Below, in pieces: positions 1-64,000 of a DNA stretch of 64,000 nucleotides. Origin of the DNA: Megasphaera hominis (lineage in GTDB: Bacteria; Bacillota; Negativicutes; Veillonellales; Megasphaeraceae); NCBI RefSeq assembly GCF_014269395.1, contig NZ_JACOGK010000009.1, positions 23,301 to 87,300 of the forward strand, written 5' to 3'. A program made the position numbers and the translations under genes. The notes beneath the pieces were generated by a model, which ran no database searches, was not told the origin of the DNA, and worked only from the letters and a program-made list of their open reading frames with translations. Position 1 is the first letter of the stretch; every line of letters begins with the position of its first letter.

Positions 1-87
1 CATCAGGAAGAAGGCTGGACCTACCTGGATGACATAGCTTCCCAAGCAGTGCCTGCGGAAACGAAGGACGACGTACAGAAAGACTGA
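1..87 (+). CDS. C-terminal end of an unidentified protein (partial)
   Basis: The first base of the window is in frame with an open reading frame that ends in TGA at 85-87. Only the last 28 residues are present; they are acidic and polar (Glu, Asp, Gln rich) and show no motif. The gene starts outside the window, so its function cannot be read here. It is followed directly by a hairpin terminator, which supports it being a real gene end. Confidence 0.5.
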   Translation, partial: HQEEGWTYLDDIASQAVPAETKDDVQKD

Positions 88-88
88 A

Positions 89-129
89 AAAAACGGTGCA
101 TCGCTCATGTGGCGAAGCACCGTTTTGAT
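89..129. terminator. Bidirectional intrinsic terminator
   Basis: AAAACGGTGC and GCACCGTTTT form a 10 bp stem with T-rich flanks on both strands. It lies between the end of the partial gene on the plus strand and the end of the VWA gene on the minus strand, so it can serve both. Confidence 0.75.
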
Positions 130-149
130 TTGTATCCTGTAAGACAGGC

Positions 150-989
150 CTATTGTTTAACTTCATCCTTCCACGAGTCGTCCCCGTTTTGCTGCATCGT
201 ACTCTGCGTGTATGCGGCGATGGCGTTGAAGTTGGCCCGGACACCGCGGGCGTTGTTTTGGTAATTGACGGCATGGTCGCTGTCAATACCCAACGTACCT
301 GCTTCTGTGACGGCGTCCATATTAGCACCTAAGAAGAGAAAATCCCAGCCTTGTTCCTGCTTATCTGTGATCATCTTTTTGATGGTTGCCCGGCTGTATT
401 CGTGACTGGCATTTTCCAGGCCATCTGTAATGACGACGACGATGACCTTGTGGTTTTTGTTGTTAATACCGTCAATGCGGCTGAGACGGTTGATCGTATT
501 TCCCAAGGCGTCGAGCAGAGCCGTAGAGCCACCGACCGTGTATTGCTTGCTCGTCATATCTTCGACGGCGTCAATATCGCGGCGGTTCGTGAGCAGCGTC
601 GATTCATTATTGAAGAGGACCGTCGTCACGCGCGTATCTACATGGAGGGCCCGTTCTTTTTTCAGCATGCTGTTATAGCCGCCGATCGTATCCTTTTCAA
701 GGCCGTACATAGAGCCGCTCTTATCGAGGATGAGAACGAGATCCAAATGTTTGATCGACGCAGGCAGCGTCGTGTCTTTTTCTTTCGTTTCCTGCGTGTC
801 TTTTGGCGTTTCAGGTGTCACCTCTTCGTCTGGAATGGAGGCACTGGCTACGGCATCTACGGGCTGGCTCGTTTGCACCGGCAAGGGCTTTACTGCCGCT
901 GCTGGCATAACCGCCGGTGTAGCAGCCAGGCCCAGGGTGGCACAACCAAAGAGGGCAGCCAAGGTCAGGCTGAGAGATTTTTTCCACAT
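150..989 (-). CDS. Secreted von Willebrand factor A (VWA) domain protein
   Basis: A protein of 279 residues. The start chosen is the ATG at 989, because an AAAGGAT ribosome site lies just upstream and a signal peptide follows at once (Trp-Lys-Lys, then a hydrophobic Leu/Ala stretch). The longer frame that starts at 1058 has no such signals. After a Pro/Ala/Thr-rich linker of about 60 residues comes a VWA domain with an intact MIDAS metal site: DKSGS near residue 89, a conserved Thr in GGSTALLDAL, and ITDGLEN. Such domains bind Mg2+ and mediate protein contacts. The signal peptide contains LFGC, a poor lipobox, so a lipoprotein is possible but not likely. It is a single gene divergent from mreB. 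The partner is unknown. Confidence 0.8.
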   Translation of the reverse strand: MWKKSLSLTLAALFGCATLGLAATPAVMPAAAVKPLPVQTSQPVDAVASASIPDEEVTPETPKDTQETKEKDTTLPASIKHLDLVLILDKSGSMYGLEKDTIGGYNSMLKKERALHVDTRVTTVLFNNESTLLTNRRDIDAVEDMTSKQYTVGGSTALLDALGNTINRLSRIDGINNKNHKVIVVVITDGLENASHEYSRATIKKMITDKQEQGWDFLFLGANMDAVTEAGTLGIDSDHAVNYQNNARGVRANFNAIAAYTQSTMQQNGDDSWKDEVKQ

Positions 990-1237
990 AGGAGACACAT
1001 CCTTTCTGTATGAAATAACGAGTATAGGCACTATAGGATATATGGCGCACGCGCACACATATATACATAGTATACCATAGGGAGAAAAGAAGCGTGAGTA
1101 ATAAAATGACAGGCTCCTATGAATTTAACTCATTTTCCCCTAGTTAGTGACGTATGTTTGTGCTAAAATATATGGATGACTGTAGAATTGAAATTTAGAC
1201 GTGCAGGCTTGTCTGACCTGCCTTGAAAGGATATGAC

Positions 1238-2278
1238 ATGGGTTCGATGTTTTCACCATTAACGAAGAATATCGGGATTGACCTGGGCACCAGTACAATC
1301 CAAGTATATGTAGAAGGACGGGGGATCGTAATGTCTGAACCGTCCATTTTGGCAACGGATGAACGGAACCGTAAGATCGTCGCAGTCGGCCATGCGGCAG
1401 AAACGATGTTGGCCAAGTCGCCGGAAACGGTGAAGATTCATAAGCCCTTGCAAAACGGGATTATTGCTGACTACAATGTAACCCGCACTATGCTGGGGTA
1501 TCTTTTGAGTAAGGCTGTACGCAGTGTTCAGCGCCTGCGCATTATGGTCGGCGTACCGGCTGCGGCTTCGAATGTCGAAAAGCGGGCTGTCGTAGAAGCT
1601 ATTTTCCAGGCCGGTGCCAAAGAAGCCTACCTCATTGAAACGGCTGCTGCCGCTGCTTTAGGCGCCGGTCTGCCTGTGTACGATCCTATTGGCAGTATGG
1701 TCATCGACGTAGGTGGCGGTACGACCAATATCGCTGTTCTTTCCTTAGGCGGTATCGTTATTTCCCGGTCGATCCATTTGGGCAGCCAGGATTTTGACCA
1801 GGCTATCCGCGATTATATCCGCCAGGAATATGCTGTCGTCACTGACGATGAAACGATTGAAGAAATGAAAATTCACAACGGTTCTGCCGTTTTACCCTTA
1901 GAAGACCGGGGCTATTATTTTACAGGCCGCGGCATTGACGATGGCCTGCAGCGCGAAGTAGGTGTCAAAGCCAGTGAAATTTATCGCGTCATGGGCAAAC
2001 CTCTCGTAAAAATCCTCGACCTCGTCCAGGCTGTACTGCGTGAGACCCCGCCGGAATTGTCGGCCGATATTATGGAACACGGCATTGTCCTTACCGGTGG
2101 CGGCGCGAAGCTCCATGGTATGGACCAGCTTTTTTCCCAGGAACTCGGTGTTCCTGTAGCCTTGTCGCCAGAGCCGGAAATGGCCGTCGCTCTTGGTACG
2201 GGCCGGGCATTGCAAGACCGGGAAAAATTGGGCGCCTTAGTTGAAGGTGTAGAACGCATTTACAGAAGGAGATTTTAA
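1238..2278 (+). CDS. mreB: Rod-shape determining protein MreB (actin homologue)
   Basis: A 346-residue MreB/Mbl-type actin that forms filaments under the inner membrane and guides lateral wall synthesis by the RodA-PBP2 machinery. The phosphate-1 loop IGIDLGTST is at residues 12-20, the phosphate-2 loop DVGGGTTNIAV near 156-166 and the adenosine loop GIVLTGGGAKL near 281-291, all intact. A TTG at 1223 is in frame, but the AAAGG at 1226-1230 is the right distance from ATG 1238, so that start is preferred. It heads a tight operon: mreC begins 3 nt after its stop. Length matches the family. Confidence 0.95.
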   Translation: MGSMFSPLTKNIGIDLGTSTIQVYVEGRGIVMSEPSILATDERNRKIVAVGHAAETMLAKSPETVKIHKPLQNGIIADYNVTRTMLGYLLSKAVRSVQRLRIMVGVPAAASNVEKRAVVEAIFQAGAKEAYLIETAAAAALGAGLPVYDPIGSMVIDVGGGTTNIAVLSLGGIVISRSIHLGSQDFDQAIRDYIRQEYAVVTDDETIEEMKIHNGSAVLPLEDRGYYFTGRGIDDGLQREVGVKASEIYRVMGKPLVKILDLVQAVLRETPPELSADIMEHGIVLTGGGAKLHGMDQLFSQELGVPVALSPEPEMAVALGTGRALQDREKLGALVEGVERIYRRRF

Positions 2279-2280
2279 CA

Positions 2281-3201
2281 GTGTATTCGTTCGGTAAAAA
2301 GAGTCTCATAATCGTACTCGTCTTATTCATCCTCATAGCCATTTTTGGCTGGGCTTGGCGCCAGCGCGATTCCATGCCGTTTATTTCACGACCCTTACAG
2401 ATGATCGTATCTCCCTTTGAATACGCTGCCAGTGGCATCCTCGATACGCTGTCGTCCAATTTCCATATCGTCGATATAAGCCTTAAGAACCGTATCGAAT
2501 GGGAATCTCTGGAAAAGGAAAATGCGGCCCTCAAGGAAAAGAGCGTCGATTATTATGAAATTGCTGCAGAAAATAAACGCTATCGGGAAATGCTCGATTT
2601 CAAGGCGGCGCACCGCCAATTTAACGTCCGTGCTGCATCGGTAATTTCCCGTGATTATGGCACGTGGACTAATACACTGGTCATCGATGTAGGCAGCGAA
2701 GAAGGCATTAAGGAAAATATGGCTGTCGTCACGCCGAAAGGTGTCGTCGGCTTTATCAGCAACGCCTATCCCCATTCGTCGCGGGTTCAGCTCATGACGG
2801 ATCCGCGGACGAGTATTGGCGCTATTGTCCAGCGTCCGGAATCGCGTGTCGCTTCTGTCGTCCGCGGTAACGGCAACGTACCGACGGAACCGCAGTTTGT
2901 CAATATTGCCAAGGATGCAGATATCCTCGAAGGGGATACGCTTGTGACGTCGGGCTTTGGTTCTATCTATCCGAAAGGCCTTTTCATCGGCACGATCGTA
3001 TCAATTCATCAAAACGACGATGATTTCGTCAAGTACGCTGTCATTCGTCCCGGTGTAGATTTCTCGAAGCTGGAAGAAGTCTTTGTCATTCTTTCGTCTG
3101 CCGATACTGGTTCGTACGCCAAACCTGATGTAGCACCGAAGCTGGTACCACAAACACAGCGCGATAAAGTAGAAGGTGTCAAAGGAGCTGCTGCATTATG
3201 A
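2281..3201 (+). CDS. mreC: Rod-shape determining protein MreC
   Basis: A 306-residue bitopic membrane protein. It has a short cytoplasmic N-terminus, one transmembrane helix at about residues 8-28, a Glu/Lys-rich coiled coil at about 68-105, and then the paired beta-barrel domain typical of MreC (for example GIKENMAVVTPKGVVG and VTSGFGSIYPKGLFIG). MreC dimers link MreB to PBP2 in the periplasm. The start is GTG at 2281 with AGAAGGAG upstream, inside the end of mreB. Its TGA overlaps the ATG of mreD by 4 bases, which indicates translational coupling. Confidence 0.93.
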   Translation: MYSFGKKSLIIVLVLFILIAIFGWAWRQRDSMPFISRPLQMIVSPFEYAASGILDTLSSNFHIVDISLKNRIEWESLEKENAALKEKSVDYYEIAAENKRYREMLDFKAAHRQFNVRAASVISRDYGTWTNTLVIDVGSEEGIKENMAVVTPKGVVGFISNAYPHSSRVQLMTDPRTSIGAIVQRPESRVASVVRGNGNVPTEPQFVNIAKDADILEGDTLVTSGFGSIYPKGLFIGTIVSIHQNDDDFVKYAVIRPGVDFSKLEEVFVILSSADTGSYAKPDVAPKLVPQTQRDKVEGVKGAAAL

Positions 3202-3707
3202 GGAAATCAGTCTGTCTGATCACGGCCTTCGTGGTCTTCATCTTGCAGGCTACGGTCTTGCCTTTTATCTTTGATGGCAGTACCCAGCCGAACCTGATTT
3301 TCCTTTTTGTCGTTCTCATGTCATTGCACTATGGCAAAAAGGTGGCCATCATTACGGCCCTCTTAGGCGGCTTTACGCAAGACGTGGTCCTGGGCAATTT
3401 CTTTGGTGTCCACCTCTTGCCGTATTTGATCATTGCCACGATTTGCAGCTATATTGGCCGGTATATTGAAGAAGAGCAGTGGCTCTTGACGCTGCTCCTG
3501 GTCCTCGGGGCGACGCTCTTTTATCTCGTCGTTACCTGTGGCGTCCTCTTCCTGGCCGGCCAGTATGTCCATCTCGTGGCGTACCTCGTCGAGTTCAGCC
3601 TGCCCATGCTCATTTATCACGGCGTCCTGGCCTTGCCGGTCAACCATTTTGTTTGGAAAATGAGCCGCCATGATTTGTACTACACCTTTATGGATTTTCG
3701 CCATTAA
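3198..3707 (+). CDS. mreD: Rod-shape determining protein MreD
   Basis: A 169-residue integral membrane protein with about five hydrophobic helices and few charged loops, as in the MreD family. The motif QPNLIFLFVVLMSLHYGKK near residues 30-50 and the GGFTQDVVLGNFFGVH segment near 60-75 are characteristic. It is the third element of the elongasome scaffold with MreB and MreC. The ATG overlaps the mreC stop (ATGA). The assignment rests on position as well as sequence, because MreD is poorly conserved. Confidence 0.9.
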   Translation: MRKSVCLITAFVVFILQATVLPFIFDGSTQPNLIFLFVVLMSLHYGKKVAIITALLGGFTQDVVLGNFFGVHLLPYLIIATICSYIGRYIEEEQWLLTLLLVLGATLFYLVVTCGVLFLAGQYVHLVAYLVEFSLPMLIYHGVLALPVNHFVWKMSRHDLYYTFMDFRH

Positions 3708-3740
3708 GCTTGTGGACAAGGCGTACAAGGAGAATCATAC

Positions 3741-5582
3741 ATGCTTGAAGCTTTAATGAAAAAAAAGAACCAAGACGGGCGTTTTCGCTACCTCTATTGG
3801 ATCGTCATATTCATCTTTGCCGCGCTGATTTGCCGGCTCGTGTATTTGCAGCTCTTTGAAGGCAATTACTATCACGGCCTGGCCGATGGCAACCGCTTGC
3901 GGGCCATTCCGATTGCGGCCATGCGCGGTGTCATGTACGACCGGAACGGCCAGATTCTCGTTGGCTCCCGGCCTAGCTTTATGGTTACGTACGTGCCGAC
4001 AAAGAAAAAATTGACTGACGATGAGCTGCATACGTTGGCGCAGATCCTCAAGGTGCCCGAAGCAAAACTCAAGGAAAAAATGGAAAAAGGTAAGAATTCC
4101 TTCGAACCGACTGTGCTTGCCCAGGATTTGACACAGGATATCGTAACGCAAGTAGAAGAACGGCATAATGATCTGCCGGGGATTTCTGTCGACGTGCAGC
4201 CAATCCGTTACTATCCGTACAATAATATGGCCGCACAGGTCTTCGGCTACGTCGGCCAGATCGACGAAGAAGACTTGAAACGGCTCGAAGGGCAGGATGG
4301 CATTTCCAGCATCACCCAGATCGGCCGGGCCGGTCTCGAAGCGTATTACGATGATCTCTTGCGCGGCAAAGATGGTGGCCGCCAGGTAGAAGTCGACGCA
4401 GCTGGTACGCCTGTAAAGGAAATGGAACGGAAAAATCCCGTACCGGGACATAATTTCCACTTAACCATCGATTTGAACCTGCAGAAGGCTACAGAAGCTG
4501 CCATGGATCAGCAAATCGCCAACGGCATTGGTACACACGGTATTGCTGCCGTGGCCATCGACCCGAACACCGGGGCTGTTCTCGCCATGGCCAGCCGTCC
4601 GGCGTACAACCCGAACTGGTTTACGCGGGGCATTACAGAAAAAGAATGGGCCCAGATCAACGATAACCCCAATCATCCTATGGAAAACCGCGTCATTGCC
4701 GGTGAATATCCGCCAGGCTCGACGTTTAAGCTGATTACAGGGACGGCGGCACTGGAACTCAAAAAGGTTACGGCCGATGAAATGATCTTCGATAGCGGCC
4801 GTCACTGGCTCGTCGATATGCGTAACGCCGGTGGCGAAGCCCTGGGCTGGCTGAACTTCACAGAAGCGTTGGCTAAATCCGATAATGTCTATTTCTACGA
4901 AATGGGCCGTCGTGTAGGTATTGATAAATTGGCTGAATATGCACGCATGTTTGGCATGGGCAAAAAGACGGGCATCGCCCTGCGCGGTGAAGCCTCAGGT
5001 CTCGTTGCCAGTGAAGAATATAAGAAGAAGGTCTTTAATCAGGACTGGTATCTGGGCGATACGTTCAACTCGGCTATTGGCCAGGGCTTTCAGCTCGTCA
5101 CACCGCTGCAGGCTGCCATGATCGTCAGCGAAGTAGCCAACGGTGGTATCCAGTACAAACCCTTCCTCGTCAGCCGTATTGACAACCTGGATGGCACACC
5201 GTACAAGATTTTTGCGCCGGAACAGGTAGGTACCCTGTCGGTTTCCAAGTCGACCCTCGACCTGGTTCGCGAAGGCATGCGTAACGTTGCAGAAGAATCC
5301 GGTACAGCCGGGTCCCTCTTTGCCGGGTTCCCCATTCAGGTAGCCGGCAAGACAGGGACTGCCGAAAACTATGGCGGTGCAGACCATGCGTGGTTCGTAG
5401 CCTATGCGCCGTATGAACATCCGCGCATCGTCATTGCCGTTTTGACAGAACAGGGCGGCTACGGTGCTACGGCATCCGGCCCTATTGCCAAGACTATGCT
5501 GGAAGAATACTTCCACGTCGGTGCCTACGCTGATACGAAAGACAGCAGTAAAAATGGCAATGCATCAAATAAACAGCAGTAA
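3741..5582 (+). CDS. mrdA: Penicillin-binding protein 2 (class B, transpeptidase of the elongasome)
   Basis: A 613-residue class B PBP. One N-terminal membrane helix lies at about residues 18-36, followed by the dimerisation domain (RGVMYDRNGQ near 60) and the transpeptidase domain. The three active-site motifs are complete: STFK with the nucleophile Ser327, SDN at 380-382 and KTG at 537-539. It cross-links lateral-wall peptidoglycan with RodA as its glycosyltransferase partner. AAGGAG precedes the ATG at good spacing. The C-terminus is a short polar tail rich in Asn, Lys and Ser. Its place between mreD and rodA is the usual one. Confidence 0.95.
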   Translation: MLEALMKKKNQDGRFRYLYWIVIFIFAALICRLVYLQLFEGNYYHGLADGNRLRAIPIAAMRGVMYDRNGQILVGSRPSFMVTYVPTKKKLTDDELHTLAQILKVPEAKLKEKMEKGKNSFEPTVLAQDLTQDIVTQVEERHNDLPGISVDVQPIRYYPYNNMAAQVFGYVGQIDEEDLKRLEGQDGISSITQIGRAGLEAYYDDLLRGKDGGRQVEVDAAGTPVKEMERKNPVPGHNFHLTIDLNLQKATEAAMDQQIANGIGTHGIAAVAIDPNTGAVLAMASRPAYNPNWFTRGITEKEWAQINDNPNHPMENRVIAGEYPPGSTFKLITGTAALELKKVTADEMIFDSGRHWLVDMRNAGGEALGWLNFTEALAKSDNVYFYEMGRRVGIDKLAEYARMFGMGKKTGIALRGEASGLVASEEYKKKVFNQDWYLGDTFNSAIGQGFQLVTPLQAAMIVSEVANGGIQYKPFLVSRIDNLDGTPYKIFAPEQVGTLSVSKSTLDLVREGMRNVAEESGTAGSLFAGFPIQVAGKTGTAENYGGADHAWFVAYAPYEHPRIVIAVLTEQGGYGATASGPIAKTMLEEYFHVGAYADTKDSSKNGNASNKQQ

Positions 5583-5614
5583 GTAAAATAAACGAATAGG
5601 AAAGGAGAAGTTCC

Positions 5615-6643
5615 ATGTCCCAAATCATAGCTATAGCCTCCGGTAAGGGGGGTGTCGGCAAGACGCTGGTCACAGCTTCCCTGGCAGTTACGTTGGCCCG
5701 CCGCGGCCGCACGGTCCTGGCTGCCGATGCCGATATGGGCCTGCGCAACTTGGATTTGCTCTTCGGCGTTCAAGACGAGGTCCTCTATGATGCCGTCGAT
5801 ATTATGAAACGGCGTTGTAGTGCTGCTGAAGCGGTTATTCCCTTGTCGCCCTATCTCGATTTCCTGGCGGCAAGCCAGAAACACACGTGGGAAAAGGTCG
5901 ACGCACCGGGCTTTCAGTATACCCTCGATACGCTGAGCCGTACGTACGACTATATCCTCATCGACTGCCCGCCTGGCCGGGGCAACGCCTATAAGGATGC
6001 CGTAGCCATTGCGGACATGGTATTCTTCGTCGTAGAACCGACGTGGTCGTCCTTGCGTGATACAGGACGGGTCATGCAGTTTTGCAATAAACATAAACAG
6101 TTTAATTATGCTGTGGTCTTTAATAATTTTTACGCCTCCCGGCCGGGCTACGTCAGCCCTGATGAAGCCATGGCTGCGCTGAATGCAGAACACGTGGCAG
6201 GCCTCTTGCCCCACGATGATTTCGTTCATGCAGCCGGTCAGGACGGGGAGATCATGCACGTTTCCGGAGAGAATCCTTTTTTCCAGTCCTTGTCCCTCAT
6301 GTGTGACGCACTGCTTGAAGAAAGGCCCTTTGCCTGGGACGAAGCGATAACATTGCTGCCGTCTGCCGGTACCGTAGCTGTGGAGGCAGGCGAACCTGTG
6401 CCAAAAGCAGCTGAAGCGGCTCTGACGCTGCCAGCTGCAGCTATTGAAGAACTGCGTCAGGCCGCAGCCAGCTTGTCGCCGAACATGACCGGACCGTCCC
6501 CGGTAGAGGAAGATAAAACAGAACCGGAATTAGAAGTGGCCGACGTCCAGGCCGGGTCCCAGGCTGTATTGTCTCTGGCACCGCGTTTATCTGTGCGGCA
6601 GCGCCGTGACCAAAGCCGGGCCTGGCGTTCGTACCGCCGTTAG
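5615..6643 (+). CDS. MinD-like ParA/MinD ATPase with long C-terminal extension
   Basis: A 342-residue ATPase. Residues 1-225 follow MinD closely: deviant Walker A KGGVGKT at 11-17, the ADADMGLRNLDLLFG block near 36-50 and ILIDCPPG near 114-121. MinD proteins are usually about 265-270 residues. Here a further 115 or so residues rich in Ala, Glu and Pro are added, and the end is strongly basic (several Arg, Trp, Tyr). The usual short amphipathic membrane-targeting helix is not obvious; the basic end may replace it. No minC or minE lies beside it, although this operon position holds minCDE in related bacteria. The role in division-site or elongasome placement is inferred. Confidence 0.8.
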   Translation: MSQIIAIASGKGGVGKTLVTASLAVTLARRGRTVLAADADMGLRNLDLLFGVQDEVLYDAVDIMKRRCSAAEAVIPLSPYLDFLAASQKHTWEKVDAPGFQYTLDTLSRTYDYILIDCPPGRGNAYKDAVAIADMVFFVVEPTWSSLRDTGRVMQFCNKHKQFNYAVVFNNFYASRPGYVSPDEAMAALNAEHVAGLLPHDDFVHAAGQDGEIMHVSGENPFFQSLSLMCDALLEERPFAWDEAITLLPSAGTVAVEAGEPVPKAAEAALTLPAAAIEELRQAAASLSPNMTGPSPVEEDKTEPELEVADVQAGSQAVLSLAPRLSVRQRRDQSRAWRSYRR

Positions 6644-6655
6644 GAGTTATAGCGA

Positions 6656-7756
6656 ATGTTTAAAAGAGAATGGAGAAATTTGGATAAGGTCATGCTGGGC
6701 GTGACCATCTTGATCGTCTGCTGCAGCTTGTGCATTATCGGCAGTGCGACCCATATTAACCAAGGCGTCATCAATTACGATTTCGTCGTCAAGCAGGGCG
6801 TGGCGTTTGTCTTCAACTTGCTCATCGTCCTGTTTTTCAGCCGCTACGATTACACGAAGCTGAAACGGTTCGCCAAGCCGCTGTATGGGATTAACCTCAT
6901 CGTCCTCTTGGCGGTTATGTTTGTCGGCACGTCGGCTTTAGGGGCTCAGCGCTGGATTCAGCTCGGACCGATTACGATTCAGCCGTCGGAATTTTCCAAG
7001 CTGATTATGATCATCTGTACTGCCGCCCTTTTATCAGACCGTATTGGTAAGCTCAATACGTGGCGCAGTCTCCTCCCTATTGCCTTGTTCGTCGGCATTC
7101 CCTTCCTGCTCGTTTTGAAGCAGCCTGACTTGGGCACGAGTCTGGTCTTCCTGGCCATTGCCTTGGGGATGCTCTTCATTTCCAATATTAAGATGTCCCT
7201 CTTGCGTAATGCAGCTATCGTAGGCATCATCCTGGCGCCCATTGGCTGGCATTTCCTGAAGGACTATCAGAAGTCCCGTATCCTCGTCTTCCTCGATCCG
7301 AACGCCGATCCCTTTGGCGCTGGTTATCATATTATCCAGTCCAAGATTGCCATCGGCTCAGGGGAGCTTTTCGGCAAGGGGCTGTTCCAGGGCACACAGA
7401 GCCAGCTCAACTTCCTGCCGGAAAACCATACGGACTTTATCTTTTCCGTTATTGGTGAAGAACTCGGCTTCTTAGGCTGTCTCTTCATCCTGTTTCTGTA
7501 TTTTATCCTCATTTACCGTGGTCTCATTACAGCCAAGGAATGTAAAGACCCCTTCGGCATGCTTCTGGCGACAGGCATCGTCTCCATGTGGGCCTTCCAG
7601 ATTCTTGTCAACGTCGGTATGACCTGCGGCATCATGCCGGTTACAGGCATTCCGCTGCCCTTTATGAGCTACGGTGTCAGTGCCTTGACGACAAATATGA
7701 TGGCCATGGGGATACTCATGAGTATTTATATGCGTCAGCAAACCATGATTTTCTGA
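6656..7756 (+). CDS. rodA: Peptidoglycan glycosyltransferase RodA
   Basis: A 366-residue SEDS-family protein with about ten transmembrane helices. Diagnostic segments include ALGAQRWIQLGPITIQPSEF near residues 97-116, DLGTSLVF near 159-166, QSKIAIGSGELFGKGLFQG near 228-246 and FLPENHTDFIFSVIGEELG near 252-270. It polymerises glycan strands with PBP2, whose gene lies two genes upstream. AGGAG precedes the ATG. It closes the cell-shape part of the operon, but no clear terminator follows before the radical SAM gene. Confidence 0.94.
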   Translation: MFKREWRNLDKVMLGVTILIVCCSLCIIGSATHINQGVINYDFVVKQGVAFVFNLLIVLFFSRYDYTKLKRFAKPLYGINLIVLLAVMFVGTSALGAQRWIQLGPITIQPSEFSKLIMIICTAALLSDRIGKLNTWRSLLPIALFVGIPFLLVLKQPDLGTSLVFLAIALGMLFISNIKMSLLRNAAIVGIILAPIGWHFLKDYQKSRILVFLDPNADPFGAGYHIIQSKIAIGSGELFGKGLFQGTQSQLNFLPENHTDFIFSVIGEELGFLGCLFILFLYFILIYRGLITAKECKDPFGMLLATGIVSMWAFQILVNVGMTCGIMPVTGIPLPFMSYGVSALTTNMMAMGILMSIYMRQQTMIF

Positions 7757-7832
7757 ATTGTCCCGCAGTGCAGCCTCATGCCGCCCTGCGGGCTGTCTTA
7801 TGCATACTCAATTTCTGATAGGAGGTTTTCCT

Positions 7833-9725
7833 TTGTCACGAACTGTTGTTATAGATCCTGTCCTTTTGAGTAAGGTCAGCAAACCTGCCCGCTATGTAGG
7901 CGGCGAATGGAACAGCGTCGTCAAGAATCATGAAGACGTGAAGCTTACTGTAGCCTACTGTTTCCCCGATGTCTATGAAGTGGCCATGAGCCATTTGGGC
8001 CTGCGCATCCTTTATGCGCTTCTCAACGAACGGGACGACGTAGCCGCTGAACGGGTATATGCACCGTGGCCCGATATGGAAGCGCTCATGCGTCAAAAGG
8101 GCTATCCCTTGTATTCTCTGGAAACAAAGACGCCTGTCGTCGATTTCGATTTTGTCGGCTTTACGCTGCAGTATGAAATGAGCTTCAGCAACATCCTTAA
8201 TATGCTCGATTTGGCAGGGATTCCCATGTTTTCCAAAGACCGCGGGGAAGATATGCCCCTCGTCGTCGCCGGCGGTCCCTGCGCTTACAACGCAGAACCA
8301 TTGGCTGATTACATCGATCTTTTTTGCCTGGGCGAATCGGAAGAATCTGTACAGCTTCTGGCTGATACGATTATTGAATGGAAAGAACAGGGCAAACCGG
8401 GCGGTAAGAAAGGCCTTTTGAAGACCCTCGCGACCCAGCAGGGCAACTACGTACCGGCCTTCTATACGCCGCATTATACGGCAGACGGAGCCTTCGACTT
8501 TCTTGAAGTAACTGAACCGGGCGTACCGGCAACGATTGAAAAATGCGTCGTCGCCGATGAAGAACACGTCTTTTTCCCGACCAAGCCCATCGTGCCCAAT
8601 ATCGACATCGTCCACAACCGCGCCGTCCTGGAACTTTTCCGGGGTTGCAGCCGGGGCTGTCGCTTTTGCCAGGCTGGCATGCTCTATCGTCCGGTCCGGG
8701 AAAAGACACCGGAACATCTGGTACAGCTGGCCCGTCAGATTATCGATAATTCCGGCTATAATGAAATTTCTCTCATGAGCCTTAGTTCGGCAGACTATTC
8801 CTGTTTGCCGGAACTGGTCGATCAGCTCCTGGAAGAATTTAAAGACCAGAAGGTCAGCGTCAGCCTGCCATCCCTGCGTATTGACAGCTTTTCCATCGAC
8901 ATTGCCAAGAAGGTCCAGCAGGTCCGTAAGAGCGGCCTGACCCTGGCGCCGGAAGCCGGAACCCAGCGTTTGCGCGACGTCATCAACAAGGGCGTTACGG
9001 AAGAAAACCTCATGCAGGCCTGTGAAAACGCCTTCCGCAACGGCTGGTCTACAGTAAAGCTTTATTTCATGATGGGCCTGCCTACGGAAACGGACGAAGA
9101 CCTGGCAGGTATTGCTGATCTGGCCTACAAGGTGCTTAACCTGTACCGCCAGATTACGCATAAAAACAACGGCAAGGTGACCGTCTCCGTGTCGAGCTTT
9201 GTGCCAAAGACGCACACGTCCTTCCAGTGGTTTGGCCAGCTGCCCGTGGCAGAAATCGAACGGAAGCAGCAGTACCTGAAGAGCCTCATCCGGGATAAGC
9301 ACATTTCCTACCACTACCACGATGCCCGTACGGGCCATATGGAAGCTGCCTTTGCCCGCGGTGACCGCCGCCTGGGCGCCGTCCTTTACGAAGCGTGGAA
9401 GCTGGGCTGCAAATTCGACGGCTGGACGGAACTGTTCGATTACGACAAGTGGCTTACAGCTTTCAAGAATGCCGGTGTTGATCCGGATTATTACGCAGCC
9501 CGCACGCGGGATGTGGATGAACCGCTGCCGTGGGACCACTTGGCTGATGGCGCCTCCAAGGCCTTCCTGAAACGGGAATGGCAGCGCGCCCTGCAGGGTG
9601 AACTGACCCACGACTGCCGTCATTTGAGCTGTACTGGCTGCGGTGTATGTAACGAATTAGGCGTTTCTATTGTGGACCATAAGGAAGGAGAGGCTAGCCA
9701 TGGAAAGACTACGTTTAGCTGTTAA
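7833..9725 (+). CDS. B12-binding-like / radical SAM protein (TIGR03960-type)
   Basis: A 630-residue protein. An N-terminal region with a cobalamin-binding-like fold covers about residues 1-230, and a radical SAM domain carries the 4Fe-4S motif C-x3-C-x2-C at Cys272, Cys276 and Cys279. The start is TTG at 7833, placed seven bases after a perfect GGAGG; frames further upstream lack a site. The C-terminus has a second cysteine cluster (C-x4-C-x2-C-x2-C). This family sits next to the DUF2344 family in many Firmicutes, often with ribonuclease G and ribosomal protein genes. The reaction is not known to me. It overlaps the next gene by 26 bases. Confidence 0.85.
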   Translation: MSRTVVIDPVLLSKVSKPARYVGGEWNSVVKNHEDVKLTVAYCFPDVYEVAMSHLGLRILYALLNERDDVAAERVYAPWPDMEALMRQKGYPLYSLETKTPVVDFDFVGFTLQYEMSFSNILNMLDLAGIPMFSKDRGEDMPLVVAGGPCAYNAEPLADYIDLFCLGESEESVQLLADTIIEWKEQGKPGGKKGLLKTLATQQGNYVPAFYTPHYTADGAFDFLEVTEPGVPATIEKCVVADEEHVFFPTKPIVPNIDIVHNRAVLELFRGCSRGCRFCQAGMLYRPVREKTPEHLVQLARQIIDNSGYNEISLMSLSSADYSCLPELVDQLLEEFKDQKVSVSLPSLRIDSFSIDIAKKVQQVRKSGLTLAPEAGTQRLRDVINKGVTEENLMQACENAFRNGWSTVKLYFMMGLPTETDEDLAGIADLAYKVLNLYRQITHKNNGKVTVSVSSFVPKTHTSFQWFGQLPVAEIERKQQYLKSLIRDKHISYHYHDARTGHMEAAFARGDRRLGAVLYEAWKLGCKFDGWTELFDYDKWLTAFKNAGVDPDYYAARTRDVDEPLPWDHLADGASKAFLKREWQRALQGELTHDCRHLSCTGCGVCNELGVSIVDHKEGEASHGKTTFSC

Positions 9726-10410
9726 AAAAGACGGGGCCCTTCAATTCCTGTCCCATCTTGATTTTGCCCGGGCCGTGCGCTACGTCATCGTCCGCGCTCA
9801 TTTGCCCATTAATTACTCCGAAGGCTTTAATCCCCATATGAAGCTGAGCTTTGCTTCGGCTCTCGGTGTTGGCGTCTGTGCTGACGTAGAATATCTTGAC
9901 ATGGAGCTGGCAGAAAAAATACCTGTGCAGGAAGTCATGGAACGCATGAATGCCCAGTCGCCCGACGGTTTTGCCGTTCTCGACGGCCACTATATCGACG
10001 CCAAGGCTCCGAAGCTCATGGCTATGGCCAATTACGCCGTATACGATCTCTTTGGACCGGCTACAGCACCGCTCGACCAGGCCGGACTTGATGCTGTTTT
10101 GCGCCGCTTTAATGACGACGCAGATATTACCTTCGAAAAGGTATCTATAAAAGGCAAGCATAAGGCCAGGGAAATTCACGTCAAGGACCATGTCATCGAA
10201 CCCCTGACGGGCACTATTAAAGACGACCGCATCACCATCCGTGCCGGCATCTACCAGACGGCAGACGGCGCCATTAAGCCTCAGGAGGTCTGGGACATTC
10301 TGGTCAACTCCTTTGAGCTTCCTGCCGTAGCCGACCTGATGCTGGCCCGGCGCCGCGCCATTTATACACGGAAAGACGGGGAAAACCGTTCTCTTTTTGC
10401 CATTGAATAA
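9700..10410 (+). CDS. DUF2344 / TIGR03936 family protein
   Basis: A 236-residue protein of the family that pairs with, or is fused to, the TIGR03960 radical SAM enzyme. The N-terminus is typical, with LQFLSHLDFARAVR near residues 12-25 and YSEGFNPHMKLSFASALGVG near 37-56. ATG 9700 is chosen because GGAAGGAGAGG stands 5-10 bases before it; the reading frame itself opens earlier, inside the upstream gene. The 26 base overlap suggests coupled translation and joint function, perhaps in tRNA or ribosome modification, which is an inference from context only. Confidence 0.82.
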   Translation: MERLRLAVKKDGALQFLSHLDFARAVRYVIVRAHLPINYSEGFNPHMKLSFASALGVGVCADVEYLDMELAEKIPVQEVMERMNAQSPDGFAVLDGHYIDAKAPKLMAMANYAVYDLFGPATAPLDQAGLDAVLRRFNDDADITFEKVSIKGKHKAREIHVKDHVIEPLTGTIKDDRITIRAGIYQTADGAIKPQEVWDILVNSFELPAVADLMLARRRAIYTRKDGENRSLFAIE

Positions 10411-10452
10411 TACGATTCGGCCTACATGGCTTGTACGACAGGAGGTGATTTC

Positions 10453-11886
10453 ATGAAACTGATTATCGGCAACATCATGCCCGAAGAAACGCGCATGGCC
10501 GTCGTCGAAGACGGTGTCCTCAAGGATTTTTCCGTCGAACGGGACGATGAAAACCACATTGTCAATCACATTTACCGCGGTACTATCCAGAACATCCTGC
10601 CTGCCATGCAGGCAGCCTTCGTGAATATCGGCCGCCGCAAGAACGCCTTTCTCGCCATGAGCGATATTTTTCCGCGGGCAGCGACAAAGAAACAAATTCA
10701 ACAAACCCGCATTTCCGTTGGCCAGAGCGTCCTCGTCCAGGTCATCAAGGAAGAGCAGGGCAGCAAGGGCGCCAAGGTAACGGCCAACGTCAGTATTGCC
10801 GGCCGGTATGCCGTTCTCATGCCGACGGTAGACTATATCGGCGTATCGAAGAAGATCCGTGATGAAGAAGAACGGAACCGTCTGCGCCAGATTGCGGGTG
10901 ACCTCAAGCCCAAGGGCATGGGCATCATCATCCGTACCGTCGCCAAGGGCGTAAAGGAAGCCGATTTGACGGCCGACATCCAGTATCTCCTGCATACGTG
11001 GGAAAGCGTCGAGCGACGCTACAAGCTGGCTAAAAAGCCGAAGCTCTTATACAGAGAAGCCGATCTCGTCATGCGCACCGTCCGGGACCATTGCACGAGC
11101 GACGTCAAGAAGGTCATCGTTGACGACAAGGACGCGTATGAACGCATGTGCCAGGTTTTCCCGGGTGACGAATGGCGCAACCGTATCGAACTCTATCAGG
11201 GTCAGGACCCCATCTTCGATGCGTACCACCTGGAAGAACAGGTCCAATCCCTCATGGCCAGGGAAGTCCCTCTGCCATCGGGGGGCAACCTGATCATCGA
11301 CCGTACGGAAGCCCTGACTGTGGTCGACGTCAATAGTGCCCGGTACACGGGTAGCAGCACCCTTCAGGACACGATTTTCCACGTCAACAAGGAAGCCGCT
11401 GTAGAGATTGCCAGACAGTTACGGCTCCGCGATATTGGCGGCATTATCCTCATCGATTTCATCGATATGGCTCAGCCTGCACGGCGTAAGGAAATCCTCG
11501 ACATCCTGGCCAGAGAAACGGCGTCCGATTGTTCTAAAACCCATGTCTTAGGCATGACGGCCCTCAATCTGGTAGAAATTACACGTCGTAAGTCCCGTCA
11601 GAGCCTGCATCAGGTCCAGTTCAGCCCCTGCAATATTTGCGGCGGCTCAGGCTATCTCTTTGCCCCGGAAACGGTGGCCATTCAGATTATCCGCCGCCTG
11701 CGTCATCTGGTCCAGGTCAAACATATCAAAGGTGACCTGGAAATCTGTGCCCACGCTGACGTCCTGGCCATCCTGAAAGAAAAGAAACGCCGGGAAGGAC
11801 TGGAACGGGAGCTGGCCCGTACCTTATACTTTGAAGAAAGCACCCACCCCAACCGGGAAGTATACTCTATCCTGTCTAAGGCATAA
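10453..11886 (+). CDS. rng: Ribonuclease G (Rne/Rng family)
   Basis: A 477-residue endoribonuclease of the RNase E/G family that trims rRNA and starts mRNA decay. An S1-like RNA-binding domain lies at about residues 36-118 (YRGTIQNILPAMQAAFVNIG). The catalytic DNase I-like part has VDVNSARYTG near 296 and IDFIDM near 334-339 with metal-binding aspartates, and the zinc link is C393-N-I-C396. It lacks the long C-terminal scaffold of RNase E. ATG 10453 has AGGAGG nearby; an in-frame ATG at 10426 has no site. It ends the long operon that begins at mreB. Confidence 0.93.
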   Translation: MKLIIGNIMPEETRMAVVEDGVLKDFSVERDDENHIVNHIYRGTIQNILPAMQAAFVNIGRRKNAFLAMSDIFPRAATKKQIQQTRISVGQSVLVQVIKEEQGSKGAKVTANVSIAGRYAVLMPTVDYIGVSKKIRDEEERNRLRQIAGDLKPKGMGIIIRTVAKGVKEADLTADIQYLLHTWESVERRYKLAKKPKLLYREADLVMRTVRDHCTSDVKKVIVDDKDAYERMCQVFPGDEWRNRIELYQGQDPIFDAYHLEEQVQSLMAREVPLPSGGNLIIDRTEALTVVDVNSARYTGSSTLQDTIFHVNKEAAVEIARQLRLRDIGGIILIDFIDMAQPARRKEILDILARETASDCSKTHVLGMTALNLVEITRRKSRQSLHQVQFSPCNICGGSGYLFAPETVAIQIIRRLRHLVQVKHIKGDLEICAHADVLAILKEKKRREGLERELARTLYFEESTHPNREVYSILSKA

Positions 11887-11980
11887 CCTTCTGGCAAGCT
11901 GAGGTAGTGTCGCCGGCCCTATGGGACCGATGACGCTAAAGGGACATTTAAGTACCATTTAATACCAAGGAGAATCTATC

Positions 11981-12907
11981 ATGAAACTAGCGGCAACCTG
12001 CGTAACCCTTTGTCTTGCCGCCTTGTCGTTTGGCACTGTCCTGGCAGCGCCGGCGACGCCGGAAGAGACCCAGGCTGCGTTGCGATATACAGCGGCCTGG
12101 GCCTCTTTGGCATCGTATGGCGATAAAGCGGGTCAAATGGCACGACGGGAATTTACAAACGACGGCTGGCAATATACCTATTATGACCGGCGCGATAAGA
12201 AATCAGACGTCCAGTACGTACTCCTGCGTAAGCCCCAGGATCAGACAGCACCGGCTATTTTAGCGATGACCGGCACGACGAACCTGGCTGACGTACGCAG
12301 TGACCTGCGTACGCATGGCGTGCCTTTTAAAGGCCAGGCTGTAACGGGCCCTGAAGCACCACGTGTACACCAGGGCTTTTGGGACTACACACAGGCCATC
12401 CTCAACACGCCCTTAGAGGACACGACAAAGGAGCCGGTCCTGGCTTCCGCTCTTATCCACGCTGATGAAAAAGCACCGGCCGGCGTGCTCCTGACCGGTC
12501 ACAGCTTAGGCGGCGCAGCAGCAACGCTGACAGCTGTCTGGCTGGCCGGCCAAGGCGTGGGGCCGGAACAAATCCGCACCATTACCTTCGGCGCTCCGGC
12601 CGTAGGCAACAAGTACTTCGTCCGTGATTATGACGGCCAGTTTCATTTGGACCGCATCGTTCTTAAAGGGGATCCCGTGCTGGGACTCCTGCAGACTTTC
12701 CATATGGGCTATGTCCAGTTCCCGGAGGAAACCGTTTGGCAAGAAACGGGCTATACGCCCTATTTCCCGCACTCTATGATCGTCTACGCTGACTTGCCGT
12801 GCGACACTATTACGACGCTTTGTGGGGCCAAAATGGAGGCTCTTTCTATAAACCGGCACAGTCAAAGGGGACGTCGCCAGTCTATATTGCACCTGTTACC
12901 GTCCTGA
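11981..12907 (+). CDS. Secreted class 3 lipase, N-terminal part (frameshifted gene)
   Basis: The reading frame gives 308 residues with a clear signal peptide (about residues 1-22, ending in AAPA). A class 3 lipase domain follows: the TGTTNLADVRSDL strand near 91-103 and the nucleophile elbow GHSLGG with Ser175. It should hydrolyse ester lipids outside the cytoplasm. After about residue 272 the sequence stops looking like the family and ends in a basic tail, while the minus-one frame from 12793 onward continues a natural protein. The gene therefore appears split by a single-base frameshift between 12793 and 12907. AAGGAG lies before the ATG. It may be an inactivated gene or a sequencing error. 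Confidence 0.75.
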   Translation: MKLAATCVTLCLAALSFGTVLAAPATPEETQAALRYTAAWASLASYGDKAGQMARREFTNDGWQYTYYDRRDKKSDVQYVLLRKPQDQTAPAILAMTGTTNLADVRSDLRTHGVPFKGQAVTGPEAPRVHQGFWDYTQAILNTPLEDTTKEPVLASALIHADEKAPAGVLLTGHSLGGAAATLTAVWLAGQGVGPEQIRTITFGAPAVGNKYFVRDYDGQFHLDRIVLKGDPVLGLLQTFHMGYVQFPEETVWQETGYTPYFPHSMIVYADLPCDTITTLCGAKMEALSINRHSQRGRRQSILHLLPS

Positions 12908-13293
12908 TCGACCCGGATTTGGCATCCAGTGCGGATTACATAAAAGCGGCAGTAGCGGACCGTCTGTCCCACACACATGGGGGAGCTGTCTTTTCTGAAA
13001 ATACAGAAGAAAATCCATCCTATGCCGACCTGGCTATAGCTGCTAAGCGTGTCGGCAAGACGGAACTGCTGACCGAAGTAATCAGCGTCCACAAGGTGAA
13101 ACAGGAAGAAGAAACGTATGCGGTCAGCGTAAGCCAGGTCTGGCGGCATATCGATGGTCGTCTCCTTAGGGCAGAGCAGTATACGACAGATACGAAAGAA
13201 CTGACACCTCTGTTAGCCGTAATTTACGGGCATGACGAGGTTGATAGAGAAGAAAATAAAAAGAGTGATAAAGAATTATTAAGAGTAAATTAG
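12799..13293 (+). CDS. C-terminal part of the frameshifted lipase
   Basis: This frame is open from 12793 and encodes about 165 residues. They read as the natural continuation of the lipase: Tyr-Tyr-Asp-Ala-Leu-Trp, then a domain with Ala-rich helices and beta strands ending in a charged Glu/Lys tail. There is no ribosome binding site for the GTG at 12799, so independent translation is unlikely. It overlaps the end of the upstream frame by 109 bases. Joined to 11981-12800 it would give a protein of about 437 residues. Confidence 0.55.
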   Translation: MRHYYDALWGQNGGSFYKPAQSKGTSPVYIAPVTVLIDPDLASSADYIKAAVADRLSHTHGGAVFSENTEENPSYADLAIAAKRVGKTELLTEVISVHKVKQEEETYAVSVSQVWRHIDGRLLRAEQYTTDTKELTPLLAVIYGHDEVDREENKKSDKELLRVN

Positions 13294-13330
13294 AGTTAAT
13301 AACAGTTAATAGGAGTAATGTTTGATAACA

Positions 13331-13372
13331 AAACAGCCCTGGTACGTGTATTCACGTATACCAGGGCTGTTT
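13331..13372. terminator. Bidirectional intrinsic terminator
   Basis: AAACAGCCCTGGTACGTG pairs with CACGTATACCAGGGCTGTTT, a stem of about 18 bp with a small bulge. It separates the convergent lipase and WG-repeat genes. Confidence 0.85.
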
Positions 13373-13384
13373 CGCATCTTGAAG

Positions 13385-14872
13385 TCAGACGAGAGTTATC
13401 TTTTTATACTGCGGCATCACCAACCATGTACCATCTGTGCGCATGATACCGTATTTTCCTTCTTGTTTAACAACGGAAAGTCCATTTCTAAAGGACGTTA
13501 CGTCTTGGATGCTGCCAGCAGGAAAGGCTGTGAGGACCTGGCAGCGGTCGTCGACGATGGCGTAGGTTTTTCCTGTTTTGGCCCATGTGACCTTTTCGTC
13601 ACCATAGGGGACGAGTGTTGTAGCTTTCGGGACTGTCCCTATAATCTGGCCCGTCGTATTGACTAAGGTTTGCTCTTTTCCTTGCCGGACGACGAGGCAG
13701 TCACTGCCCAAAAATTCGATACCGTCGTACGCAAAGGGAATGACAAGCGTACCGTTAGTCAGGTCCAGGGCGCCGAATTTGCCGTTGTCTTTATTCTTCA
13801 GTGTGGCAATGCCCAAGGTTTCCGAGAAGGTGCCGACGCTGGCGTCGTAATTTCCCGGACCGAAGAGGGTTTCACCGCGGCGGTTGACAAAAATCGTCTG
13901 GTCCTTGTTTTCGATAAACGTGCCCCAAGCACTCATGGGGTAGACGAAATGGTTCTTGCTATCGGCGACGATGTGACCCGTCCGGTCGATGTAGCCGCGT
14001 TTCACGCCATCGCGGATGAAGCCGCCCATGACCGTGCCGTCGTAGCCTGTACCGAATTGCGTGCCGATAAAGACCCCCACGACAGTGCCCCAGTTGAGGT
14101 TGCTTACGTGACGGCGATATTCAGCCAGACCGTTTTCGTAGGGATACATGTCATCAGACGGCGCGTCGAAGAGAATCTGTCCTTTTTCGTCGATGGCGAC
14201 CTTCTTGCCGGTATCAAGCTTGACGAAGGCAATACCCTCGCTGAAGGATGCCAAGACGTCCTTGTAGACAGGCGGCAGGACTGTGTGGCCTGAAGCATCG
14301 GCAAAGCCCCATTTACCGCCGTCCCGGTAGGCATGATACGGTGAGAGGGGCAGCGGCTGGCGTCGGGCGTCGTTCGGCGCTACGGTATCGCCTGTAGGCG
14401 TAATGGCCGTGACGTGTTTGACGCCGGTGACGTTGAAGATGCCCCGGTTTGTCGGCTCTATAGATTTATATTGTGGTGTGACTGTCAAATTGCCAGAGGG
14501 CCCCATGAGGCCCCATTTGCCATTATCGGCCTGAACCATGGCCAGGACACCGGGAATACCGGCTTGGCGCAGCGCTTTATCATGAGCAGATTCCTTTTGC
14601 TTCTTTACATCGTAATCGCCCATCTGCGGGAAAAGGACGGTGCCGGCGGCAATAGCCGCCCGGTCTTTATGAAAGGACGTGCTCGTATGTGTGCCTCTCT
14701 CGTGGGTCGTTTCTTTCGTCACTTCATGGGATGAAGACGCTGACGTAGCCGTATACGTGTGCTGTTCCCGCGTGTACACGTGGGCGCCTTCTTCCGCACG
14801 GACAGGCGCGGCGGCCAGGCTCAGGCAGATCAGGCAGGCCAAAAGGGCCGGGGTGATGTGTGTGTGAGTCAT
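13385..14872 (-). CDS. Exported WG-repeat (KWG) protein
   Basis: A 495-residue protein with a signal peptide (about residues 1-26, ending PVRAEEG). A Ser/Thr/His-rich low-complexity stretch follows and then many WG repeats of the type GKWGLMGPSGNLTVTPQYKSI, spaced about 30-50 residues apart across the rest. WG repeats build beta-propeller-like or solenoid surfaces for protein binding; no enzyme motif is seen. AAGGAGG on the minus strand lies 6 bases before ATG 14872, which decides this start over the ATGs at 14875 and 14890. It shares a terminator with the convergent lipase gene. Ligand unknown. Confidence 0.82.
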   Translation of the reverse strand: MTHTHITPALLACLICLSLAAAPVRAEEGAHVYTREQHTYTATSASSSHEVTKETTHERGTHTSTSFHKDRAAIAAGTVLFPQMGDYDVKKQKESAHDKALRQAGIPGVLAMVQADNGKWGLMGPSGNLTVTPQYKSIEPTNRGIFNVTGVKHVTAITPTGDTVAPNDARRQPLPLSPYHAYRDGGKWGFADASGHTVLPPVYKDVLASFSEGIAFVKLDTGKKVAIDEKGQILFDAPSDDMYPYENGLAEYRRHVSNLNWGTVVGVFIGTQFGTGYDGTVMGGFIRDGVKRGYIDRTGHIVADSKNHFVYPMSAWGTFIENKDQTIFVNRRGETLFGPGNYDASVGTFSETLGIATLKNKDNGKFGALDLTNGTLVIPFAYDGIEFLGSDCLVVRQGKEQTLVNTTGQIIGTVPKATTLVPYGDEKVTWAKTGKTYAIVDDRCQVLTAFPAGSIQDVTSFRNGLSVVKQEGKYGIMRTDGTWLVMPQYKKITLV

Positions 14873-14994
14873 CATAGACCTCCTTGTCATAGAAAAATGC
14901 GAGTCAGATGAGCGTATTATACCATAGTAAAATTTATATATCTATCATTTTGAACAATGAATAATAACGAATACTAAATAAGAATAACTGGATA

Positions 14995-15028
14995 AGAAAA
15001 AAGACCTGCCCAAAGAGGACAGGTCTTG
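14995..15028 (-). terminator. Intrinsic terminator of the SIMPL gene
   Basis: On the minus strand AAGACCTGTCC and GGCAGGTCTT form a stem followed by TTTTTTC. It lies just after the stop of the SIMPL-domain gene. Confidence 0.85.
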
Positions 15029-15038
15029 TCTGGAGTAC

Positions 15039-15761
15039 TTATAAAATGTAGAATGTCATGCTCACGGATTCACTGAGCGTATTCGTACCGGCTTCGACCG
15101 GTGTCGCTTCGGAATCAGCCATTTTTACAGCGCGCAGAGCCATCGGTGCGTAGTTGTGGCTGTATGCCGAGGAACTGCCGGAAATGTTGATTTCCTTTAC
15201 TTTGCCGAGCTGTCCGCCCGCTGCCATCGCTGCGGCTTCTGCTGCCTGACGACCGTTGTGGACGGCTTCTTTGATGAGATTCGTCTTTACGGTATCAGCG
15301 TGTTCGTTTGTAAAGCGCATATTCGTCACGCGATTTGCACCGGCGTCACCAGCTTTTTCGATGATCCGCGGAATGAGATCAAAGTCCGTGACGCGGATGG
15401 ACAAGTTGTTGGTTACCGTGTAGGAAACGATTTTGCCTTTGTCGTTGTAGTTCGGCTGCATAGAAAAGCCTGTCGTCTTCATGTCGTCTTTGCTGACACC
15501 CATGAGTTTAACGGCGTTAGTCACATTGTTCATGACTGTATTGTTATCGGTCCGGGCTTTCTGGGCGTTGGCATCTGTACTTTCCATACCGACAGTAATG
15601 TAGGCCGTATCCGGGGCAACTTCCTGTTCAGCATAGCCTGTTACGTTGACGACAGACGGGGCCGGAGCTTCAGCAGCTAAGGCTGGAGCCGACATGCCGA
15701 CAGAAACAGATGCAGCCAGAAGGGCTGCCAGAGCCAGTGTTTTCAAGGATTTCTTTTTCAT
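15039..15761 (-). CDS. Periplasmic SIMPL-domain protein (DUF541)
   Basis: A 240-residue exported protein. A signal peptide (MKKKSLKT then an Ala/Leu core, cleaved near APALA) is followed by a complete SIMPL domain: VTGYAEQEVAPDTAYITVGM near residues 40-59, a middle VTNNLSIRVTDFDLIPRIIE near 116-135 and a C-terminal SVSMTFYIL strand. SIMPL proteins (for example E. coli YggE) are linked to stress resistance and envelope lipid homeostasis; the mechanism is unknown. AAGGAGG precedes the ATG. A -10 box and a strong palindrome lie upstream, so expression is probably regulated. It has its own terminator. Confidence 0.88.
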   Translation of the reverse strand: MKKKSLKTLALAALLAASVSVGMSAPALAAEAPAPSVVNVTGYAEQEVAPDTAYITVGMESTDANAQKARTDNNTVMNNVTNAVKLMGVSKDDMKTTGFSMQPNYNDKGKIVSYTVTNNLSIRVTDFDLIPRIIEKAGDAGANRVTNMRFTNEHADTVKTNLIKEAVHNGRQAAEAAAMAAGGQLGKVKEINISGSSSAYSHNYAPMALRAVKMADSEATPVEAGTNTLSESVSMTFYIL

Positions 15762-15805
15762 GAAATGACCTCCTTATTGAGCTTATAGTGGTATTTCCTG
15801 GCCTT

Positions 15806-15845
15806 ATTATAACACGGACAGGGGAAACGTGCACCTTGTCCGTGT
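15806..15845 (-). promoter_or_regulatory. SIMPL gene promoter with palindromic operator
   Basis: A minus-strand TATAAT is at 15811-15806. Directly upstream, covering the spacer and -35 region, is the inverted repeat ACACGGACA (15812-15820) and its complement ending at 15845, matching at 11 of 12 positions around a loop of about 10 bases. No good -35 box is visible, which fits control by an activator or repressor bound to the palindrome. The binding protein is unknown. Confidence 0.5.
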
Positions 15846-16030
15846 GCTGCGGGCATGGCAAAGGCACAGGCATTTTAAGTGTGAAAAGTAGGTTTTTAAA
15901 AAGTTGACTGAGTAAACTTTTGATTTTCAAAAGAGAACTTTTCTTTTCCGTGAAAAGTAAGAAAAACGATCAAAGGAATTTTTTTGCCGTTGCCTGTCCT
16001 ATGGGCGTATACACTTTGTAAAAAAAACGG

Positions 16031-16059
16031 TTGTAATTTAGGACGACTTGTATTATACT
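16031..16059 (+). promoter_or_regulatory. thiC promoter
   Basis: TTGTAA (16031-16036), a 17 bp spacer and TATACT (16054-16059). Transcription would start near 16066, just before the riboswitch. Confidence 0.75.
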
Positions 16060-16070
16060 TTGGGAAGGAT

Positions 16071-16155
16071 AAAAAGCTAGGGGAGCCGTAAGGCTGAGAA
16101 AATTCTTATTTGACCCTTGAACCTGATTCGGATAATACCGACGTAGGGAAGCTGT
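16071..16155 (+). ncRNA. TPP riboswitch (THI element)
   Basis: The segment carries the conserved thiamin-pyrophosphate aptamer pieces in order: AGGGGAGCC near 16079, GGCTGAGA near 16092, ACCCTTGAACCTGAT near 16113 and GGATAATACCGACGTAGGGA near 16130. The ends AGCT (16075) and AGCT (16150) can form the P1 stem. It lies between the promoter and thiC and is followed by a terminator, the usual layout for shutting down thiamin synthesis when TPP is plentiful. Confidence 0.95.
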
Positions 16156-16168
16156 TACCGGATATAAT

Positions 16169-16198
16169 AGCTTACCCTATGAGGGTGAGCTTTTTTTT
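16169..16198 (+). terminator. Riboswitch-controlled terminator
   Basis: AGCTTACCCT, a loop of ATG, AGGGTGAGCT and then eight T residues form an intrinsic terminator between the aptamer and thiC, so the TPP switch acts on transcription. Confidence 0.85.
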
Positions 16199-16234
16199 GT
16201 ATATTTTTTTGGATATGTTTAGGAGGATATTAGC

Positions 16235-17545
16235 ATGGAGTACACAACGCAAATGGATGCTGCCCGCAAGGGTATTGTGACGCCGCAGCTGAAAACGGTT
16301 GCGGAAAAGGAAAAGATGAGTGTGGAAGCCCTCATGGCTCTCGTCGCTGAAGGCAAGGTTGCCATTCCGGCAAACAAGCTGCACACGGCCTTGAGCCCGG
16401 AAGGGGTCGGCCTCAACTGCCGCACGAAAATCAACGTCAATCTTGGCGTGTCACCGGAACACAATAACCACGAAGAAGAATTGCAAAAGGTCCAGAATGC
16501 TATCGACATGAAGGCAGAAGCCATTATGGACTTGTCGAACTTTGGCAAGACACGGGAATTCCGCCGCAAGCTCGTCGGCATGTCGACGGCCATGATCGGC
16601 ACCGTACCGATGTACGACGCCGTAGGCATGCTCGATAAGGACTTGAAGGACATTTCTGTAGAAGAATTCTTCTCCGTTGTCGAGCAGCATGCAGAAGATG
16701 GTGTGGACTTCATGACGATACACTGTGGTATGAACCAGAAGACAGCGGAACGGATTAAACGCAATCCCCGTTTGACGAACGTCGTATCCCGCGGCGGGTC
16801 CCTCCTTTTTGCCTGGATGGAAATGAACAAGAAGGAAAACCCGTTCTACGAATACTACGATCGTCTGCTGGATATTTGCGAAAAGTACGATGTAACCCTG
16901 AGCCTCGGTGATGCCTGCCGTCCGGGCTGTACGCATGACGCGACAGATGCCGCGCAGATTGAAGAGCTGATCACCTTGGGCGAACTGACAAAACGTGCAT
17001 GGGAACACAATGTTCAGGTCATGATCGAAGGCCCGGGCCACATGGTACTGACGGAAATCGCTGCCAACATGAAGCTGGAAAAACGGCTCTGCCACAATGC
17101 GCCGTTCTACGTTCTCGGACCCCTCGTTACGGACATCGCACCTGGCTATGACCACATTACCAGTGCCATAGGCGGTGCCATTGCCGGTTCCTGTGGCGCC
17201 GACTTCCTCTGCTACGTCACGCCGGCGGAACACCTCCGTCTGCCCACCGTAGAAGATGTGAAGGAAGGGATCATTGCCGCCCGCATCGCCGCTCACGCTG
17301 CGGATTTGGCCAAGGGAGTCCCCGGCGCCCAGGCCTGGGATGACGCCATGAGCAAGGCCCGTGTAGACGTAGATTTCGACAAGATGATTTCTTTGGCAAT
17401 CGACCCGGAAAAAGCACGCCGCTACTATGAATCAAGCAAGCCTGAATGTGAAGGCACATGCTCCATGTGCGGTCGTATGTGTCCGGCCCGGACAATGAAA
17501 AAAATCCTCGCCGGCGAGGACGTATCGCTCCTGGAAGACTGCTAA
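16235..17545 (+). CDS. thiC: Phosphomethylpyrimidine synthase ThiC
   Basis: A 436-residue radical SAM enzyme that turns aminoimidazole ribotide into hydroxymethylpyrimidine phosphate for thiamin synthesis. Blocks typical of ThiC are present: [11 protein letters not shown] near residue 69, [11 protein letters not shown] near 159-169, [10 protein letters not shown] near 222-231 and IEGPGHM near 263-269. The C-terminal iron-sulfur motif is C409-x2-C412-x3-C416. The classical description is CX2CX4C, so this copy is one residue shorter. The protein is of the short type that lacks the N-terminal extension of E. coli ThiC. AGGAGG lies before the ATG. It is a single-gene unit behind the TPP switch. 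Confidence 0.95.
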
Positions 17546-17566
17546 GCGCAACGAAACGGCGCACAC

Positions 17567-17597
17567 AAAAAAGACTCCTGATAGGGAGTCTTTTTTG
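17567..17597. terminator. Bidirectional intrinsic terminator
   Basis: AAAAAAGACTCC, loop TGATA, GGGAGTCTTTTTT. It separates the convergent thiC and ppx genes and has T-runs on both strands. Confidence 0.9.
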
Positions 17598-17629
17598 TAT
17601 TTATAGGATTATATTATAATTTCTATACA

Positions 17630-19159
17630 TTATTTCCAGACGAGGAGAAGCGTAGCGCCGAATTCCTTTTTGAACTGCTTGAGGAGCTGGCTCATTTCGT
17701 ATTCCGCTGCGTTGTACGTAGCTCCCGGCGTAACCGTAATGACCAGGACGACGACGTTTTCAGCGTACGTCATTTCTATATTTTCTACGAGCTGTTCGTA
17801 CGTCAGGTCTGATGCTTCGGCCAGAGCCAGGAGTGTCGACAGGCGGCGGATCATGGTCCAATCGTCTTCTGACGGCATCGTGCCGTAGCGGTACGCCCGC
17901 ATAGTCCGGCGGCTAATGCCGTGATGGAAGCCGGCAATGAAGGAAGCATTAATCTGTTCCATCTGGGTCAGGCCATAGAGGGGTGCATGGCCGATGATGA
18001 AGGCTGAATGGCGGGCGTGGTCGTAATAGTTGATGACCTTGCCAACATCGTGCATCTTGGCCGCTGTAACGAGGAGACGTTTTTCCTTCGGCCCGTACCC
18101 GTGCAGAGGCTGTAAGAGATCGAAGAGAAGCTCCGAAATTCGCGTGACCTGGCGGATGTGAGCCGGATTCATGCCCGGTACGGTCTTTAAGTAGTTGGCA
18201 ATGCTCGCGTCGAGAATGTCGTCAAAGCACGGGCTGTCTGCCTGGTTGAGGGCGGCGTAATATTCAAAGAAAAGGCCTTCACGGAGGCCGCAGCCGCTGA
18301 TGATCATTTCGCTGCTGCCGGTCATTTCAAAGAGGGCCTCAATGACGGCCGTACCGGCTAAAATGAGGTCAGCCCGGTCGGCAGAAAGGCCGGGGATCTT
18401 TTTCCGTTCGGTTGCCGGCGTATTAGTAAGCGTACGGGCCAGCTCCATAAAGTTGTCGTACGACAAGATGTAGTTGTGAATCTTTTGCAGCTCATAGCCC
18501 GTAGCGCGCTGGTCCATTTTGGCAAAGGTACGGGCTGTGCCGCCAATACCGATGAGAGGCAGGCCCGTGCCGGCAATATAGGCAACGTCTTCCAGCTCTT
18601 CCATAATGTACTCGCGGCACGCTGTCAGAGCTGTTTCGCCCGGGTCCGTACTGGTGTTGAAGCGTTCCGTCAGGGTAACGGCCCCGATAGGAACGGAGAC
18701 GGCCTTTTCGACCTTACCGCCCCGTACGAGGGACAGTTCCACGCTGGCACCGCCCAAGTCGAAGAGGACGAAATCCTGGGCGTTAATCGTATTGATGACG
18801 CCCAGGTAGCCCAAGTAGGCTTCCCGTTCACCTGTAATGACTTCCATGGTAATGCCTGTTTCGGCGTTAATGCGCTGGAGAAACGCGGCGCCGTTTTTGG
18901 CATTACGCACTGCTGCTGTAGCTACAGCCAGACAATTGTGTATGTCGCCGACGTCCATCATGTGCTTGTAGACCTTGAGACAGGTCAGTGCCCGTTCCAT
19001 GCCTGCATCGCTTAGCTCACCGGAAACGCTCAGGCCATGGCCGAGACGGATGGCTTCTTTTTCCTGATAGAGAAAGGAATAGGCGCCGTTATCTGCGATT
19101 TGCAGGGCGACGAAACGGATGGAGTTGGACCCCATATCAATGATGGCTATTTTTTCCAT
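17630..19159 (-). CDS. ppx: Exopolyphosphatase / guanosine pentaphosphatase (Ppx/GppA) with HD domain
   Basis: A 509-residue Ppx/GppA phosphatase. The actin-like fold has the phosphate-1 motif DMGSNSIR at residues 8-15, the catalytic region TGEREAYLG near 113-121 and phosphate-2 DLGGASVEL near 139-147. The C-terminal part holds an HD domain with KMHDVGK near 365-371. It degrades polyphosphate or pppGpp. It is divergent from a second Ppx-like gene and ppk1, so polyphosphate synthesis and breakdown are encoded side by side. The 260 base divergent spacer is AT-rich and contains several TATAAT-like boxes. Confidence 0.9.
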   Translation of the reverse strand: MEKIAIIDMGSNSIRFVALQIADNGAYSFLYQEKEAIRLGHGLSVSGELSDAGMERALTCLKVYKHMMDVGDIHNCLAVATAAVRNAKNGAAFLQRINAETGITMEVITGEREAYLGYLGVINTINAQDFVLFDLGGASVELSLVRGGKVEKAVSVPIGAVTLTERFNTSTDPGETALTACREYIMEELEDVAYIAGTGLPLIGIGGTARTFAKMDQRATGYELQKIHNYILSYDNFMELARTLTNTPATERKKIPGLSADRADLILAGTAVIEALFEMTGSSEMIISGCGLREGLFFEYYAALNQADSPCFDDILDASIANYLKTVPGMNPAHIRQVTRISELLFDLLQPLHGYGPKEKRLLVTAAKMHDVGKVINYYDHARHSAFIIGHAPLYGLTQMEQINASFIAGFHHGISRRTMRAYRYGTMPSEDDWTMIRRLSTLLALAEASDLTYEQLVENIEMTYAENVVVLVITVTPGATYNAAEYEMSQLLKQFKKEFGATLLLVWK

Positions 19160-19419
19160 TGGTATACCTCACTTTGCTTATCCTTATGGCACGAAAAACG
19201 GTACAAAAAAACAGTGTGCTGAAAACAATCCGTAATTGCTTATTACAGCAGCGACTGTCGTACGTCTGTCTAGATTTTAACATATATAACACCGGCAATA
19301 TACCAGGTCTGTCTATAATTTTACATAATTTATACTAAAAAAGAAAGTATAATCGTCACAAATCATGTATAATGAAATGAAGTAAAGTGAGAATATTGAG
19401 AGAACAGCGAGGTTTTACT

Positions 19420-20976
19420 ATGGAAAATAATACCAGGCACTACTTTGGTATCATCCATATCGGTACCGTAAACATGGCCATGAAGATTATTTCCTTCACG
19501 TCCCTGGATGATATGGAGGTCATAGAAAATGTGTCCCAGGAAGTGGAATATGGCGAAGAGGTCTTCAAGACCCATCACGTCAGCTTCCAGTCGCTCAATG
19601 AAATCTGCCGTATCCTGACGGGTTTCCGCCAGCTCCTAAAGGACTATGATGTGACCGATGTACGAGTGATTACGACGACTGCGATCCGCGAAGCCGATAA
19701 TATGCTCAACGCATTAGACCAGATCTACGTGCGTACGGGCTTTACTGTAGAAGTGGTCCATATGGCTAAGGAAATTTACTACAAATTCTTTGGCCTTTAC
19801 TATCACGTGCTCAAAGGGAAATTTAATTTTGCCAGCCAGGCCGTACTCCTCATCGACATCACGTCCGGTGGCATGGGGCTTACGTGCTGGCAGAACGATG
19901 AACTCCTGTTTCAGGAAAATGTGTACCTCGGCTCCCTGCGGATTTTGGAGAACTTTACGAAAAAGCAGCGCCAGCACTTATCTTTTCCTACGGCTGTGCG
20001 GGAATTCATTCATGGCAACCTGGCCCCTTTATGGGCAAACGTCCAGGCTCACCAGATTCAGTACGTCGTCCTTTCGGGAAAATCAGCAGTGCTCTTAGGG
20101 CGCCTTATGCATATGGAGCCACAAAACGGCGTGACCCTCATCAGGCCCCGCGATTTCATTCAGTTCGTCCAGTCCTTCCACGGCCTGACACCCATCAAGC
20201 TGGTGCAAAATTGCGGCCTGTCCGAAGGGCTGGCTAACGTCATCATGCCGACGATTATGCTTTATTATGAATTGTTCCGCACTATCGATGTGGATATGAT
20301 CGTCCTCATGCGCACGACCTTTACAGAAGGCTATTCCATGCACTATATTGCAGAAACGACCAATGCGCCTTACAGGGAGCACCAGCACGCCCTGCTCCTC
20401 GGCCTGGCCCGTACCATTGCCAGCCGGTATCTCTACGATCCGGCCCATTCGGCCCGCGTAGAAAGCTACTCGGCCACACTTTTTAAAGCAATGCAAAAGC
20501 TCGGTGGCATGAGCGAACGGGCAGGGTATCTGCTGCGGTTGGCGGCGATTCTGCACGAAACGGGTAAGTTTATCAACATGCGCAAGCACCGCGTTTGCTC
20601 GTACGAACTGATCCGCCGGACAGATCTTTTCGGACTGACCGACGAAGAAAAGGAAGTCGTCGCTTGTGTAGCGGCATACGTTAATATGAGTGCTACGACA
20701 GATCTTTCCGCAGATATTGTCGAACGGCGGCTGGAACCGGAAATCGAACTTCTCGTGTCGAAGCTGCAGGCCATTTTCTCCTTGGCCGATGCTCTCGATA
20801 AAAGTCATACAGGCAAGATTACAGCCATCCGGGCAGAACTACAAGAGGAAGAACTGATCGTTCATTATGAACGGCGTCTCGACATTTCCCTGGAACGGTG
20901 GATGTTTGCCAAGGTCAGCGTTAATTTTGAAGAAGTCTTCGGTGTAACGCCGAAGCTTGTGAAAGGACAGGTGTAA
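19420..20976 (+). CDS. Ppx/GppA-like protein with degenerate catalytic motifs
   Basis: A 518-residue protein with the overall layout of the Ppx/GppA-HD family but decayed active sites. The phosphate-1 loop reads HIGTVNMAM in place of DxGSNS. The phosphate-2 loop reads DITSGG in place of DLGGGS. The glycine-rich TGEREA segment is MAKEIY, and the HD pair of the second domain is His-Glu (LHETGK). Function as a phosphatase is therefore doubtful, and a regulatory or scaffolding role is more likely. GAGG before ATG 19420 sets the start; the GTG at 19387 has no site. Its stop is only 3 bases from ppk1, so the two are surely co-translated. Confidence 0.75.
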   Translation: MENNTRHYFGIIHIGTVNMAMKIISFTSLDDMEVIENVSQEVEYGEEVFKTHHVSFQSLNEICRILTGFRQLLKDYDVTDVRVITTTAIREADNMLNALDQIYVRTGFTVEVVHMAKEIYYKFFGLYYHVLKGKFNFASQAVLLIDITSGGMGLTCWQNDELLFQENVYLGSLRILENFTKKQRQHLSFPTAVREFIHGNLAPLWANVQAHQIQYVVLSGKSAVLLGRLMHMEPQNGVTLIRPRDFIQFVQSFHGLTPIKLVQNCGLSEGLANVIMPTIMLYYELFRTIDVDMIVLMRTTFTEGYSMHYIAETTNAPYREHQHALLLGLARTIASRYLYDPAHSARVESYSATLFKAMQKLGGMSERAGYLLRLAAILHETGKFINMRKHRVCSYELIRRTDLFGLTDEEKEVVACVAAYVNMSATTDLSADIVERRLEPEIELLVSKLQAIFSLADALDKSHTGKITAIRAELQEEELIVHYERRLDISLERWMFAKVSVNFEEVFGVTPKLVKGQV

Positions 20977-20979
20977 GCC

Positions 20980-23091
20980 GTGGAATATACAGATCCTCAG
21001 AATTTTCTTAACCGCGAATGCACGTGGGTGAAATTTAATGAACGGGTATTGCGTGAATCGACGGTACCGTCGAATCCGCTCCTGGAACAGCTGAACTTTA
21101 TTGCCATCAGTGCTTCCAATTTAGATGAATTTTTTATGATCCGCGTAGCCGGTGTTAAACACCTTGTCGAAAGTGAACTGGATCATCACGATATTGCCGG
21201 TATGACGCCGCAGGAACAGTTCGATGCAATCGAAACGATGGTACATGAACAAGTACACCAGCAGTATACGTATCTGCAGAGCCTGCGCCAGCGTCTGGCT
21301 AGTGAAGGCCTGCGTTTTGTTACGCCGGAAGAGCTGAATGAAGAAGAGTTTATGTGGCTTGAAAGCTACTTTGAACGGGAAATTTACCCGGTCGTCACGC
21401 CTATGGCTGTCGATCCGAGCCATCCCTTTCCCTTCCTCAGCAGCCTGAGCCTTAACCTGGCTGTTCTCCTGCGCCGCCGCGAAGGGGATGACAGCGTAAA
21501 GACAGCTATCCTGCCGGTGCCGTCGCCTGTACTGGACCGCATCATCGCCGTACCTGTGCAGGATGGCACACGGGAAAAGCGCTTCCTCTTTTTGGAAGAC
21601 ATCCTCAGCACCTTTGCCGAACGGTTTTTCCTGGGTTGCGAGATCCTGGAGACGACGCCTTTCCGCGTAACTCGTGATGCAGATTTGGACATCGATGACG
21701 ACGCAGAAGATCTGCTGGCCGAAGTAGTCAAGTCTTTGAAAAAGCGCAGAAAAGGCGCCGCTGTCCGCCTGGAACTGCATGAAGCAGCAAGCCGTATGGT
21801 ACGGAGCCTCCTCATGACAGAGTTGCAGCTCGAAGAAAAGGACGTTTATACCATTCCCGGCCCGTTAGATCTGAAGGTCTTTTTCTCTTTTACGGGCATT
21901 AAAGGGTATGATTATCTGCGTTATCCGCCGGCCTTCCCTCAGCCGTCATGGGAGCTGGGCAAATCAGAGGCACCGGATCTGTGGAGTGCCATTGCAGAAA
22001 ATGATATTATGGTACACCATCCGTACGAAACCTTTGATACGGTAGAAGAATTTATCCGTCAGGCTGCAACGGACCCGAATGTCCTGGCTATTAAACAGAC
22101 CTTATACCGTGTAAGCAGTAAGTCCCTGATTATTGCCGCTCTGGCCCAGGCTGCGGAAAACGGCAAGCAGGTCACGGTTCTCATGGAAGTGAAGGCCCGC
22201 TTTGATGAAGAAAACAACATTCACATGGCGGCCAAGCTGGAAAAAGCCGGCTGCCACGTTATCTATGGTATTATGGGCCTGAAGACCCATTCGAAGATTA
22301 CCCTCGTTGTACGCCGCGAAGAAGACGGCATCCGCCGTTACGTCCATTTGGCAACAGGCAACTATAACGGTAAGACCGCCCGTATCTATACAGACGTAGG
22401 CGTTTTTACAGCGAATACGCTCATCGGCGTGGACGCATCGGCTTTCTTCAATCTCCTGTCAGGATATTCCGATTCACCCCAATGGAATAAGCTCGCCGTG
22501 GCGCCTATTAACCTGCGCGAACGGATTTATGAAGAAATTGATCGGGAAATCGCCTGGGCCAAAGCCGGAAAAAAGGCTTCCATTACAGCTAAGATGAACT
22601 CCCTCCTCGATAAGGAAGTCATTGCCAAGCTCTATGAAGCGTCTCAGGCCGGTGTTCATATCCGCCTGATTGTGCGTGGCATTTGTGTCCTCCGTCCCGG
22701 CGTGCCAGGGCTGAGTGAAAATATTGAAGTCCATAGCGTCGTCGGCCGTTACCTAGAACACAGCCGTCTCTTCTGCTTCCACAATAACGGCAAGGAAGAC
22801 GTCTTCATTTCTTCGGCAGACTGGATGCCCCGTAACCTGAATGAACGGGTAGAGCTTATGATTCCTATCGAATATAAGCCCCATAAGGAACGGATCAAGA
22901 AAATTCTGTCGTTGTATTTCAAGGATAACGTCAAGGCCTATGCCATGAACAGTGACGGCACCTACCGGTATTTCTCGGACAGCCGCCAGGGCGAAGCCAT
23001 TCACTCACAAAAGCAGCTGCAGGAAATGGCCGAAGCCCATACGCGGGAACTGCGCGAACTGGGCCTGAAAAGACAAATAAAGGGCCTCTAA
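20980..23091 (+). CDS. ppk1: Polyphosphate kinase 1
   Basis: A 703-residue Ppk1 that makes polyphosphate from ATP. The N-terminal region with NLDEFFMIRVAGV near residues 48-60 and PVVTPMAVDPSHPFPFLSSL near 138-157 is typical. Two phospholipase-D-like halves carry the catalytic histidines: His437 in LKTHSKI (the autophosphorylated one) and His594 in LEHSRLF, matching E. coli His435 and His592. The start is GTG at 20980 behind AAAGGACAGG. It directly follows the degenerate Ppx-like gene. Length is normal for the family. Confidence 0.95.
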   Translation: MEYTDPQNFLNRECTWVKFNERVLRESTVPSNPLLEQLNFIAISASNLDEFFMIRVAGVKHLVESELDHHDIAGMTPQEQFDAIETMVHEQVHQQYTYLQSLRQRLASEGLRFVTPEELNEEEFMWLESYFEREIYPVVTPMAVDPSHPFPFLSSLSLNLAVLLRRREGDDSVKTAILPVPSPVLDRIIAVPVQDGTREKRFLFLEDILSTFAERFFLGCEILETTPFRVTRDADLDIDDDAEDLLAEVVKSLKKRRKGAAVRLELHEAASRMVRSLLMTELQLEEKDVYTIPGPLDLKVFFSFTGIKGYDYLRYPPAFPQPSWELGKSEAPDLWSAIAENDIMVHHPYETFDTVEEFIRQAATDPNVLAIKQTLYRVSSKSLIIAALAQAAENGKQVTVLMEVKARFDEENNIHMAAKLEKAGCHVIYGIMGLKTHSKITLVVRREEDGIRRYVHLATGNYNGKTARIYTDVGVFTANTLIGVDASAFFNLLSGYSDSPQWNKLAVAPINLRERIYEEIDREIAWAKAGKKASITAKMNSLLDKEVIAKLYEASQAGVHIRLIVRGICVLRPGVPGLSENIEVHSVVGRYLEHSRLFCFHNNGKEDVFISSADWMPRNLNERVELMIPIEYKPHKERIKKILSLYFKDNVKAYAMNSDGTYRYFSDSRQGEAIHSQKQLQEMAEAHTRELRELGLKRQIKGL

Positions 23092-23144
23092 ACGGTCTAA
23101 ATGTTACAATTTTGACACAAATCCTGCCTAAAATAGGCCTTGTT

Positions 23145-23173
23145 TTGACATTCACTCCCACTTCTGATAAAAT
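23145..23173 (+). promoter_or_regulatory. Strong sigma-70-type promoter
   Basis: TTGACA (23145-23150), a 17 bp spacer and TAAAAT (23168-23173), close to consensus. It drives the 3D-domain gene at 23213. Confidence 0.85.
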
Positions 23174-23212
23174 CGAGGGATAAGGTGTTTGGTCAGAATA
23201 AGGAGGAATGGC

Positions 23213-24190
23213 ATGGGAAAACGCATATCCCGGCGCATAACGAGCATGTATGTGACCTTGATCGTACTGCTCGTAGCTGTCTCCCTGGCAGGCTTCGTCG
23301 ATCGCGGCAAGTCTGTCACGATTGATGCGGATGGTCATGCGCAGACTGTATATACGCACGCTGTGAACGCCAAAGCGCTCATGCGGGAAAATAATATTAC
23401 TCTCGGGCCGGACGATGAAGTCGTCTTGTCCACAGAAAAGCTGCAGGATGGCACGCTGGCCATAGTACGCCGTGCTGTGCCTGTAACGATTGAATTCCGG
23501 AATCAAAAGAAAACCCTTGCGACAGCTAAACAGACTGTAGGTGAAGCTGTTGTACAGGCCGGGTATGATGCAGAAAACTACCGGGCCTACGGTGATGTCA
23601 AGGCGCCGGTCAAGTCCGGCATGACCATTAAGGTCGGTGCTTTGTCGCGTAAGGAAATTACAGAAGATGAAGTCGTTCCCTTCGCAATCGAAAGTATTCC
23701 GGACGAAACGCTGGGCCAAGGAGAAGAAAAGGTCCTCCAAGAAGGGGTTAACGGCCGGAAGACCGTCAAGACCAACCTCGTCAGCCTGGACGGACAGGTC
23801 ATTGGCAAGGAACCCATCTCGACGACCCTCGTCACAGAAATGCAGCCTCTCATCCGCCACGTAGGCACGAAGGAAACGGTAGAAATCAACACGGGCACCA
23901 TTTCCAAATACAAAGCCGTCTATACCATGGTGGCTACAGCGTATTTGCCAACCGATGGCGATGGCCGGGGCATTACGAAGATGGGAACGCGCGCCCGCTA
24001 CGGCGAAATTGCCGTCGATCCGAACGTCATTCCCCTCGGTACGACCGTTTACATTCCCGGCTACGGTGTGGCCCGGGCAGAAGATACAGGCAGTGATATC
24101 TTAGGTAACCGCGTCGATCTGTGCATGCTCGACTATAACCAGTGCATGCAATTCGGCCGCAAAACCGTTCTCGTCTACATCCTCGAATGA
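23213..24190 (+). CDS. YabE-like cell-wall protein (DUF348, G5, 3D domains)
   Basis: A 325-residue exported protein. After an N-terminal membrane or signal helix (about residues 10-30) come two ubiquitin-like DUF348 modules (about 35-140), a G5 domain (about 145-220) and a C-terminal 3D domain with its aspartates in DPNVIPLGT, AEDTGSDI and NRVDLCM. The 3D fold resembles the lytic transglycosylase MltA, so the protein probably cuts or remodels peptidoglycan. AAGGAGG before ATG 23213 decides the start. It is a single gene with its own strong promoter and terminator. Confidence 0.88.
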   Translation: MGKRISRRITSMYVTLIVLLVAVSLAGFVDRGKSVTIDADGHAQTVYTHAVNAKALMRENNITLGPDDEVVLSTEKLQDGTLAIVRRAVPVTIEFRNQKKTLATAKQTVGEAVVQAGYDAENYRAYGDVKAPVKSGMTIKVGALSRKEITEDEVVPFAIESIPDETLGQGEEKVLQEGVNGRKTVKTNLVSLDGQVIGKEPISTTLVTEMQPLIRHVGTKETVEINTGTISKYKAVYTMVATAYLPTDGDGRGITKMGTRARYGEIAVDPNVIPLGTTVYIPGYGVARAEDTGSDILGNRVDLCMLDYNQCMQFGRKTVLVYILE

Positions 24191-24198
24191 TGATACAC

Positions 24199-24233
24199 AA
24201 AAAGAGCAGTCCAAAAAGGGACTGCTCTTTTTT
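24199..24233. terminator. Bidirectional intrinsic terminator
   Basis: AAAAAGAGCAGTCC, a short loop, GGACTGCTCTTTTTT. It lies between convergent genes. Confidence 0.9.
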
Positions 24234-24263
24234 GTTACAGAACTATACCACAAGGCCGGCTCA

Positions 24264-24908
24264 TCACATGTCCCGCCGTACGAAATTCGTGAAGATGCCT
24301 TTTTCTTCCTGCGGATAGGGAATACCGGCTTTTTTTCCGGCCTCGATGGCCCGGACAAGCCAGATCATGTTGCGGGCCAGGTTGCGCATGGTCTGGAGGC
24401 CTTCCTGGTCCTGTGGCGCATCGGCGGAGTCGTAGCCGTGGACCATATTCCAATAGGTCGAACCGACGACGGGCATGGCGGTCAGGCCGAAATATTTGTT
24501 CAGCCCATCGAGCGCCGCCGTCGTGCCGCCCCGGCGCCCAACAGCAATGGCTGCGGCGGGTTTGAAGCGGAACGGCTCGTAGTCCTTGGGGAAGCGGCTG
24601 AAGAAGGCCCGGTCCATGAAAGAGTAGATACGGCCGCTGGGATGGGCGAAATAGACAGGCGATGCAAAGATGAAGGCGTCGGCAGTTTTCGCCTTTTCTA
24701 CGAACTTGTTGACGCCGTCGTCTTTGATGACGCAGCCGTCATGGGTCTGGCAATAGCCGCACTGGAGACAATCCCGCAAAGGCTGGGCGCCAGTCTGGAA
24801 GACTTCCGTTTCCACACCTTCGGCGTCAAAGATATGGATCATTTCCTCAATAGCCCGCATGGTCGTGCCATGGACGTGGCTGCTGCCGTTTAAGAATAAT
24901 ACGTTCAT
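24264..24908 (-). CDS. Flavodoxin-fold NAD(P)H-dependent FMN reductase / iron-sulfur flavoprotein-like
   Basis: A 214-residue protein of the flavodoxin-like family. It starts with the FMN phosphate loop LNGSSHVHGTT (residues 6-16). A cysteine cluster C-x2-C-x2-C-x6-C near residues 47-59 is typical of the multimeric flavodoxin WrbA/Isf-type group and may hold an iron-sulfur centre. The FASPVYFAHPSG block near 81-92 is the second flavin loop. It lies 11 bases after the aldo/keto reductase gene and is probably co-transcribed with it. AGGAGG precedes the ATG. The electron acceptor is not known. Confidence 0.82.
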   Translation of the reverse strand: MNVLFLNGSSHVHGTTMRAIEEMIHIFDAEGVETEVFQTGAQPLRDCLQCGYCQTHDGCVIKDDGVNKFVEKAKTADAFIFASPVYFAHPSGRIYSFMDRAFFSRFPKDYEPFRFKPAAAIAVGRRGGTTAALDGLNKYFGLTAMPVVGSTYWNMVHGYDSADAPQDQEGLQTMRNLARNMIWLVRAIEAGKKAGIPYPQEEKGIFTNFVRRDM

Positions 24909-24919
24909 AGCATTTCCTC

Positions 24920-25912
24920 CTAGTATAGTCCGGTCTTTACGTGCGGTACATAAGGCGCTTCGAGAGAGGCGATTTCGTCTGCGTCGAGCCTGATATCCAA
25001 GGCGCTGACGGCTTCTTCGATGTGGGCGACGCTGGTACAGCCGACGATGGGCGCTGTGATGCAGGGCTTAGAGAGCATCCACGCCAGGGATTCCTGAGCC
25101 ATAGAGCGGCCGTGGGCCTTGGCTACGTGTTCCAGGTTGTCGACGACGACCTTATCCTGCACATCCGTCGCACTCCAGACCATAGGCGAAACTTCGTCGA
25201 TTTTTGTCCGGCTCGTGACGGTGCCCCAGGGATGGGCGCAGCGGCCGGCAGCCAGGGGACTCCAGGGCACGACAGCCAGCTTCCGGTCCTGGCACAGAGG
25301 CAGAATTTCCCGTTCTTCTTCGCGGTAGATGAGATTATACTGCGGCTGGAGCGACGCAAATTTCGTCCAATTGTGGACTTCGGCTATATTCTGGAGCCGT
25401 TCGAGCTGCCAGGCGAAGATGGTTGACGCGCCGATGTAGCGGGCCTTGCCGCTTTTGACGACGTCGTGGAGGGCTTCCATGATTTCTTCCATGGGCGTGT
25501 TCGGGTCGAGGCGGTGAATCTGATAGACATCGACGTAATCGAGACCTAAGCGTTCCAGGCTGTGGTCGATTTCGGCCATGATATTCTTCCGCGACAGGCC
25601 GCCGCCGTTGGGATGACCGGGACGCATGTCGAAGTTGACCTTCGTAGCGACGACAATTTCATCGCGGTCGAGACCGAACTCCCGGATATAGCGGCCCGTG
25701 TTTTCTTCACTCGAACCCATTTGGTAGACGTTAGCCGTATCAAAGTAATTGATGCCCAGCTCGATAGCCCGGCGGAAGATCGGTTTCCCTGCTTCATAGT
25801 CAAGGGCCCACGGGAAGACCCCGTTTTCCTTGCCTGGCTTGCCAAAGCTCATCATACCGAGACAAATACGGGACACATCCATACCAGTATTGCCGAATTT
25901 TACATATTCCAT
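24920..25912 (-). CDS. Aldo/keto reductase
   Basis: A 330-residue NADPH-dependent oxidoreductase of the YajO/potassium-channel-beta-like group. The start FGNTGMDVSRICLGMMSFG, the catalytic tyrosine in DTANVYQMGSSEENTGRYI near residue 60, Lys in VVATKV near 86 and YQIHRLDPNTPMEE near 143-156 are all in place. It should reduce carbonyls in the cytoplasm. A ribosome site AAGGAG precedes ATG 25912; the upstream ATG at 25966 has none and lies inside the promoter region. It forms an operon with the flavoprotein and is divergent from a LysR regulator. Confidence 0.88.
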   Translation of the reverse strand: MEYVKFGNTGMDVSRICLGMMSFGKPGKENGVFPWALDYEAGKPIFRRAIELGINYFDTANVYQMGSSEENTGRYIREFGLDRDEIVVATKVNFDMRPGHPNGGGLSRKNIMAEIDHSLERLGLDYVDVYQIHRLDPNTPMEEIMEALHDVVKSGKARYIGASTIFAWQLERLQNIAEVHNWTKFASLQPQYNLIYREEEREILPLCQDRKLAVVPWSPLAAGRCAHPWGTVTSRTKIDEVSPMVWSATDVQDKVVVDNLEHVAKAHGRSMAQESLAWMLSKPCITAPIVGCTSVAHIEEAVSALDIRLDADEIASLEAPYVPHVKTGLY

Positions 25913-25951
25913 TTTCTTTTTCTCCTTTTTTAGGTCCGCTCTCTCAGGACC

Positions 25952-25988
25952 AATATAGCTTGTCAAGTATGCTCATCCAAGCTACAAT
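25952..25988. promoter_or_regulatory. Overlapping face-to-face promoters and LysR-type operator
   Basis: Plus strand: TTGTCA (25960-25965), 17 bp, TACAAT (25983-25988), for the LysR gene. Minus strand: TTGGAT (25980-25975), 17 bp, TATATT (25957-25952), for the reductase operon. Between them AGCTTG (25957-25962) and CAAGCT (25978-25983) form an inverted repeat with 15 bases inside, overlapping both promoters. This is the arrangement expected for a LysR protein that controls itself and its divergent target. Confidence 0.7.
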
Positions 25989-26022
25989 GAGCACATATAA
26001 TAAAGCAGTGAGGTGAAGCACC

Positions 26023-26910
26023 ATGAACACACGGCAAATGGCGTATATTATTGAGCTGGCCCAGACGGAAAATTTCAACAGAGCTGCCGAAAACCTTTAC
26101 ATTTCCCAGCCGACTCTGACGTATCAGATCAAACTCGTCGAGGGGGAAATCGGCTTTCGCATTTTCGACCGCTCCGGCCGGGGCGCTACGCTCACGCCGG
26201 CTGGGGAGCAGTTCGTGACGACGCTTAGAAATATCATGACAGAGCTATCCATGGCTATCGAGCAGGGCCAAAATTTTGCCAGCCAATACCAGGAAAATAT
26301 CCGCATCGTCGTGCCTATCCGCTCGGCCATCTATTTCCTGCCCGACGCCATTGCGCGCTTTGAGGCAGAGCAGCCGGGGCTATCTGTGACGCCGGGGTTT
26401 GACTGGCACCACGGCCTCGACGCCTTCCTCAAGGGGGAGTACGATATGTGCTTTGCCTTTCAGGGCGACGTGCGCCATGTGCCGGATATTGAGCTGCATC
26501 CTTTGTTCGATAGCAGAATCTATCTCGTCACACGGACCGATGACCCGTTGGCTCAAAAGGATATCATCCATACAGAAGACCTGAATGGCCACACCCTCAT
26601 GGTGGGCGGCCCGTCCCAGGAGCCGCTGCGCATCGTCCAGCGCCGGGTCATCGCCGAGACAAACTGCCATTATTTCAACAGCGAAAGCCACGACATGTCC
26701 CTTACCTACGTCGCTGCCAAACGGGGCATCGTCCTCTCACCGGGCTTTCTCAACGATCACACAGGAGCCTTTGCCTGGACGCCCTTTGCCTGCGAGGAGA
26801 CCATCCCCTGCGTCGTCTGTACGCACAAGGAGGACCACCGGGAAAGCATCCACCAATTCCTGTCCCTCCTGCGCTCCCTATACGCTGCCAGGCCGGATTT
26901 TCCCTGCTGA
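26023..26910 (+). CDS. LysR-family transcriptional regulator
   Basis: A 295-residue LysR protein. The winged helix-turn-helix lies in residues 1-60 (MAYIIELAQTENFNRAAENL, then SQPTLTYQIKLVEGEIGFRIF), and a periplasmic-binding-like effector domain follows. It most likely controls the divergent aldo/keto reductase and flavoprotein genes. The small-molecule ligand cannot be told. Its stop lies 7 bases from the end of the convergent flavodoxin gene with no terminator in between. Confidence 0.9.
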   Translation: MNTRQMAYIIELAQTENFNRAAENLYISQPTLTYQIKLVEGEIGFRIFDRSGRGATLTPAGEQFVTTLRNIMTELSMAIEQGQNFASQYQENIRIVVPIRSAIYFLPDAIARFEAEQPGLSVTPGFDWHHGLDAFLKGEYDMCFAFQGDVRHVPDIELHPLFDSRIYLVTRTDDPLAQKDIIHTEDLNGHTLMVGGPSQEPLRIVQRRVIAETNCHYFNSESHDMSLTYVAAKRGIVLSPGFLNDHTGAFAWTPFACEETIPCVVCTHKEDHRESIHQFLSLLRSLYAARPDFPC

Positions 26911-26917
26911 GATGGCG

Positions 26918-27439
26918 CTATGAGTCACTGATTTCCTTGCCCCAGGCCTGAATCCGTCCCTTTTCCTGTTCTACGTCTGCGCCATGGACTGCCAGACCAT
27001 CGACGACGCTTGCGCCAGGGCAGGATTGTTGCAAGTCCCGCATGACGTGGCCCAGGCCGGAGCCTTCGTGGGTCATTAGGACATACACGTCCTTGCCGGA
27101 AAGATCCAGCGCTTCCAGCTGTGTAAAGACGAACATCGGAAAAGTTCCCCACCAGCAGGGACCGGCGACGATAATCCGCTCATAAGCCGCTACGTCCGTA
27201 AGCATTTTCGTAAGGCCAGGACGAGCCTGGTCCTTTTCTTCCGCCAGGGCCTCTTGTGTACACGTCGTGTAATCCTTGCTATAGGCACGCAACGGTTCCA
27301 GTGGGAAGACATCTGCGCCTGTAGCTTCCTCGAGATACGTGACCGCCTTTGCCGTCTGGCCTACAGGTAAGGAAACGATTTGGCCGTTTACGTAATTTTC
27401 CCCGGCCCGGGAGTAATAGATGATCAAAGTCTTTGCCAT
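26918..27439 (-). CDS. Flavodoxin
   Basis: A 173-residue flavodoxin of the type often seen beside aldo/keto reductases. The FMN loop is LIIYYSRAGENYVNG at residues 5-19, followed by a spacer loop and VAGPCWWGTFPMFVFTQL near 90-107. An insertion of acidic and polar residues precedes the second flavin loop. It is likely a redox partner or a quinone/FMN reductase-like enzyme. The ATG is preceded by AAAGGAGG. It is convergent with the LysR gene. Confidence 0.85.
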   Translation of the reverse strand: MAKTLIIYYSRAGENYVNGQIVSLPVGQTAKAVTYLEEATGADVFPLEPLRAYSKDYTTCTQEALAEEKDQARPGLTKMLTDVAAYERIIVAGPCWWGTFPMFVFTQLEALDLSGKDVYVLMTHEGSGLGHVMRDLQQSCPGASVVDGLAVHGADVEQEKGRIQAWGKEISDS

Positions 27440-27465
27440 AAGTGATACCTCCTTTGTACACGTCC

Positions 27466-27495
27466 ATTGTACGTGAGAAATGGCGAATAATCCAA
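27466..27495 (-). promoter_or_regulatory. Flavodoxin promoter
   Basis: On the minus strand TTGGAT (27495-27490), an 18 bp spacer and TACAAT (27471-27466) lie 27 bases upstream of the flavodoxin start codon. Confidence 0.55.
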
Positions 27496-27619
27496 TTAAA
27501 ATAGCGTATTATCGATTGAAAAATTAAATTACACAATATAAAATAATGAAATCAGGTTCCCATCAGAGCCCGGCCTTTTTTCGTCATGGCTCATATCTGA
27601 TATATTGACGGCTGTCGAC

Positions 27620-27745
27620 GCTACTTAGCGATGGAACGGGATAGTGTCCCAACGTGCTGGAAGGGCGAACCTCTGCGCAGCCTGATGCGGTCTGTCCCTG
27701 AGAGGCTTATTTGTGAATCATGTGGGACGGCCCTGGTCACTGTCT
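27620..27745. ncRNA. Possible structured RNA in a gene-free spacer (6S-like layout)
   Basis: This spacer has no convincing gene. It can fold, on either strand, into a long hairpin: an outer stem around GTCCCA/TGGGAC (27646-27651 and 27722-27727), two unpaired strands of about 15 bases facing each other, and an inner stem AACCTCT/AGAGGCTT capped by a small CGCA/TGCG hairpin. A closing stem, a central bubble and an apical stem resemble 6S RNA, but at about 115-125 bases it is short. On the minus strand a TATAAT (27754-27749) lies just upstream, without a good -35. Strand and identity are uncertain. Confidence 0.25.
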
Positions 27746-27773
27746 GTTATTATAGGTTTATAAAGAGGAGCGC

Positions 27774-27809
27774 AGAAAAAAAAGAGGCCCTGTTTGGACA
27801 GGACCTCTT
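27774..27809 (-). terminator. Intrinsic terminator of the MobA-like gene
   Basis: On the minus strand AAGAGGTCCTGT, loop CCAA, ACAGGGCCTCTT and a run of eight T residues. Confidence 0.85.
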
Positions 27810-27827
27810 ACATGTGCGAGCAGGTTG

Positions 27828-28490
27828 TTATTTGGCTGCTTCGGCAACGGGAACGAATACTTCCGGTTCCTTGCGGCGCAGTTCTTCGTATTTTTCTTCG
27901 GCAGCTTTTAAATCGTCTGTAGAGTGGACGTTGAAGAAAATAGCGTCTTCTTCCTTATCCTTACGGACGGCGACTTGAACCAGGTCGATCTGTGGGAAGA
28001 ACGAGTGGAGGAGATGTTCTCCTTCATCAATCTTTTCACGCATGAGCGGTAAAACGCGGCGGTTATAGACGGCGTGGAGACAGATGTCTGTTCCATCCTG
28101 TACCGGTACGACGACGTCAGCCATTTGGATATGGTAGGCCATCTTGTTGATCATAGGAATGGAAATAAAAGGCATGTTAACGCCGATAACGAAGATGTTT
28201 TCCGCATCGGTATACTGGAAGGCCGTAGCTACAGCACCGAGTGTCTGGGCTCCCTTATAGGCTTCTTCTACGATAAACATATCCTTAGCTGCCGGCAAGG
28301 CGCTGAGCTGTTTCTTGTCATCGGTTACGACGATTGGCGATTTATCGAAGGTAAAGTTCAAAATCGTGTGAATCGTTTCAAGCAGCGTACCGCCTTCGAA
28401 TTCGACGAGGGCTTTGCCGTTATAGCCGACGCCGGAGTCTTCCCCGCCAGCCAGGATGACCGGCTGGAGTTTGTCTAAATATTCATACAT
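27828..28490 (-). CDS. MobA-like nucleotidyltransferase
   Basis: A 220-residue protein with the MobA/NTP-transferase fold. The N-terminal loop QPVILAGGEDSGVGYNGKAL keeps the LAGG and the final Lys of the family, but the usual R-M-G between them is replaced. The metal-binding CD-x-PF motif reads VNMPF, so the aspartate is missing. It may act on a substrate other than molybdopterin, or may have lost activity. The start ATG 28490 has GAGGAGG upstream; the longer frame to 28592 lacks a site. No other molybdenum genes are nearby. Confidence 0.7.
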   Translation of the reverse strand: MYEYLDKLQPVILAGGEDSGVGYNGKALVEFEGGTLLETIHTILNFTFDKSPIVVTDDKKQLSALPAAKDMFIVEEAYKGAQTLGAVATAFQYTDAENIFVIGVNMPFISIPMINKMAYHIQMADVVVPVQDGTDICLHAVYNRRVLPLMREKIDEGEHLLHSFFPQIDLVQVAVRKDKEEDAIFFNVHSTDDLKAAEEKYEELRRKEPEVFVPVAEAAK

Positions 28491-28705
28491 ACGAATTCCT
28501 CCTCTTGATGCAGACCGGTCACAAGGGCCGCCCGTACATACAGTTACTTTAAACTGTTCCTTAAAATTACTTTTATCATAACATAAATGCAATTATTAAT
28601 CCATAAAAGCTTCTATTTTTTCTTTCTCTACATAGATATGCCCGCGAGCTATGAGCCGCTTTGAGGCATATGTTTGCCTCACTGGAAAGAAAGAGAAAAA
28701 AGGCC

Positions 28706-28734
28706 TTGTCTGTCAATTGCTCTTATGCTATAAT
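28706..28734 (+). promoter_or_regulatory. rpsB promoter and start of leader
   Basis: TTGTCT (28706-28711), 17 bp, TATAAT (28729-28734). The leader from about 28741 to 28844 is GC-rich with short stems (for example AGCTTGCAGCT near 28767) and may carry S2 autoregulation, as rpsB leaders do elsewhere. The rest of the 28491-28705 spacer holds only a small TGAGGC/GCCTCA hairpin near 28663. Confidence 0.75.
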
Positions 28735-28844
28735 GTTAAAGGTTTAAATTACACACGCACCGTCGAGCTTGCAGCTGTGCCGTTTGCGCGGTTTTAGCAA
28801 GTGATGACCGGGCGGAGGTCCAAAAAACAGGAGGAATTACAATT

Positions 28845-29582
28845 ATGGCAGTAGTATCTATGAAACAATTATTGGAAGCAGGCGTACATTTCGGTCACCA
28901 GACCCGTCGTTGGAACCCTAAGATGGCTCGTTTCATCTTCACGGAACGTAACGGCATCTACATCATCGACCTGCAGAAGACGGTTAAGAAAGTTGACGAA
29001 GCGTATAACTTCGCCCGCGATCTCGCTGCTGAAGGCGGCAAAATTCTCTTCGTAGGCACGAAGAAACAGGCTCAGGAATCCATTAAGAGCGAAGCTGAAC
29101 GTTGCAACCAGTACTTCGTAAACGAACGTTGGCTCGGCGGCATGCTCACCAACTTCCAGACCATTGAAAAACGTGTAAAACGCCTGAAAGCTTTGGAAAA
29201 ACAGGCTGAAGACGGCACATTCGAATTGTTGCCGAAGAAGGAAGTAACCCTTCTCAAACACGAAATGGAAAAACTGCAGAAATACCTCGGCGGTATCAAA
29301 GACATGAAGAAGCTCCCGGATGCTCTCTTCATCATCGATCCGAAGAAGGAAGAAATTGCTGTTAAAGAAGCTCGCAAACTGAACATCCCCATTATCGCTA
29401 CGGTTGATACCAACTGCGATCCCGATGTTATCGACTACCCGATCCCGGCTAACGATGACGCTATCCGCGCCGTTAAGCTCCTTACAGGCAAAATTGCTGA
29501 CGCTGTTCTCGAAGGCAACCAGGGCGAACAGACTGAAGAAGCTGCACCGGCTGAAGAAGCTACGGAAGCAGCAGCTGAATAA
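28845..29582 (+). CDS. rpsB: 30S ribosomal protein S2
   Basis: A 245-residue S2. It opens with the family signature [24 protein letters not shown] and contains [19 protein letters not shown] near residues 67-85, [15 protein letters not shown] near 93-107 and [19 protein letters not shown] near 153-171. The C-terminus is a Glu/Ala-rich tail. S2 binds the small ribosomal subunit at the mRNA exit side. GGAGG precedes the ATG. It starts the rpsB-tsf-pyrH-frr run that is conserved across bacteria. Confidence 0.97.
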
Positions 29583-29615
29583 TCTGCAGCTCCTTGAGAA
29601 TTAAATGATAAGCGT

Positions 29616-29650
29616 AAAGGTAAGGAGTGTCACTCATTCCTTACCTTTAT
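29616..29650 (+). terminator. Hairpin between rpsB and tsf
   Basis: AAAGGTAAGGA and TCCTTACCTTT form an 11 bp stem with an 11 base loop, followed by a weak T-run (ATTAG). It probably acts as a partial terminator or an RNA-processing site that tunes tsf expression. Confidence 0.6.
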
Positions 29651-29739
29651 TAGACTATAGGGCCATACAGACGGGCCCAATGAAACAGGCTATTAAAAAC
29701 TTTATTGTATAATACAGTTAATTTTAGGAGGAATTTGTA

Positions 29740-30387
29740 ATGGCTATTACAGCAAGCATGGTAAAAGATTTGAGAACAAAAACTGGCGCTGGCATGATGG
29801 ATTGCAAAAAAGCACTGGCTGCCGTCGACGGTGATATGGACAAAGCAGTAGACTACTTGCGTGAAAAGGGCCTCGCTGCCGCTGCTAAAAAAGCATCCCG
29901 TATCGCTGCTGAAGGTCTCGTATATTCTTATATCCATGGCAACGGCCGTATTGGCGTACTCGTAGAAGTAAACTGCGAAACAGACTTCGTTGCTCAGACA
30001 GACGACTTCAAAAACCTCTGCAAAGATATTGCTATGCAGATCGCTGCTGCTAAACCGGCTTATCTGATGAGAGAAGAAGTTCCTGAAGAAGTTCTCGAAC
30101 ACGAAAAAGAAGTTCTCCGTCAGCAGGCTCTGAACGAAGGCAAACCGGAAAAGATCGTTGAAAAGATGATCGTTGGCCGTATCGAAAAATTCTACAAAGA
30201 AAACTGCCTCCTCGACCAGGAATTCATCAAAGATGGCGACAAGACGATTTCCCAGGTTATCAACGAACACATTGCTAAGATCGGTGAAAAGATCGACATC
30301 CGCCGTTATACCCGTTATGAACTCGGCGAAGGTTTACAGAAACGCAACGATGACTTTGTTTCTGAAGTAATGGCACAGGCTAAATAA
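29740..30387 (+). CDS. tsf: Elongation factor Ts
   Basis: A 215-residue EF-Ts, the GDP-GTP exchange factor of EF-Tu. The N-terminal UBA-like module ([20 protein letters not shown]) and the core TDF-V motif in [18 protein letters not shown] near residues 74-91 are present. At 215 residues it is the short form with a reduced C-terminal region, compared with about 280 in E. coli. AGGAGG precedes the ATG. A promoter-like TATAAT just upstream at 29709 may allow separate expression. Confidence 0.96.
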
Positions 30388-30405
30388 GCTAAATACGATT
30401 CCCAT

Positions 30406-30440
30406 AAGAGAACACTTGCTTTTTTGTGTTCTCTTATTTT
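30406..30440 (+). terminator. Intrinsic terminator between tsf and pyrH
   Basis: AAGAGAACAC and GTGTTCTCTT form a 10 bp stem followed by ATTTTC. It ends at the pyrH ribosome site, so pyrH is likely reached by partial read-through. Confidence 0.7.
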
Positions 30441-30456
30441 CTAACAGGAGGCCATG

Positions 30457-31179
30457 ATGGATAGAAATTTTAAGCGCGTCGTTTTGAAATTAAGTGGTGA
30501 AGCCCTGGCAGGCAAACAGGGCTATGGTATTGATCCGGCTACGGTTGATGCCATTGCCAAACAGGTAGTAGAAGTAGCAAATACCGGCATTCAGTTGGCC
30601 ATCGTCGTAGGCGGCGGCAATATCTGGCGCGGTCTTTCGGACAATGCCCAAGGTATGGACCGCGTATCGGCTGACTATATGGGCATGCTGGCTACGGTCA
30701 TGAACGCCTTAGCCTTGCAAAGTGCCATTGAAAAGAATGGTGTCGTTACGCGTGTACAGACAGCTATTAACATGCAACAGGTAGCAGAACCGTACATCCG
30801 TCGCCGTGCCATTCGCCATATGGAAAAAGGCCGCGTCGTCATTTTTGGTGCCGGCACGGGCAATCCCTATTTCTCTACGGATACGACAGCTGCCTTGCGC
30901 GCTGCTGAAATCGATGCAAATGCCATCTTAATGGCGAAAAACGGCGTAGATGGCGTCTATGACAGCGATCCGAAGGTTAACCCGGACGCTAAGATGTATA
31001 CGCACCTTTCGTACCTCGATGTAATCCAGAAACAGCTTGGCGTCATGGATAACACGGCTACGACGCTGTGCATGAATAACAATATCCCTATCGTCGTCTT
31101 CAATATTGATACAGAAGGCAGTATTATCGCAGCTTGCACAGGAAAAGAAATCGGCACGCTGGTCGACAAAGAAGGCTAA
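30457..31179 (+). CDS. pyrH: Uridylate kinase
   Basis: A 240-residue UMP kinase of the amino-acid-kinase fold. It has KLSGEALAG near residues 10-18, [10 protein letters not shown] near 50-59, [17 protein letters not shown] near 132-148 and [12 protein letters not shown] near 161-172, all typical. It makes UDP from UMP and is often allosterically controlled by GTP and UTP. Two ATGs stand in tandem at 30454 and 30457; the second has the better distance (5 bases) from AGGAGG. Confidence 0.95.
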
Positions 31180-31232
31180 AAGCTGTATCATATACGTATA
31201 CATTATAAATACTTTAAAGGAAGTGATCTTTC

Positions 31233-31793
31233 ATGGACGTACAAACGCTGACAGCAGAGCATGAAGAAAAGATGAACAAATGTATAGAAGCACTGAAACG
31301 GGATCTCGCTTCTATCCGCACAGGCCGTGCCAGCACGAGCCTCCTCGACCGTGTTTCCGTAGATTACTATGGTACGCCGACACCGGTCAATCAGGTAGCT
31401 AACGTTTCTGCACCGGAACCGCGCCTCATTACGATTGCACCGTGGGACCGCAGCATGTTGAAAGAAATTGAAAAAGCTATCCTCAAATCGGATTTGGGCC
31501 TCAACCCGAACAACGATGGCACTATTATCCGCCTGGAAATTCCGCAGCTTACAGAAGAACGCCGCAAAGACCTGAGCAAAATGGTCAGCAAGCATGCAGA
31601 AGAAGCCAAAGTCGTCATCCGTAACATCCGTCGCGATGCCAACGATACGTTGAAGAAGATGGAAAAGAAAAAGGAAATTACGGAAGACGAAAATAAAGAA
31701 ACACAGACCAAGATCCAGAAAATGACGGATCAGAAGATCAAAGACATTGATGCTCTGAAGGATAAGAAGACCAAAGAAGTTATGGAAGTATGA
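31233..31793 (+). CDS. frr: Ribosome recycling factor
   Basis: A 186-residue RRF of normal length. It has the two-domain pattern with [28 protein letters not shown] near residues 29-56 and LRPSL-type helices, here [27 protein letters not shown] near 89-115. It splits the post-termination ribosome together with EF-G. AAAGGAAGTG lies before the ATG. Its TGA overlaps the ATG of the next small gene. Confidence 0.96.
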
Positions 31794-32032
31794 TGGATAT
31801 ACGGAGTCTCATTGGCATGCCCTTAGGGTATGCCAAATCTGTATTAGAAGCAAACAAAATGGCCTACAGCGTGACACAGACTGTGTCACGCAGCCGTTTT
31901 TTTGCCTGTGATGAAACGGCAATTTACGTCATCAGGGCAACTGCGGCGGCTGATGGCTCCGTAGTGCTTCTCGTCAATTACAGTTTGAAAAAAAGTGACA
32001 GCGTCAGTGACGCCTTGTCGCACGGAGAATAA
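31790..32032 (+). CDS. Small protein of unknown function between frr and uppS
   Basis: An 80-residue protein whose ATG overlaps the frr stop (ATGA), so it is likely translationally coupled. The N-terminal [19 protein letters not shown], then a beta-rich centre and [21 protein letters not shown], give an alpha-beta layout that vaguely recalls PASTA or inhibitor-I78 modules; this is not firm. No signal peptide is visible. The tight packing (uppS begins 3 bases after its stop) argues that it is a real gene. Function unknown. Confidence 0.7.
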
Positions 32033-32035
32033 TTC

Positions 32036-32830
32036 ATGTTTGATACGTTTTTGAAAAAAAGGCCGTCCGGCCAGGACGCTGTTACGCCTAGTACTGATAG
32101 TGAAGTAACGGCAGACATGCTGGACCCTGACAATATTCCCCGTCACGTAGCGATCATTATGGACGGCAACGGCCGCTGGGCCAAGCGCCAGGGCAAGCCG
32201 CGTACATATGGTCATCACGCCGGCGCCGATACGCTGAAACGGATAGTCGTCGCTGCCGGGGAGCTGGGTATTCAAGTCCTTTCGGTATACGCGTTTTCCA
32301 CAGAAAACTGGAAACGTCCGGAAACAGAAGTGACGTACATCATGAAATTGATGAACGAATACCTGAGTAAGAATCTGCTCGAACTGGATGAACACAATGT
32401 ACGGCTTCATTTCCTCGGTGATTTGAGCCGCCTCCATCCGATTTTGCAAAAATCCTTTGCCGCAGCAGAAGAGAAGATGAAAAACAATACCGGTCTGGTT
32501 CTCAACGTGGCTGTCAATTACGGCGGCCGTATGGAACTGACCCGGGCAGCACGACGGCTGGCAGAAGACGTGCAGGCCGGCACGTTGCAGCCTGAAGATA
32601 TTCAGGAAGATACGCTGGCTTCGTACCTTTATACGGCACCGGAAAATGACGTAGATCTCCTGATCCGTCCTGGCTCGGATAAACGGGTCAGCAATTTCCT
32701 GCTTTGGCAGCTTGCCTATGCGGAATTCTGGTATACCGATCTCTGCTGGCCTGACTTTACTAAAGAGACGCTCATCGAGGCTATTCTGTCCTTTCAGGGG
32801 CGGGAACGCCGCTTTGGCGGGTTAAAATAA
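32036..32830 (+). CDS. uppS: Undecaprenyl diphosphate synthase (cis-prenyltransferase)
   Basis: A 264-residue enzyme that builds the C55 lipid carrier for peptidoglycan and other envelope glycans. The catalytic region IIMDGNGRWAKRQG near residues 42-55, FSTENWKRP near 86-94 and the C-terminal LLIRPGSDKRVSNFLLWQLAYAEF near 205-228 are intact. About 35 polar residues precede the core. GGAGAA is placed before the ATG. Confidence 0.95.
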   Translation: MFDTFLKKRPSGQDAVTPSTDSEVTADMLDPDNIPRHVAIIMDGNGRWAKRQGKPRTYGHHAGADTLKRIVVAAGELGIQVLSVYAFSTENWKRPETEVTYIMKLMNEYLSKNLLELDEHNVRLHFLGDLSRLHPILQKSFAAAEEKMKNNTGLVLNVAVNYGGRMELTRAARRLAEDVQAGTLQPEDIQEDTLASYLYTAPENDVDLLIRPGSDKRVSNFLLWQLAYAEFWYTDLCWPDFTKETLIEAILSFQGRERRFGGLK

Positions 32831-32846
32831 GGCAGGTAAACGCACT

Positions 32847-33674
32847 ATGTTGGCTAAACGAATCATTACAGGTATCGTCGGCGGTGGCCTGACGATCTTT
32901 ATTATTTACGAAGGAAACTGGCTGTTCTTCCTTATGATGACGCTCCTGGCTCTCTTGGGCTGGTATGAATACGTACGCCTTTTGGCAGCCAAAAAGGCCA
33001 ACCTGACGGAATATGCCGGCTATGTCTGGCTTATTTGCCTCTTCAGCGCCTGGTGGTTTGCCGGTATGAAGCTGCTCTTTCTCCTATGCGTTATCATGAT
33101 GAGCTGGATTTTACTGCGTACGGTCATCCTGCACAAAAAGGTTTCCGTTACGGACAGTGCCTGCTCTTTATATGGGCTCTTGTATATTGGCGGTGGTTTC
33201 CTCGCCATGCTGGCCCTGCGCAACGGCATGCTCGGTTCTTATTTGACACCGCTTTTCCAGCACGTCATGCTGGAACCGTCGCGCTTTTTCGTCTTCCTCC
33301 TGGTCTTTTCTACATGGGCCAGCGATACCTTTGCCTTTGCTGTGGGTAAGTTTATGGGCAAGAACAAGCTTTGCCCCGAAATCAGCCCGGGCAAGACACA
33401 GGAAGGCGCCCTCGGTGGTTTTATTGGTACCATCGTTACGGCTTTGATTTTCTCTGCGATTTTTAAGTTTTCTTTGCTCCACGCGCTGGCCATTGGCCTG
33501 ATTATCGCCATTATGGCACCGCTGGGGGACTTAATTGAATCGATCCTGAAACGGGCGTGCGGCGCCAAGGATTCGGGCAACATCATTCCCGGTCACGGCG
33601 GTATTCTCGACCGTTTTGACAGCCTGCTTTTTGCCGCACCGGCTGTCTATGCATATCTGCTTTTGATTGCATAA
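32847..33674 (+). CDS. cdsA: Phosphatidate cytidylyltransferase
   Basis: A 275-residue integral membrane enzyme with about eight helices that makes CDP-diacylglycerol for phospholipid synthesis. The C-terminal signature is complete: SDTFAFAVGKFMGKNKLCPEISPGKTQEG near residues 155-183 and KRACGAKDSGNIIPGHGGILDRFDSL near 235-260. In most Firmicutes dxr follows cdsA; here the next gene is rseP. Confidence 0.94.
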   Translation: MLAKRIITGIVGGGLTIFIIYEGNWLFFLMMTLLALLGWYEYVRLLAAKKANLTEYAGYVWLICLFSAWWFAGMKLLFLLCVIMMSWILLRTVILHKKVSVTDSACSLYGLLYIGGGFLAMLALRNGMLGSYLTPLFQHVMLEPSRFFVFLLVFSTWASDTFAFAVGKFMGKNKLCPEISPGKTQEGALGGFIGTIVTALIFSAIFKFSLLHALAIGLIIAIMAPLGDLIESILKRACGAKDSGNIIPGHGGILDRFDSLLFAAPAVYAYLLLIA

Positions 33675-33698
33675 CGCGGCAGGAAAGGTGTTTGTATA

Positions 33699-34724
33699 TT
33701 GGGTATCACAATAGCAGCAACGATTTTTGTTTTTAGTTTGATCGTTTTTGTCCATGAATTTGGGCATTTCTTTACGGCTAAATTGTCCGGCATGCAAGTC
33801 GATGAATTCGCTATCGGCTTCGGACCCAAAATCTATAGTATTCAATATGGATCCACCTTGTATTCCTTGCGGGCTATTCCCTTAGGCGGCTTCAACCGTA
33901 TTCAGGGGATGAGCGAGCAGGAAGAAATGAATGAAAGGTCGTTTTTGAAGAAAAAGGTACGCTACCGGCTCATCGTCATTGCTGCCGGTGCGGCCATGAA
34001 CTTTATTCTGGCCATCGTCCTCATTTGGGGCGTCATGTTTACTGTCGGCAGTACGACCGTGTCTACAGAACCGGTTGTCGGTTCTATCGTAGATAATTCC
34101 GCTGCTGCCAACAGTGGCATGAAAGACGGCGACCGCATTGTTTCTATTGGCGGTACACCGATTCATGAATGGTCCGATATTTCTAAGGCTGTAGCAGAAC
34201 ATAGCCGCAGCGTCGTTACTGTCGTCGTAAACCGGGATGGCAAGGAACTCGATCTCGACATGGTTCCGAAGTATGATAACCAGTCGCGTCATTCTGTCAT
34301 CGGTGTCGTACCGGTCATTACGAAGGAAACGCACAGCTTCTTTGATTCTGCTTATTTAGCTGTCGTGCGGACAGGCGAAATATGTAAGCTCATGATTACG
34401 GGCATGTATGGCATGATTGTCGGCACGGAAAAGGCTGATTTGGCCGGACCTATTGGCGTAGCCCAGCTGGCAGGCCAGATTGCGTCTGTAGGCTTTATCA
34501 ACCTCTTGCTCTTCACGGCCTTCCTCAGTATCAACCTGGGTATCTTAAACCTCCTGCCTATTCCTATGCTTGATGGTGGCTACATTATCTTACTGCTTAT
34601 TGAAGCCGTGACAGGACATAGAATGCCCCAAAAGGCGCTCTATTATATCCAGATTGTCGGTATGGTCCTTCTGGGCTTATTGTTCCTCTTTGCTATGGTA
34701 CAGGACTTTAACCGTTTATTCTAA
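33699..34724 (+). CDS. rseP: Site-2 metalloprotease RseP
   Basis: A 341-residue intramembrane protease. The zinc motif HEFGH is in the first helix (near residue 17), a PDZ domain lies in the middle (about 115-190), and the second metal-binding motif LLPIPMLDGG is near 283-292. It cleaves membrane-bound regulators and remnant signal peptides. The start is TTG at 33699; AGGAAAGG lies upstream. The alternatives inside the gene would remove the zinc motif. Confidence 0.92.
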   Translation: MGITIAATIFVFSLIVFVHEFGHFFTAKLSGMQVDEFAIGFGPKIYSIQYGSTLYSLRAIPLGGFNRIQGMSEQEEMNERSFLKKKVRYRLIVIAAGAAMNFILAIVLIWGVMFTVGSTTVSTEPVVGSIVDNSAAANSGMKDGDRIVSIGGTPIHEWSDISKAVAEHSRSVVTVVVNRDGKELDLDMVPKYDNQSRHSVIGVVPVITKETHSFFDSAYLAVVRTGEICKLMITGMYGMIVGTEKADLAGPIGVAQLAGQIASVGFINLLLFTAFLSINLGILNLLPIPMLDGGYIILLLIEAVTGHRMPQKALYYIQIVGMVLLGLLFLFAMVQDFNRLF

Positions 34725-34742
34725 ATTTGAGGTTTTGTAATT

Positions 34743-35801
34743 ATGATCAAACGCAGAAACACACTGCCCGTTCAGGTTGGCAACGTTACCATTGGTGGTA
34801 CGGCCCCTATTTCGGTGCAGACCATGTCTACAGTGAGCCCGGCCGATACGGCCAAGGCCATTGCCGATGCCCAGCGTTTGGCCGGCTTTGGCGCGGAAAT
34901 CATCCGCTTTGCCGTCCCGGACATGGCTGCTGCCAAAGGGCTGAAAGACGTCGTCGCTGCGTCGCCTGTGCCCATCGTGGCAGATATACATTTTGACTAC
35001 CGCCTGGCTCTGGCATCCGTCGATAGCGGGGTCCAGGCTTTGCGCATCAATCCGGGCAATATCGGTGGTGACGACAAGGTCGTCCAAGTCGTCGACAAGG
35101 TACGGCCCAAGAATATTCCCATCCGCATCGGTATCAACAGCGGCTCCTTACCGGCCGATATTCTGGCTGCGTACGGTGGTCATCCGACGGCAGAAGGCAT
35201 GGTAGAAGGGGCTTTGCGGCATATCCGCATCCTGGAACGGATGGACTATCCGAACATGGTTATTTCCCTGAAATCATCACAGGTACCGCTCATGATCGAG
35301 GCGTATGAACGCCTGGCAGAACAGGTCCCGTATGCCCTGCACTTAGGCGTTACGGAAGCCGGCCTGATTCGCGAAGGCAGTATCAAATCGGCCATCGGTA
35401 TTGGCACGCTTTTGTATGAAGGGATTGGCGATACAATCCGCGTTTCCCTCACGGATGATCCGGCAGAAGAAATCAAAGCCGGACAGACCATTCTCAGCTC
35501 CCTGGGGTTGCGTGAGTTTGGCCCGACTTTGGTCAGCTGTCCCACGTGCGGCCGCACGCAGGTCCAGCTCATTAGCCTGGCCAAACAGGTAGAAGAAGCA
35601 CTCAAGGAGATTCAAAAGCCTCTCCACGTAGCTGTTATGGGCTGTGTCGTCAACGGTCCCGGAGAAGCACGGGAAGCCGATTTCGGTATTGCCGGCGGTA
35701 ACGGCAAGGGCATCGTCTTTTCCCACGGTGAAGTATTGCGTACTGTGCCGGAAGACCAGCTCGTCGCCACGCTCTTGGAAGAAATCAAAAAATCCTTGTA
35801 A
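34743..35801 (+). CDS. ispG: 4-hydroxy-3-methylbut-2-enyl-diphosphate synthase IspG
   Basis: A 352-residue iron-sulfur enzyme of the MEP isoprenoid pathway (also called GcpE). It has the TIM-barrel part with IGGTAPISVQTMSTV near residues 18-32 and IHFDYRLAL near 81-89, and the C-terminal 4Fe-4S part with CPTCGR near 262-267 and VMGCVVNGPGEA near 295-306. GAGG precedes the ATG. It supplies precursors used by uppS upstream. The run from uppS to ispG probably forms one operon. Confidence 0.95.
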   Translation: MIKRRNTLPVQVGNVTIGGTAPISVQTMSTVSPADTAKAIADAQRLAGFGAEIIRFAVPDMAAAKGLKDVVAASPVPIVADIHFDYRLALASVDSGVQALRINPGNIGGDDKVVQVVDKVRPKNIPIRIGINSGSLPADILAAYGGHPTAEGMVEGALRHIRILERMDYPNMVISLKSSQVPLMIEAYERLAEQVPYALHLGVTEAGLIREGSIKSAIGIGTLLYEGIGDTIRVSLTDDPAEEIKAGQTILSSLGLREFGPTLVSCPTCGRTQVQLISLAKQVEEALKEIQKPLHVAVMGCVVNGPGEAREADFGIAGGNGKGIVFSHGEVLRTVPEDQLVATLLEEIKKSL

Positions 35802-35815
35802 CGACTCCGTTCGTA

Positions 35816-35844
35816 TTGAAGCCGTGCCGAAACAGGTATATAAT
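35816..35844 (+). promoter_or_regulatory. Promoter of the tRNA-like RNA gene
   Basis: TTGAAG (35816-35821), exactly 17 bp, TATAAT (35839-35844). It overlaps no gene and would start transcription at about 35851, right at the 5' end of the tRNA-like fold. Confidence 0.75.
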
Positions 35845-35850
35845 AAGTGA

Positions 35851-35971
35851 AAAGCATGGATATTGTAGAGGGAGCAAGCCTTGATAGAGGAAGCCCCGGT
35901 TCAAATCCGGGTCTATGCTACAAGGGATTGTGTAGAGGACAAGCAATTGTTTTTTGCACAATCCCTTTTTT
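35851..35971 (+). ncRNA. Small RNA with tRNA-like acceptor and T-arm
   Basis: Bases 35853-35920 can form an 8 bp acceptor-like stem (AGCATGGA with TCTATGCT, one G-U pair) and a perfect T-arm, CCCGG TTCAAAT CCGGG. The middle 34 bases do not make a standard D-arm or anticodon arm and no anticodon loop with U33 can be placed; the 3' end is ACAA, not ACCA. A consensus promoter precedes it and an intrinsic terminator follows, so it looks like a dedicated small RNA gene of about 120 bases and not a normal tRNA. It could be a degenerate tRNA or a tRNA mimic. Confidence 0.5.
35922..35971 (+). terminator. Terminator of the tRNA-like RNA gene
   Basis: AAGGGATTGTG and CACAATCCCTT form an 11 bp stem followed by a T-run. 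The loop, TGTAGAGG-ACAAGC, resembles the TGTAGAGGGAGCAAGC inside the tRNA-like part. Confidence 0.85.
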
Positions 35972-35974
35972 GTA

Positions 35975-36024
35975 TTGATATTTTTTCCTTTCCGTTATAC
36001 AATATGATTAGTTAGCTAACTAAT
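35975..36024 (+). promoter_or_regulatory. marR promoter with perfect palindromic operator
   Basis: TTGATA (35975-35980), 17 bp, TACAAT (35998-36003). Directly after it lies the 18 base perfect palindrome ATTAGTTAGCTAACTAAT (36007-36024), which covers the start of transcription. A close copy lies before the export genes at 36641-36656, so this is most likely the MarR site used for autorepression. Confidence 0.8.
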
Positions 36025-36039
36025 AAGGAGGGAAAAATC

Positions 36040-36522
36040 ATGAAAATGGAAGTATTTCCTACGCAGGAAGAATTGGCAGAACATGCCAAGCTGATTCCGG
36101 AAATCGATCCCTTATCCGTCCTGGCCATGCTGCGCATTATCCAGGCGTCTGAGGAAATCCGGGCCAACATTGGCAATGTCATTGAGCGGGAATACCAGAT
36201 TTCTGAAGGAAAGCTGCGTGTCCTCATCGTGCTGCACCAAAACCCGGACGGCATTGCCCCGTCGGTTTTGGCCGATAAGACCGGCGTCACCCGAGCGACG
36301 ATCAGTGTCATGACGTCGCGTATGGCCCGGGATGGCCTGGTCGAAATCGAGAGCGACACAAAGGATAAACGGGGAAAGATACTACGCCTGAGTGAGCACG
36401 GCCGCGCCTATCTGAACCAAATCCTGCCCAATCACTATCTGCGCATTTCCCGCCTCATGGGTAAGCTCAACCGGGAGGAACAAGACGAAGTTATCCGCCT
36501 CCTGCAAAAGCTTACAACATGA
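36040..36522 (+). CDS. MarR-family transcriptional regulator
   Basis: A 160-residue winged-helix regulator. The DNA-binding core, with LRVLIVLHQNPDGIAPSVLADKTGVTRATISVMTSRMARDGLVEIESD and then the wing KRGKILRLSEHG, covers about residues 65-125. Flanking helices form the usual dimer interface. It is followed by a two-gene export system whose upstream region carries the same operator half-sites as its own promoter, so it most likely represses itself and that system. AGGAGGG precedes the ATG. The inducer is unknown. Confidence 0.88.
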   Translation: MKMEVFPTQEELAEHAKLIPEIDPLSVLAMLRIIQASEEIRANIGNVIEREYQISEGKLRVLIVLHQNPDGIAPSVLADKTGVTRATISVMTSRMARDGLVEIESDTKDKRGKILRLSEHGRAYLNQILPNHYLRISRLMGKLNREEQDEVIRLLQKLTT

Positions 36523-36530
36523 GAGGAGTG

Positions 36531-36620
36531 AAGGGGTTGTCACGTGACTGAAATACACCCTTTAAAATGCACCCCTTTCGTCATGGAACTATCGTTCCAT
36601 GACACTTCCCCCATTGGGGG
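36531..36620 (+). repeat. Cluster of three inverted repeats in the marR-export spacer
   Basis: AAGGGGT (36531-36537) pairs with ACCCCTT (36571-36577). Next, GTCATGGAAC and GTTCCATGAC (36580-36603) form a perfect 10 bp hairpin. Finally CCCCC and GGGGG (36608-36620) pair. No T-run follows, so it may be a weak terminator or an mRNA-stabilising region. Confidence 0.55.
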
Positions 36621-36640
36621 CAGCCTTATTTCCTGCTTAT

Positions 36641-36656
36641 TTAGTTAGCTGGCTAA
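36641..36656 (+). promoter_or_regulatory. Second MarR operator-like site
   Basis: TTAGTTAGCTGGCTAA differs from the perfect site at 36008-36023 at two positions. It lies 22 bases before the start of the membrane fusion protein gene. Confidence 0.65.
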
Positions 36657-36678
36657 TTATACGAAAGAGGAAAAGACT

Positions 36679-37791
36679 ATGAACATACAACCTAGAGCCA
36701 TGAAAATCGGTATTTTATTCATTTGTGTCATTATCCTTGGCGGCATTTTGCTCATGTTCAAGGGCAACGATGCTTTAGCCCAGGCCATTCGCAAAAAAGA
36801 CGGTATCCTTACGGCAGAGCAGGTAAAAGTATCCTTTGATTCTGTCAGCGGCCGGTTGATCAGTGAAAATGTAAAAGAAGCCCAGGAAGTAAAGAAAGGC
36901 GATATCCTCATGCAGCTAGACAGCACGGATACAGACCTTTCCATTCAAAAGACACAGGCCCAGATTGCCCAGCTGGACGCGCAAATCCGCTCTATGAATG
37001 GCACTATCCGCATTGGCTACAGCCAGACCGATACACAGCAGGAACAAAGCTATCGCGGCATCGATGCCCAGCGGGCTGCTGTCACTTCAGCTGAAGCAAC
37101 GCTGCGTAACGCCCAAATCGACTACAACCGTAAGTCTGCGCTCCTCTCACAGGGCGCCATTTCCCGTCAGGATATGGATGACTCCCAGAAAGCGCTGGAA
37201 GTAGCCCAGGCGGCTCTGGAACAGCAAAAGCAGGCATTGTCCAAGCTCTTAGGCGGTGCCCAGGACAACGGCAACACGGATTCACTGCAGTTGCCGGAAA
37301 TCGAAGAAGCCAGACAGACGAACGCCAACAAGAATAACGATGTCGATGCTCTCATTGCGCAAAAGAAACAGCTGGAAACTACGCTCCAGGAACTGTATGT
37401 ACAAAAGGACCGTCTCACCCTGCGGGCACCGGAAGACGGCAAGGTTCTGAAGATTATCGCTAAGCAAGGGGAAATGATTACGGCTAATACGCCGGTTATT
37501 CTCCTCGAAAGCAAACGCTATTATTACGATATTTATGTCAGTGAAAAACAGGCTGCCCAGCTCCACGAAGGAGAAGAACTGACCGGTACCTCTGTCGCCA
37601 CAGGTAACCCTGTACGCGGTACGATCCGCCTCATTACGCAGGCGCCGGAATTTGCTAATTTAAAGATGACCCGTGAAAAGGGCCAGGCCGACCTTTCGGC
37701 TTTCCAAATCCGTATCTACACGGATCCCGGCCAGGATATTATGCCGGGACTGACGATCGAGGTGAAAAATGATGCATTCTCTAAAGGATGA
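36679..37791 (+). CDS. HlyD/EmrA-type membrane fusion protein
   Basis: A 370-residue adaptor of a drug or solute exporter. One N-terminal membrane helix (about residues 9-27) is followed by a first biotinyl-lipoyl-like half (VSFDSVSGRLISENVKEAQEVKKGD), a long coiled-coil hairpin with many Gln, Ala and Lys residues (about 85-245), the second half (DRLTLRAPEDGKVLKIIAKQGEMI) and a beta-barrel domain. It overlaps the following permease gene by 23 bases. It is likely controlled by the MarR protein upstream. It would span the periplasm towards an outer-membrane channel, for which no gene lies nearby. Confidence 0.88.
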   Translation: MNIQPRAMKIGILFICVIILGGILLMFKGNDALAQAIRKKDGILTAEQVKVSFDSVSGRLISENVKEAQEVKKGDILMQLDSTDTDLSIQKTQAQIAQLDAQIRSMNGTIRIGYSQTDTQQEQSYRGIDAQRAAVTSAEATLRNAQIDYNRKSALLSQGAISRQDMDDSQKALEVAQAALEQQKQALSKLLGGAQDNGNTDSLQLPEIEEARQTNANKNNDVDALIAQKKQLETTLQELYVQKDRLTLRAPEDGKVLKIIAKQGEMITANTPVILLESKRYYYDIYVSEKQAAQLHEGEELTGTSVATGNPVRGTIRLITQAPEFANLKMTREKGQADLSAFQIRIYTDPGQDIMPGLTIEVKNDAFSKG

Positions 37792-38926
37792 AATAGCCTT
37801 TCTCTTTTCGGGACGAGGTATGCCCTATGAAAAGGTCGCTATTATGGTTGCTGTCGTCTGCGCAGTTGTCTTTACGATACTATTGGGGAACAACACCATC
37901 CACAATGCGCCAGTCGCCATCATCGACAGGGATAATTCCCGCTATAGCCGGGAAATCATCGACGAAATCGACGCGTCGCCCTTCATTGACGTGAAAGATA
38001 TCATTCATACGGCTGTATCGCCGGAATCACTCTTTTACAACGATCGGTACGTTGCCGTTATCTATTTACCTCAGGACCTGGAAAAAACGCGCTACGGGTC
38101 GCAGAGTGGCGCTATTGGCGTCTTTTATGATAATACGAGTACAGCCCAGTCGGCTGAAGTCATGGAGGCCCTCAACGAAATTGTAGCCGCTGAAAATGCC
38201 AAGCTCTCTGGCACGGAAGGAAGCCGTGTCGAGTCCGGTATTTCTTTGCGGGACCGGCTCCTCTTTAACCCACAAGGATCGGCAGCAAATAATGGTGAAG
38301 TCCAGGGCTTCCTCTTTTTCTTCTCGTCTATGTTCTTTACCTTTGCTACCATCGGTATGGTGCCGCGCCTGCGCATGACGGGCCAGCTCCAGCATGAGCT
38401 CTTGCATGGCACCCCCTTTGGCATTCTCATCCGCCTCATTCCGTATTGCTTTTGTCTCATGACGGCCCTGGTCATCGGCATGGTCATTCTGCATTTCTTT
38501 AATGATATGAACTTTTCCGGCAGCTACGTCTTATTCCTGCTGACACAATGCTTTTACATTCCTGCCGTAGGTACGATGAGTCTCCTGTTTGGCTGGAATG
38601 CCGCGAATCCGGGCGTCGCGTCGAGCCGTATGATTCTCTTTATTCCAGGCGGCTTCATCCTTGGCGGTGCCACGAGCCCTATTGTCGAGCAGTCCTTATG
38701 GGTCCAGCACGTAGCCCACTTTTTCCCGCTCACATGGGAATACGAATTTACGCGGGACATCATCGTTCGTGGAGCCGGCTTCGGCGACATTGCCCAAACG
38801 CTGGGACAATTTTTATTGTATTTTGCTACGTTACTTATCGTCTTTTGCCTGGTCTTCCGCCATGCCCGTCAGGGCCTGCTAAAACAACAAGCCCAGGCAG
38901 TCGCCCATACGCAAGAGGAGGCATAA
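37769..38926 (+). CDS. ABC-2 type transporter permease
   Basis: A 385-residue permease of the ABC-2/DrrB-YhhJ group. One membrane helix near residues 23-40 is followed by a large extracytoplasmic domain (about 45-170) and five or six further helices. The end of the protein (FFPLTWEYEFTRDIIVRGAGF near 320-340) is typical. No ATPase gene is present in this operon, which is unusual; a shared ATPase elsewhere would be needed. Two ATGs (37769 and 37772) are possible. It is translationally coupled to the fusion protein gene. Confidence 0.85.
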   Translation: MMHSLKDEIAFLFSGRGMPYEKVAIMVAVVCAVVFTILLGNNTIHNAPVAIIDRDNSRYSREIIDEIDASPFIDVKDIIHTAVSPESLFYNDRYVAVIYLPQDLEKTRYGSQSGAIGVFYDNTSTAQSAEVMEALNEIVAAENAKLSGTEGSRVESGISLRDRLLFNPQGSAANNGEVQGFLFFFSSMFFTFATIGMVPRLRMTGQLQHELLHGTPFGILIRLIPYCFCLMTALVIGMVILHFFNDMNFSGSYVLFLLTQCFYIPAVGTMSLLFGWNAANPGVASSRMILFIPGGFILGGATSPIVEQSLWVQHVAHFFPLTWEYEFTRDIIVRGAGFGDIAQTLGQFLLYFATLLIVFCLVFRHARQGLLKQQAQAVAHTQEEA

Positions 38927-38929
38927 CCT

Positions 38930-39379
38930 ATGGTAGAAGAAATGAAAGATGAAGAACTGCATTCCATACTCGTTCCCGTTGATGGCTCAGAGCCATCACG
39001 ACGGGCCTTACACAAGGCAGTATACATTGCTGGCCATTGTGGTGCGTCACTGACTCTTTTGAACGTCGTCGATTTGAACAAGGAAATCAATTCCTTTGAA
39101 CAGGTCAGTACCGGCGGCTACGTGCCGTCTGAACTCAAGGTAAAGGGCTATGAGCTGCTTACAGAAATGGTCCGCGACGTACCGCGGAACATGCCCTTGC
39201 GGACGGTCGTCAAAATTGGCGATCCAGCTAAGACGACTGTGGAATTTTGTGAAGAAGAGAAGTTTGACCTGATTATTATTGGCAGCCGCGGCTATTCACG
39301 GCTGAAACAAATGATTTTGGGCAGTGTAAGCCAATATGTCATCCTGCGCTGCACCTGCCCGGTCATGATCGTACGCTGA
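38930..39379 (+). CDS. Universal stress protein (UspA family)
   Basis: A 149-residue single-domain Usp. The start ILVPVDGSEPSRRALHKAVYIA and the ATP-binding motif G-x2-G-x9-G-S in GSRGYSRLKQMILGSVSQYVI near residues 119-139 mark it as an ATP-binding type. It is 3 bases after the permease gene and has GAGGAGG upstream, so it belongs to the same transcript. The link to export suggests a stress-linked role, which is only an inference. Confidence 0.9.
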   Translation: MVEEMKDEELHSILVPVDGSEPSRRALHKAVYIAGHCGASLTLLNVVDLNKEINSFEQVSTGGYVPSELKVKGYELLTEMVRDVPRNMPLRTVVKIGDPAKTTVEFCEEEKFDLIIIGSRGYSRLKQMILGSVSQYVILRCTCPVMIVR

Positions 39380-39504
39380 TTTTCTCATTTTATTTTCATC
39401 ATTTTCTCATTCTTTTTTAATCTGGTACTCATCCTTCTGTTATGTTTTTCTTATATACTCAACGTAATGATACCGGCCGGAATAAGGTATGAAGGAGTAG
39501 ATTT

Positions 39505-40854
39505 GTGAAACAGAAGAATGAAATCAACACGATTTTACAATATGCGGAAAGCAGCCGGGAATGGGCCGGACCCTTACAATCGCTAGGTGCAACAGACCAG
39601 ATTCCTGAAGCTATGACCACCTCTGTAAGTTATTTATGCCGTCTGGCTTACGTCTATTTACGGGCTGCTCTTTGGGGCCATGATTATGAAAAATACATAG
39701 GCCTGACCTACGAAGCCTTACGCCTGGCCAAGAAATGCCAAACCCAGGATAAGGAGTCTATGAGCGTCCGTTGCGCTGCCTATGTCTATTACAGTGAGTA
39801 TTTACAGTACACCCCGATCAGCAAGAAATTTCCCAGGTGCCAGCGGGAAAAGCGTGAGACATACCTTACAAAGGCCTTTACCTGCTATGAATACTTGCTC
39901 AAACAGGATGCATCCTTATATGATTCATTCCGCTATGCGTACCTCTTATACCGGGCAGCAGAAGACTTTTGCCTGACCTGGCCTATGACTAAGCGCAAGC
40001 GGCTGAAGGAAGAAGCCTTCGCCCAATTCTCCCAGATCCTGCGTGGCTGGAAAGAGCTGTCGTCAGAAGACCAAAAGCGGCACGAGCGTCTCTTTCATAA
40101 GACGTGCTACAATATCGGCCGGTGCGGACTGGCACTTTTGCAAGGCCAGTCGTGGCTGCAGAAGGAATTCCTCATGGTCCTTGCCTCGCCGCCTAAGGCG
40201 GCCAAACAGGCAGAACGCAAGCAAATCCTACGCTGGGTTCTCTATGGCCTGGAAGAGGCCCGCAAGGGTGCCGGACTGCCGGAAATAGCAGAAGATCTGG
40301 TAGCCGTAGCGCATCAAAACCAGCCCTACCCGCCACAGTCCGGGGACATTTATTATTCTCTTGGCAAGGCCTATGAATGCGCTGTGACTCTTAGGCTGAG
40401 TGATTTGCCTCACGACGATACAGAACGGGCTGAACGCTACTATACATATGCCTGTGAAATCGACAGGCAGCGCCGTTTGGACAAACAGCCTGTTACAGGC
40501 TTTACTCATATGTATGCTGCCTTGTTCCGTCTCTATTACAGCCAGCGGGAATTAGAAAAATTTGCCGCTGCGTGGCAACGCTATGGGGCAGATATTCCCT
40601 TTACAGCCGATTTGCGGACCATTTGTGCCGTGCGCTGGTACTTTTGCCGTGGCGAATATGACCGGGCCAGAACGGCCTTACAGAATTATATAGACGATGC
40701 CAAGTGGTTGCCTGGATTATCGGAGAAAAAGACACAGTCTCTTATGGACATGATTGATACAGCCGATAGTGGCAGTGCCCACGTCGTAAAGGGTACGTAC
40801 AATGAGTATCAGATGAGATTTTTCCAGCGCTTGGCAAAGCAGGCACAAGCCTAA
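39505..40854 (+). CDS. TPR-like helical protein of unknown function
   Basis: A 449-residue, almost wholly helical protein rich in Tyr, Arg, Lys and Ala with repeating patterns such as AYVYYSEYLQY and AYLLYRAAEDF, typical of TPR or SEL1-like repeat folds. No signal peptide, membrane helix or enzyme motif is seen. The start is GTG at 39505 with AAGGAG upstream. It stands alone in front of a CGGC-domain gene. Such proteins usually act as protein-protein scaffolds. I do not recognise a named family. Confidence 0.65.
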   Translation: MKQKNEINTILQYAESSREWAGPLQSLGATDQIPEAMTTSVSYLCRLAYVYLRAALWGHDYEKYIGLTYEALRLAKKCQTQDKESMSVRCAAYVYYSEYLQYTPISKKFPRCQREKRETYLTKAFTCYEYLLKQDASLYDSFRYAYLLYRAAEDFCLTWPMTKRKRLKEEAFAQFSQILRGWKELSSEDQKRHERLFHKTCYNIGRCGLALLQGQSWLQKEFLMVLASPPKAAKQAERKQILRWVLYGLEEARKGAGLPEIAEDLVAVAHQNQPYPPQSGDIYYSLGKAYECAVTLRLSDLPHDDTERAERYYTYACEIDRQRRLDKQPVTGFTHMYAALFRLYYSQRELEKFAAAWQRYGADIPFTADLRTICAVRWYFCRGEYDRARTALQNYIDDAKWLPGLSEKKTQSLMDMIDTADSGSAHVVKGTYNEYQMRFFQRLAKQAQA

Positions 40855-40924
40855 AAATAAACTGGCTATTTTCCCTTCTCCATGCTATAGTATAAAGAAA
40901 CCAAAAAGAGGGGAATGTGATAGT

Positions 40925-41332
40925 ATGTCTAAATTAGTCGTTGTCGTCCAATGTGATATTGTCTGTAAACGCTGCGCCGGGTACGGCTGTATGAAAACCT
41001 TTTTTGACCGGACCGGTCCCTTTGCGGATTATCCGGCAGATACACGGTATTTACCGTTTACGTGTGGCGGCTGCTGTGGTGCCGGCTTGGCCGGCAAGCT
41101 GGAAGATCTGACACGTAAGCTGAGACGGTACCAGGAAAATAAGGAGGATGTGGTCGTTCATTTGGCTTCGTGTCTCGTTTCTGACAACTATCACCGTCCG
41201 CCCTGTCCGTTCCGCAAGTATATGCACGATATTATCGAACGTAAAGGCTTTCCTGTCGTCTTGGGATCGTATGTTTCCAAAAAATCCACCGAAAAGAGAG
41301 CCGCAGGTATTTACAAAGAATGGAATGGCTAA
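40925..41332 (+). CDS. CGGC-domain protein
   Basis: A 135-residue protein rich in cysteines. It has an N-terminal cluster (CDIVCKRCAGYGC at residues 10-22), the central CGGCCGAG block near 47-54, and further cysteines near residues 83 and 94. This is the CGGC domain, proposed to bind metal or an iron-sulfur centre. The function is not established. It is followed by a good terminator. Confidence 0.8.
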   Translation: MSKLVVVVQCDIVCKRCAGYGCMKTFFDRTGPFADYPADTRYLPFTCGGCCGAGLAGKLEDLTRKLRRYQENKEDVVVHLASCLVSDNYHRPPCPFRKYMHDIIERKGFPVVLGSYVSKKSTEKRAAGIYKEWNG

Positions 41333-41344
41333 GTCCCTTAGCGC

Positions 41345-41379
41345 AAAAAGCATCCGTCACTTTGACGGGTGCTTTTTTT
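41345..41379 (+). terminator. Intrinsic terminator
   Basis: AAAAAGCATCCGTCA, loop CTT, TGACGGGTGCTTTTTTT. It ends the CGGC gene. Confidence 0.9.
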
Positions 41380-41565
41380 GCCTTATCAAAAGTTGTTCAA
41401 AAACGCATATATTATGCATTGACCGTAGAGAGAATAGTACTCTTCATATCGTTGAAGTGAGAAATGAAGATACAAATTAGGATAGGTAAATTGTAAAATG
41501 CCTGTAAATGCATATTAATTATGTATATACTAATTATTATCATATATACTATATCAATATTATAT

Positions 41566-41594
41566 TTGATAAAATTAAATTATTATGGTATAAT
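41566..41594 (+). promoter_or_regulatory. Promoter of the BCCT transporter gene
   Basis: TTGATA (41566-41571), 17 bp, TATAAT (41589-41594) with TG one base before the -10. The stretch from 41380 to 41565 is very AT-rich and holds no gene; it may be a control region for osmotic response. Confidence 0.8.
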
Positions 41595-41699
41595 AAGTGA
41601 GTAAAATACATAAAAATGCAATTCTACCAGGCACGATAGGTCTGCCGTTATTCACCTATGCAGTCATACGGGCCTTCTAGATATCAAGGGAGGAATTCT

Positions 41700-43715
41700 A
41701 TGAGGAACCGACTGGAGCGGCTACGCTCTCTTACTACATTTAATACCTGGATTACGATTCCGGGACTGCTCATTATAGCGGCTGTCGTTATTGGCTGCGC
41801 CTGTTTCCCTGCTACGACAGGGGCTTACCTGGATGCAGCTAAGCAATGGATCACTACATCCTGGGGCTGGCTCTTTATTTTGGGCGTCTCGTTTTTTGTT
41901 ATATTTTTACTCGTTCTTTGTGTCAGCAACTTGGGCAGTATCCGCCTGGGAAATGATGATGAAGAACCGGAATATCCTTTTTTCTCGTGGATTGCCATGT
42001 TGTTTGCCGCCGGTATGGGCATTGGTCTCATGTACTTTGGTGTAGCAGAACCGATTTCGCACTATGCCATGCCGCTTCATGAAGGCTTATCGGCTAACGC
42101 CCAGGCAAAAACGGCTATGCTCAACACGTTCTTTCACTGGGGGATTCATGCCTGGGCTATTTACGGCGTCCTCGGCCTGGCCCTGGCCTATTTTGGCTTC
42201 CGCTATCACGTGCCCCTTACCGTACGCAGCGCCTTTTATCCGCTCTTGCGGGATAAAGTAAATGGTCCTATTGGCATCTTTATCGATGTTGTTGCTTTGT
42301 CCTGTACGATTTTTGGTATTACGACGACATTGGGCTATGGTTCTATGCAGCTGGCCTCAGGCTTCAAGGAAGTAGGACTGATCAGTGAAGCTCATATGGG
42401 CACGCTGATCTGCATTATTATCGTCTTTATGACCTGCGCCATCCTTTCTGCCATTTCCGGTGTCAGTAAAGGCGTGCGCTGCCTGAGCGAAATCAACCTG
42501 GGCCTGGCCTTATTTCTCATGCTTTTTGTACTGGCAGTAGGCCCGACGATTATCATCCTCAACGATTTTACTGAAAACCTGGGTGCGTACTTGTCCAACA
42601 TTATACCGCTCAGTTTCCGCACCTTTGCGTACGATCCGCAAAACGAAGGCTGGTTCACGTCGTGGACCGTCGTTTACTGGGCCTGGTGGATTTCCTGGGC
42701 ACCTTTTGTCGGTATGTTTATCGCCAAGATTTCCCGCGGCCGGACCGTACGGGAATTTATCTTGGGCGTTCTTCTGGTGCCGACGGTATTCAATCTCTTG
42801 TGGATGACTGTCTTTGGGAATACGGCAATCTGGGCAGATCAGGTCAATGGCGGCACCCTTTCAGCCATGGCCAGCCAGACGGAAGCACTCTTGTTTACGT
42901 TCTTGAATTATTTGCCTTTCAGCAAGATTACATCAATTATGTCCATTGTGATCATTACGCTGTTCTTCGTCACATCTGCCGATTCGGGTATCTTCGTCAT
43001 CAACGGGATTGCCTCGTCTGGTGGTATCAAATTCCCTAAATGGCAGAGTGCTTTTTGGGGTATCGTCTTGGCTGCCCTGGCTATCTTATTGCTTTATACA
43101 GGCGGTTTAGGTGCACTGCAGGCCACGACCATGGTTATGTCCCTGCCGTTTTTAGTGATTTTGATCGTCCTGTGTTTCTGCCTGCTTAAAGGCCTGGTCA
43201 TCGATGAAGATTACTTTGGCCGCGGTCTCTCGGCGTGCACGTCCTACTGGACAGGCTCGTTCTGGAAGGATCGCCTGAATTCCATGGTCAGCCATCCGGA
43301 TCTGAACAACGCCAAGCAGTTCATTCAAGAAACTGCCGTACCAGCCTTTGAAGAGTTGTCCGAAGAAATCAAGAAGTACGGTGTGGAAGCCAAGGTACAT
43401 TACGATGTCATGGGACCGTTACCACGGGCCGAATTCGTCATTGAACAACCGTCCATGCGCAACTTCATTTACGGCATCCAATGCGAACGTAACGCTGTGT
43501 CGGAATTTGCCGCCAATAATGATTCCATGCCGCAAATCGACGATAATATCATTTATATCCCTATGAGCTACTTTGCCGATGGCCGCATTGGTTATCCTGT
43601 ACGTTACATGAAAAAGGATGAATTGATCATCGATGTCCTGCGGCAGTACGATCGCTTTACGAAACTCGCAGCTGATAAAAAACACTTGCTGTTCCTGTAT
43701 GAACCGGAAGACTAG
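41700..43715 (+). CDS. BCCT-family betaine/carnitine/choline transporter
   Basis: A 671-residue transporter with twelve predicted helices. The family motifs are clear: GMGIGLMYFGVAEPISHY near residues 104-121 and the helix-8 signature YWAWWISWAPFVGMFIAKISRGRT near 326-349, whose tryptophans form the substrate box. The last 150 residues form a soluble C-terminal domain, longer than in OpuD and like that of BetT. It likely imports betaine, choline or carnitine with Na+ or H+. AGGGAGG before ATG 41700 decides the start over 41658. Confidence 0.92.
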   Translation: MRNRLERLRSLTTFNTWITIPGLLIIAAVVIGCACFPATTGAYLDAAKQWITTSWGWLFILGVSFFVIFLLVLCVSNLGSIRLGNDDEEPEYPFFSWIAMLFAAGMGIGLMYFGVAEPISHYAMPLHEGLSANAQAKTAMLNTFFHWGIHAWAIYGVLGLALAYFGFRYHVPLTVRSAFYPLLRDKVNGPIGIFIDVVALSCTIFGITTTLGYGSMQLASGFKEVGLISEAHMGTLICIIIVFMTCAILSAISGVSKGVRCLSEINLGLALFLMLFVLAVGPTIIILNDFTENLGAYLSNIIPLSFRTFAYDPQNEGWFTSWTVVYWAWWISWAPFVGMFIAKISRGRTVREFILGVLLVPTVFNLLWMTVFGNTAIWADQVNGGTLSAMASQTEALLFTFLNYLPFSKITSIMSIVIITLFFVTSADSGIFVINGIASSGGIKFPKWQSAFWGIVLAALAILLLYTGGLGALQATTMVMSLPFLVILIVLCFCLLKGLVIDEDYFGRGLSACTSYWTGSFWKDRLNSMVSHPDLNNAKQFIQETAVPAFEELSEEIKKYGVEAKVHYDVMGPLPRAEFVIEQPSMRNFIYGIQCERNAVSEFAANNDSMPQIDDNIIYIPMSYFADGRIGYPVRYMKKDELIIDVLRQYDRFTKLAADKKHLLFLYEPED

Positions 43716-43783
43716 AAGAGAAGAGCTGACGTTACAAAACGGGCATACTGTGACGTAAAGAATACAATTCGATTAACTGCACC

Positions 43784-43830
43784 AAAAAAAGCTGTACCAA
43801 CAAGAAACTTCATTGTTGGTACAGCTTTTT
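43784..43830. terminator. Bidirectional intrinsic terminator
   Basis: AAAGCTGTACCAACAA and TTGTTGGTACAGCTTT form a 14-16 bp stem with A and T runs on the two sides, between convergent genes. Confidence 0.9.
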
Positions 43831-43854
43831 ATCATCCCGTACAAGAACTGCAAA

Positions 43855-44478
43855 TTAGAAGCGACGAATCAAACCCTGGACTTTACCAAGAATATGGCAA
43901 ATGTCCGTGTAGATGGGTGTGTATTCCGGATTTTCCGGCTGCAGGCGAATCCGTTTTTCTTCGCGGAAATAGCGTTTTACTGTGGCATCATCGCCGATGA
44001 GGGCGACGACAATATCTCCGTTTTCCGCTGTTTCCTGCTGGCGTACGATCAAGAGGTCTCCGTCTTGGATACCGGCATTGATCATGCTGTCGCCGACGAC
44101 GGTAAGCATGAAATGATCTTCACTGTTATCACCGAGAAAATCGGCAGCAAAAGGATAAACATCTTCCACACATTCTTCTGCATAAATAGGCATCCCTGCC
44201 CGTACCTGTCCCAACAGGGGCATAGGCACGATCTTTTTGGAACGCCAAGAACCTTCGTCCAAGAGTTCGATGGTTCTGTTTTTCGTCGGATCACGACGGA
44301 TAAAGCCTAATTCTTCCAACTTATTCAGATAGCCATGGACTGTCGAAGTAGAGCACAGGCCTACGGATTTGCAGATTTCCCGTACCGAAGGGGGATATCC
44401 ATATTTATGTACGCATTCGCGGATATATTCAAGAATTTGGCGCTGTCTCGTAGTCAAATCTTTTTCTCTATTCTGCAT
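43855..44478 (-). CDS. lexA: SOS repressor LexA
   Basis: A 207-residue LexA. The winged helix-turn-helix is in residues 1-65 (TTRQRQILEYIRECVHKYGYP, then SVREICKSVGLCSTSTVHGYL). The cleavage site is Ala94-Gly95, and the catalytic dyad is Ser131 (GDSMINAGI) and Lys168 (DDATVKRY). It represses SOS genes until RecA-DNA filaments trigger self-cleavage. ATG 44478 has GGGAG upstream; the GTG at 44487 is less likely. On the minus strand TTGAAA, 17 bp and TATAAT (near 44532-44504) form its promoter, and a LexA box lies beside it, so it is autoregulated. Confidence 0.96.
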   Translation of the reverse strand: MQNREKDLTTRQRQILEYIRECVHKYGYPPSVREICKSVGLCSTSTVHGYLNKLEELGFIRRDPTKNRTIELLDEGSWRSKKIVPMPLLGQVRAGMPIYAEECVEDVYPFAADFLGDNSEDHFMLTVVGDSMINAGIQDGDLLIVRQQETAENGDIVVALIGDDATVKRYFREEKRIRLQPENPEYTPIYTDICHILGKVQGLIRRF

Positions 44479-44534
44479 CGTAATCACTCCCTAGTGTATT
44501 TGTTCTTATTATACCGTATATAAGGGAAAATTTC

Positions 44535-44628
44535 AAACGTTTGTTCAGAAATTTTTCATTTTGCTATTTTTGCTCTTGACGGAACGTGCGTTCGTCGGTA
44601 TAATAGAGACATCAACAAACAAGTGTTC
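44535..44628. promoter_or_regulatory. Divergent SOS control region with three LexA boxes
   Basis: Three sites of the form (G/A)AAC-N4-GTTC: AAACGTTTGTTC (44535-44546), GAACGTGCGTTC (44582-44593) and AAACAAGTGTTC (44617-44628). They resemble the Gram-positive SOS box CGAAC-N4-GTTCG. The middle one is inside the 17 bp spacer of a near-consensus promoter, TTGACG (44576-44581) and TATAAT (44599-44604), which reads towards the LysM gene. The first flanks the lexA promoter. Confidence 0.8.
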
Positions 44629-44694
44629 ATAAAACGGTAGTTCTTGAAACATGCGTTTCTATGTAAACTGCTCTTTTTACCCGAGGTGACGAAC

Positions 44695-45027
44695 ATGAAA
44701 AAGAAAAGAAAAACACAGAAAAATTGGCTTAAAACAGGGAAATATGCAGTGTTGACAGCAATCCTTCTCTTAGCTGTAACCCAGCTGGGCATGACCTATC
44801 ACACGAATGATCAATATGTTCCCATCCGTGTACAGAACGGAGATACGATTTGGCAAATTGCTTCTGTTGCCGCTGATAATAAGACCGACGTTCGCTCGGT
44901 TGTCAACGATATTATAGAAACGAACCATCTGAATCACGATCAGCAAATATATCCGGGCCAGACCTTACAGATTCCTGTTACGGCCAGCCGGGCAGATACG
45001 GTGCGGCAAACCTTTGCTGCTCCGTAA
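44695..45027 (+). CDS. YneA-like membrane protein with LysM domain (SOS division inhibitor candidate)
   Basis: A 110-residue protein with a short basic N-terminus, one membrane helix at about residues 17-34 and a C-terminal LysM module (VQNGDTIWQIASVAADN through IYPGQTLQIPV). This is the build of B. subtilis YneA, the SOS-induced inhibitor of cell division, which is likewise encoded divergently from lexA. GAGGTG before ATG 44695 sets the start. A LexA box lies in its promoter. The function is inferred from layout, domain and control. Confidence 0.82.
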   Translation: MKKKRKTQKNWLKTGKYAVLTAILLLAVTQLGMTYHTNDQYVPIRVQNGDTIWQIASVAADNKTDVRSVVNDIIETNHLNHDQQIYPGQTLQIPVTASRADTVRQTFAAP

Positions 45028-45028
45028 G

Positions 45029-45067
45029 CAAAAAAAGCAGGCGGTTCGTTCTACCGCCTGCTTTTTA
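45029..45067. terminator. Bidirectional intrinsic terminator
   Basis: AAAAAGCAGGCGGT, loop TCGTTCT, ACCGCCTGCTTTTT. It separates the LysM gene from the convergent recombinase gene. Confidence 0.9.
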
Positions 45068-45111
45068 TCATAATTAGGCAGAATACCTCCATCCTCTATA
45101 AGTGGGAGTAT

Positions 45112-46107
45112 TCACTTCTTGCCGCCTGTGATTTTAAAAATTGGATTATCGATGAGGCGGTCTGCTTCATCGATATAACGCCGTACAATGGCCTGGGATT
45201 TATGCCGCGTTTGCCGCATGATCTGCCGTTCTTCTACATGCTGCATAGCTGCTGAGGTTGCAAAGCCGTGACGCAGACTATGAGCTCCGTACTCATCAGG
45301 ATTCATGCCCATAAGACCAACGTAATGCTTGACGATGAGGGCAATACTCTTGTCGGAAATACGGTTCTTGCGGATCGTATGCGCCTTTGTAAAACCCCGA
45401 AAGACTGGTCCTGTCGTAATGCCACTCAGATCAAGCCAATGCTTCAAGGCCGTGACAGCACAGACTTCCTTGTCGTCGATATAAGGAATGGCAATCATTT
45501 GGCCTTGGTCAAACTGGTCTGTCTTAGACTTACGCAGGGTAATCAAAAGGCCTAAGCGCGTAAAATTCAAATCTTCGACGTCGAGGCCGGCGATTTCTGA
45601 ACGCCGCATGGCGCCATAAAAGCCGATGAGGAGAATCGCTCTGTCTCGCGCCTGGAGGAGCTCATCGCCGTCGATACACTGGAGCATTTCCTTAATATCG
45701 TCAAAGAGAATGGGCGCCTTGCCGTGCTGGAGCGTTCCCTTCATACGCTTAATACCACGCAGGGCATTGCGGACGAGAGGACTGCGGCACGGATTCTTGT
45801 CACTTAAACCGGCTGCTTCGTAGTTTTCCGTTAGCGCTGAAATACGTCGGGCAATCGTATTGGCCTTGGCGTTATCAGCCAGATCATTGATATAGTTGAC
45901 GATCGTTTCCGGTGCTGCTGGGAAGTATGATTCTTCATGATAGATACACCAGGCGCAAAAATCCTTCCAATCTGCCCGGTAGGCATCGATTGTATTATCA
46001 GCCCGGGCAATGTAAATGCTTTGCCGGGCCTTGTCTGTCAGTTTTTCGTTTTGTGCCACTACTTCCGGGCGGCCAATATAAAAGTGTTCCATGCCATCTT
46101 TTGCCAT
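45112..46107 (-). CDS. Tyrosine site-specific recombinase
   Basis: A 331-residue tyrosine recombinase. The N-terminal SAM-like DNA-binding domain covers about residues 20-115. The catalytic residues are visible: Arg168 in MRRSEI, Lys194 or Lys196 in the beta-hairpin, His276 and Arg279 in HSLRHG, His302, and the nucleophile Tyr311 in VRRYID. It could act as an integrase, a DNA invertase or a XerC/D-like resolvase. AAGGAGG before ATG 46107 decides the start. A LexA-type box lies in the spacer of its promoter region, so it is probably DNA-damage induced. No phage genes are near. Confidence 0.88.
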   Translation of the reverse strand: MAKDGMEHFYIGRPEVVAQNEKLTDKARQSIYIARADNTIDAYRADWKDFCAWCIYHEESYFPAAPETIVNYINDLADNAKANTIARRISALTENYEAAGLSDKNPCRSPLVRNALRGIKRMKGTLQHGKAPILFDDIKEMLQCIDGDELLQARDRAILLIGFYGAMRRSEIAGLDVEDLNFTRLGLLITLRKSKTDQFDQGQMIAIPYIDDKEVCAVTALKHWLDLSGITTGPVFRGFTKAHTIRKNRISDKSIALIVKHYVGLMGMNPDEYGAHSLRHGFATSAAMQHVEERQIMRQTRHKSQAIVRRYIDEADRLIDNPIFKITGGKK

Positions 46108-46140
46108 AAAAAGCCTCCTTCTCAAGGGAATATATATGCA

Positions 46141-46188
46141 GAACAGTCGTTCGTCGAGGCCTTTTAGTTCCTCGCTAAACATGTGTTC
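46141..46188. promoter_or_regulatory. Two LexA boxes between recombinase and umuC-like genes
   Basis: GAACAGTCGTTC (46141-46152) is a perfect GAAC-N4-GTTC site and AAACATGTGTTC (46177-46188) is a one-mismatch site. The first sits inside the 17 bp spacer of a weak minus-strand promoter (TCGACG at 46158-46153, TATATT at 46135-46130) for the recombinase. The second is positioned to control the polymerase gene on the plus strand. Confidence 0.7.
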
Positions 46189-46209
46189 TATATATTTTCC
46201 TTGCCATGC

Positions 46210-46341
46210 CGGAAGAAATACGTATTTTGAGCTTTCTTAGTATTATTTCTTCCGATAATTACAATTGCATCATAGCACGATACAGTAAGGTATTTCAAGG
46301 GATAAAACAAACTATTTCCTATTTTGATATTATTATCGGAA
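46210..46341 (+). repeat. Two overlapping inverted repeats in the umuC-like leader
   Basis: CGGAAGAAATA (46210-46220) pairs with TATTTCTTCCG (46244-46254). TTCCGATAAT (46250-46259) pairs with ATTATCGGAA (46332-46341). Both matches are perfect, and the two structures share bases 46250-46254, so only one can form at a time. Confidence 0.6.
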
Positions 46342-46361
46342 TAAAAAAAGAGGTGTTCATC

Positions 46362-47963
46362 GTGTCGCGGACATACATAGCCATCGATCTGAAATCATTT
46401 TATGCCTCTGTCGAGTGCCGTGAGCGAGGCCTCGATGCGCTGACGACACACCTCGTCGTCGCCGACGCCAGCCGTACAGATAAGACCATATGCCTGGCAG
46501 TATCCCCGTCCCTCAAGGCCTATGGTGTACCAGGCAGACCGCGCCTCTTTGAGGTCATCCGTCAGGTCCGTGAACTGAATGCCAAGCGCCTGCTGGCAAT
46601 TCCCAATCACGTCTTTACCGGCGCTACGACAGACGACATGCTCCTGCGCCAGCATCCGGACTGGCAGCTCGACTACATTACGGCCGTGCCGCGCATGTCT
46701 TTATACATGGCCTATAGCACGCGCATTTACCAGATTTATTTGCACTATGTGGCGCCAGAAGATATTCATGTCTATTCCATTGATGAAGTCTTTATGGACG
46801 TCACGGCGTATTTGCCCATGTACGGCCTAACGGCCCGGCAGCTTACCGAACGGATCCTCAGGCATGTCCTCAAGGAAACGGGCATTACGGCAACGGCTGG
46901 CATTGGCACCAATCTCTATTTAGCCAAAATCGCTATGGATATTGAAGCTAAGCACATGGCACCGGATGCCAATGGTGCCCGCATTGCCGCACTGAATGAA
47001 TACACGTACAGAGAAAAGCTTTGGCTCCATCAGCCCTTGACGGATTTTTGGCGCATCGGCACAGGCTATGCTGTAAAGCTCATAGAAAACGGCCTTTGTA
47101 CGATGTACGACATTGCCCGTTGTTCCTTAGAACACGAAGATTTCCTGTTCCGCCTCTTTGGCGTCAATGCCGAGCTCCTCATCGATCACAGCTGGGGCTA
47201 CGAACCGTGTACGTTAGCCCAGATCAAAGCCTACAAGCCACGCCAGCACAGCCTCGGTGCCGGACAGGTGTTGCATTGCCCGTACGACACGGAAAAGGGC
47301 CGTCTCATCGTCTGGGAAATGACAGACCTTCTGTCGTTAGATCTGGTCGATAAACAGCTTTTGACAGAACAGCTCGTCCTGACTATCGGCTATGACCGAA
47401 AAAACCTGCATCAGCAGGATATTCCGTATACAGGGCCTACTGTCTGCGACCATTATGGCCGGCGTATTCCCAAACATGCTCACGGTACAATCCACCTGGG
47501 CTACTACACATCATCGTCTAAGGCGCTGGAAAAAGCCATGCTGCAGCTCTACGATAAGATTATTACGCCAGGCCTTTGGATCCGCCGGGTTCAAGTTGTC
47601 GCTGCTAATGTCCAGAAGGAAACGGAAGTGACTAAGGCTGCTGTCTATCAGGCTGTCGATCTCTTTGCCGCTCCCAAACCGGCAGGAATGATCTTGTACG
47701 ATGATGAAACGCGGGAACGGAAACGCCAGCGGGCTATTCTGCAAATCCAAAAGAAATATGGTAAAAACGCCCTCATCAAGGGCCGCAACTTTGAAGCAGG
47801 TGCCATGACGCGGGAACGAAACGGCCAAGTAGGGGGGCTAAGGCATGAAACCGGACAAATACCTCGTACAATTTCCCTACAGTGGCATCCGCCGCCATCA
47901 GGCCATGACCCTCCAAGAACGGGCCGCCCAGTTCGCCCCCTTTGCAGCCCTCACAGGCTATGA
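46362..47963 (+). CDS. Y-family DNA polymerase (UmuC/UvrX-like)
   Basis: An error-prone translesion polymerase. The catalytic aspartate in YIAIDLKSFYASVE (Asp9) and the SIDE motif (Asp141, Glu142) are present, followed by helix-hairpin-helix and little-finger domains. It resembles the UvrX/YozK group of Firmicutes. The start is GTG 46362 behind AGAGGTG. The family normally ends with RNGQIGG and a few residues. Here that end falls on a run of six G (47832-47837); with five G the frame would stop at 47840 (492 residues). As written it runs on to 533 residues and overlaps the next gene by 119 bases. Two LexA-like boxes lie upstream. Confidence 0.88.
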   Translation: MSRTYIAIDLKSFYASVECRERGLDALTTHLVVADASRTDKTICLAVSPSLKAYGVPGRPRLFEVIRQVRELNAKRLLAIPNHVFTGATTDDMLLRQHPDWQLDYITAVPRMSLYMAYSTRIYQIYLHYVAPEDIHVYSIDEVFMDVTAYLPMYGLTARQLTERILRHVLKETGITATAGIGTNLYLAKIAMDIEAKHMAPDANGARIAALNEYTYREKLWLHQPLTDFWRIGTGYAVKLIENGLCTMYDIARCSLEHEDFLFRLFGVNAELLIDHSWGYEPCTLAQIKAYKPRQHSLGAGQVLHCPYDTEKGRLIVWEMTDLLSLDLVDKQLLTEQLVLTIGYDRKNLHQQDIPYTGPTVCDHYGRRIPKHAHGTIHLGYYTSSSKALEKAMLQLYDKIITPGLWIRRVQVVAANVQKETEVTKAAVYQAVDLFAAPKPAGMILYDDETRERKRQRAILQIQKKYGKNALIKGRNFEAGAMTRERNGQVGGLRHETGQIPRTISLQWHPPPSGHDPPRTGRPVRPLCSPHRL

Positions 47964-48252
47964 AGAAGCTATTGCAGAAACGGGCCGCTACGTAGCAGAA
48001 CGACAAATCCTCTCAGACGAGCAAAAAGCCGAGCTGGACCAAATATTACAGCAGTTGGAAAAAGAAGATTTGGCACACACTCCCGTAAGGATTACCTATT
48101 TTCGGCCAGACCCAAATAAGCCAGGCGGGACATACGAAACACGGACTACCTGTATTCGGCGTATTGACTATACGCAACACATTCTATACCTGAAAAATAA
48201 CGTAAAAATAGATGTTTGCGACATCTATGGATTGGGATTAGAAGAAGAATAG
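47845..48252 (+). CDS. YolD-like family protein
   Basis: A 135-residue protein of the type that regularly follows UmuC-like polymerases in Firmicutes. The core MTLQERAAQFAPFAALTGYEEAI near residues 21-43 is the family hallmark; the second half carries basic and aromatic residues. By analogy it may serve as the UmuD-like accessory subunit. The run of G just upstream is part of its ribosome site. Its start lies inside the extended end of the polymerase gene. Confidence 0.82.
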   Translation: MKPDKYLVQFPYSGIRRHQAMTLQERAAQFAPFAALTGYEEAIAETGRYVAERQILSDEQKAELDQILQQLEKEDLAHTPVRITYFRPDPNKPGGTYETRTTCIRRIDYTQHILYLKNNVKIDVCDIYGLGLEEE

Positions 48253-48257
48253 AATTA

Positions 48258-48304
48258 GAACAAATGTTTATCGAGCTCGAAATCCTTTCAGTAAACATTT
48301 GTTC
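48258..48304. repeat. Inverted repeat whose arms resemble LexA boxes
   Basis: GAACAAATGTTTA (48258-48270) pairs with TAAACATTTGTTC (48292-48304), 13 of 13, with a loop of 21 bases. Each arm fits (G/A)AAC-N4-GTT(C/T). There is no T-run, so it is not a clear terminator. Confidence 0.55.
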
Positions 48305-48327
48305 CTGAAAAATTAACAAATTAATTA

Positions 48328-48369
48328 CCCAAAAACACTCCCTGTCACTATACAGGGAGTGTTTTTGGG
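48328..48369. terminator. Bidirectional intrinsic terminator
   Basis: CCCAAAAACACTCCCTGT and ACAGGGAGTGTTTTTGGG form a perfect 18 bp stem with a loop of 6 bases, between convergent genes. Confidence 0.9.
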
Positions 48370-48423
48370 TTATGCATACTACATTACTGCAGGTATGCTG
48401 TATGAGAGAAGTTCGATGTAACC

Positions 48424-49926
48424 TTAGTGCATGATGATAGCAACAGCGTACATGACCAGTGAAAGAGCAAATACACCATAGGCACCCATTTGCCAATGTC
48501 TGTACTGTTTATCCAGGGCTTTCTTTTCTTCTGCCGTAGGAGCTACCATTTCGGAACGATATTCTTCTTCAGACATGACCGGTTTCGTCCGTTTCCGTAC
48601 GAAGAAGAAATAATATAAGAGACATAAGATACAAAAACCAATGTTATAGGGAAGAGCATCCATATCAACGGAGAGAACCATCAATACAGCAAATGTAACA
48701 ACGCTGAAGCAGGCACCAAAGATTCCCAGCGGCGCTTTGTAATAGCGCGGCAGTTCCGGACTGTTTTTCTTCAACATGATATACGAAATGAAGCCAATAA
48801 TGTAGCAGATCATCTGAGAAAAAGCGCACATGGCAGCGATCAGGGCGATAGAACCAGTCAGAATCAGGAGAATAGCGACGACACTGACGGTAATAACGGA
48901 AATATACGGATTCTTATATTTCGGATGGAGCTTACCGAAAATCTTTGGGAAGCAACCGTCTTCGGCCATAACGTACATATACCGGGATGGACCGGCAATG
49001 GTCGGATTCATAGCACCAATGTTACCACCAAAGGTAATGCCTACGCAGAGGATGATCAGTGGCAGGCCAACGATACCGGCCAGCTGTAACGACGTCGCAT
49101 ACGGTGCTGCCGAATCAGTCAGCATGGGCTGCGATTCCAGCGGTGTCAGACCGGTGATGAACCAGAAGAACAAGGCATTAATGGCAAAGACAATAAATGG
49201 TGTCAGCGTCAAGGCACGAGGAATGTTGATTTGTGGGAATTTGACTTCGCCGCCCATCCCAACAAGCGTTTCAAAACCGGCGAAGCACCACCAAACCATG
49301 AGGATAACTTTGGCAAAGACGAAGAAGTCGGCCGGAATCCCACTCATGAGAGGAATGAAATTTGCGAAATCTACATCCTTTAAGACGACGCAGAACCAGA
49401 TTGCCGACATAGTCCAAAAGAAATACATAAAAGCGTTTTGTACTTTACCTGTGAATTCGACGCCCCGGTAGTTGATATAACCAAATACAGCGATGCAAAC
49501 GACAGCGGCTACGCGATCATCAACATCATAGGGAATACCGATAGAAATAAGAAGCCATTTAAAATAACTGGCAAAGGCTAAAGCGCTGGCACCAGCAATC
49601 CCAATCATGGCGACAGTGCAGTTCCAGCTGCAAAAAACAGCCGTCGGATAGTTGAGTGCCCGTTTCGCATAGGAATAGGTGCCACCGGCAAAAGGTAAGG
49701 AACCGCCCATTTCACCGTATAAAGCGGCTGGCCAAAGAACCAATAAAAACGAAATAATCGTTGCGACGATGATGGAACTCCCAACAATACCTACCTGCGA
49801 TGAACCAACGGTAAACAAACCGACACCAATGATCGATCCTGCGGAAATGGTGATACATTCCGGTAGTCCCCAGGCTCGCGTTAAATGCTCTGTCGTTGCC
49901 GGAGATGTTTCTGTTGAGTTTTGCAT
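48424..49926 (-). CDS. APC-superfamily amino-acid permease
   Basis: A 500-residue permease with about twelve helices. The first helix carries the substrate loop ISAGSIIGVGLFTVG near residues 26-40, and the sixth the FAGFETLVGMGGEVKFPQ motif near 221-238, as in amino-acid/polyamine/organocation carriers. The C-terminal 45 residues form a charged soluble tail followed by one more helix. GGAGGG precedes the ATG. It is divergent from an AraC-type regulator and two kinases, so it probably brings in the compound those genes process. The substrate cannot be read from sequence. Confidence 0.88.
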   Translation of the reverse strand: MQNSTETSPATTEHLTRAWGLPECITISAGSIIGVGLFTVGSSQVGIVGSSIIVATIISFLLVLWPAALYGEMGGSLPFAGGTYSYAKRALNYPTAVFCSWNCTVAMIGIAGASALAFASYFKWLLISIGIPYDVDDRVAAVVCIAVFGYINYRGVEFTGKVQNAFMYFFWTMSAIWFCVVLKDVDFANFIPLMSGIPADFFVFAKVILMVWWCFAGFETLVGMGGEVKFPQINIPRALTLTPFIVFAINALFFWFITGLTPLESQPMLTDSAAPYATSLQLAGIVGLPLIILCVGITFGGNIGAMNPTIAGPSRYMYVMAEDGCFPKIFGKLHPKYKNPYISVITVSVVAILLILTGSIALIAAMCAFSQMICYIIGFISYIMLKKNSPELPRYYKAPLGIFGACFSVVTFAVLMVLSVDMDALPYNIGFCILCLLYYFFFVRKRTKPVMSEEEYRSEMVAPTAEEKKALDKQYRHWQMGAYGVFALSLVMYAVAIIMH

Positions 49927-49988
49927 AATCTGTACCCTCCTAATATGAAATCAGCAATCGTAAAGATCGAGAAATAAAATACCCTGTC

Positions 49989-50717
49989 GTGCCAACAGGC
50001 TGCGTGACACTCGTATTTATGCTAGGGCCACATGCCCATGGCGAAGTGATGGGCTGTAATACAGTTTTAAGAGAATTAGTCGTGCCACCCAAAATGACCG
50101 CCTATTGTGTGCGCTTACGTGCAGGAGCATTTCGTTTCTTTTCTCATATCGATGTTAGCGAGCTGACAGACCAGACCGTTCCCATGGGGCAGTGGGTACC
50201 GAATCTGGAAAAACTATGCCAGCCCATGCGCTATGCAGAATCGTTTCATGAAAGAAATATCATTTTACAACGCTTCGTAGACAAGCTTGACGGCAAGTGT
50301 TTTTATATCAACGAAAAATTACAGAAAAGCATCGATTTTATAAAAGATCGTGAAGGTATCCTGAAAATCCAAAGCCTCGCAGATGAAGTAGAATGTACAA
50401 CCCGCTATTTAAGCCGGATTTTTCTGCAACATGTCGGTGTTGCTACCAAGATGTATTGCCAGATATATCAACTGAATGCGTCTCTGCAATCTATTTTGGA
50501 AACCCGTCCCAAATCACTTTTGGATACATCAATTACCTATGGCTATGTAGACCAGACGCATATGAACCGGGTCTATCGCAAATTTCTCTTTTGTACAGCT
50601 TATGAATTAAAAAACTATGGCTTAAAAGATATGAGCCGCATTGAAAGGCTAATGGATCCAGATCCATCTATGCTCGAATTCAAGCCCCCTTATTTTCTCC
50701 GTGCAACTACCTTGTAG
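49989..50717 (+). CDS. AraC-family transcriptional regulator
   Basis: The protein is 242 residues from GTG 49989. It begins in the middle of an AraC N-terminal ligand domain (PTGCVTLVFMLGPHAHG resembles the DUF6597 motif) and ends with two helix-turn-helix motifs (LKIQSLADEVECTTRYLSRIF near 123-143 and SITYGYVDQTHMNRVYRKF near 179-197). The frame is open for 15 more codons upstream (to a TAA at 49941) with no good start, and no strong ribosome site is seen. The N-terminus may therefore be shortened. It most likely controls the permease and the two kinases that flank it. Confidence 0.72.
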   Translation: MPTGCVTLVFMLGPHAHGEVMGCNTVLRELVVPPKMTAYCVRLRAGAFRFFSHIDVSELTDQTVPMGQWVPNLEKLCQPMRYAESFHERNIILQRFVDKLDGKCFYINEKLQKSIDFIKDREGILKIQSLADEVECTTRYLSRIFLQHVGVATKMYCQIYQLNASLQSILETRPKSLLDTSITYGYVDQTHMNRVYRKFLFCTAYELKNYGLKDMSRIERLMDPDPSMLEFKPPYFLRATTL

Positions 50718-50813
50718 TGGCGCTTTACATATAGCATGCCCTGTTTTGGGTCGTGCTATTTTTTTGCCATTTTTGGCAGCATATCAAAAATATATAGTAG
50801 GAGGGATTGTAGA

Positions 50814-52313
50814 ATGGAAAAAAAATATTACTTAGGCATTGATCAAGGCACGACGGGTGTTACGGCTATTCTTTTTGACCGCCACTGGAACCAGGCATCC
50901 CGCGGATATTGTGAAGAAAAACTATTTTATCCGCAAGACGGGTGGGTCGAACATGACGCTGATGACGTCTGGCAGTGTGTACAGCGGGCAGTCTTTTCAG
51001 CTATGGAACAGGTAGGTGCGACGGGCAACGAAATTATCAGCGTCGGCATTGATCACGAAGGAGAAACAGTCGTACTTTGGGATAAGAAAACCGGAAGGTC
51101 CGTATATCATGCTTTAGTATGGCAAGACAGAAGAACTGCAGAGTATTGCGATACAATACGGTCAAAATATGGTAAGATAATTAGTGAGCGCACTCATTTA
51201 CCTGTAGATTCGTATTTTAGCGCCACCAAATTACAGTGGCTGTTACAGCATGTAGAAAACGCATCGTCATTATTGCAGCAAGGACGCTTATGTGCCGGTA
51301 ACATGGATGCCTGGATACTTTGGAAGATGTCTGGCGGCAAGATTCATAGTACAGATGGTTCGACTGCCTCCCGTACTATGTTGTATGATGTTCAAAAACA
51401 GGACTGGGCTGAAGATTTGTTGGAACTCTTCGGTATTCCCAAGCAAATCATGCCGACCATCTGCGACAGCAATCATGTCTTCGGCAATACGGATTCGGCT
51501 TCCTTCTTAGGTATTGCTGCGCCCATCAGTGGTGTTTTAAATGACCAGCAGGCTGCTTTATTGGGCCAGGGCTGCACCATGCCCGGTAAAATCAAGACAA
51601 CGTACGGTACAGGCTGCTTCATGTTTATGAATACGGGCAATTATATCGTCGATTCTCAAAACGGCATCTTGCCAACGGTTGCCTGGCGTATAGACGGAAA
51701 AGAAACATACGCTCTGGACGGAGGCGTATATATTTCAGGTGCAGCAACACAATGGCTGCGTGACGGTCTGCAGATTATCGAAGCAGCTGCCGATACAGAT
51801 GCCATTGCCAGCAGTATAGACAATACAAATGGCGTGTACTTTGTGCCCGCTTTTACAGGTTTAGCGGCACCCTACTGGGATTCCTACGCCCGTGGCATGA
51901 TGATTGGCATTACGGGCAGCACAACCCGGGAAGATATCGTCCGGGCCACGCTGGAATCGACAGCCTATCAGGTCAAGGATTTGCTGGATGTCATGGAAAA
52001 AGATACACAAAGCAAAATTCCCTTGATGCGCTGCGATGGTGGCGCCAGCAATAATCAGTTCTTAATGCAGTTCCAATCCGATATTCTGGGTATCCCTGTC
52101 GAAGTACCTGTCGTCAAAGAAACGACAGCCTTAGGGGCAGCCTTTATGGCCGCCTTAGGCATTGGCGAATTCAATTCCTTAGATGACGTAAAATATACGT
52201 GGAAATTAGAACGCCGGTACGAACCGACTTTCAAACAGGACCAACGGGAATACATGCTTCGCGAATGGCATCGGGCCGTAGAACGGTCCCGCAATTGGGC
52301 TGTAAATTCGTAA
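50814..52313 (+). CDS. FGGY-family kinase, glycerol-kinase-like (paralogue 1)
   Basis: A 499-residue kinase close to GlpK in length and pattern. The phosphate loop YLGIDQGTTGVTA has Asp10, the catalytic base region NDQQAALLGQG has Asp244 and Gln245, and TYGTGCFMFMNTG lies near 263-275. In E. coli GlpK, Arg83 and Glu84 bind glycerol; here the matching positions are Gly83 and Glu84 (DHEGET). Loss of that arginine argues for a different polyol or keto substrate. ATG 50814 has AGGAGGG upstream. A close paralogue follows after 21 bases. FGGY kinases phosphorylate sugars or polyols in the cytoplasm. Confidence 0.88.
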   Translation: MEKKYYLGIDQGTTGVTAILFDRHWNQASRGYCEEKLFYPQDGWVEHDADDVWQCVQRAVFSAMEQVGATGNEIISVGIDHEGETVVLWDKKTGRSVYHALVWQDRRTAEYCDTIRSKYGKIISERTHLPVDSYFSATKLQWLLQHVENASSLLQQGRLCAGNMDAWILWKMSGGKIHSTDGSTASRTMLYDVQKQDWAEDLLELFGIPKQIMPTICDSNHVFGNTDSASFLGIAAPISGVLNDQQAALLGQGCTMPGKIKTTYGTGCFMFMNTGNYIVDSQNGILPTVAWRIDGKETYALDGGVYISGAATQWLRDGLQIIEAAADTDAIASSIDNTNGVYFVPAFTGLAAPYWDSYARGMMIGITGSTTREDIVRATLESTAYQVKDLLDVMEKDTQSKIPLMRCDGGASNNQFLMQFQSDILGIPVEVPVVKETTALGAAFMAALGIGEFNSLDDVKYTWKLERRYEPTFKQDQREYMLREWHRAVERSRNWAVNS

Positions 52314-52334
52314 AATGTAAGGATGTTATAAATA

Positions 52335-53828
52335 ATGAAAAAATATTACATGGGTATTGACCAAGGTACAACAGGTACGCGAACGTTATTATTTGACCGT
52401 GCATGGAATGTCATTGCCAGCGGTTACGAAGCGTTGCCTGTCATTTCAGAAAAAAAGGGCTGGGCAGAACACCAGGTGGAAGACATTTGGCGTTCCGTAC
52501 TAGGTTCAACGGCCAAGGCCATGAAGGCTGCCAATGCGGAAACGGACTCTATCTTGTCCATCGGCATTAACCATGAAGGGGAATCGGTCATTGTTTGGGA
52601 TTCCCGAACAGGTGAGCCTGTCTACCCTTGTATTGTTTGGCAGGATAAACGTAACGTCAGAGAAATTGAAGAAATTGCCTGGCAATATAACGACCAGGTC
52701 AAAGAAAAAACAGGACTCATGGTCGACACCTATTTTAGTGCCGCCAAGTATGCCTGGATTATGGCACATGTGCCCAAAGCAAAAGAATTAATGGAAGAAA
52801 ACCGGCTCATGGCCGGTACTCTCGACACGTGGCTCATTTGGAAGATGAGCCACTGCCGGGTGTACGTCACAGAACCCTCAACGGCGTCGCGTACCCTCTT
52901 ATACAATGTAAAAGAAAAGAAATGGGATGATGAGCTAGCAGAGATTTTTGGTTTACAAGCTGATGTGCTGCCGGAAATCTGTAACAGCGCCCAGATCTAT
53001 GGTGAAACGGACCCCCTGGATTTTTTAGGTATCCAGGCTCCTATTGCCGGCATCTTAGTTGACCAGCAGGCCGCCTTAATTGGCCAGGGCTGTATCCATC
53101 CGGGTATGATCAAGACAACCTATGGCACAGGCTGTTTCATGCTAATGAACACCGGTAACGTATGCGTTGATTCGCAGTATGGCCTGCTGCCTACCGTAGC
53201 CTGGCAGGTAAACGGCAATACGACATACGCCTTAGATGGCGGTGTCTATACGACCGGGGCGGCTACTAAATGGCTGAGCGATTCTCTCCAAATCATGGAA
53301 TCACCTAAAGACAGCGAAGCCTTGGCGAAATCTATCCCCGATAACGGCGGCTTGTACTTTGTACCGGCTTTTAATGGCCTGGCCGCTCCTCATTGGGACT
53401 CGTACGCCTCGGGCATGATGATCGGCATCAATACACATACGACACGAGCGCATGTCGTACGAGCTGCCCTGGAAGCGACGGCTTACCAGGTAAACGACGT
53501 CTTAGCATCCATGGCAGGGGATACGTCTATTCCCATCACCGTCATGCGTTGTAATGGTGCAGCGACACAAAACAGTTTTCTCATGCAATTTCAGTCAGAT
53601 ATCTTAGGGATCCCTCTAGAATTACCTGTTATTGAAGAAAGTACGGCTTTTGGTGCAGCTTTTATGGGCGCCGTAGGCATTGGTGACTATGATTCGTTGC
53701 AGGCTATTGAGGAATTTTGGCAAGTCCGCAAGGTCTATGAACCATCTATGCCGGCTGATGAACGCGATGCCTTGGTCTATGAGTGGCATAGATCCGTGCA
53801 ACGAGCTAAATTTTGGATTGAAACGTAG
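52335..53828 (+). CDS. FGGY-family kinase, glycerol-kinase-like (paralogue 2)
   Basis: A 497-residue paralogue of the preceding gene. The phosphate loop MGIDQGTTGTRT, the DQQAALIGQG catalytic block and TYGTGCFMLMNTG are intact. The GlpK Arg83 position is again glycine (Gly82 in NHEGES), while Glu83, the substrate-contacting Tyr in DTYFSAAK and the Trp in IVWQDKR are kept. Two kinases with the same change in one operon suggest two related substrates or a heteromeric enzyme. No terminator separates it from the first. It ends before a separate promoter for the aminotransferase. Confidence 0.88.
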   Translation: MKKYYMGIDQGTTGTRTLLFDRAWNVIASGYEALPVISEKKGWAEHQVEDIWRSVLGSTAKAMKAANAETDSILSIGINHEGESVIVWDSRTGEPVYPCIVWQDKRNVREIEEIAWQYNDQVKEKTGLMVDTYFSAAKYAWIMAHVPKAKELMEENRLMAGTLDTWLIWKMSHCRVYVTEPSTASRTLLYNVKEKKWDDELAEIFGLQADVLPEICNSAQIYGETDPLDFLGIQAPIAGILVDQQAALIGQGCIHPGMIKTTYGTGCFMLMNTGNVCVDSQYGLLPTVAWQVNGNTTYALDGGVYTTGAATKWLSDSLQIMESPKDSEALAKSIPDNGGLYFVPAFNGLAAPHWDSYASGMMIGINTHTTRAHVVRAALEATAYQVNDVLASMAGDTSIPITVMRCNGAATQNSFLMQFQSDILGIPLELPVIEESTAFGAAFMGAVGIGDYDSLQAIEEFWQVRKVYEPSMPADERDALVYEWHRSVQRAKFWIET

Positions 53829-53878
53829 GCTAGCTGGAATGCATAGATATTAGTAGTTCTTGTTTGTACCAATTTCAT

Positions 53879-53907
53879 TGTTACTCCTTATACGGGGCTT
53901 TATAATA
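53879..53907 (+). promoter_or_regulatory. Promoter of the aminotransferase gene
   Basis: TTGTTA (53879-53884), 17 bp, TATAAT (53902-53907). The short direct repeat ATATCAAAGGAA/ATTATCAAAGGAA follows near 53912-53933 and could bind a regulator. Confidence 0.7.
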
Positions 53908-54002
53908 CAATTATCAAAGGAATATCAAAGGAACAAACCGGTTGCATCCTATTGATTAAATTGTGCAAAAGTATTTATTTTCCGTATAGGAGGCAGTTTA
54001 CA

Positions 54003-55100
54003 ATGAGTATGACAAAATTATTCAGCCCTGGTCCCGTAATGGTAAAAGATAATGTTCGCCACGCCCTTCTGCACTATGATATTTGTCACCGTAGCCCCGA
54101 ATTTGAAGAAATGTTTCAGGATACGCAAGCAAAAATCTTAAAGTTATTCCGGGCAGACGAATCCTATTACAGCCTCGTAGTTTCCGGATCTGGCACAGCC
54201 AGCAATGAAACAGTACTGTCTTCCTTGTTTAAAGGTGACGAAGCCATCCTCTTAGTACACAACGGTGTCTTTGGCGAACGCTTGCTCGAACTCATCGATA
54301 AATACAAGATTCCTCTCATCGATGCTGATTTCCCATGGGCCACCTTGCCTGATCTCAATGTCATCGAACGGAAACTCGCCGACAATCCCCTGATCAAAGT
54401 TGTTGCCGTCGTTTACCATGAAACCTCGACTGGTATGATTAACCCGATTCCGGAAATCGGCAAGCTTTGCAAGAAATATGGCAAGATTCTCTATGTAGAC
54501 TGCGTATCGGCTGCTGCCGGTGAAGATATCGACGTCGTTCGTGACAACATCGACATTTGCACGTCCGTTGGCGGTAAATGCCTGGGTGCATTCCCCGGCA
54601 GTGCATATATCTGCGCTAAGAAAGAAATTCTGGAAAGCCTTACAGCAGATCAGTGCAAAAACGTCTATCTGAGCCTTTACAAACACTATCAGAGTGCTGT
54701 TACAGCTCACCAGACACCGAACACACCGAACGTCAACCTGTTTTGGCCGCTCAACGTAGCTCTGACCAATATTGTAGAAGATGAAACCCTCGAAGGCCGT
54801 ATCGCTAGATATAAAGCCTGCGCTACTATCATTCGTGAAGGTTTGGCCAAATTAGGCTGCCGTTTCCTCCTGCAGGATCACCTGTCCAACACGGTTACCT
54901 CCGTATTCCTGCCGGCTGGCGTAGATGCGCCGACGTTCCTGGCTGAAATGGCTAAACGCGGCTATACGTTCTATATCGGCAAAGGCGATTATGGCAAACA
55001 AAACATGATTCAGGTTGCCAACATGGGTGAAATCTATGAACAGGATTGCTACAACATGCTGGAAGTATTTGAAACAGTTGTCAACAAGTTGAAAAAATAA
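54003..55100 (+). CDS. Class V aminotransferase, PhnW-like
   Basis: A 365-residue PLP enzyme, the length of 2-aminoethylphosphonate-pyruvate aminotransferase. The start LFSPGPVMVKDNVRHAL with CHRSPEF, the SGSGTASNETVLSSL cofactor loop near residues 62-76, the aspartate in YVDCVSAAAGED near 168-179 and the PLP lysine Lys192 in GGKCLGAFPGSAY are in place. Related members use serine, alanine or phosphonates. No phosphonate genes lie near, so the amino donor or acceptor is open. AGGAGG before ATG 54003 sets the start. It sits behind two kinases and an amino-acid permease. Confidence 0.85.
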   Translation: MSMTKLFSPGPVMVKDNVRHALLHYDICHRSPEFEEMFQDTQAKILKLFRADESYYSLVVSGSGTASNETVLSSLFKGDEAILLVHNGVFGERLLELIDKYKIPLIDADFPWATLPDLNVIERKLADNPLIKVVAVVYHETSTGMINPIPEIGKLCKKYGKILYVDCVSAAAGEDIDVVRDNIDICTSVGGKCLGAFPGSAYICAKKEILESLTADQCKNVYLSLYKHYQSAVTAHQTPNTPNVNLFWPLNVALTNIVEDETLEGRIARYKACATIIREGLAKLGCRFLLQDHLSNTVTSVFLPAGVDAPTFLAEMAKRGYTFYIGKGDYGKQNMIQVANMGEIYEQDCYNMLEVFETVVNKLKK

Positions 55101-55112
55101 ATAAAGCGCCAC

Positions 55113-55157
55113 AAAAAAACGCTGGTTACAGAGAATCGTCTGTAACCAGCGTTTTTG
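55113..55157 (+). terminator. Intrinsic terminator
   Basis: AAAAACGCTGGTTACAGA and TCTGTAACCAGCGTTTTT form an 18 bp perfect stem with loop GAATCG. Confidence 0.95.
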
Positions 55158-56017
55158 CATTAATCAACAAAATGAGAAAACTATTGAGAATGAAAAGAGA
55201 AACTACGAAATACTAAAGGAACAATACAAGCCGGCAAAGAAACTACAGGACAATATAAGACATTGGGCGCAGATTATATAAACAATAAATACAAAGGACT
55301 GACAATACGGAAAGACCTGCAGCCAAGGATTTGTTGGCGTGGCTTGTAGCTAAGACGCTGCAGTCAATTGAAGTGGCAATGGCCGCTAACAGCATAACAG
55401 GTATATTAAGTTCCGAAAAGGTTGAGACAGATCAGAGAGTAACGTGACAATAAGAAACGTCATACGTAATTTGATAGTAAACCGGAAAACAGGAGCAGTA
55501 TGGGAAAATCGGGCAAAATTGGCTGAAATACCTCATTTTTTCGTTTTTAAATTACTTACGATAATTTAACGTTATCGGAAGTAGTTCTATGAACTTTTCT
55601 TCCTCCCAGGGCCTCGGCTTTGGTAAAACCGGCAAATTCACATACATGCATTTTTTCGTGTTTTTTTTGATATTCACCTATTCAAAAATTTAAAAATTTT
55701 TTTCTGCAGCCGGCCCCATGCTATTGTCAGCCTCACCGTCCTATGTAATATCCTGTCCGGTTCCTGTGATCTCGGACGTCCCGTATGACCTGAGGCGTAT
55801 TTCATGTACATACAGACGCTGTGCAGCTGTATTTTTTGTCTAAAACCCTATATTTTCATAGAAATCGAGCAATTTGGCCCTTTTTAGGCATTTTAAATAC
55901 TTTTAGGTGTAATTACTCACGAAGGATCATTTTTTTGAGCCTGTTTTTAGCTTATTCTTCTCTTTCATTTACATAATTGAGAATATATTGTTTGTAAATG
56001 AGAATACGGAAAATCAA
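55158..56017. other. Gene-free spacer of about 860 bases
   Basis: No frame longer than about 60 codons with a ribosome site is seen. The first third is purine-rich and contains many AAACTAC/ACAATA-like stretches; the rest is AT-rich with long T tracts (for example near 55666-55675 and 55690-55702). Two TGAGAATA direct repeats lie near 55979 and 56009. It may be the remains of a decayed gene or a control region. Confidence 0.5.
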
Positions 56018-56129
56018 CCACGAAAAAGAGAGCCACTTGGGGGGTGTGGCTCTCTTTTCATGAAAGGTACCTTCTGAGGTAAAAGGGAAGAAAGAAAGTT
56101 GGAAATACAAATTTGCAATACGTATTTGC
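56018..56129 (-). ncRNA. Candidate trans-acting small RNA with C-rich terminator loop
   Basis: On the minus strand a promoter TTGCAA (56164-56159), 17 bp, TATACT (56141-56136) would start an RNA near 56129. About 105 bases later a strong terminator stem (GAGAGCCAC/GTGGCTCTC, 56060-56022) ends in TTTTT. The unpaired part is rich in C and U (CTTTCTTTCTTCCC, ACCTC), and the loop is ACCCCCCA, both able to pair with Shine-Dalgarno sequences as in many regulatory RNAs. A near-perfect palindrome TTGCAATACGTATTTGCAA overlaps the start point. A 15 codon ORF inside it has a weak SD and may be chance. Confidence 0.5.
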
Positions 56130-56236
56130 AAGTACAGTATAACAAAAGTTTCGTTATATTGCAATAACTAAACTTTATCGATTCTTCCTTTGCGTTTTAT
56201 TATTTCCTTAAGCCTATTTATCAATAATTATTACAG

Positions 56237-56275
56237 AAAGGCTATTCCTCGTTCTGCTTGAGGAATAGCCTTTTC
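56237..56275 (+). terminator. Intrinsic terminator without an assigned gene
   Basis: AAAGGCTATTCCTC and GAGGAATAGCCTTT form a 14 bp stem followed by TTTTC. No gene ends just upstream on the plus strand, so a short unseen transcript may stop here. Confidence 0.7.
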
Positions 56276-56280
56276 ATCTA

Positions 56281-56630
56281 AACGTGGGATCCGCTAGAGG
56301 CAATGACAGCCTTAGACTTCGTACCTTTCCAACAGGGAAAGTGGGGTCTCAGAACCCGTTAGAGGCAAAACGCACAGTTACTTCACACGCGGTACGCTCT
56401 ATCGTTACTGTCACGCGCTGCGCCCGAGTGGGAAGGAATTGCTTAGTCGGGGTTGTGGCGAATAACAGTACCGTGCTGTACGTTAAGGGGGGACCAATTT
56501 CTTCTTCCGAGCGCTGGTACACCCACTTTCCCCCTTGGCAAGGTACGATTTCGAATCCAGTGACGCCGCCGTGGCGGCAGTGTCTTCCCGGTCAGGAAAA
56601 CCTGCGCCAGCAGCGTCTTTTTCGTTGCTT
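56281..56630. other. GC-rich spacer with imperfect repeats, no assigned gene
   Basis: About 350 bases, more GC-rich than its surroundings. CCGCTAGAGGCAA (56290) and CCGTTAGAGGCAA (56356) are near-repeats, and GCCGCC/GGCGGC near 56566-56579 makes a strong hairpin. A frame of 125 codons on the plus strand has no ribosome site and an odd composition; I do not call it a gene. It follows the end of the trimeric adhesin gene. Confidence 0.4.
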
Positions 56631-58442
56631 CTATTTTTTCATGCTCATGCCGGATTTATAGGCGGCGAGTTCTTTCGTCAGTACGGCTACTTGCTGTTTC
56701 AAGGCTAAGACATCTTCGGTAATGGAGATTCTCGACCGGGTTACGCTGCTCGTCTGGCCGAATTTCCAGCTGATGCCGAAGTTCATCATGTTTTCTCCGC
56801 CATTGAAGGAACCGCCGATACTGAACATCATATTTTCGTTCGGGCGATAGAATGCGCCGATGGCCACGGCATTAGCATTACTGTAATTGCCATAGGCTGC
56901 AGCGAAATCCCATTTATTATCCGGGTCAAAGTCCAGTGGATGGAGTCCGGCCAGGGCGGCAGCTCCGGCACCAACGCGATTGATACGGGAGTCCAGCTTG
57001 CTGATCTGGCCGCCGAGATTGGTAATGCTCTTCGTATTCAGGCCTACTTGGTTATCCAAGGCGGTGATATTTTCAGCAGCTGTATTGGTTTGCCGGATGT
57101 AATGACCGTCGGCCTGGACCCGTGTTTCCTGATACACTGTGTCCCCGCTGATCAGCTTCGTATCACCTGAGGCTACCTTGCCGTCGGCTTTTACATTGAT
57201 AGTGTATTCGTCCGCACCAAATTCATTCCCCTGGGTGGTAAGCGTCACATTTTCACCGGCTTTGACAGTGCTTCTCGTATCATTACCCTCTGCCGCCATG
57301 GCTACGACCGCTTTCAGCTGGGCAACGTTTACGGCATCCGTATCGGCTGTCCCGGCTGCTACGCCAATAATTTGACGGGTAATGCCATTGGGCGCATCCC
57401 CTACGGCAATAGCGGCGGCTGTCGATTGCCACGTACTATCCAGCGCACTCGGCGCTGCTTTTTCAGGTTTTGCACCCGTTTGGACCGTACTGGTGGGACG
57501 ATAACCGATGACGCCTTTATCGACGGACGCTACGGAACGACTGCCCAAGGCGACGGAATCCTTCAAATCCGCTTTGGCCTTAGAACCCAAAGCAACGGCG
57601 TTTTTTGCTTTTTCACCAGTCAGGCCGCCGGCAGCAGCAAAGCTGTTTTCTCCCAAGGCCTCACTCCTATACCCTAAGGCGGCAGACGTACTGCCAATCG
57701 CCCGTGCCCGGAAGCCATAGGCAAAGGAGTTCCAGCCTTTGGCGTTATTTTGTAGTTTATGCCTGCCCTCTGGCGTAGATACATCTGCATCCCCTTTATT
57801 TCCGGCTTCCGAATAGGCGCCGCCAGCAAAAGAATAGGACGCGTAAACGTTATTTTCCAGCCCAAAGGCAAAGCTGCCGAAGGAGTAGGCCCGATTCTCA
57901 TAGCCAGTCGCTAAAGACGCATTGCCATAAACCGTATTATAAAGCCCAATGCCGGTAGAATCTTCGCCATCAATCTGGTTGTTAGTACCAATGGAAGCAG
58001 ACCGTTCATGAACCGTACTGTCTCCCTCGGACGTTTCCTGTGCGCCTACTACCAGATAGCCATGAGTGCGCAATTCGTCATTGGTGTTGACACTGCTTAC
58101 GTCAATCGTTCCGGATCCGTTACCGGACGTGCCCATCAAATGATTCACCTGTAACACGTCTTTGCTCACCATCAGCCCATGGACAGTGACGGCCGGTTTA
58201 TTAGGATTAAGCGCACTGCCATCGGCTTTTTTTCCGTTCACGATCAAGGTGCCCTGAATCACGGCATCCTGAGCAGCAATCGATGTATCCTCAGCGAGGA
58301 CCAACGAACCGCCCGTGCAAACCAGGGCCACACAAAGAGCTGCCACTACCTTACTGTATCCTGTAGTATGCCTGAGAAGCTCCGGTCCCACAATATATCT
58401 GTTTTTCACCTTGCTCCAAACGACCCTATATATCTTACTCAT
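56631..58442 (-). CDS. YadA-type trimeric autotransporter adhesin
   Basis: A 603-residue surface adhesin. The N-terminus (MSKIYRVVWSKVKNRYIV) is the extended signal peptide region (ESPR) typical of large autotransporters, with the hydrophobic core near residues 30-50. The head has many YadA-like repeats of about 14 residues (for example GNASLATGYENRAYSFGSFAFG and SVALGSRSVA). A neck (TADTDAVNVAQL) leads to a coiled-coil stalk and the C-terminal YadA anchor (about 515-575), followed by an extra 28-residue coiled coil. Three chains form one outer-membrane barrel. The gene lies beside two other autotransporters and shows that the organism has an outer membrane. Confidence 0.93.
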   Translation of the reverse strand: MSKIYRVVWSKVKNRYIVGPELLRHTTGYSKVVAALCVALVCTGGSLVLAEDTSIAAQDAVIQGTLIVNGKKADGSALNPNKPAVTVHGLMVSKDVLQVNHLMGTSGNGSGTIDVSSVNTNDELRTHGYLVVGAQETSEGDSTVHERSASIGTNNQIDGEDSTGIGLYNTVYGNASLATGYENRAYSFGSFAFGLENNVYASYSFAGGAYSEAGNKGDADVSTPEGRHKLQNNAKGWNSFAYGFRARAIGSTSAALGYRSEALGENSFAAAGGLTGEKAKNAVALGSKAKADLKDSVALGSRSVASVDKGVIGYRPTSTVQTGAKPEKAAPSALDSTWQSTAAAIAVGDAPNGITRQIIGVAAGTADTDAVNVAQLKAVVAMAAEGNDTRSTVKAGENVTLTTQGNEFGADEYTINVKADGKVASGDTKLISGDTVYQETRVQADGHYIRQTNTAAENITALDNQVGLNTKSITNLGGQISKLDSRINRVGAGAAALAGLHPLDFDPDNKWDFAAAYGNYSNANAVAIGAFYRPNENMMFSIGGSFNGGENMMNFGISWKFGQTSSVTRSRISITEDVLALKQQVAVLTKELAAYKSGMSMKK

Positions 58443-58984
58443 GACACAAACCCCTTTCTACTCTCTAACCCGTAAGCAGGTCCCTCCCCGGTATGTTCAT
58501 TTCTTAAAAAACGAAGCTACCAGTACGTATACCCGTTGCCATGACTGCCTTCCCCGCAGCTGGACAAGCGTATAAAAATCTCCCAAATCATCCGGCAAAT
58601 CTACCGGTAAATAAGCTCGTATAAGAAAAGCGCGTAACTAAAATATTAGAAATTATGATTTAATTTTGCGTATAGCAAGCCAAATTAATTTCCATTGTGT
58701 CATAAAGATAACATGTCATCAGAACTTTATCTATAGTTTTATTATATTGTAAAATGAAACATTTTAAATTACAACTATACTAAAGTATATTAATTTTTAT
58801 TCTGAATTATAACTTATTTACATAGATTAATTTAAATAATATACATTTAACTGGTAAAAATCAGTATATTTAATGCAAAAAATCAATTATGCCCCTAAAA
58901 TCAGGCCTTTTGACTTTTATATATCTCAACTTTCGTATAATAAAAAACTATTAAAAAATTAATAAGCACTACTATAAAATAAAA
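58443..58984. other. AT-rich spacer upstream of the adhesin gene
   Basis: A stretch of about 540 bases, very rich in A and T from 58620 on, with no gene. It must hold the adhesin promoter (minus strand), but several AT-rich boxes compete and none can be chosen firmly. Confidence 0.5.
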
Positions 58985-59041
58985 ATAAAAAAATAGGCTT
59001 GCTATTATAAAATCAGATGGATTTTATAATAGCAAGCCTAT
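58985..59041 (-). terminator. Terminator of the large autotransporter
   Basis: A perfect 22 bp inverted repeat (58993-59014 and 59020-59041, beginning ATAGGCTTGC) with a 5 base loop, followed on the minus strand by TTTTTTTATTTTTATTTT. It lies about 110 bases after the autotransporter stop codon. Confidence 0.9.
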
Positions 59042-59147
59042 AAAATGACTTTCTCCGAGACCGGATAAAGTACAGTGAAGCCGGGATAGAGGTTGAATCC
59101 GCAGGAATGCCCTCTTCAGTCCCAGCTCCCTACAGGTGGCGCCTTTT

Positions 59148-62100
59148 TTAGAACGCTCTGCTTACAGTTGCGCTGTAGGTCACGCCGCGTTGGACGCCTG
59201 TCCAGCCTGTGACGTGAAGGTCAGCGCCCCAGTTGTGTTCTTTGTCTATCTTGCTTTGCCAGCCGATTTCCAGGAGGGCGCTGTGGCCTTTGACGCCGGC
59301 TGCTGGGGTTTCGAAGGTGCCATAGCGGGCTTCAGCGTTGTCGCCAAATTCGTAGTTCCAGGCGAGACCTGCATAGTACGACGTCGTCGGGCTCACGTCT
59401 TTCGTCCAGCGGAAGCCCAGTCTCGTGCGGTACGAATCTACACTGTCAAAGTCATATTGCGATGTACCGAGGTCAGAATGCACCTGTACACTGTCGCTGC
59501 CCAAGTGGGTCCAGAAGACCTTGCCGTAGTAGTCGATGGAGGTCGTGTCTTTCTTGATGATCTTCCCTGCTCCCAGCATGGCGCTGAGGTAAGGAGCGCT
59601 GGTGTCGTAGCTGGTCAGGTGGTTGTCTATTTGGCCGTGGAAGTCGCCGTTGGTGCGGCCGGCGCGGACCATGGCTTCGTAGTGGAGGCCGTTCGTGAGG
59701 TCTCTGCGGGCCAGGAGACCGGCGCCGATGTAGCGCTGGTCTCCGTCGCCTCTGGCGCCATCGTCGAGGTGGCTCGTGTAGTTGCCGTTACCGTATTCTA
59801 AGAAGGGCATGAGGGTGTCCGTGTGGCCATTTTGGCTGGTTCGTTTCACGAATCCCAGGTTGGCGTTGAGACCGTAGGTATCGACGTAGGAGCCTGTGTC
59901 AGCACGCAGGTCGTGGCCGCCTACGACGAAGTAGGGCGTGAAGTCGCCTTTAACGGCGTTATCGCCGTTCCAGGCCGTGAGGGCGCCGTCGTAGGCGGCA
60001 GTAGTGGCAAAGTCGCTGCCGGTATTGACGAGGTTTACGGCTGCGGCCCGGTCTTCGGCGAAGAGCTTCGTGTCGGCGTTCAGGGTCGCTGTCGTGTCTT
60101 TAAGGATGCCGATGACGATGGTGTTATCGTCTTGTTTCCAAATGGATGCCTGGCGCTGTACGAAGCCTGCGTCTGTGACGGTGTCTTTGCCGTCCATCAT
60201 GGCGTAGGTGGCACCGTCGGTGATGAGGCCCTTGGCATCATAGATGAGGTTGATGACCTGGCCTTCGCTGAGGTTCGTCGCTTCTTCTACGCCGGCCTTT
60301 ACCGTGGCGTCCGTCAGGTCTGCTGTATCTGTGACGGCGAGGACCGTGTCACCGGCGGCGGTGCCTGCCGGGACGTAGAAATTGTAGTTCTGGAAGTAAT
60401 CCACATTGGCGACGCTATTTCCTTTGGCGTAGACGTTTAGCGTGTTGCCTTTGCTTTCGGTTTGGCCGATGCCGCCGGAGAGGGTCAGGTTTTCCCCTAC
60501 TAAGGCTGCGTAGAGGTTGACCACGTTGTCGTTGGCCGCGGCCGAGTCGGACTGGCCGCCGATGATGCTTTTATTCACTGTGCCGCCGTAGTAGTTTACC
60601 GTGTTGTTGTTGGCAGAGCCGCTGACATAGTCCGTGGTAGTGTAAGATTCATCAACCTCTCTCTTCTCTGCATTAAAGGTATAAATCACCTTAGTAATTC
60701 CAAACTTTTGTGCGTAGCCGCCCCAGAGGGAATCGGCCGTACCGCTGATCATGTTGACTGTATTGTCATTGGCCTTGCTGGTGGAAACAGTCGGATCTGT
60801 AACGGTTGATGAAAAGTCTTCTGTTGATGAGATCATTGGAACTGACCATCCCACAGAATTATACAGGCTGCTTTCCAAGCCCGTAACACCACCATAGGCA
60901 TTAGTTACGGTGCTTTCTGTCAGGTTGACTGTATTTCCTGTGGCCGTGCCAAAGCCGGCGGCACCACCATAGACGCCGTAGGCGTTAGAGTTTTTCTGCA
61001 AGGTCACCGTATTACCTGCGGCTGTGCCTTGGAGCGCAAACCCGCCGACGATATCTCCAACGGTAAAGAGTTTCTCACTGCTGTAGCCAGTTACGGTGCT
61101 GCCTGACAGTATAACTGTATTATCTACAGCATGATCCATTAATCTATACGCACCTGCAATATCTGAATCGTAATAGCTGACAGATGAGCCGCCCAGGACG
61201 TTGCCGGTGACGATGCTGTCTGTTAAGAAGACCTGGTTATTTTTTGCTGTGGCAGTTGTAGAGAAGGAATCGTTTTTTGATTCAGCATCATCATAAATGA
61301 CAGCGAAGGCGGCACCGCCCACGACTTCATTTGCCTGGTAGTGATTCAAAGAAACAGTATTATTATTGGCGCTGAAGGCTTCCGTATAGGTGCGTGTAAT
61401 CGTACTATCTTCAGGTGCACTATCGAAATAAATATTGGAATCTGCATAACCGCCATAGACATAGTCGACGCAGGCTAGCTGGGGCGTGGCGGCAGAGCCA
61501 ATCAGAATCGCTGTATTGTCATTGGCTTCACCGAAGAACTGTGCTCCCAGGTTGTCAGACTCTATAGTTATACTAACAAACGAGTAGCCACTGTTGACGC
61601 CGGCAGAATGAGTATTATAGCTACCATCAGAGTAATGGACATTATAATCCGTCAGGCCTGCCATATACACATCCTCCAAGTAAACTTTGTTATTATTAGC
61701 GCTGGCAGATGCCCGGCCATCGCTGTTCATAAGCCCGGCTTCTCCAAAGCCGCCAGTGATGTCATCGTTGATGGCAACGCGCTTCAAGCTGAGGGTGTTT
61801 TCGTTGGCATTGCCATTATCCGTACTGCCACCGTATATAGGTGCGTATGCATCGCTGCCGCGATGTGAATTAAAAGCCATGGACTGTACGGTCACATTTG
61901 CCTTAGCGTTTTCGCCGCTGCCGCTGAGGGTCCCTTCCAAGCTGACCGTATTACCATTGGCATCGCCATAAGGTGTGTAGCCGCCCCATATTCTGTGATA
62001 CTCCACCGGGTCTGCCAAATCATAAGTGATGGTCACGGTGTTGTTATTGGCGTCAGATGGCTTCGTATAGGTGTTCGCATCGAGGCCCACGCCAAGCTCG

Positions 62101-62597
62101 TTCACAATTTTCTTTATATAGCCGCCGGCGATATAAAGGCCGCCTACGGTGCTGTCCTTCAGCGTGACTGTATTATTGCTGGCTTCGGATGCAGGAGTTA
62201 CATCGCCGCTTGCATCAAGAGAAATGTAGCCGCCATAAACACTGCCTGTGTATTTCTCAGCATCTCCATCAATTCCTAACGCTGCTTCATCTAATCCTGT
62301 CTTTACGGCAGCCTTGTCTAGCTCTACGGTATTCCCGTTGGCCGTACCGCCGCCTAGGGTATAGCCGCTGTAGACCCTGCCCGTGACAGAGCCTGGTGCG
62401 GTGATGGTCACGTGGTTGCCAATGACATTGTCCCCTTCTTTTGTGCCTTGGCCGCCATAGACGTCGGTCGTTACATCGCTGGTAACAGTCTTGGTTTGGT
62501 TCGTGATGTCTTCTGCGTAAAGCGGCATCGTGGCCATGGTCGTAGTTAGGAGTGTAGCCATGATGGAGGCGTAGAGTATGGTGTGCTTTCTTTGCAT
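59148..62597 (-). CDS. Classical autotransporter with beta-solenoid passenger
   Basis: A 1149-residue type Va autotransporter. A signal peptide lies at about residues 1-29. The passenger (about 30-800) holds at least fifteen repeats of the form A-N-x-N-T-V-x-L with YGG turns between them, spaced irregularly by about 30-60 residues, as expected for a beta-solenoid. The C-terminal domain (about 885-1149) is an autotransporter beta-barrel that ends in the outer-membrane signature SATVSRAF with a final Phe. GAAGGA before ATG 62597 sets the start; ATG 62633 lacks a site. The ligand is unknown; adhesion or host contact is likely. Confidence 0.92.
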   Translation of the reverse strand: MQRKHTILYASIMATLLTTTMATMPLYAEDITNQTKTVTSDVTTDVYGGQGTKEGDNVIGNHVTITAPGSVTGRVYSGYTLGGGTANGNTVELDKAAVKTGLDEAALGIDGDAEKYTGSVYGGYISLDASGDVTPASEASNNTVTLKDSTVGGLYIAGGYIKKIVNELGVGLDANTYTKPSDANNNTVTITYDLADPVEYHRIWGGYTPYGDANGNTVSLEGTLSGSGENAKANVTVQSMAFNSHRGSDAYAPIYGGSTDNGNANENTLSLKRVAINDDITGGFGEAGLMNSDGRASASANNNKVYLEDVYMAGLTDYNVHYSDGSYNTHSAGVNSGYSFVSITIESDNLGAQFFGEANDNTAILIGSAATPQLACVDYVYGGYADSNIYFDSAPEDSTITRTYTEAFSANNNTVSLNHYQANEVVGGAAFAVIYDDAESKNDSFSTTATAKNNQVFLTDSIVTGNVLGGSSVSYYDSDIAGAYRLMDHAVDNTVILSGSTVTGYSSEKLFTVGDIVGGFALQGTAAGNTVTLQKNSNAYGVYGGAAGFGTATGNTVNLTESTVTNAYGGVTGLESSLYNSVGWSVPMISSTEDFSSTVTDPTVSTSKANDNTVNMISGTADSLWGGYAQKFGITKVIYTFNAEKREVDESYTTTDYVSGSANNNTVNYYGGTVNKSIIGGQSDSAAANDNVVNLYAALVGENLTLSGGIGQTESKGNTLNVYAKGNSVANVDYFQNYNFYVPAGTAAGDTVLAVTDTADLTDATVKAGVEEATNLSEGQVINLIYDAKGLITDGATYAMMDGKDTVTDAGFVQRQASIWKQDDNTIVIGILKDTTATLNADTKLFAEDRAAAVNLVNTGSDFATTAAYDGALTAWNGDNAVKGDFTPYFVVGGHDLRADTGSYVDTYGLNANLGFVKRTSQNGHTDTLMPFLEYGNGNYTSHLDDGARGDGDQRYIGAGLLARRDLTNGLHYEAMVRAGRTNGDFHGQIDNHLTSYDTSAPYLSAMLGAGKIIKKDTTSIDYYGKVFWTHLGSDSVQVHSDLGTSQYDFDSVDSYRTRLGFRWTKDVSPTTSYYAGLAWNYEFGDNAEARYGTFETPAAGVKGHSALLEIGWQSKIDKEHNWGADLHVTGWTGVQRGVTYSATVSRAF

Positions 62598-62722
62598 GAT
62601 GATTCCTTCTTCCCTAGAAATGCGTTCCCCCAAAACGCGAATCGAAACGATTGCAATACTTACATGTTTATTATAACAAAAATTGATACGTTTTGCTAAT
62701 ATGTTATAGACGAGGAAAAGGA

Positions 62723-62773
62723 AAGCCCCGCTCTCTGCCAGTGCTGTGTTAGGACTGTGGAGAGCAGGGCTTG
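62723..62773 (-). terminator. Terminator downstream of the truncated autotransporter
   Basis: On the minus strand AAGCCCTGCTCTC and GAGAGCGGGGCTT form a 13 bp stem with one mismatch, followed by a T-rich CTTTCCTTTTCC. The rest of 62598-62938 holds no gene; a small TCACC/GGTGA hairpin lies near 62896. Confidence 0.7.
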
Positions 62774-62938
62774 TGAAGATGGAGTGGTTGCAGGTGAATT
62801 AGCCGGTCTGGTCTGCGGCGCTTTGTGGTACAAGGATTCGGGAATCGGTGTTTACGTGCGTCACGTTACAGGTCTTTAAGGTATCTTCTTCTGTCACCTA
62901 ATGGTGACGTCATTGATCGTTCATCGGTGGAGGTTTTC

Positions 62939-63334
62939 TCAAAACGCTCTGGCCAGTGATACGCCATACGTCACGCCGCGTTGTTTTCCGGTCCAGGCTG
63001 TGGCGTGTAGGTCGGCGGCCCAGGGGTTGTCTTTTGTAATCTTGCTCTGCCAGCCTAGTTCTACAAAGCCGCTGGAGCCTTTCATGCTGGGGCTGGGGGT
63101 GTTGAAGTTGCGGTAGTTGGCTTTTGAGTCGCCGTCGAATTCGTAGTCCCAGCCTAGGCCGGCGTAGTAGGCGTTTTTGTCGCTTTGGTGTTTGGTCCAG
63201 CGGATGCCTAACCGTGTACGATAGGAGTTGATGGCGTCGAAGTCGAAGTTCGTCTTGCCTAGGGAGTTGTGGATGGTGGCGCTGTCGCTGCCTAGGCGGG
63301 TCCAGATGAGTTTGCCGTAGTAGTCTATGGTGTT
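62939..63334 (-). pseudogene. C-terminal fragment of a second autotransporter, cut by an IS element
   Basis: The frame from 63334 to the TGA at 62941-62939 gives 132 residues that match the end of the neighbouring autotransporter: DYYGKLIWTRLGSDSA, YRTRLGIRWTK, an aromatic-rich WDYEF strand and the final SLARAF. The signal peptide, passenger and most of the barrel are missing, and an IS3-type end begins at about 63335. There is no start site, so it is a remnant. Its codons favour C-ending triplets and the leucine codon CTA, unlike the neighbours, which hints at a separate origin. Confidence 0.85.
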
Positions 63335-63431
63335 GCACTGGTCAACAAAACTTGGACACTAAAATCTAAAAAATTAGAATCAGAAATATAATTTGACGCA
63401 AAGTTGAACAGTACTTTTTAATAAGTTGGAC

Positions 63432-63622
63432 ACTGCCTGAGGTAAGACTTTCGCCAGAAAGTTAATAACCCAGGCAGTCCTTCCACTTGGCAAGTATCAT
63501 TTAGCCAGCCAGATTATATCCGGTTTTGGCTTATGCCTCAATGATAAACCGTTGACGCGGATGCCTTCGGCATTCATTGACCCATAAGCCCAAACCGGAA
63601 AGACTGCAATTAGGCCAAATGA
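63432..63622. repeat. Highly structured region inside the IS end
   Basis: 63432-63478 is a nested hairpin: ACTGCCTG with CAGGCAGT, and inside it ACTTTC/GAAAGT. 63508-63622 folds into a long cruciform with CCGGTTTTGGCTTATG near 63519 opposite CATAAGCCCAAACCGG near 63583, the small ATGCC/GGCAT tip near 63559 and outer TCATTT/AAATGA arms. Confidence 0.65.
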
Positions 63623-63637
63623 AAAAGCGATAAGGGC

Positions 63638-64000
63638 TTAGTCCTTTTCGGGTGCATACATTTCCCGATATTGTACGGGTGTGAGATATTCCAGCGCATA
63701 GGCTGGGCGCTCTTCGTTGAAGAACCGAATATACTGTTCGACTTGTCTATCAATGTCTTCATTGTGCGTAATATGGAAATCTACGAATAGTTCTTCCTTA
63801 ATCCAGCCATTGATGGACTCCATCGAAGCATTATCTGTAGGAGTGCCGGCTCGTGACATAGAATGCGTAATATTATACATGGGCAAAAGTTCGTTGTACG
63901 CTTTTGAAGCATAGACAGAACCCTGGTCACTATGAAGGATGAGTTTTTGATCCGGGTATTGCTTTTTGAACTCGATGACGTCATGCAATCCATTGAGGTA
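63638..64000 (-). CDS. IS3-family transposase OrfB, C-terminal part (partial)
   Basis: The frame is open from the right window edge (base 64000) to the stop at 63638, giving the last 120 residues of an rve-type integrase. The second catalytic aspartate is in HSDQGSVYAS, and the catalytic glutamate is in NASMESINGWIKEELF, followed by YNEERPAYAL-like residues (RFFNEERPAYALEYLTP) typical of the IS3 family. The first aspartate and OrfA lie outside the window. It inserts the element into new sites by a cut-and-copy mechanism. Confidence 0.9.
   Translation of the reverse strand, partial: YLNGLHDVIEFKKQYPDQKLILHSDQGSVYASKAYNELLPMYNITHSMSRAGTPTDNASMESINGWIKEELFVDFHITHNEDIDRQVEQYIRFFNEERPAYALEYLTPVQYREMYAPEKD

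Follow-up and report, generated by a model that had tools for sequence, protein, structure and literature searches.

A recurrent cluster of GlpK-related kinases and a class V PLP enzyme, possibly for amino-alcohol use, in Megasphaera hominis and scattered relatives

The FGGY family of kinases is credited with nine or more substrates that are sugars or polyols; within it the glycerol kinase GlpK has been termed remarkably unchanged, its signature Arg83-Glu84-Tyr135-Asp245-Phe270 being identical across the GlpK clusters (available excerpt of PMC3245297). The Aut microcompartment cluster (1-amino-2-propanol) comprises a permease, an aminotransferase-type enzyme and a phosphotransferase, according to the excerpt of PMC6620236. 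A class III ethanolamine-phosphate phospho-lyase is mentioned in the available part of PMC8154272.

In a stretch of 64,000 nucleotides from M. hominis (contig NZ_JACOGK010000009.1), referred to here as the window, ORF calls together with Pfam and NCBIfam searches confirmed the positions of five genes proposed in a first-pass annotation, i.e. a permease, a regulator, two kinases (K1 and K2) and a class V PLP enzyme, here termed AT (Table 1). The permease reaches the cut-off of none of the specific NCBIfam carrier models, the one for ethanolamine permease among them (TIGR00908, 95 versus 381.75 bits). The locus shares with Aut, as excerpted, the logic of an amine permease, a regulator, a phosphotransferase and an aminotransferase-type PLP enzyme. 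However, the phosphotransferase of Aut is of the APH type, and shell proteins as well as dehydrogenases for alcohol and aldehyde belong to that cluster (PMC6620236, excerpt), whereas the five genes here encode FGGY kinases and a class V enzyme, with no match to a BMC shell or APH protein and no such dehydrogenase. A search of the open-access literature, with subscription papers outside its scope, found, among the entries listed, no description of this gene set, which is rarely seen and common to scattered relatives.

Table 1. Features of the locus in window coordinates
Feature	Position	Strand	Basis
APC-superfamily permease (importer)	48424-49926	-	Pfam AA_permease_2, 3.6e-40
AraC-family regulator, 5'-truncated	49944..50717, annotatable start GTG 49989	+	HTH_18 + DUF6597
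K1, FGGY kinase of GlpK group	50814-52313	+	Pfam/NCBIfam, ORF calls
K2, FGGY kinase of GlpK group	52335-53828	+	Pfam/NCBIfam, ORF calls
AT, class V PLP enzyme	ATG 54003, end 55100	+	Pfam Aminotran_5
Terminator-like stem, 19 pairs, downstream of permease	48327..48370	-	pattern match only
Sigma-70-like promoter match in the K2-AT interval	53878-53906	+	10/12, chance level

Residues of the kinases and the class V enzyme

K1 and K2 are 53% identical to each other, and K1 shares 44% identity with E. coli GlpK. Like GlpK, the cluster kinases are full-length two-domain FGGY proteins that conserve five glycerol-contact residues (Glu84, Trp103, Tyr135, Asp245 and Phe270), and thus four positions of the GlpK signature; the fifth, Arg83, is lost. 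Gly takes its place in 45 of 45 cluster kinases (K1, K2 and 43 others; 9 duplicate matches and 1 short match were omitted), whereas Arg83 is kept in all 24 glycerol kinases located elsewhere in the carrier genomes. Such a separate Arg83 kinase is present in 23 of the 26 carrier genomes searched. Position 80, a Thr in GlpK, is Asp in K1, Asn in K2 and one of the two in 43/45 cluster kinases. The kinases of L011 and L027 have Ala or Ser there and are adjoined by iron alcohol dehydrogenases, so that the cluster members need not all share one substrate. In the phylogenetic tree the cluster kinases branch apart from 25 Arg83 kinases with a support of 100/100, and K2 falls within a supported K2 clade of seven rows. 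There are no glycerol genes within this gene set. Since Gly83 is invariant here and Arg83 invariant elsewhere, the cluster kinases are probably not glycerol kinases. Plasmids gave just glycerol-kinase-level matches, every one below 60% identity.

AT shares with PhnW and PntC the class V, fold-type I architecture of PLP enzymes, and these transaminases are its closest solved relatives by sequence. The earlier designation 'PhnW-like aminotransferase' therefore holds for class and kinship; it does not extend to PhnW identity, because AT misses the cut-offs of all three PhnW-type NCBIfam equivalogs (TIGR03301, PhnW-AepZ, 275.9 versus 360.8 bits; TIGR02326, 203 versus 400.8; NF010006, 206.5 versus 296) and Gln337 replaces PhnW Arg340 in 66 of 66 AT rows. 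On these sequence grounds, AT is not PhnW. In the same 66 rows (6 duplicates were omitted) the Arg of the PhnW/PntC 'RFT' motif is Pro, and the catalytic Lys, the Asp and the His-Arg pair are conserved. The AlphaFold2 model of AT has a mean pLDDT of 87.4. In the relatives, the Arg at position 340 presumably binds the carboxylate of the keto acid. Its change to Gln argues against an ordinary keto-acid transaminase, and we propose that AT may be a phospho-lyase, which, having arisen inside the class V aminotransferase family, would to our knowledge be the first of its kind. With the class III ethanolamine-phosphate phospho-lyase, as mentioned in the excerpt of PMC8154272, it would have only the reaction in common, as AT matches just Aminotran_5 (class V) and not class III. 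Distant relatives carry the same Gln: in L062 the enzyme is fused to nucleotidyltransferases and in L059 it adjoins a CDP-alcohol phosphatidyltransferase. For these a biosynthetic transaminase fits better than a lyase, which counts against the lyase reading.

Breakdown of 2-aminoethylphosphonate (AEP) had been considered unlikely for lack of phosphonate genes, and it is still unlikely. Pfam and NCBIfam revealed no phosphonate-cleaving enzyme among the five cluster proteins. PhnX, EutB and EutH were counted in 33 AT-carrying genomes (34 of the 72 loci), a set that leaves out the window's own genome and in which not every member has a Gly83 kinase. The PhnX phosphonatase model is above cut-off in two of them; weak matches occur in 29 of the 33 and in all 14 control genomes, none of which exceeds the cut-off. 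In view of the PhnW-model scores, the residue changes in AT and the scarcity of PhnX, AEP breakdown was rejected as unlikely. One could still imagine plain glycerol kinases standing next to an unrelated permease and an AEP aminotransferase, given that K1 exceeds the cut-off of the glycerol kinase equivalog TIGR01311 (615 versus 590.35 bits) and that AT reaches its 275.9 bits with PhnW-AepZ. This is extremely improbable. K2 remains below the same cut-off with 577 bits, and plain glycerol kinases, the possibility that the first-pass annotation had set against its own pathway, were rejected as unlikely in view of the Gly83 residue, the separate tree branch and the distinct Arg83 kinases in the carrier genomes.

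Recurrence of the gene set

Loci were gathered AT-first with two peptide patterns and their architecture was determined by tblastn, hence co-occurrence was measured among AT carriers. A GlpK-like kinase lies no more than 6 kb from AT in 38 of the 59 loci recovered through AT, and 21 of the 59 have kinase, permease and regulator alike. The genes thus travel together, as had been supposed, and are not mostly found apart. The Anaerotignum loci L007 and L009 have the gene order of the window with both kinases; the twin arrangement, correctly noted for the window, is not general, since two kinases occur within 6 kb of AT in only 4/38 loci (L002, L007, L009 and L034). Chance does not account for the association, given that these genes are found again in Oscillospiraceae, Anaerotignaceae, Anaerovoracaceae and Synergistaceae. 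Kinase-first searches, run with strict E-value limits and yielding few matches, hit nine genomes, and in eight of these AT is linked to the kinase; three of the nine (G015, G002, G006) were search centres picked as AT carriers.

Comparison of the AT loci revealed no further enzyme common to all of them, which counts for a lyase reaction. GAPDH genes adjoin AT in L019, L023 and L024, but were rejected as pathway members, as the L023 copy sits with rpoN and pyruvate kinase. The small ORF C5, found next to the permease in 12 loci, was likewise dismissed as an enzyme; it encodes a short hydrophobic protein, and the one C5 protein tested has no Pfam or NCBIfam match.

The linkage also bears on a reading in which two uses are merely joined, with a polyol that is not an amine, or another sugar alcohol, as the substrate of the Gly83 kinases and a separate amine as that of AT. 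One Gly83 kinase, that of G721, has no AT with it and lies upstream of a glycerol-3-phosphate-oxidase-like FAD protein and DUF1667, a group that looks like a polyol operon and that counts against an amino alcohol as the substrate. Moreover, AT relatives with 69-78% identity occur without a cluster-type kinase in L001, L010, L014 and L071, together with DeoR, an XylB-like kinase and an MlrC protein, and in L012 with DeoR and the MlrC protein but without the XylB-like kinase. Even so, two joined uses appear very unlikely, as the kinase and AT matches are no more than 349 bp apart in 31 of the 38 loci.

Substrate and proposed reactions

EutH, the ethanolamine carrier, adjoins AT or the kinase in 5/59 AT loci from two lineages: it lies directly 3' of AT in L003 and L051 (Oscillibacter), and in the Clostridioides difficile group (L044, L045 and L048) its neighbour is the kinase. 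It is also next to the kinase in G334. Apart from such a carrier the likeness to the Eut system ends, since the five cluster genes include neither EutBC nor a shell protein, and EutB is present in 5 and absent from 28 of the 33 AT-carrying genomes, many of which are metagenome-assembled, so that absences may be assembly gaps. In 11 of the 33, EutH occurs without EutB. Two C. difficile-group genomes, however, have EutB and a second EutH, and the cluster EutH may therefore carry other cargo. A C. difficile 'ethanolamine kinase' is entered as ETNK in PMC8241443; we do not equate it with this cluster, as the available part of that source mentions neither a glycerol kinase nor an aminotransferase.

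Taken together, the linkage of kinase and AT, the Gly83 pocket, the EutH neighbours, the scarce EutB and the Gln of AT favour an amino-alcohol pathway, and we consider it fairly probable that the cluster acts on an amino alcohol of some kind and phosphorylates it. To this extent the first-pass annotation, which saw a catabolic cluster for an amino alcohol or amino-polyol, is upheld; that the compound would be transaminated, phosphorylated and passed into glycolysis is just one option. The EutH genes nearby suggest ethanolamine instead, and its product does not have to be passed into glycolysis. From these clues we infer the substrate, the order of steps and a lyase rather than a transaminase chemistry. 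The APC carrier would import the amino alcohol, a task that EutH would share or take over in some relatives; K1 and K2 would phosphorylate the hydroxyl group to give phosphoethanolamine; and AT would eliminate phosphate and ammonia to release acetaldehyde, which general aldehyde/alcohol dehydrogenases could use. Such an ethanolamine cluster, working without the B12-dependent Eut enzymes, is a tentative assignment: that EutH adjoins so few loci counts against ethanolamine, and the kinship of AT with transaminases against the lyase.

Two rival readings make use of that kinship. In the first, the cell would take up serinol or another amino-propanediol, the Gly83 kinases would phosphorylate it, and AT would pass the amino group to a keto acid, leaving dihydroxyacetone phosphate, which enters glycolysis. 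As the amine analogue of glycerol, serinol would presumably fit a GlpK pocket short of one Arg, and the gene set would be complete without added enzymes. Serinol is a rare natural compound, though, the EutH neighbours indicate ethanolamine, and Gln337 stands where the relatives have the Arg for the keto-acid carboxylate. We regard this reading as unlikely, though serinol may be the substrate. In the second, AT would transfer the amino group of phosphoethanolamine to a keto acid, so that an amino acid and glycolaldehyde phosphate result, and the cluster would serve chiefly as a nitrogen supply. The EutH neighbours, the resemblance of AT to AEP transaminases and that of phosphoethanolamine to AEP agree with such a reaction. 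It is distinctly unlikely, as no glycolaldehyde phosphate enzyme is common to the loci and Gln337 again speaks against it.

Genomes are generally scored for the use of ethanolamine, a nutrient common in the gut, by their eut genes, hence carriers of the cluster, if the ethanolamine route were true, would escape such scoring. A GlpK-derived amino-alcohol kinase would likewise be a new specificity for the FGGY family. That gut anaerobes possess a B12- and microcompartment-free ethanolamine route, with a new group of isofunctional FGGY amino-alcohol O-kinases and a class V phospho-lyase, is a rather doubtful proposal in its full form. Several cluster kinases carry the name 'glycerol kinase' in their source annotation; the claim is easily tested and such names are easily corrected.

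Regulator and non-coding elements

AT had been assigned its own promoter. This was not borne out, as the one match upstream of it comes from a scan at chance level (12 sigma-70-like sites versus 13.3 expected). Terminator-like stems are also as frequent as expected by chance (7 versus 7.3), the one downstream of the permease being the longest of the seven.

The AraC-type regulator divergent from the permease is present as annotated, but it is not intact. Its homology starts immediately after a stop codon, at a point that corresponds to residue 51 in the regulator of L009, to residue 50 in that of L006 and to residue 60 in that of L020, a more distant one, and the DUF6597 match starts at profile position 32. 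In addition, the permease and regulator matches are separated by 18 bp, versus 229-1226 bp in 17 relatives sharing the divergent order. Judged by this comparison with full-length relatives, the regulator of this genome is without some 50 codons at its N-terminal end, and the promoter region between the divergent genes is missing as well; regulation of the cluster is probably disturbed here.

The gene cluster and its recurrence

The window comes from a Megasphaera-like member of the Negativicutes. The set comprises five genes, among them two GlpK-like kinases of the FGGY family (K1 and K2) and AT, a PhnW-like class V PLP enzyme. On our reading of the translations, it appears to be flanked by a recombinase/UmuC/YolD stretch on one side and a YadA-like adhesin on the other.

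Features of the cluster and its surroundings (window positions)
Feature	Position	Strand	Remark
IspG	34743-35801		comparison gene; 99% identical to a homologue labelled uncultured Megasphaera
BCCT-family betaine/choline-type carrier	41658-43715		5 kb upstream of cluster
APC permease		-	part of five-gene set (ORF calls, Pfam, NCBIfam)
Deletion-like junction	49926-49989		interior of AraC gene abuts permease start and ribosome-binding site
AraC-type regulator		+	part of five-gene set (ORF calls, Pfam, NCBIfam)
K1	50814-52313	+	above NCBIfam glycerol-kinase equivalog cut-off
K2	52335-53828	+	below NCBIfam glycerol-kinase equivalog cut-off
AT	54003-55100	+	below every PhnW-type NCBIfam cut-off

A 22-row AT alignment, used to scan one genome from each of 84,980 species, yielded 72 loci: 59 with an AT at least 50% identical to that of the window, 12 with a more distant one and one (L072) with a short piece only. 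In 38 of the 59, AT has a GlpK-like kinase no more than 6 kb away, a count that includes three spirochaete loci (L015, L016, L057) with kinases just 35-39% identical to the query; L022 and L024 were scored kinase-less, yet each opens with a partial kinase truncated at the contig end. The kinase and AT matches are at most 349 bp apart in 31 of the 38. Permease, regulator and kinase were all found in 21/59 loci, the AraC matches of the Anaerovoracaceae loci being only 24-29% identical. Two kinases occur in L002, L007, L009 and L034, and L007 and L009 (both Anaerotignum) repeat the exact order of the five genes in the window, both kinases included. AT is rare (5/391 genomes sampled from the class of A. 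neopropionicum). Kinase-first searches gave matches in 5/198, 3/200 and 1/398 genomes, together nine distinct genomes, and AT is linked to the kinase in all except G721; G002 has a second such kinase on a separate contig without AT. The cluster, which the first-pass annotation was right to flag, is real, recurrent and rare, with a function that is proposed only.

In this species the five genes may belong to the accessory genome: three contigs are listed for the protein cluster of K2 and 102 for that of IspG, counts that are not strictly comparable. In some relatives (L019, L023, L026, L029, L031, L032, L033, L038, L039, L042, L046, L047) a small hydrophobic conserved protein is encoded beside the permease. 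It is possibly a carrier subunit; Pfam and NCBIfam gave no match for the single member tested.

The regulator gene of the window has a possible GTG start at 49989, and its homology extends back to 49944, immediately after a stop codon; the first residue covered is 51 in the L009 regulator and 50 in that of L006. Only 18 bp separate the permease match from the regulator match, versus 229-1226 bp in 17 relatives whose two genes diverge in the same way; in some of these relatives the gap contains a small ORF. The window has thus lost about 50 codons of the regulator, along with the promoter region common to both genes.

Kinases that differ from glycerol kinase

According to PMC3245297, the GlpK signature is Arg83, Glu84, Tyr135, Asp245 and Phe270 (E. 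coli numbering), identical in all GlpK clusters; PMC2680290 describes how Arg83 contacts glycerol. The cluster kinases differ in having Gly at position 83 (45/45 full-length, non-duplicate sequences), whereas the other four signature residues, as well as Trp103, are conserved in all 45. At position 80, 36 of these kinases carry Asp, seven Asn, one Ser (L027) and one Ala (L011); Gln246 is replaced by Cys in three spirochaete kinases. Gly83 also recurs in 120/120 K2 homologues among the matches listed. Glycerol kinases taken from elsewhere in carrier genomes have both Arg83 and Thr80 (24/24), and a separate Arg83 kinase is present in 23 of the 26 carrier genomes searched; G005, G012 and G022 had no other match near glycerol-kinase level among the matches listed.

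In a 70-row tree, a branch with 100/100 support sets apart 25 Arg83 kinases, including that of E. coli, and the seven Asn80 kinases form a supported clade containing the window K2. K1 and K2 are probably old paralogues. The cluster kinases are thus predicted to be a functional group distinct from GlpK. Since an Arg facing the substrate hydroxyls has become Gly and the nearby Thr has become Asp or Asn, they would fit a positively charged amine substrate.

AT and the proposed reaction

Gln337 of AT aligns with PhnW Arg340, a carboxylate-binding residue, in 66/66 rows, of which 54 are near and 12 distant. Another Arg, common to PhnW and PntC, is Pro in all 66. AT retains a His-Arg pair where SerC has His41-Arg42, which bind phosphate in that enzyme; this is weak evidence, because 2dr1 has the pair too. 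Lacking both Arg residues and scoring under all PhnW-type cut-offs, AT is not PhnW. PhnX exceeds its cut-off in just 2/33 AT-carrying genomes (G029 and G032), both of the C. difficile group. The first-pass annotation was right that breakdown of 2-aminoethylphosphonate is unlikely. An enzyme that has lost the carboxylate-binding Arg but retains a phosphate site would be suited to phosphoethanolamine, since this is phosphoserine without the carboxylate. PDB 9os7 chain A, named methionine--tRNA ligase, matches class V AT across about 290 residues; in L011 and L065 AT is followed by the same protein cluster, in L011 a methionyl-tRNA synthetase (Pfam).

EutH (PF04346) is the next gene after AT in two Oscillibacter loci (L003, L051) and the neighbour of the kinase in three genomes of the Clostridioides difficile group (L044, L045, L048), so that 5/59 AT loci adjoin EutH; it is also next to the kinase in G334. 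Among 33 AT-carrying genomes, EutB occurs in five and EutH anywhere in 16, in 11 without EutB, although several EutH proteins of EutB-less genomes are just 25-39% identical to the query and differ in gene surroundings. Two genomes of the C. difficile group encode EutB as well as a second EutH, so the EutH of the cluster could transport a different amine. The leading substrate candidate is ethanolamine; serinol and other amino alcohols remain.

The permease would import ethanolamine, the kinase phosphorylate it and AT, as a phospho-lyase, yield acetaldehyde, a complete route. With AT as a transaminase, the set would be incomplete for ethanolamine, and the neighbour comparison across AT loci found no additional enzyme common to them; for serinol, permease, kinase and transaminase would give a complete route to DHAP, which remains an alternative. 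We chose the pair of ethanolamine and lyase because EutH favours the former and Gln337 the latter, and hold it tentatively, at somewhat less than an even chance. The step order and glycolytic exit of the first-pass annotation (import, transamination, phosphorylation) are one option only. The proposed working resembles that of the Aut microcompartment cluster for 1-amino-2-propanol (PMC6620236) and of the class III ethanolamine-phosphate phospho-lyase (mentioned in PMC8154272), but the enzymes are unrelated.

Other contexts of the family

Four observations count against the chosen reading: the G721 locus, the other gene contexts of close AT relatives, the neighbours of the kinases without Asp/Asn80, and the contexts of distant AT relatives. 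In G721 (L140), which lacks AT at this locus, the Gly83 kinase is followed by two FAD proteins and DUF1667; the first FAD protein comes closest to type 2 glycerol-3-phosphate oxidase, with 273 bits against a cut-off of 460, and a stronger glycerol-kinase match lies elsewhere in the genome. The arrangement resembles a polyol operon.

Some AT relatives of 69-78% identity are instead accompanied by DeoR regulators and MlrC proteins, plus a XylB-like kinase in L001, L010, L014 and L071 and none in L012; the AT clade may therefore be used in more than one pathway. The set of AT, DeoR regulator, XylB-like FGGY kinase and MlrC/M81 protein recurs in L001, L010, L014, L071 and L152, joined by a peptide-type ABC transporter in L010, L071 and L152. 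Iron alcohol dehydrogenases adjoin the kinases without Asp/Asn80 (L011, L027). Among the distant AT relatives, which share Gln337, that of L062 is fused to a MobA-like nucleotidyltransferase and that of L059 lies upstream of a CDP-alcohol phosphatidyltransferase; those of L059, L060 and L062 bear extra N-terminal parts. The spirochaete version (L015, L016, L057) combines AT, a type I phosphodiesterase and a Gly83 kinase with Cys246, and in L016 an opine dehydrogenase adjoins the kinase.
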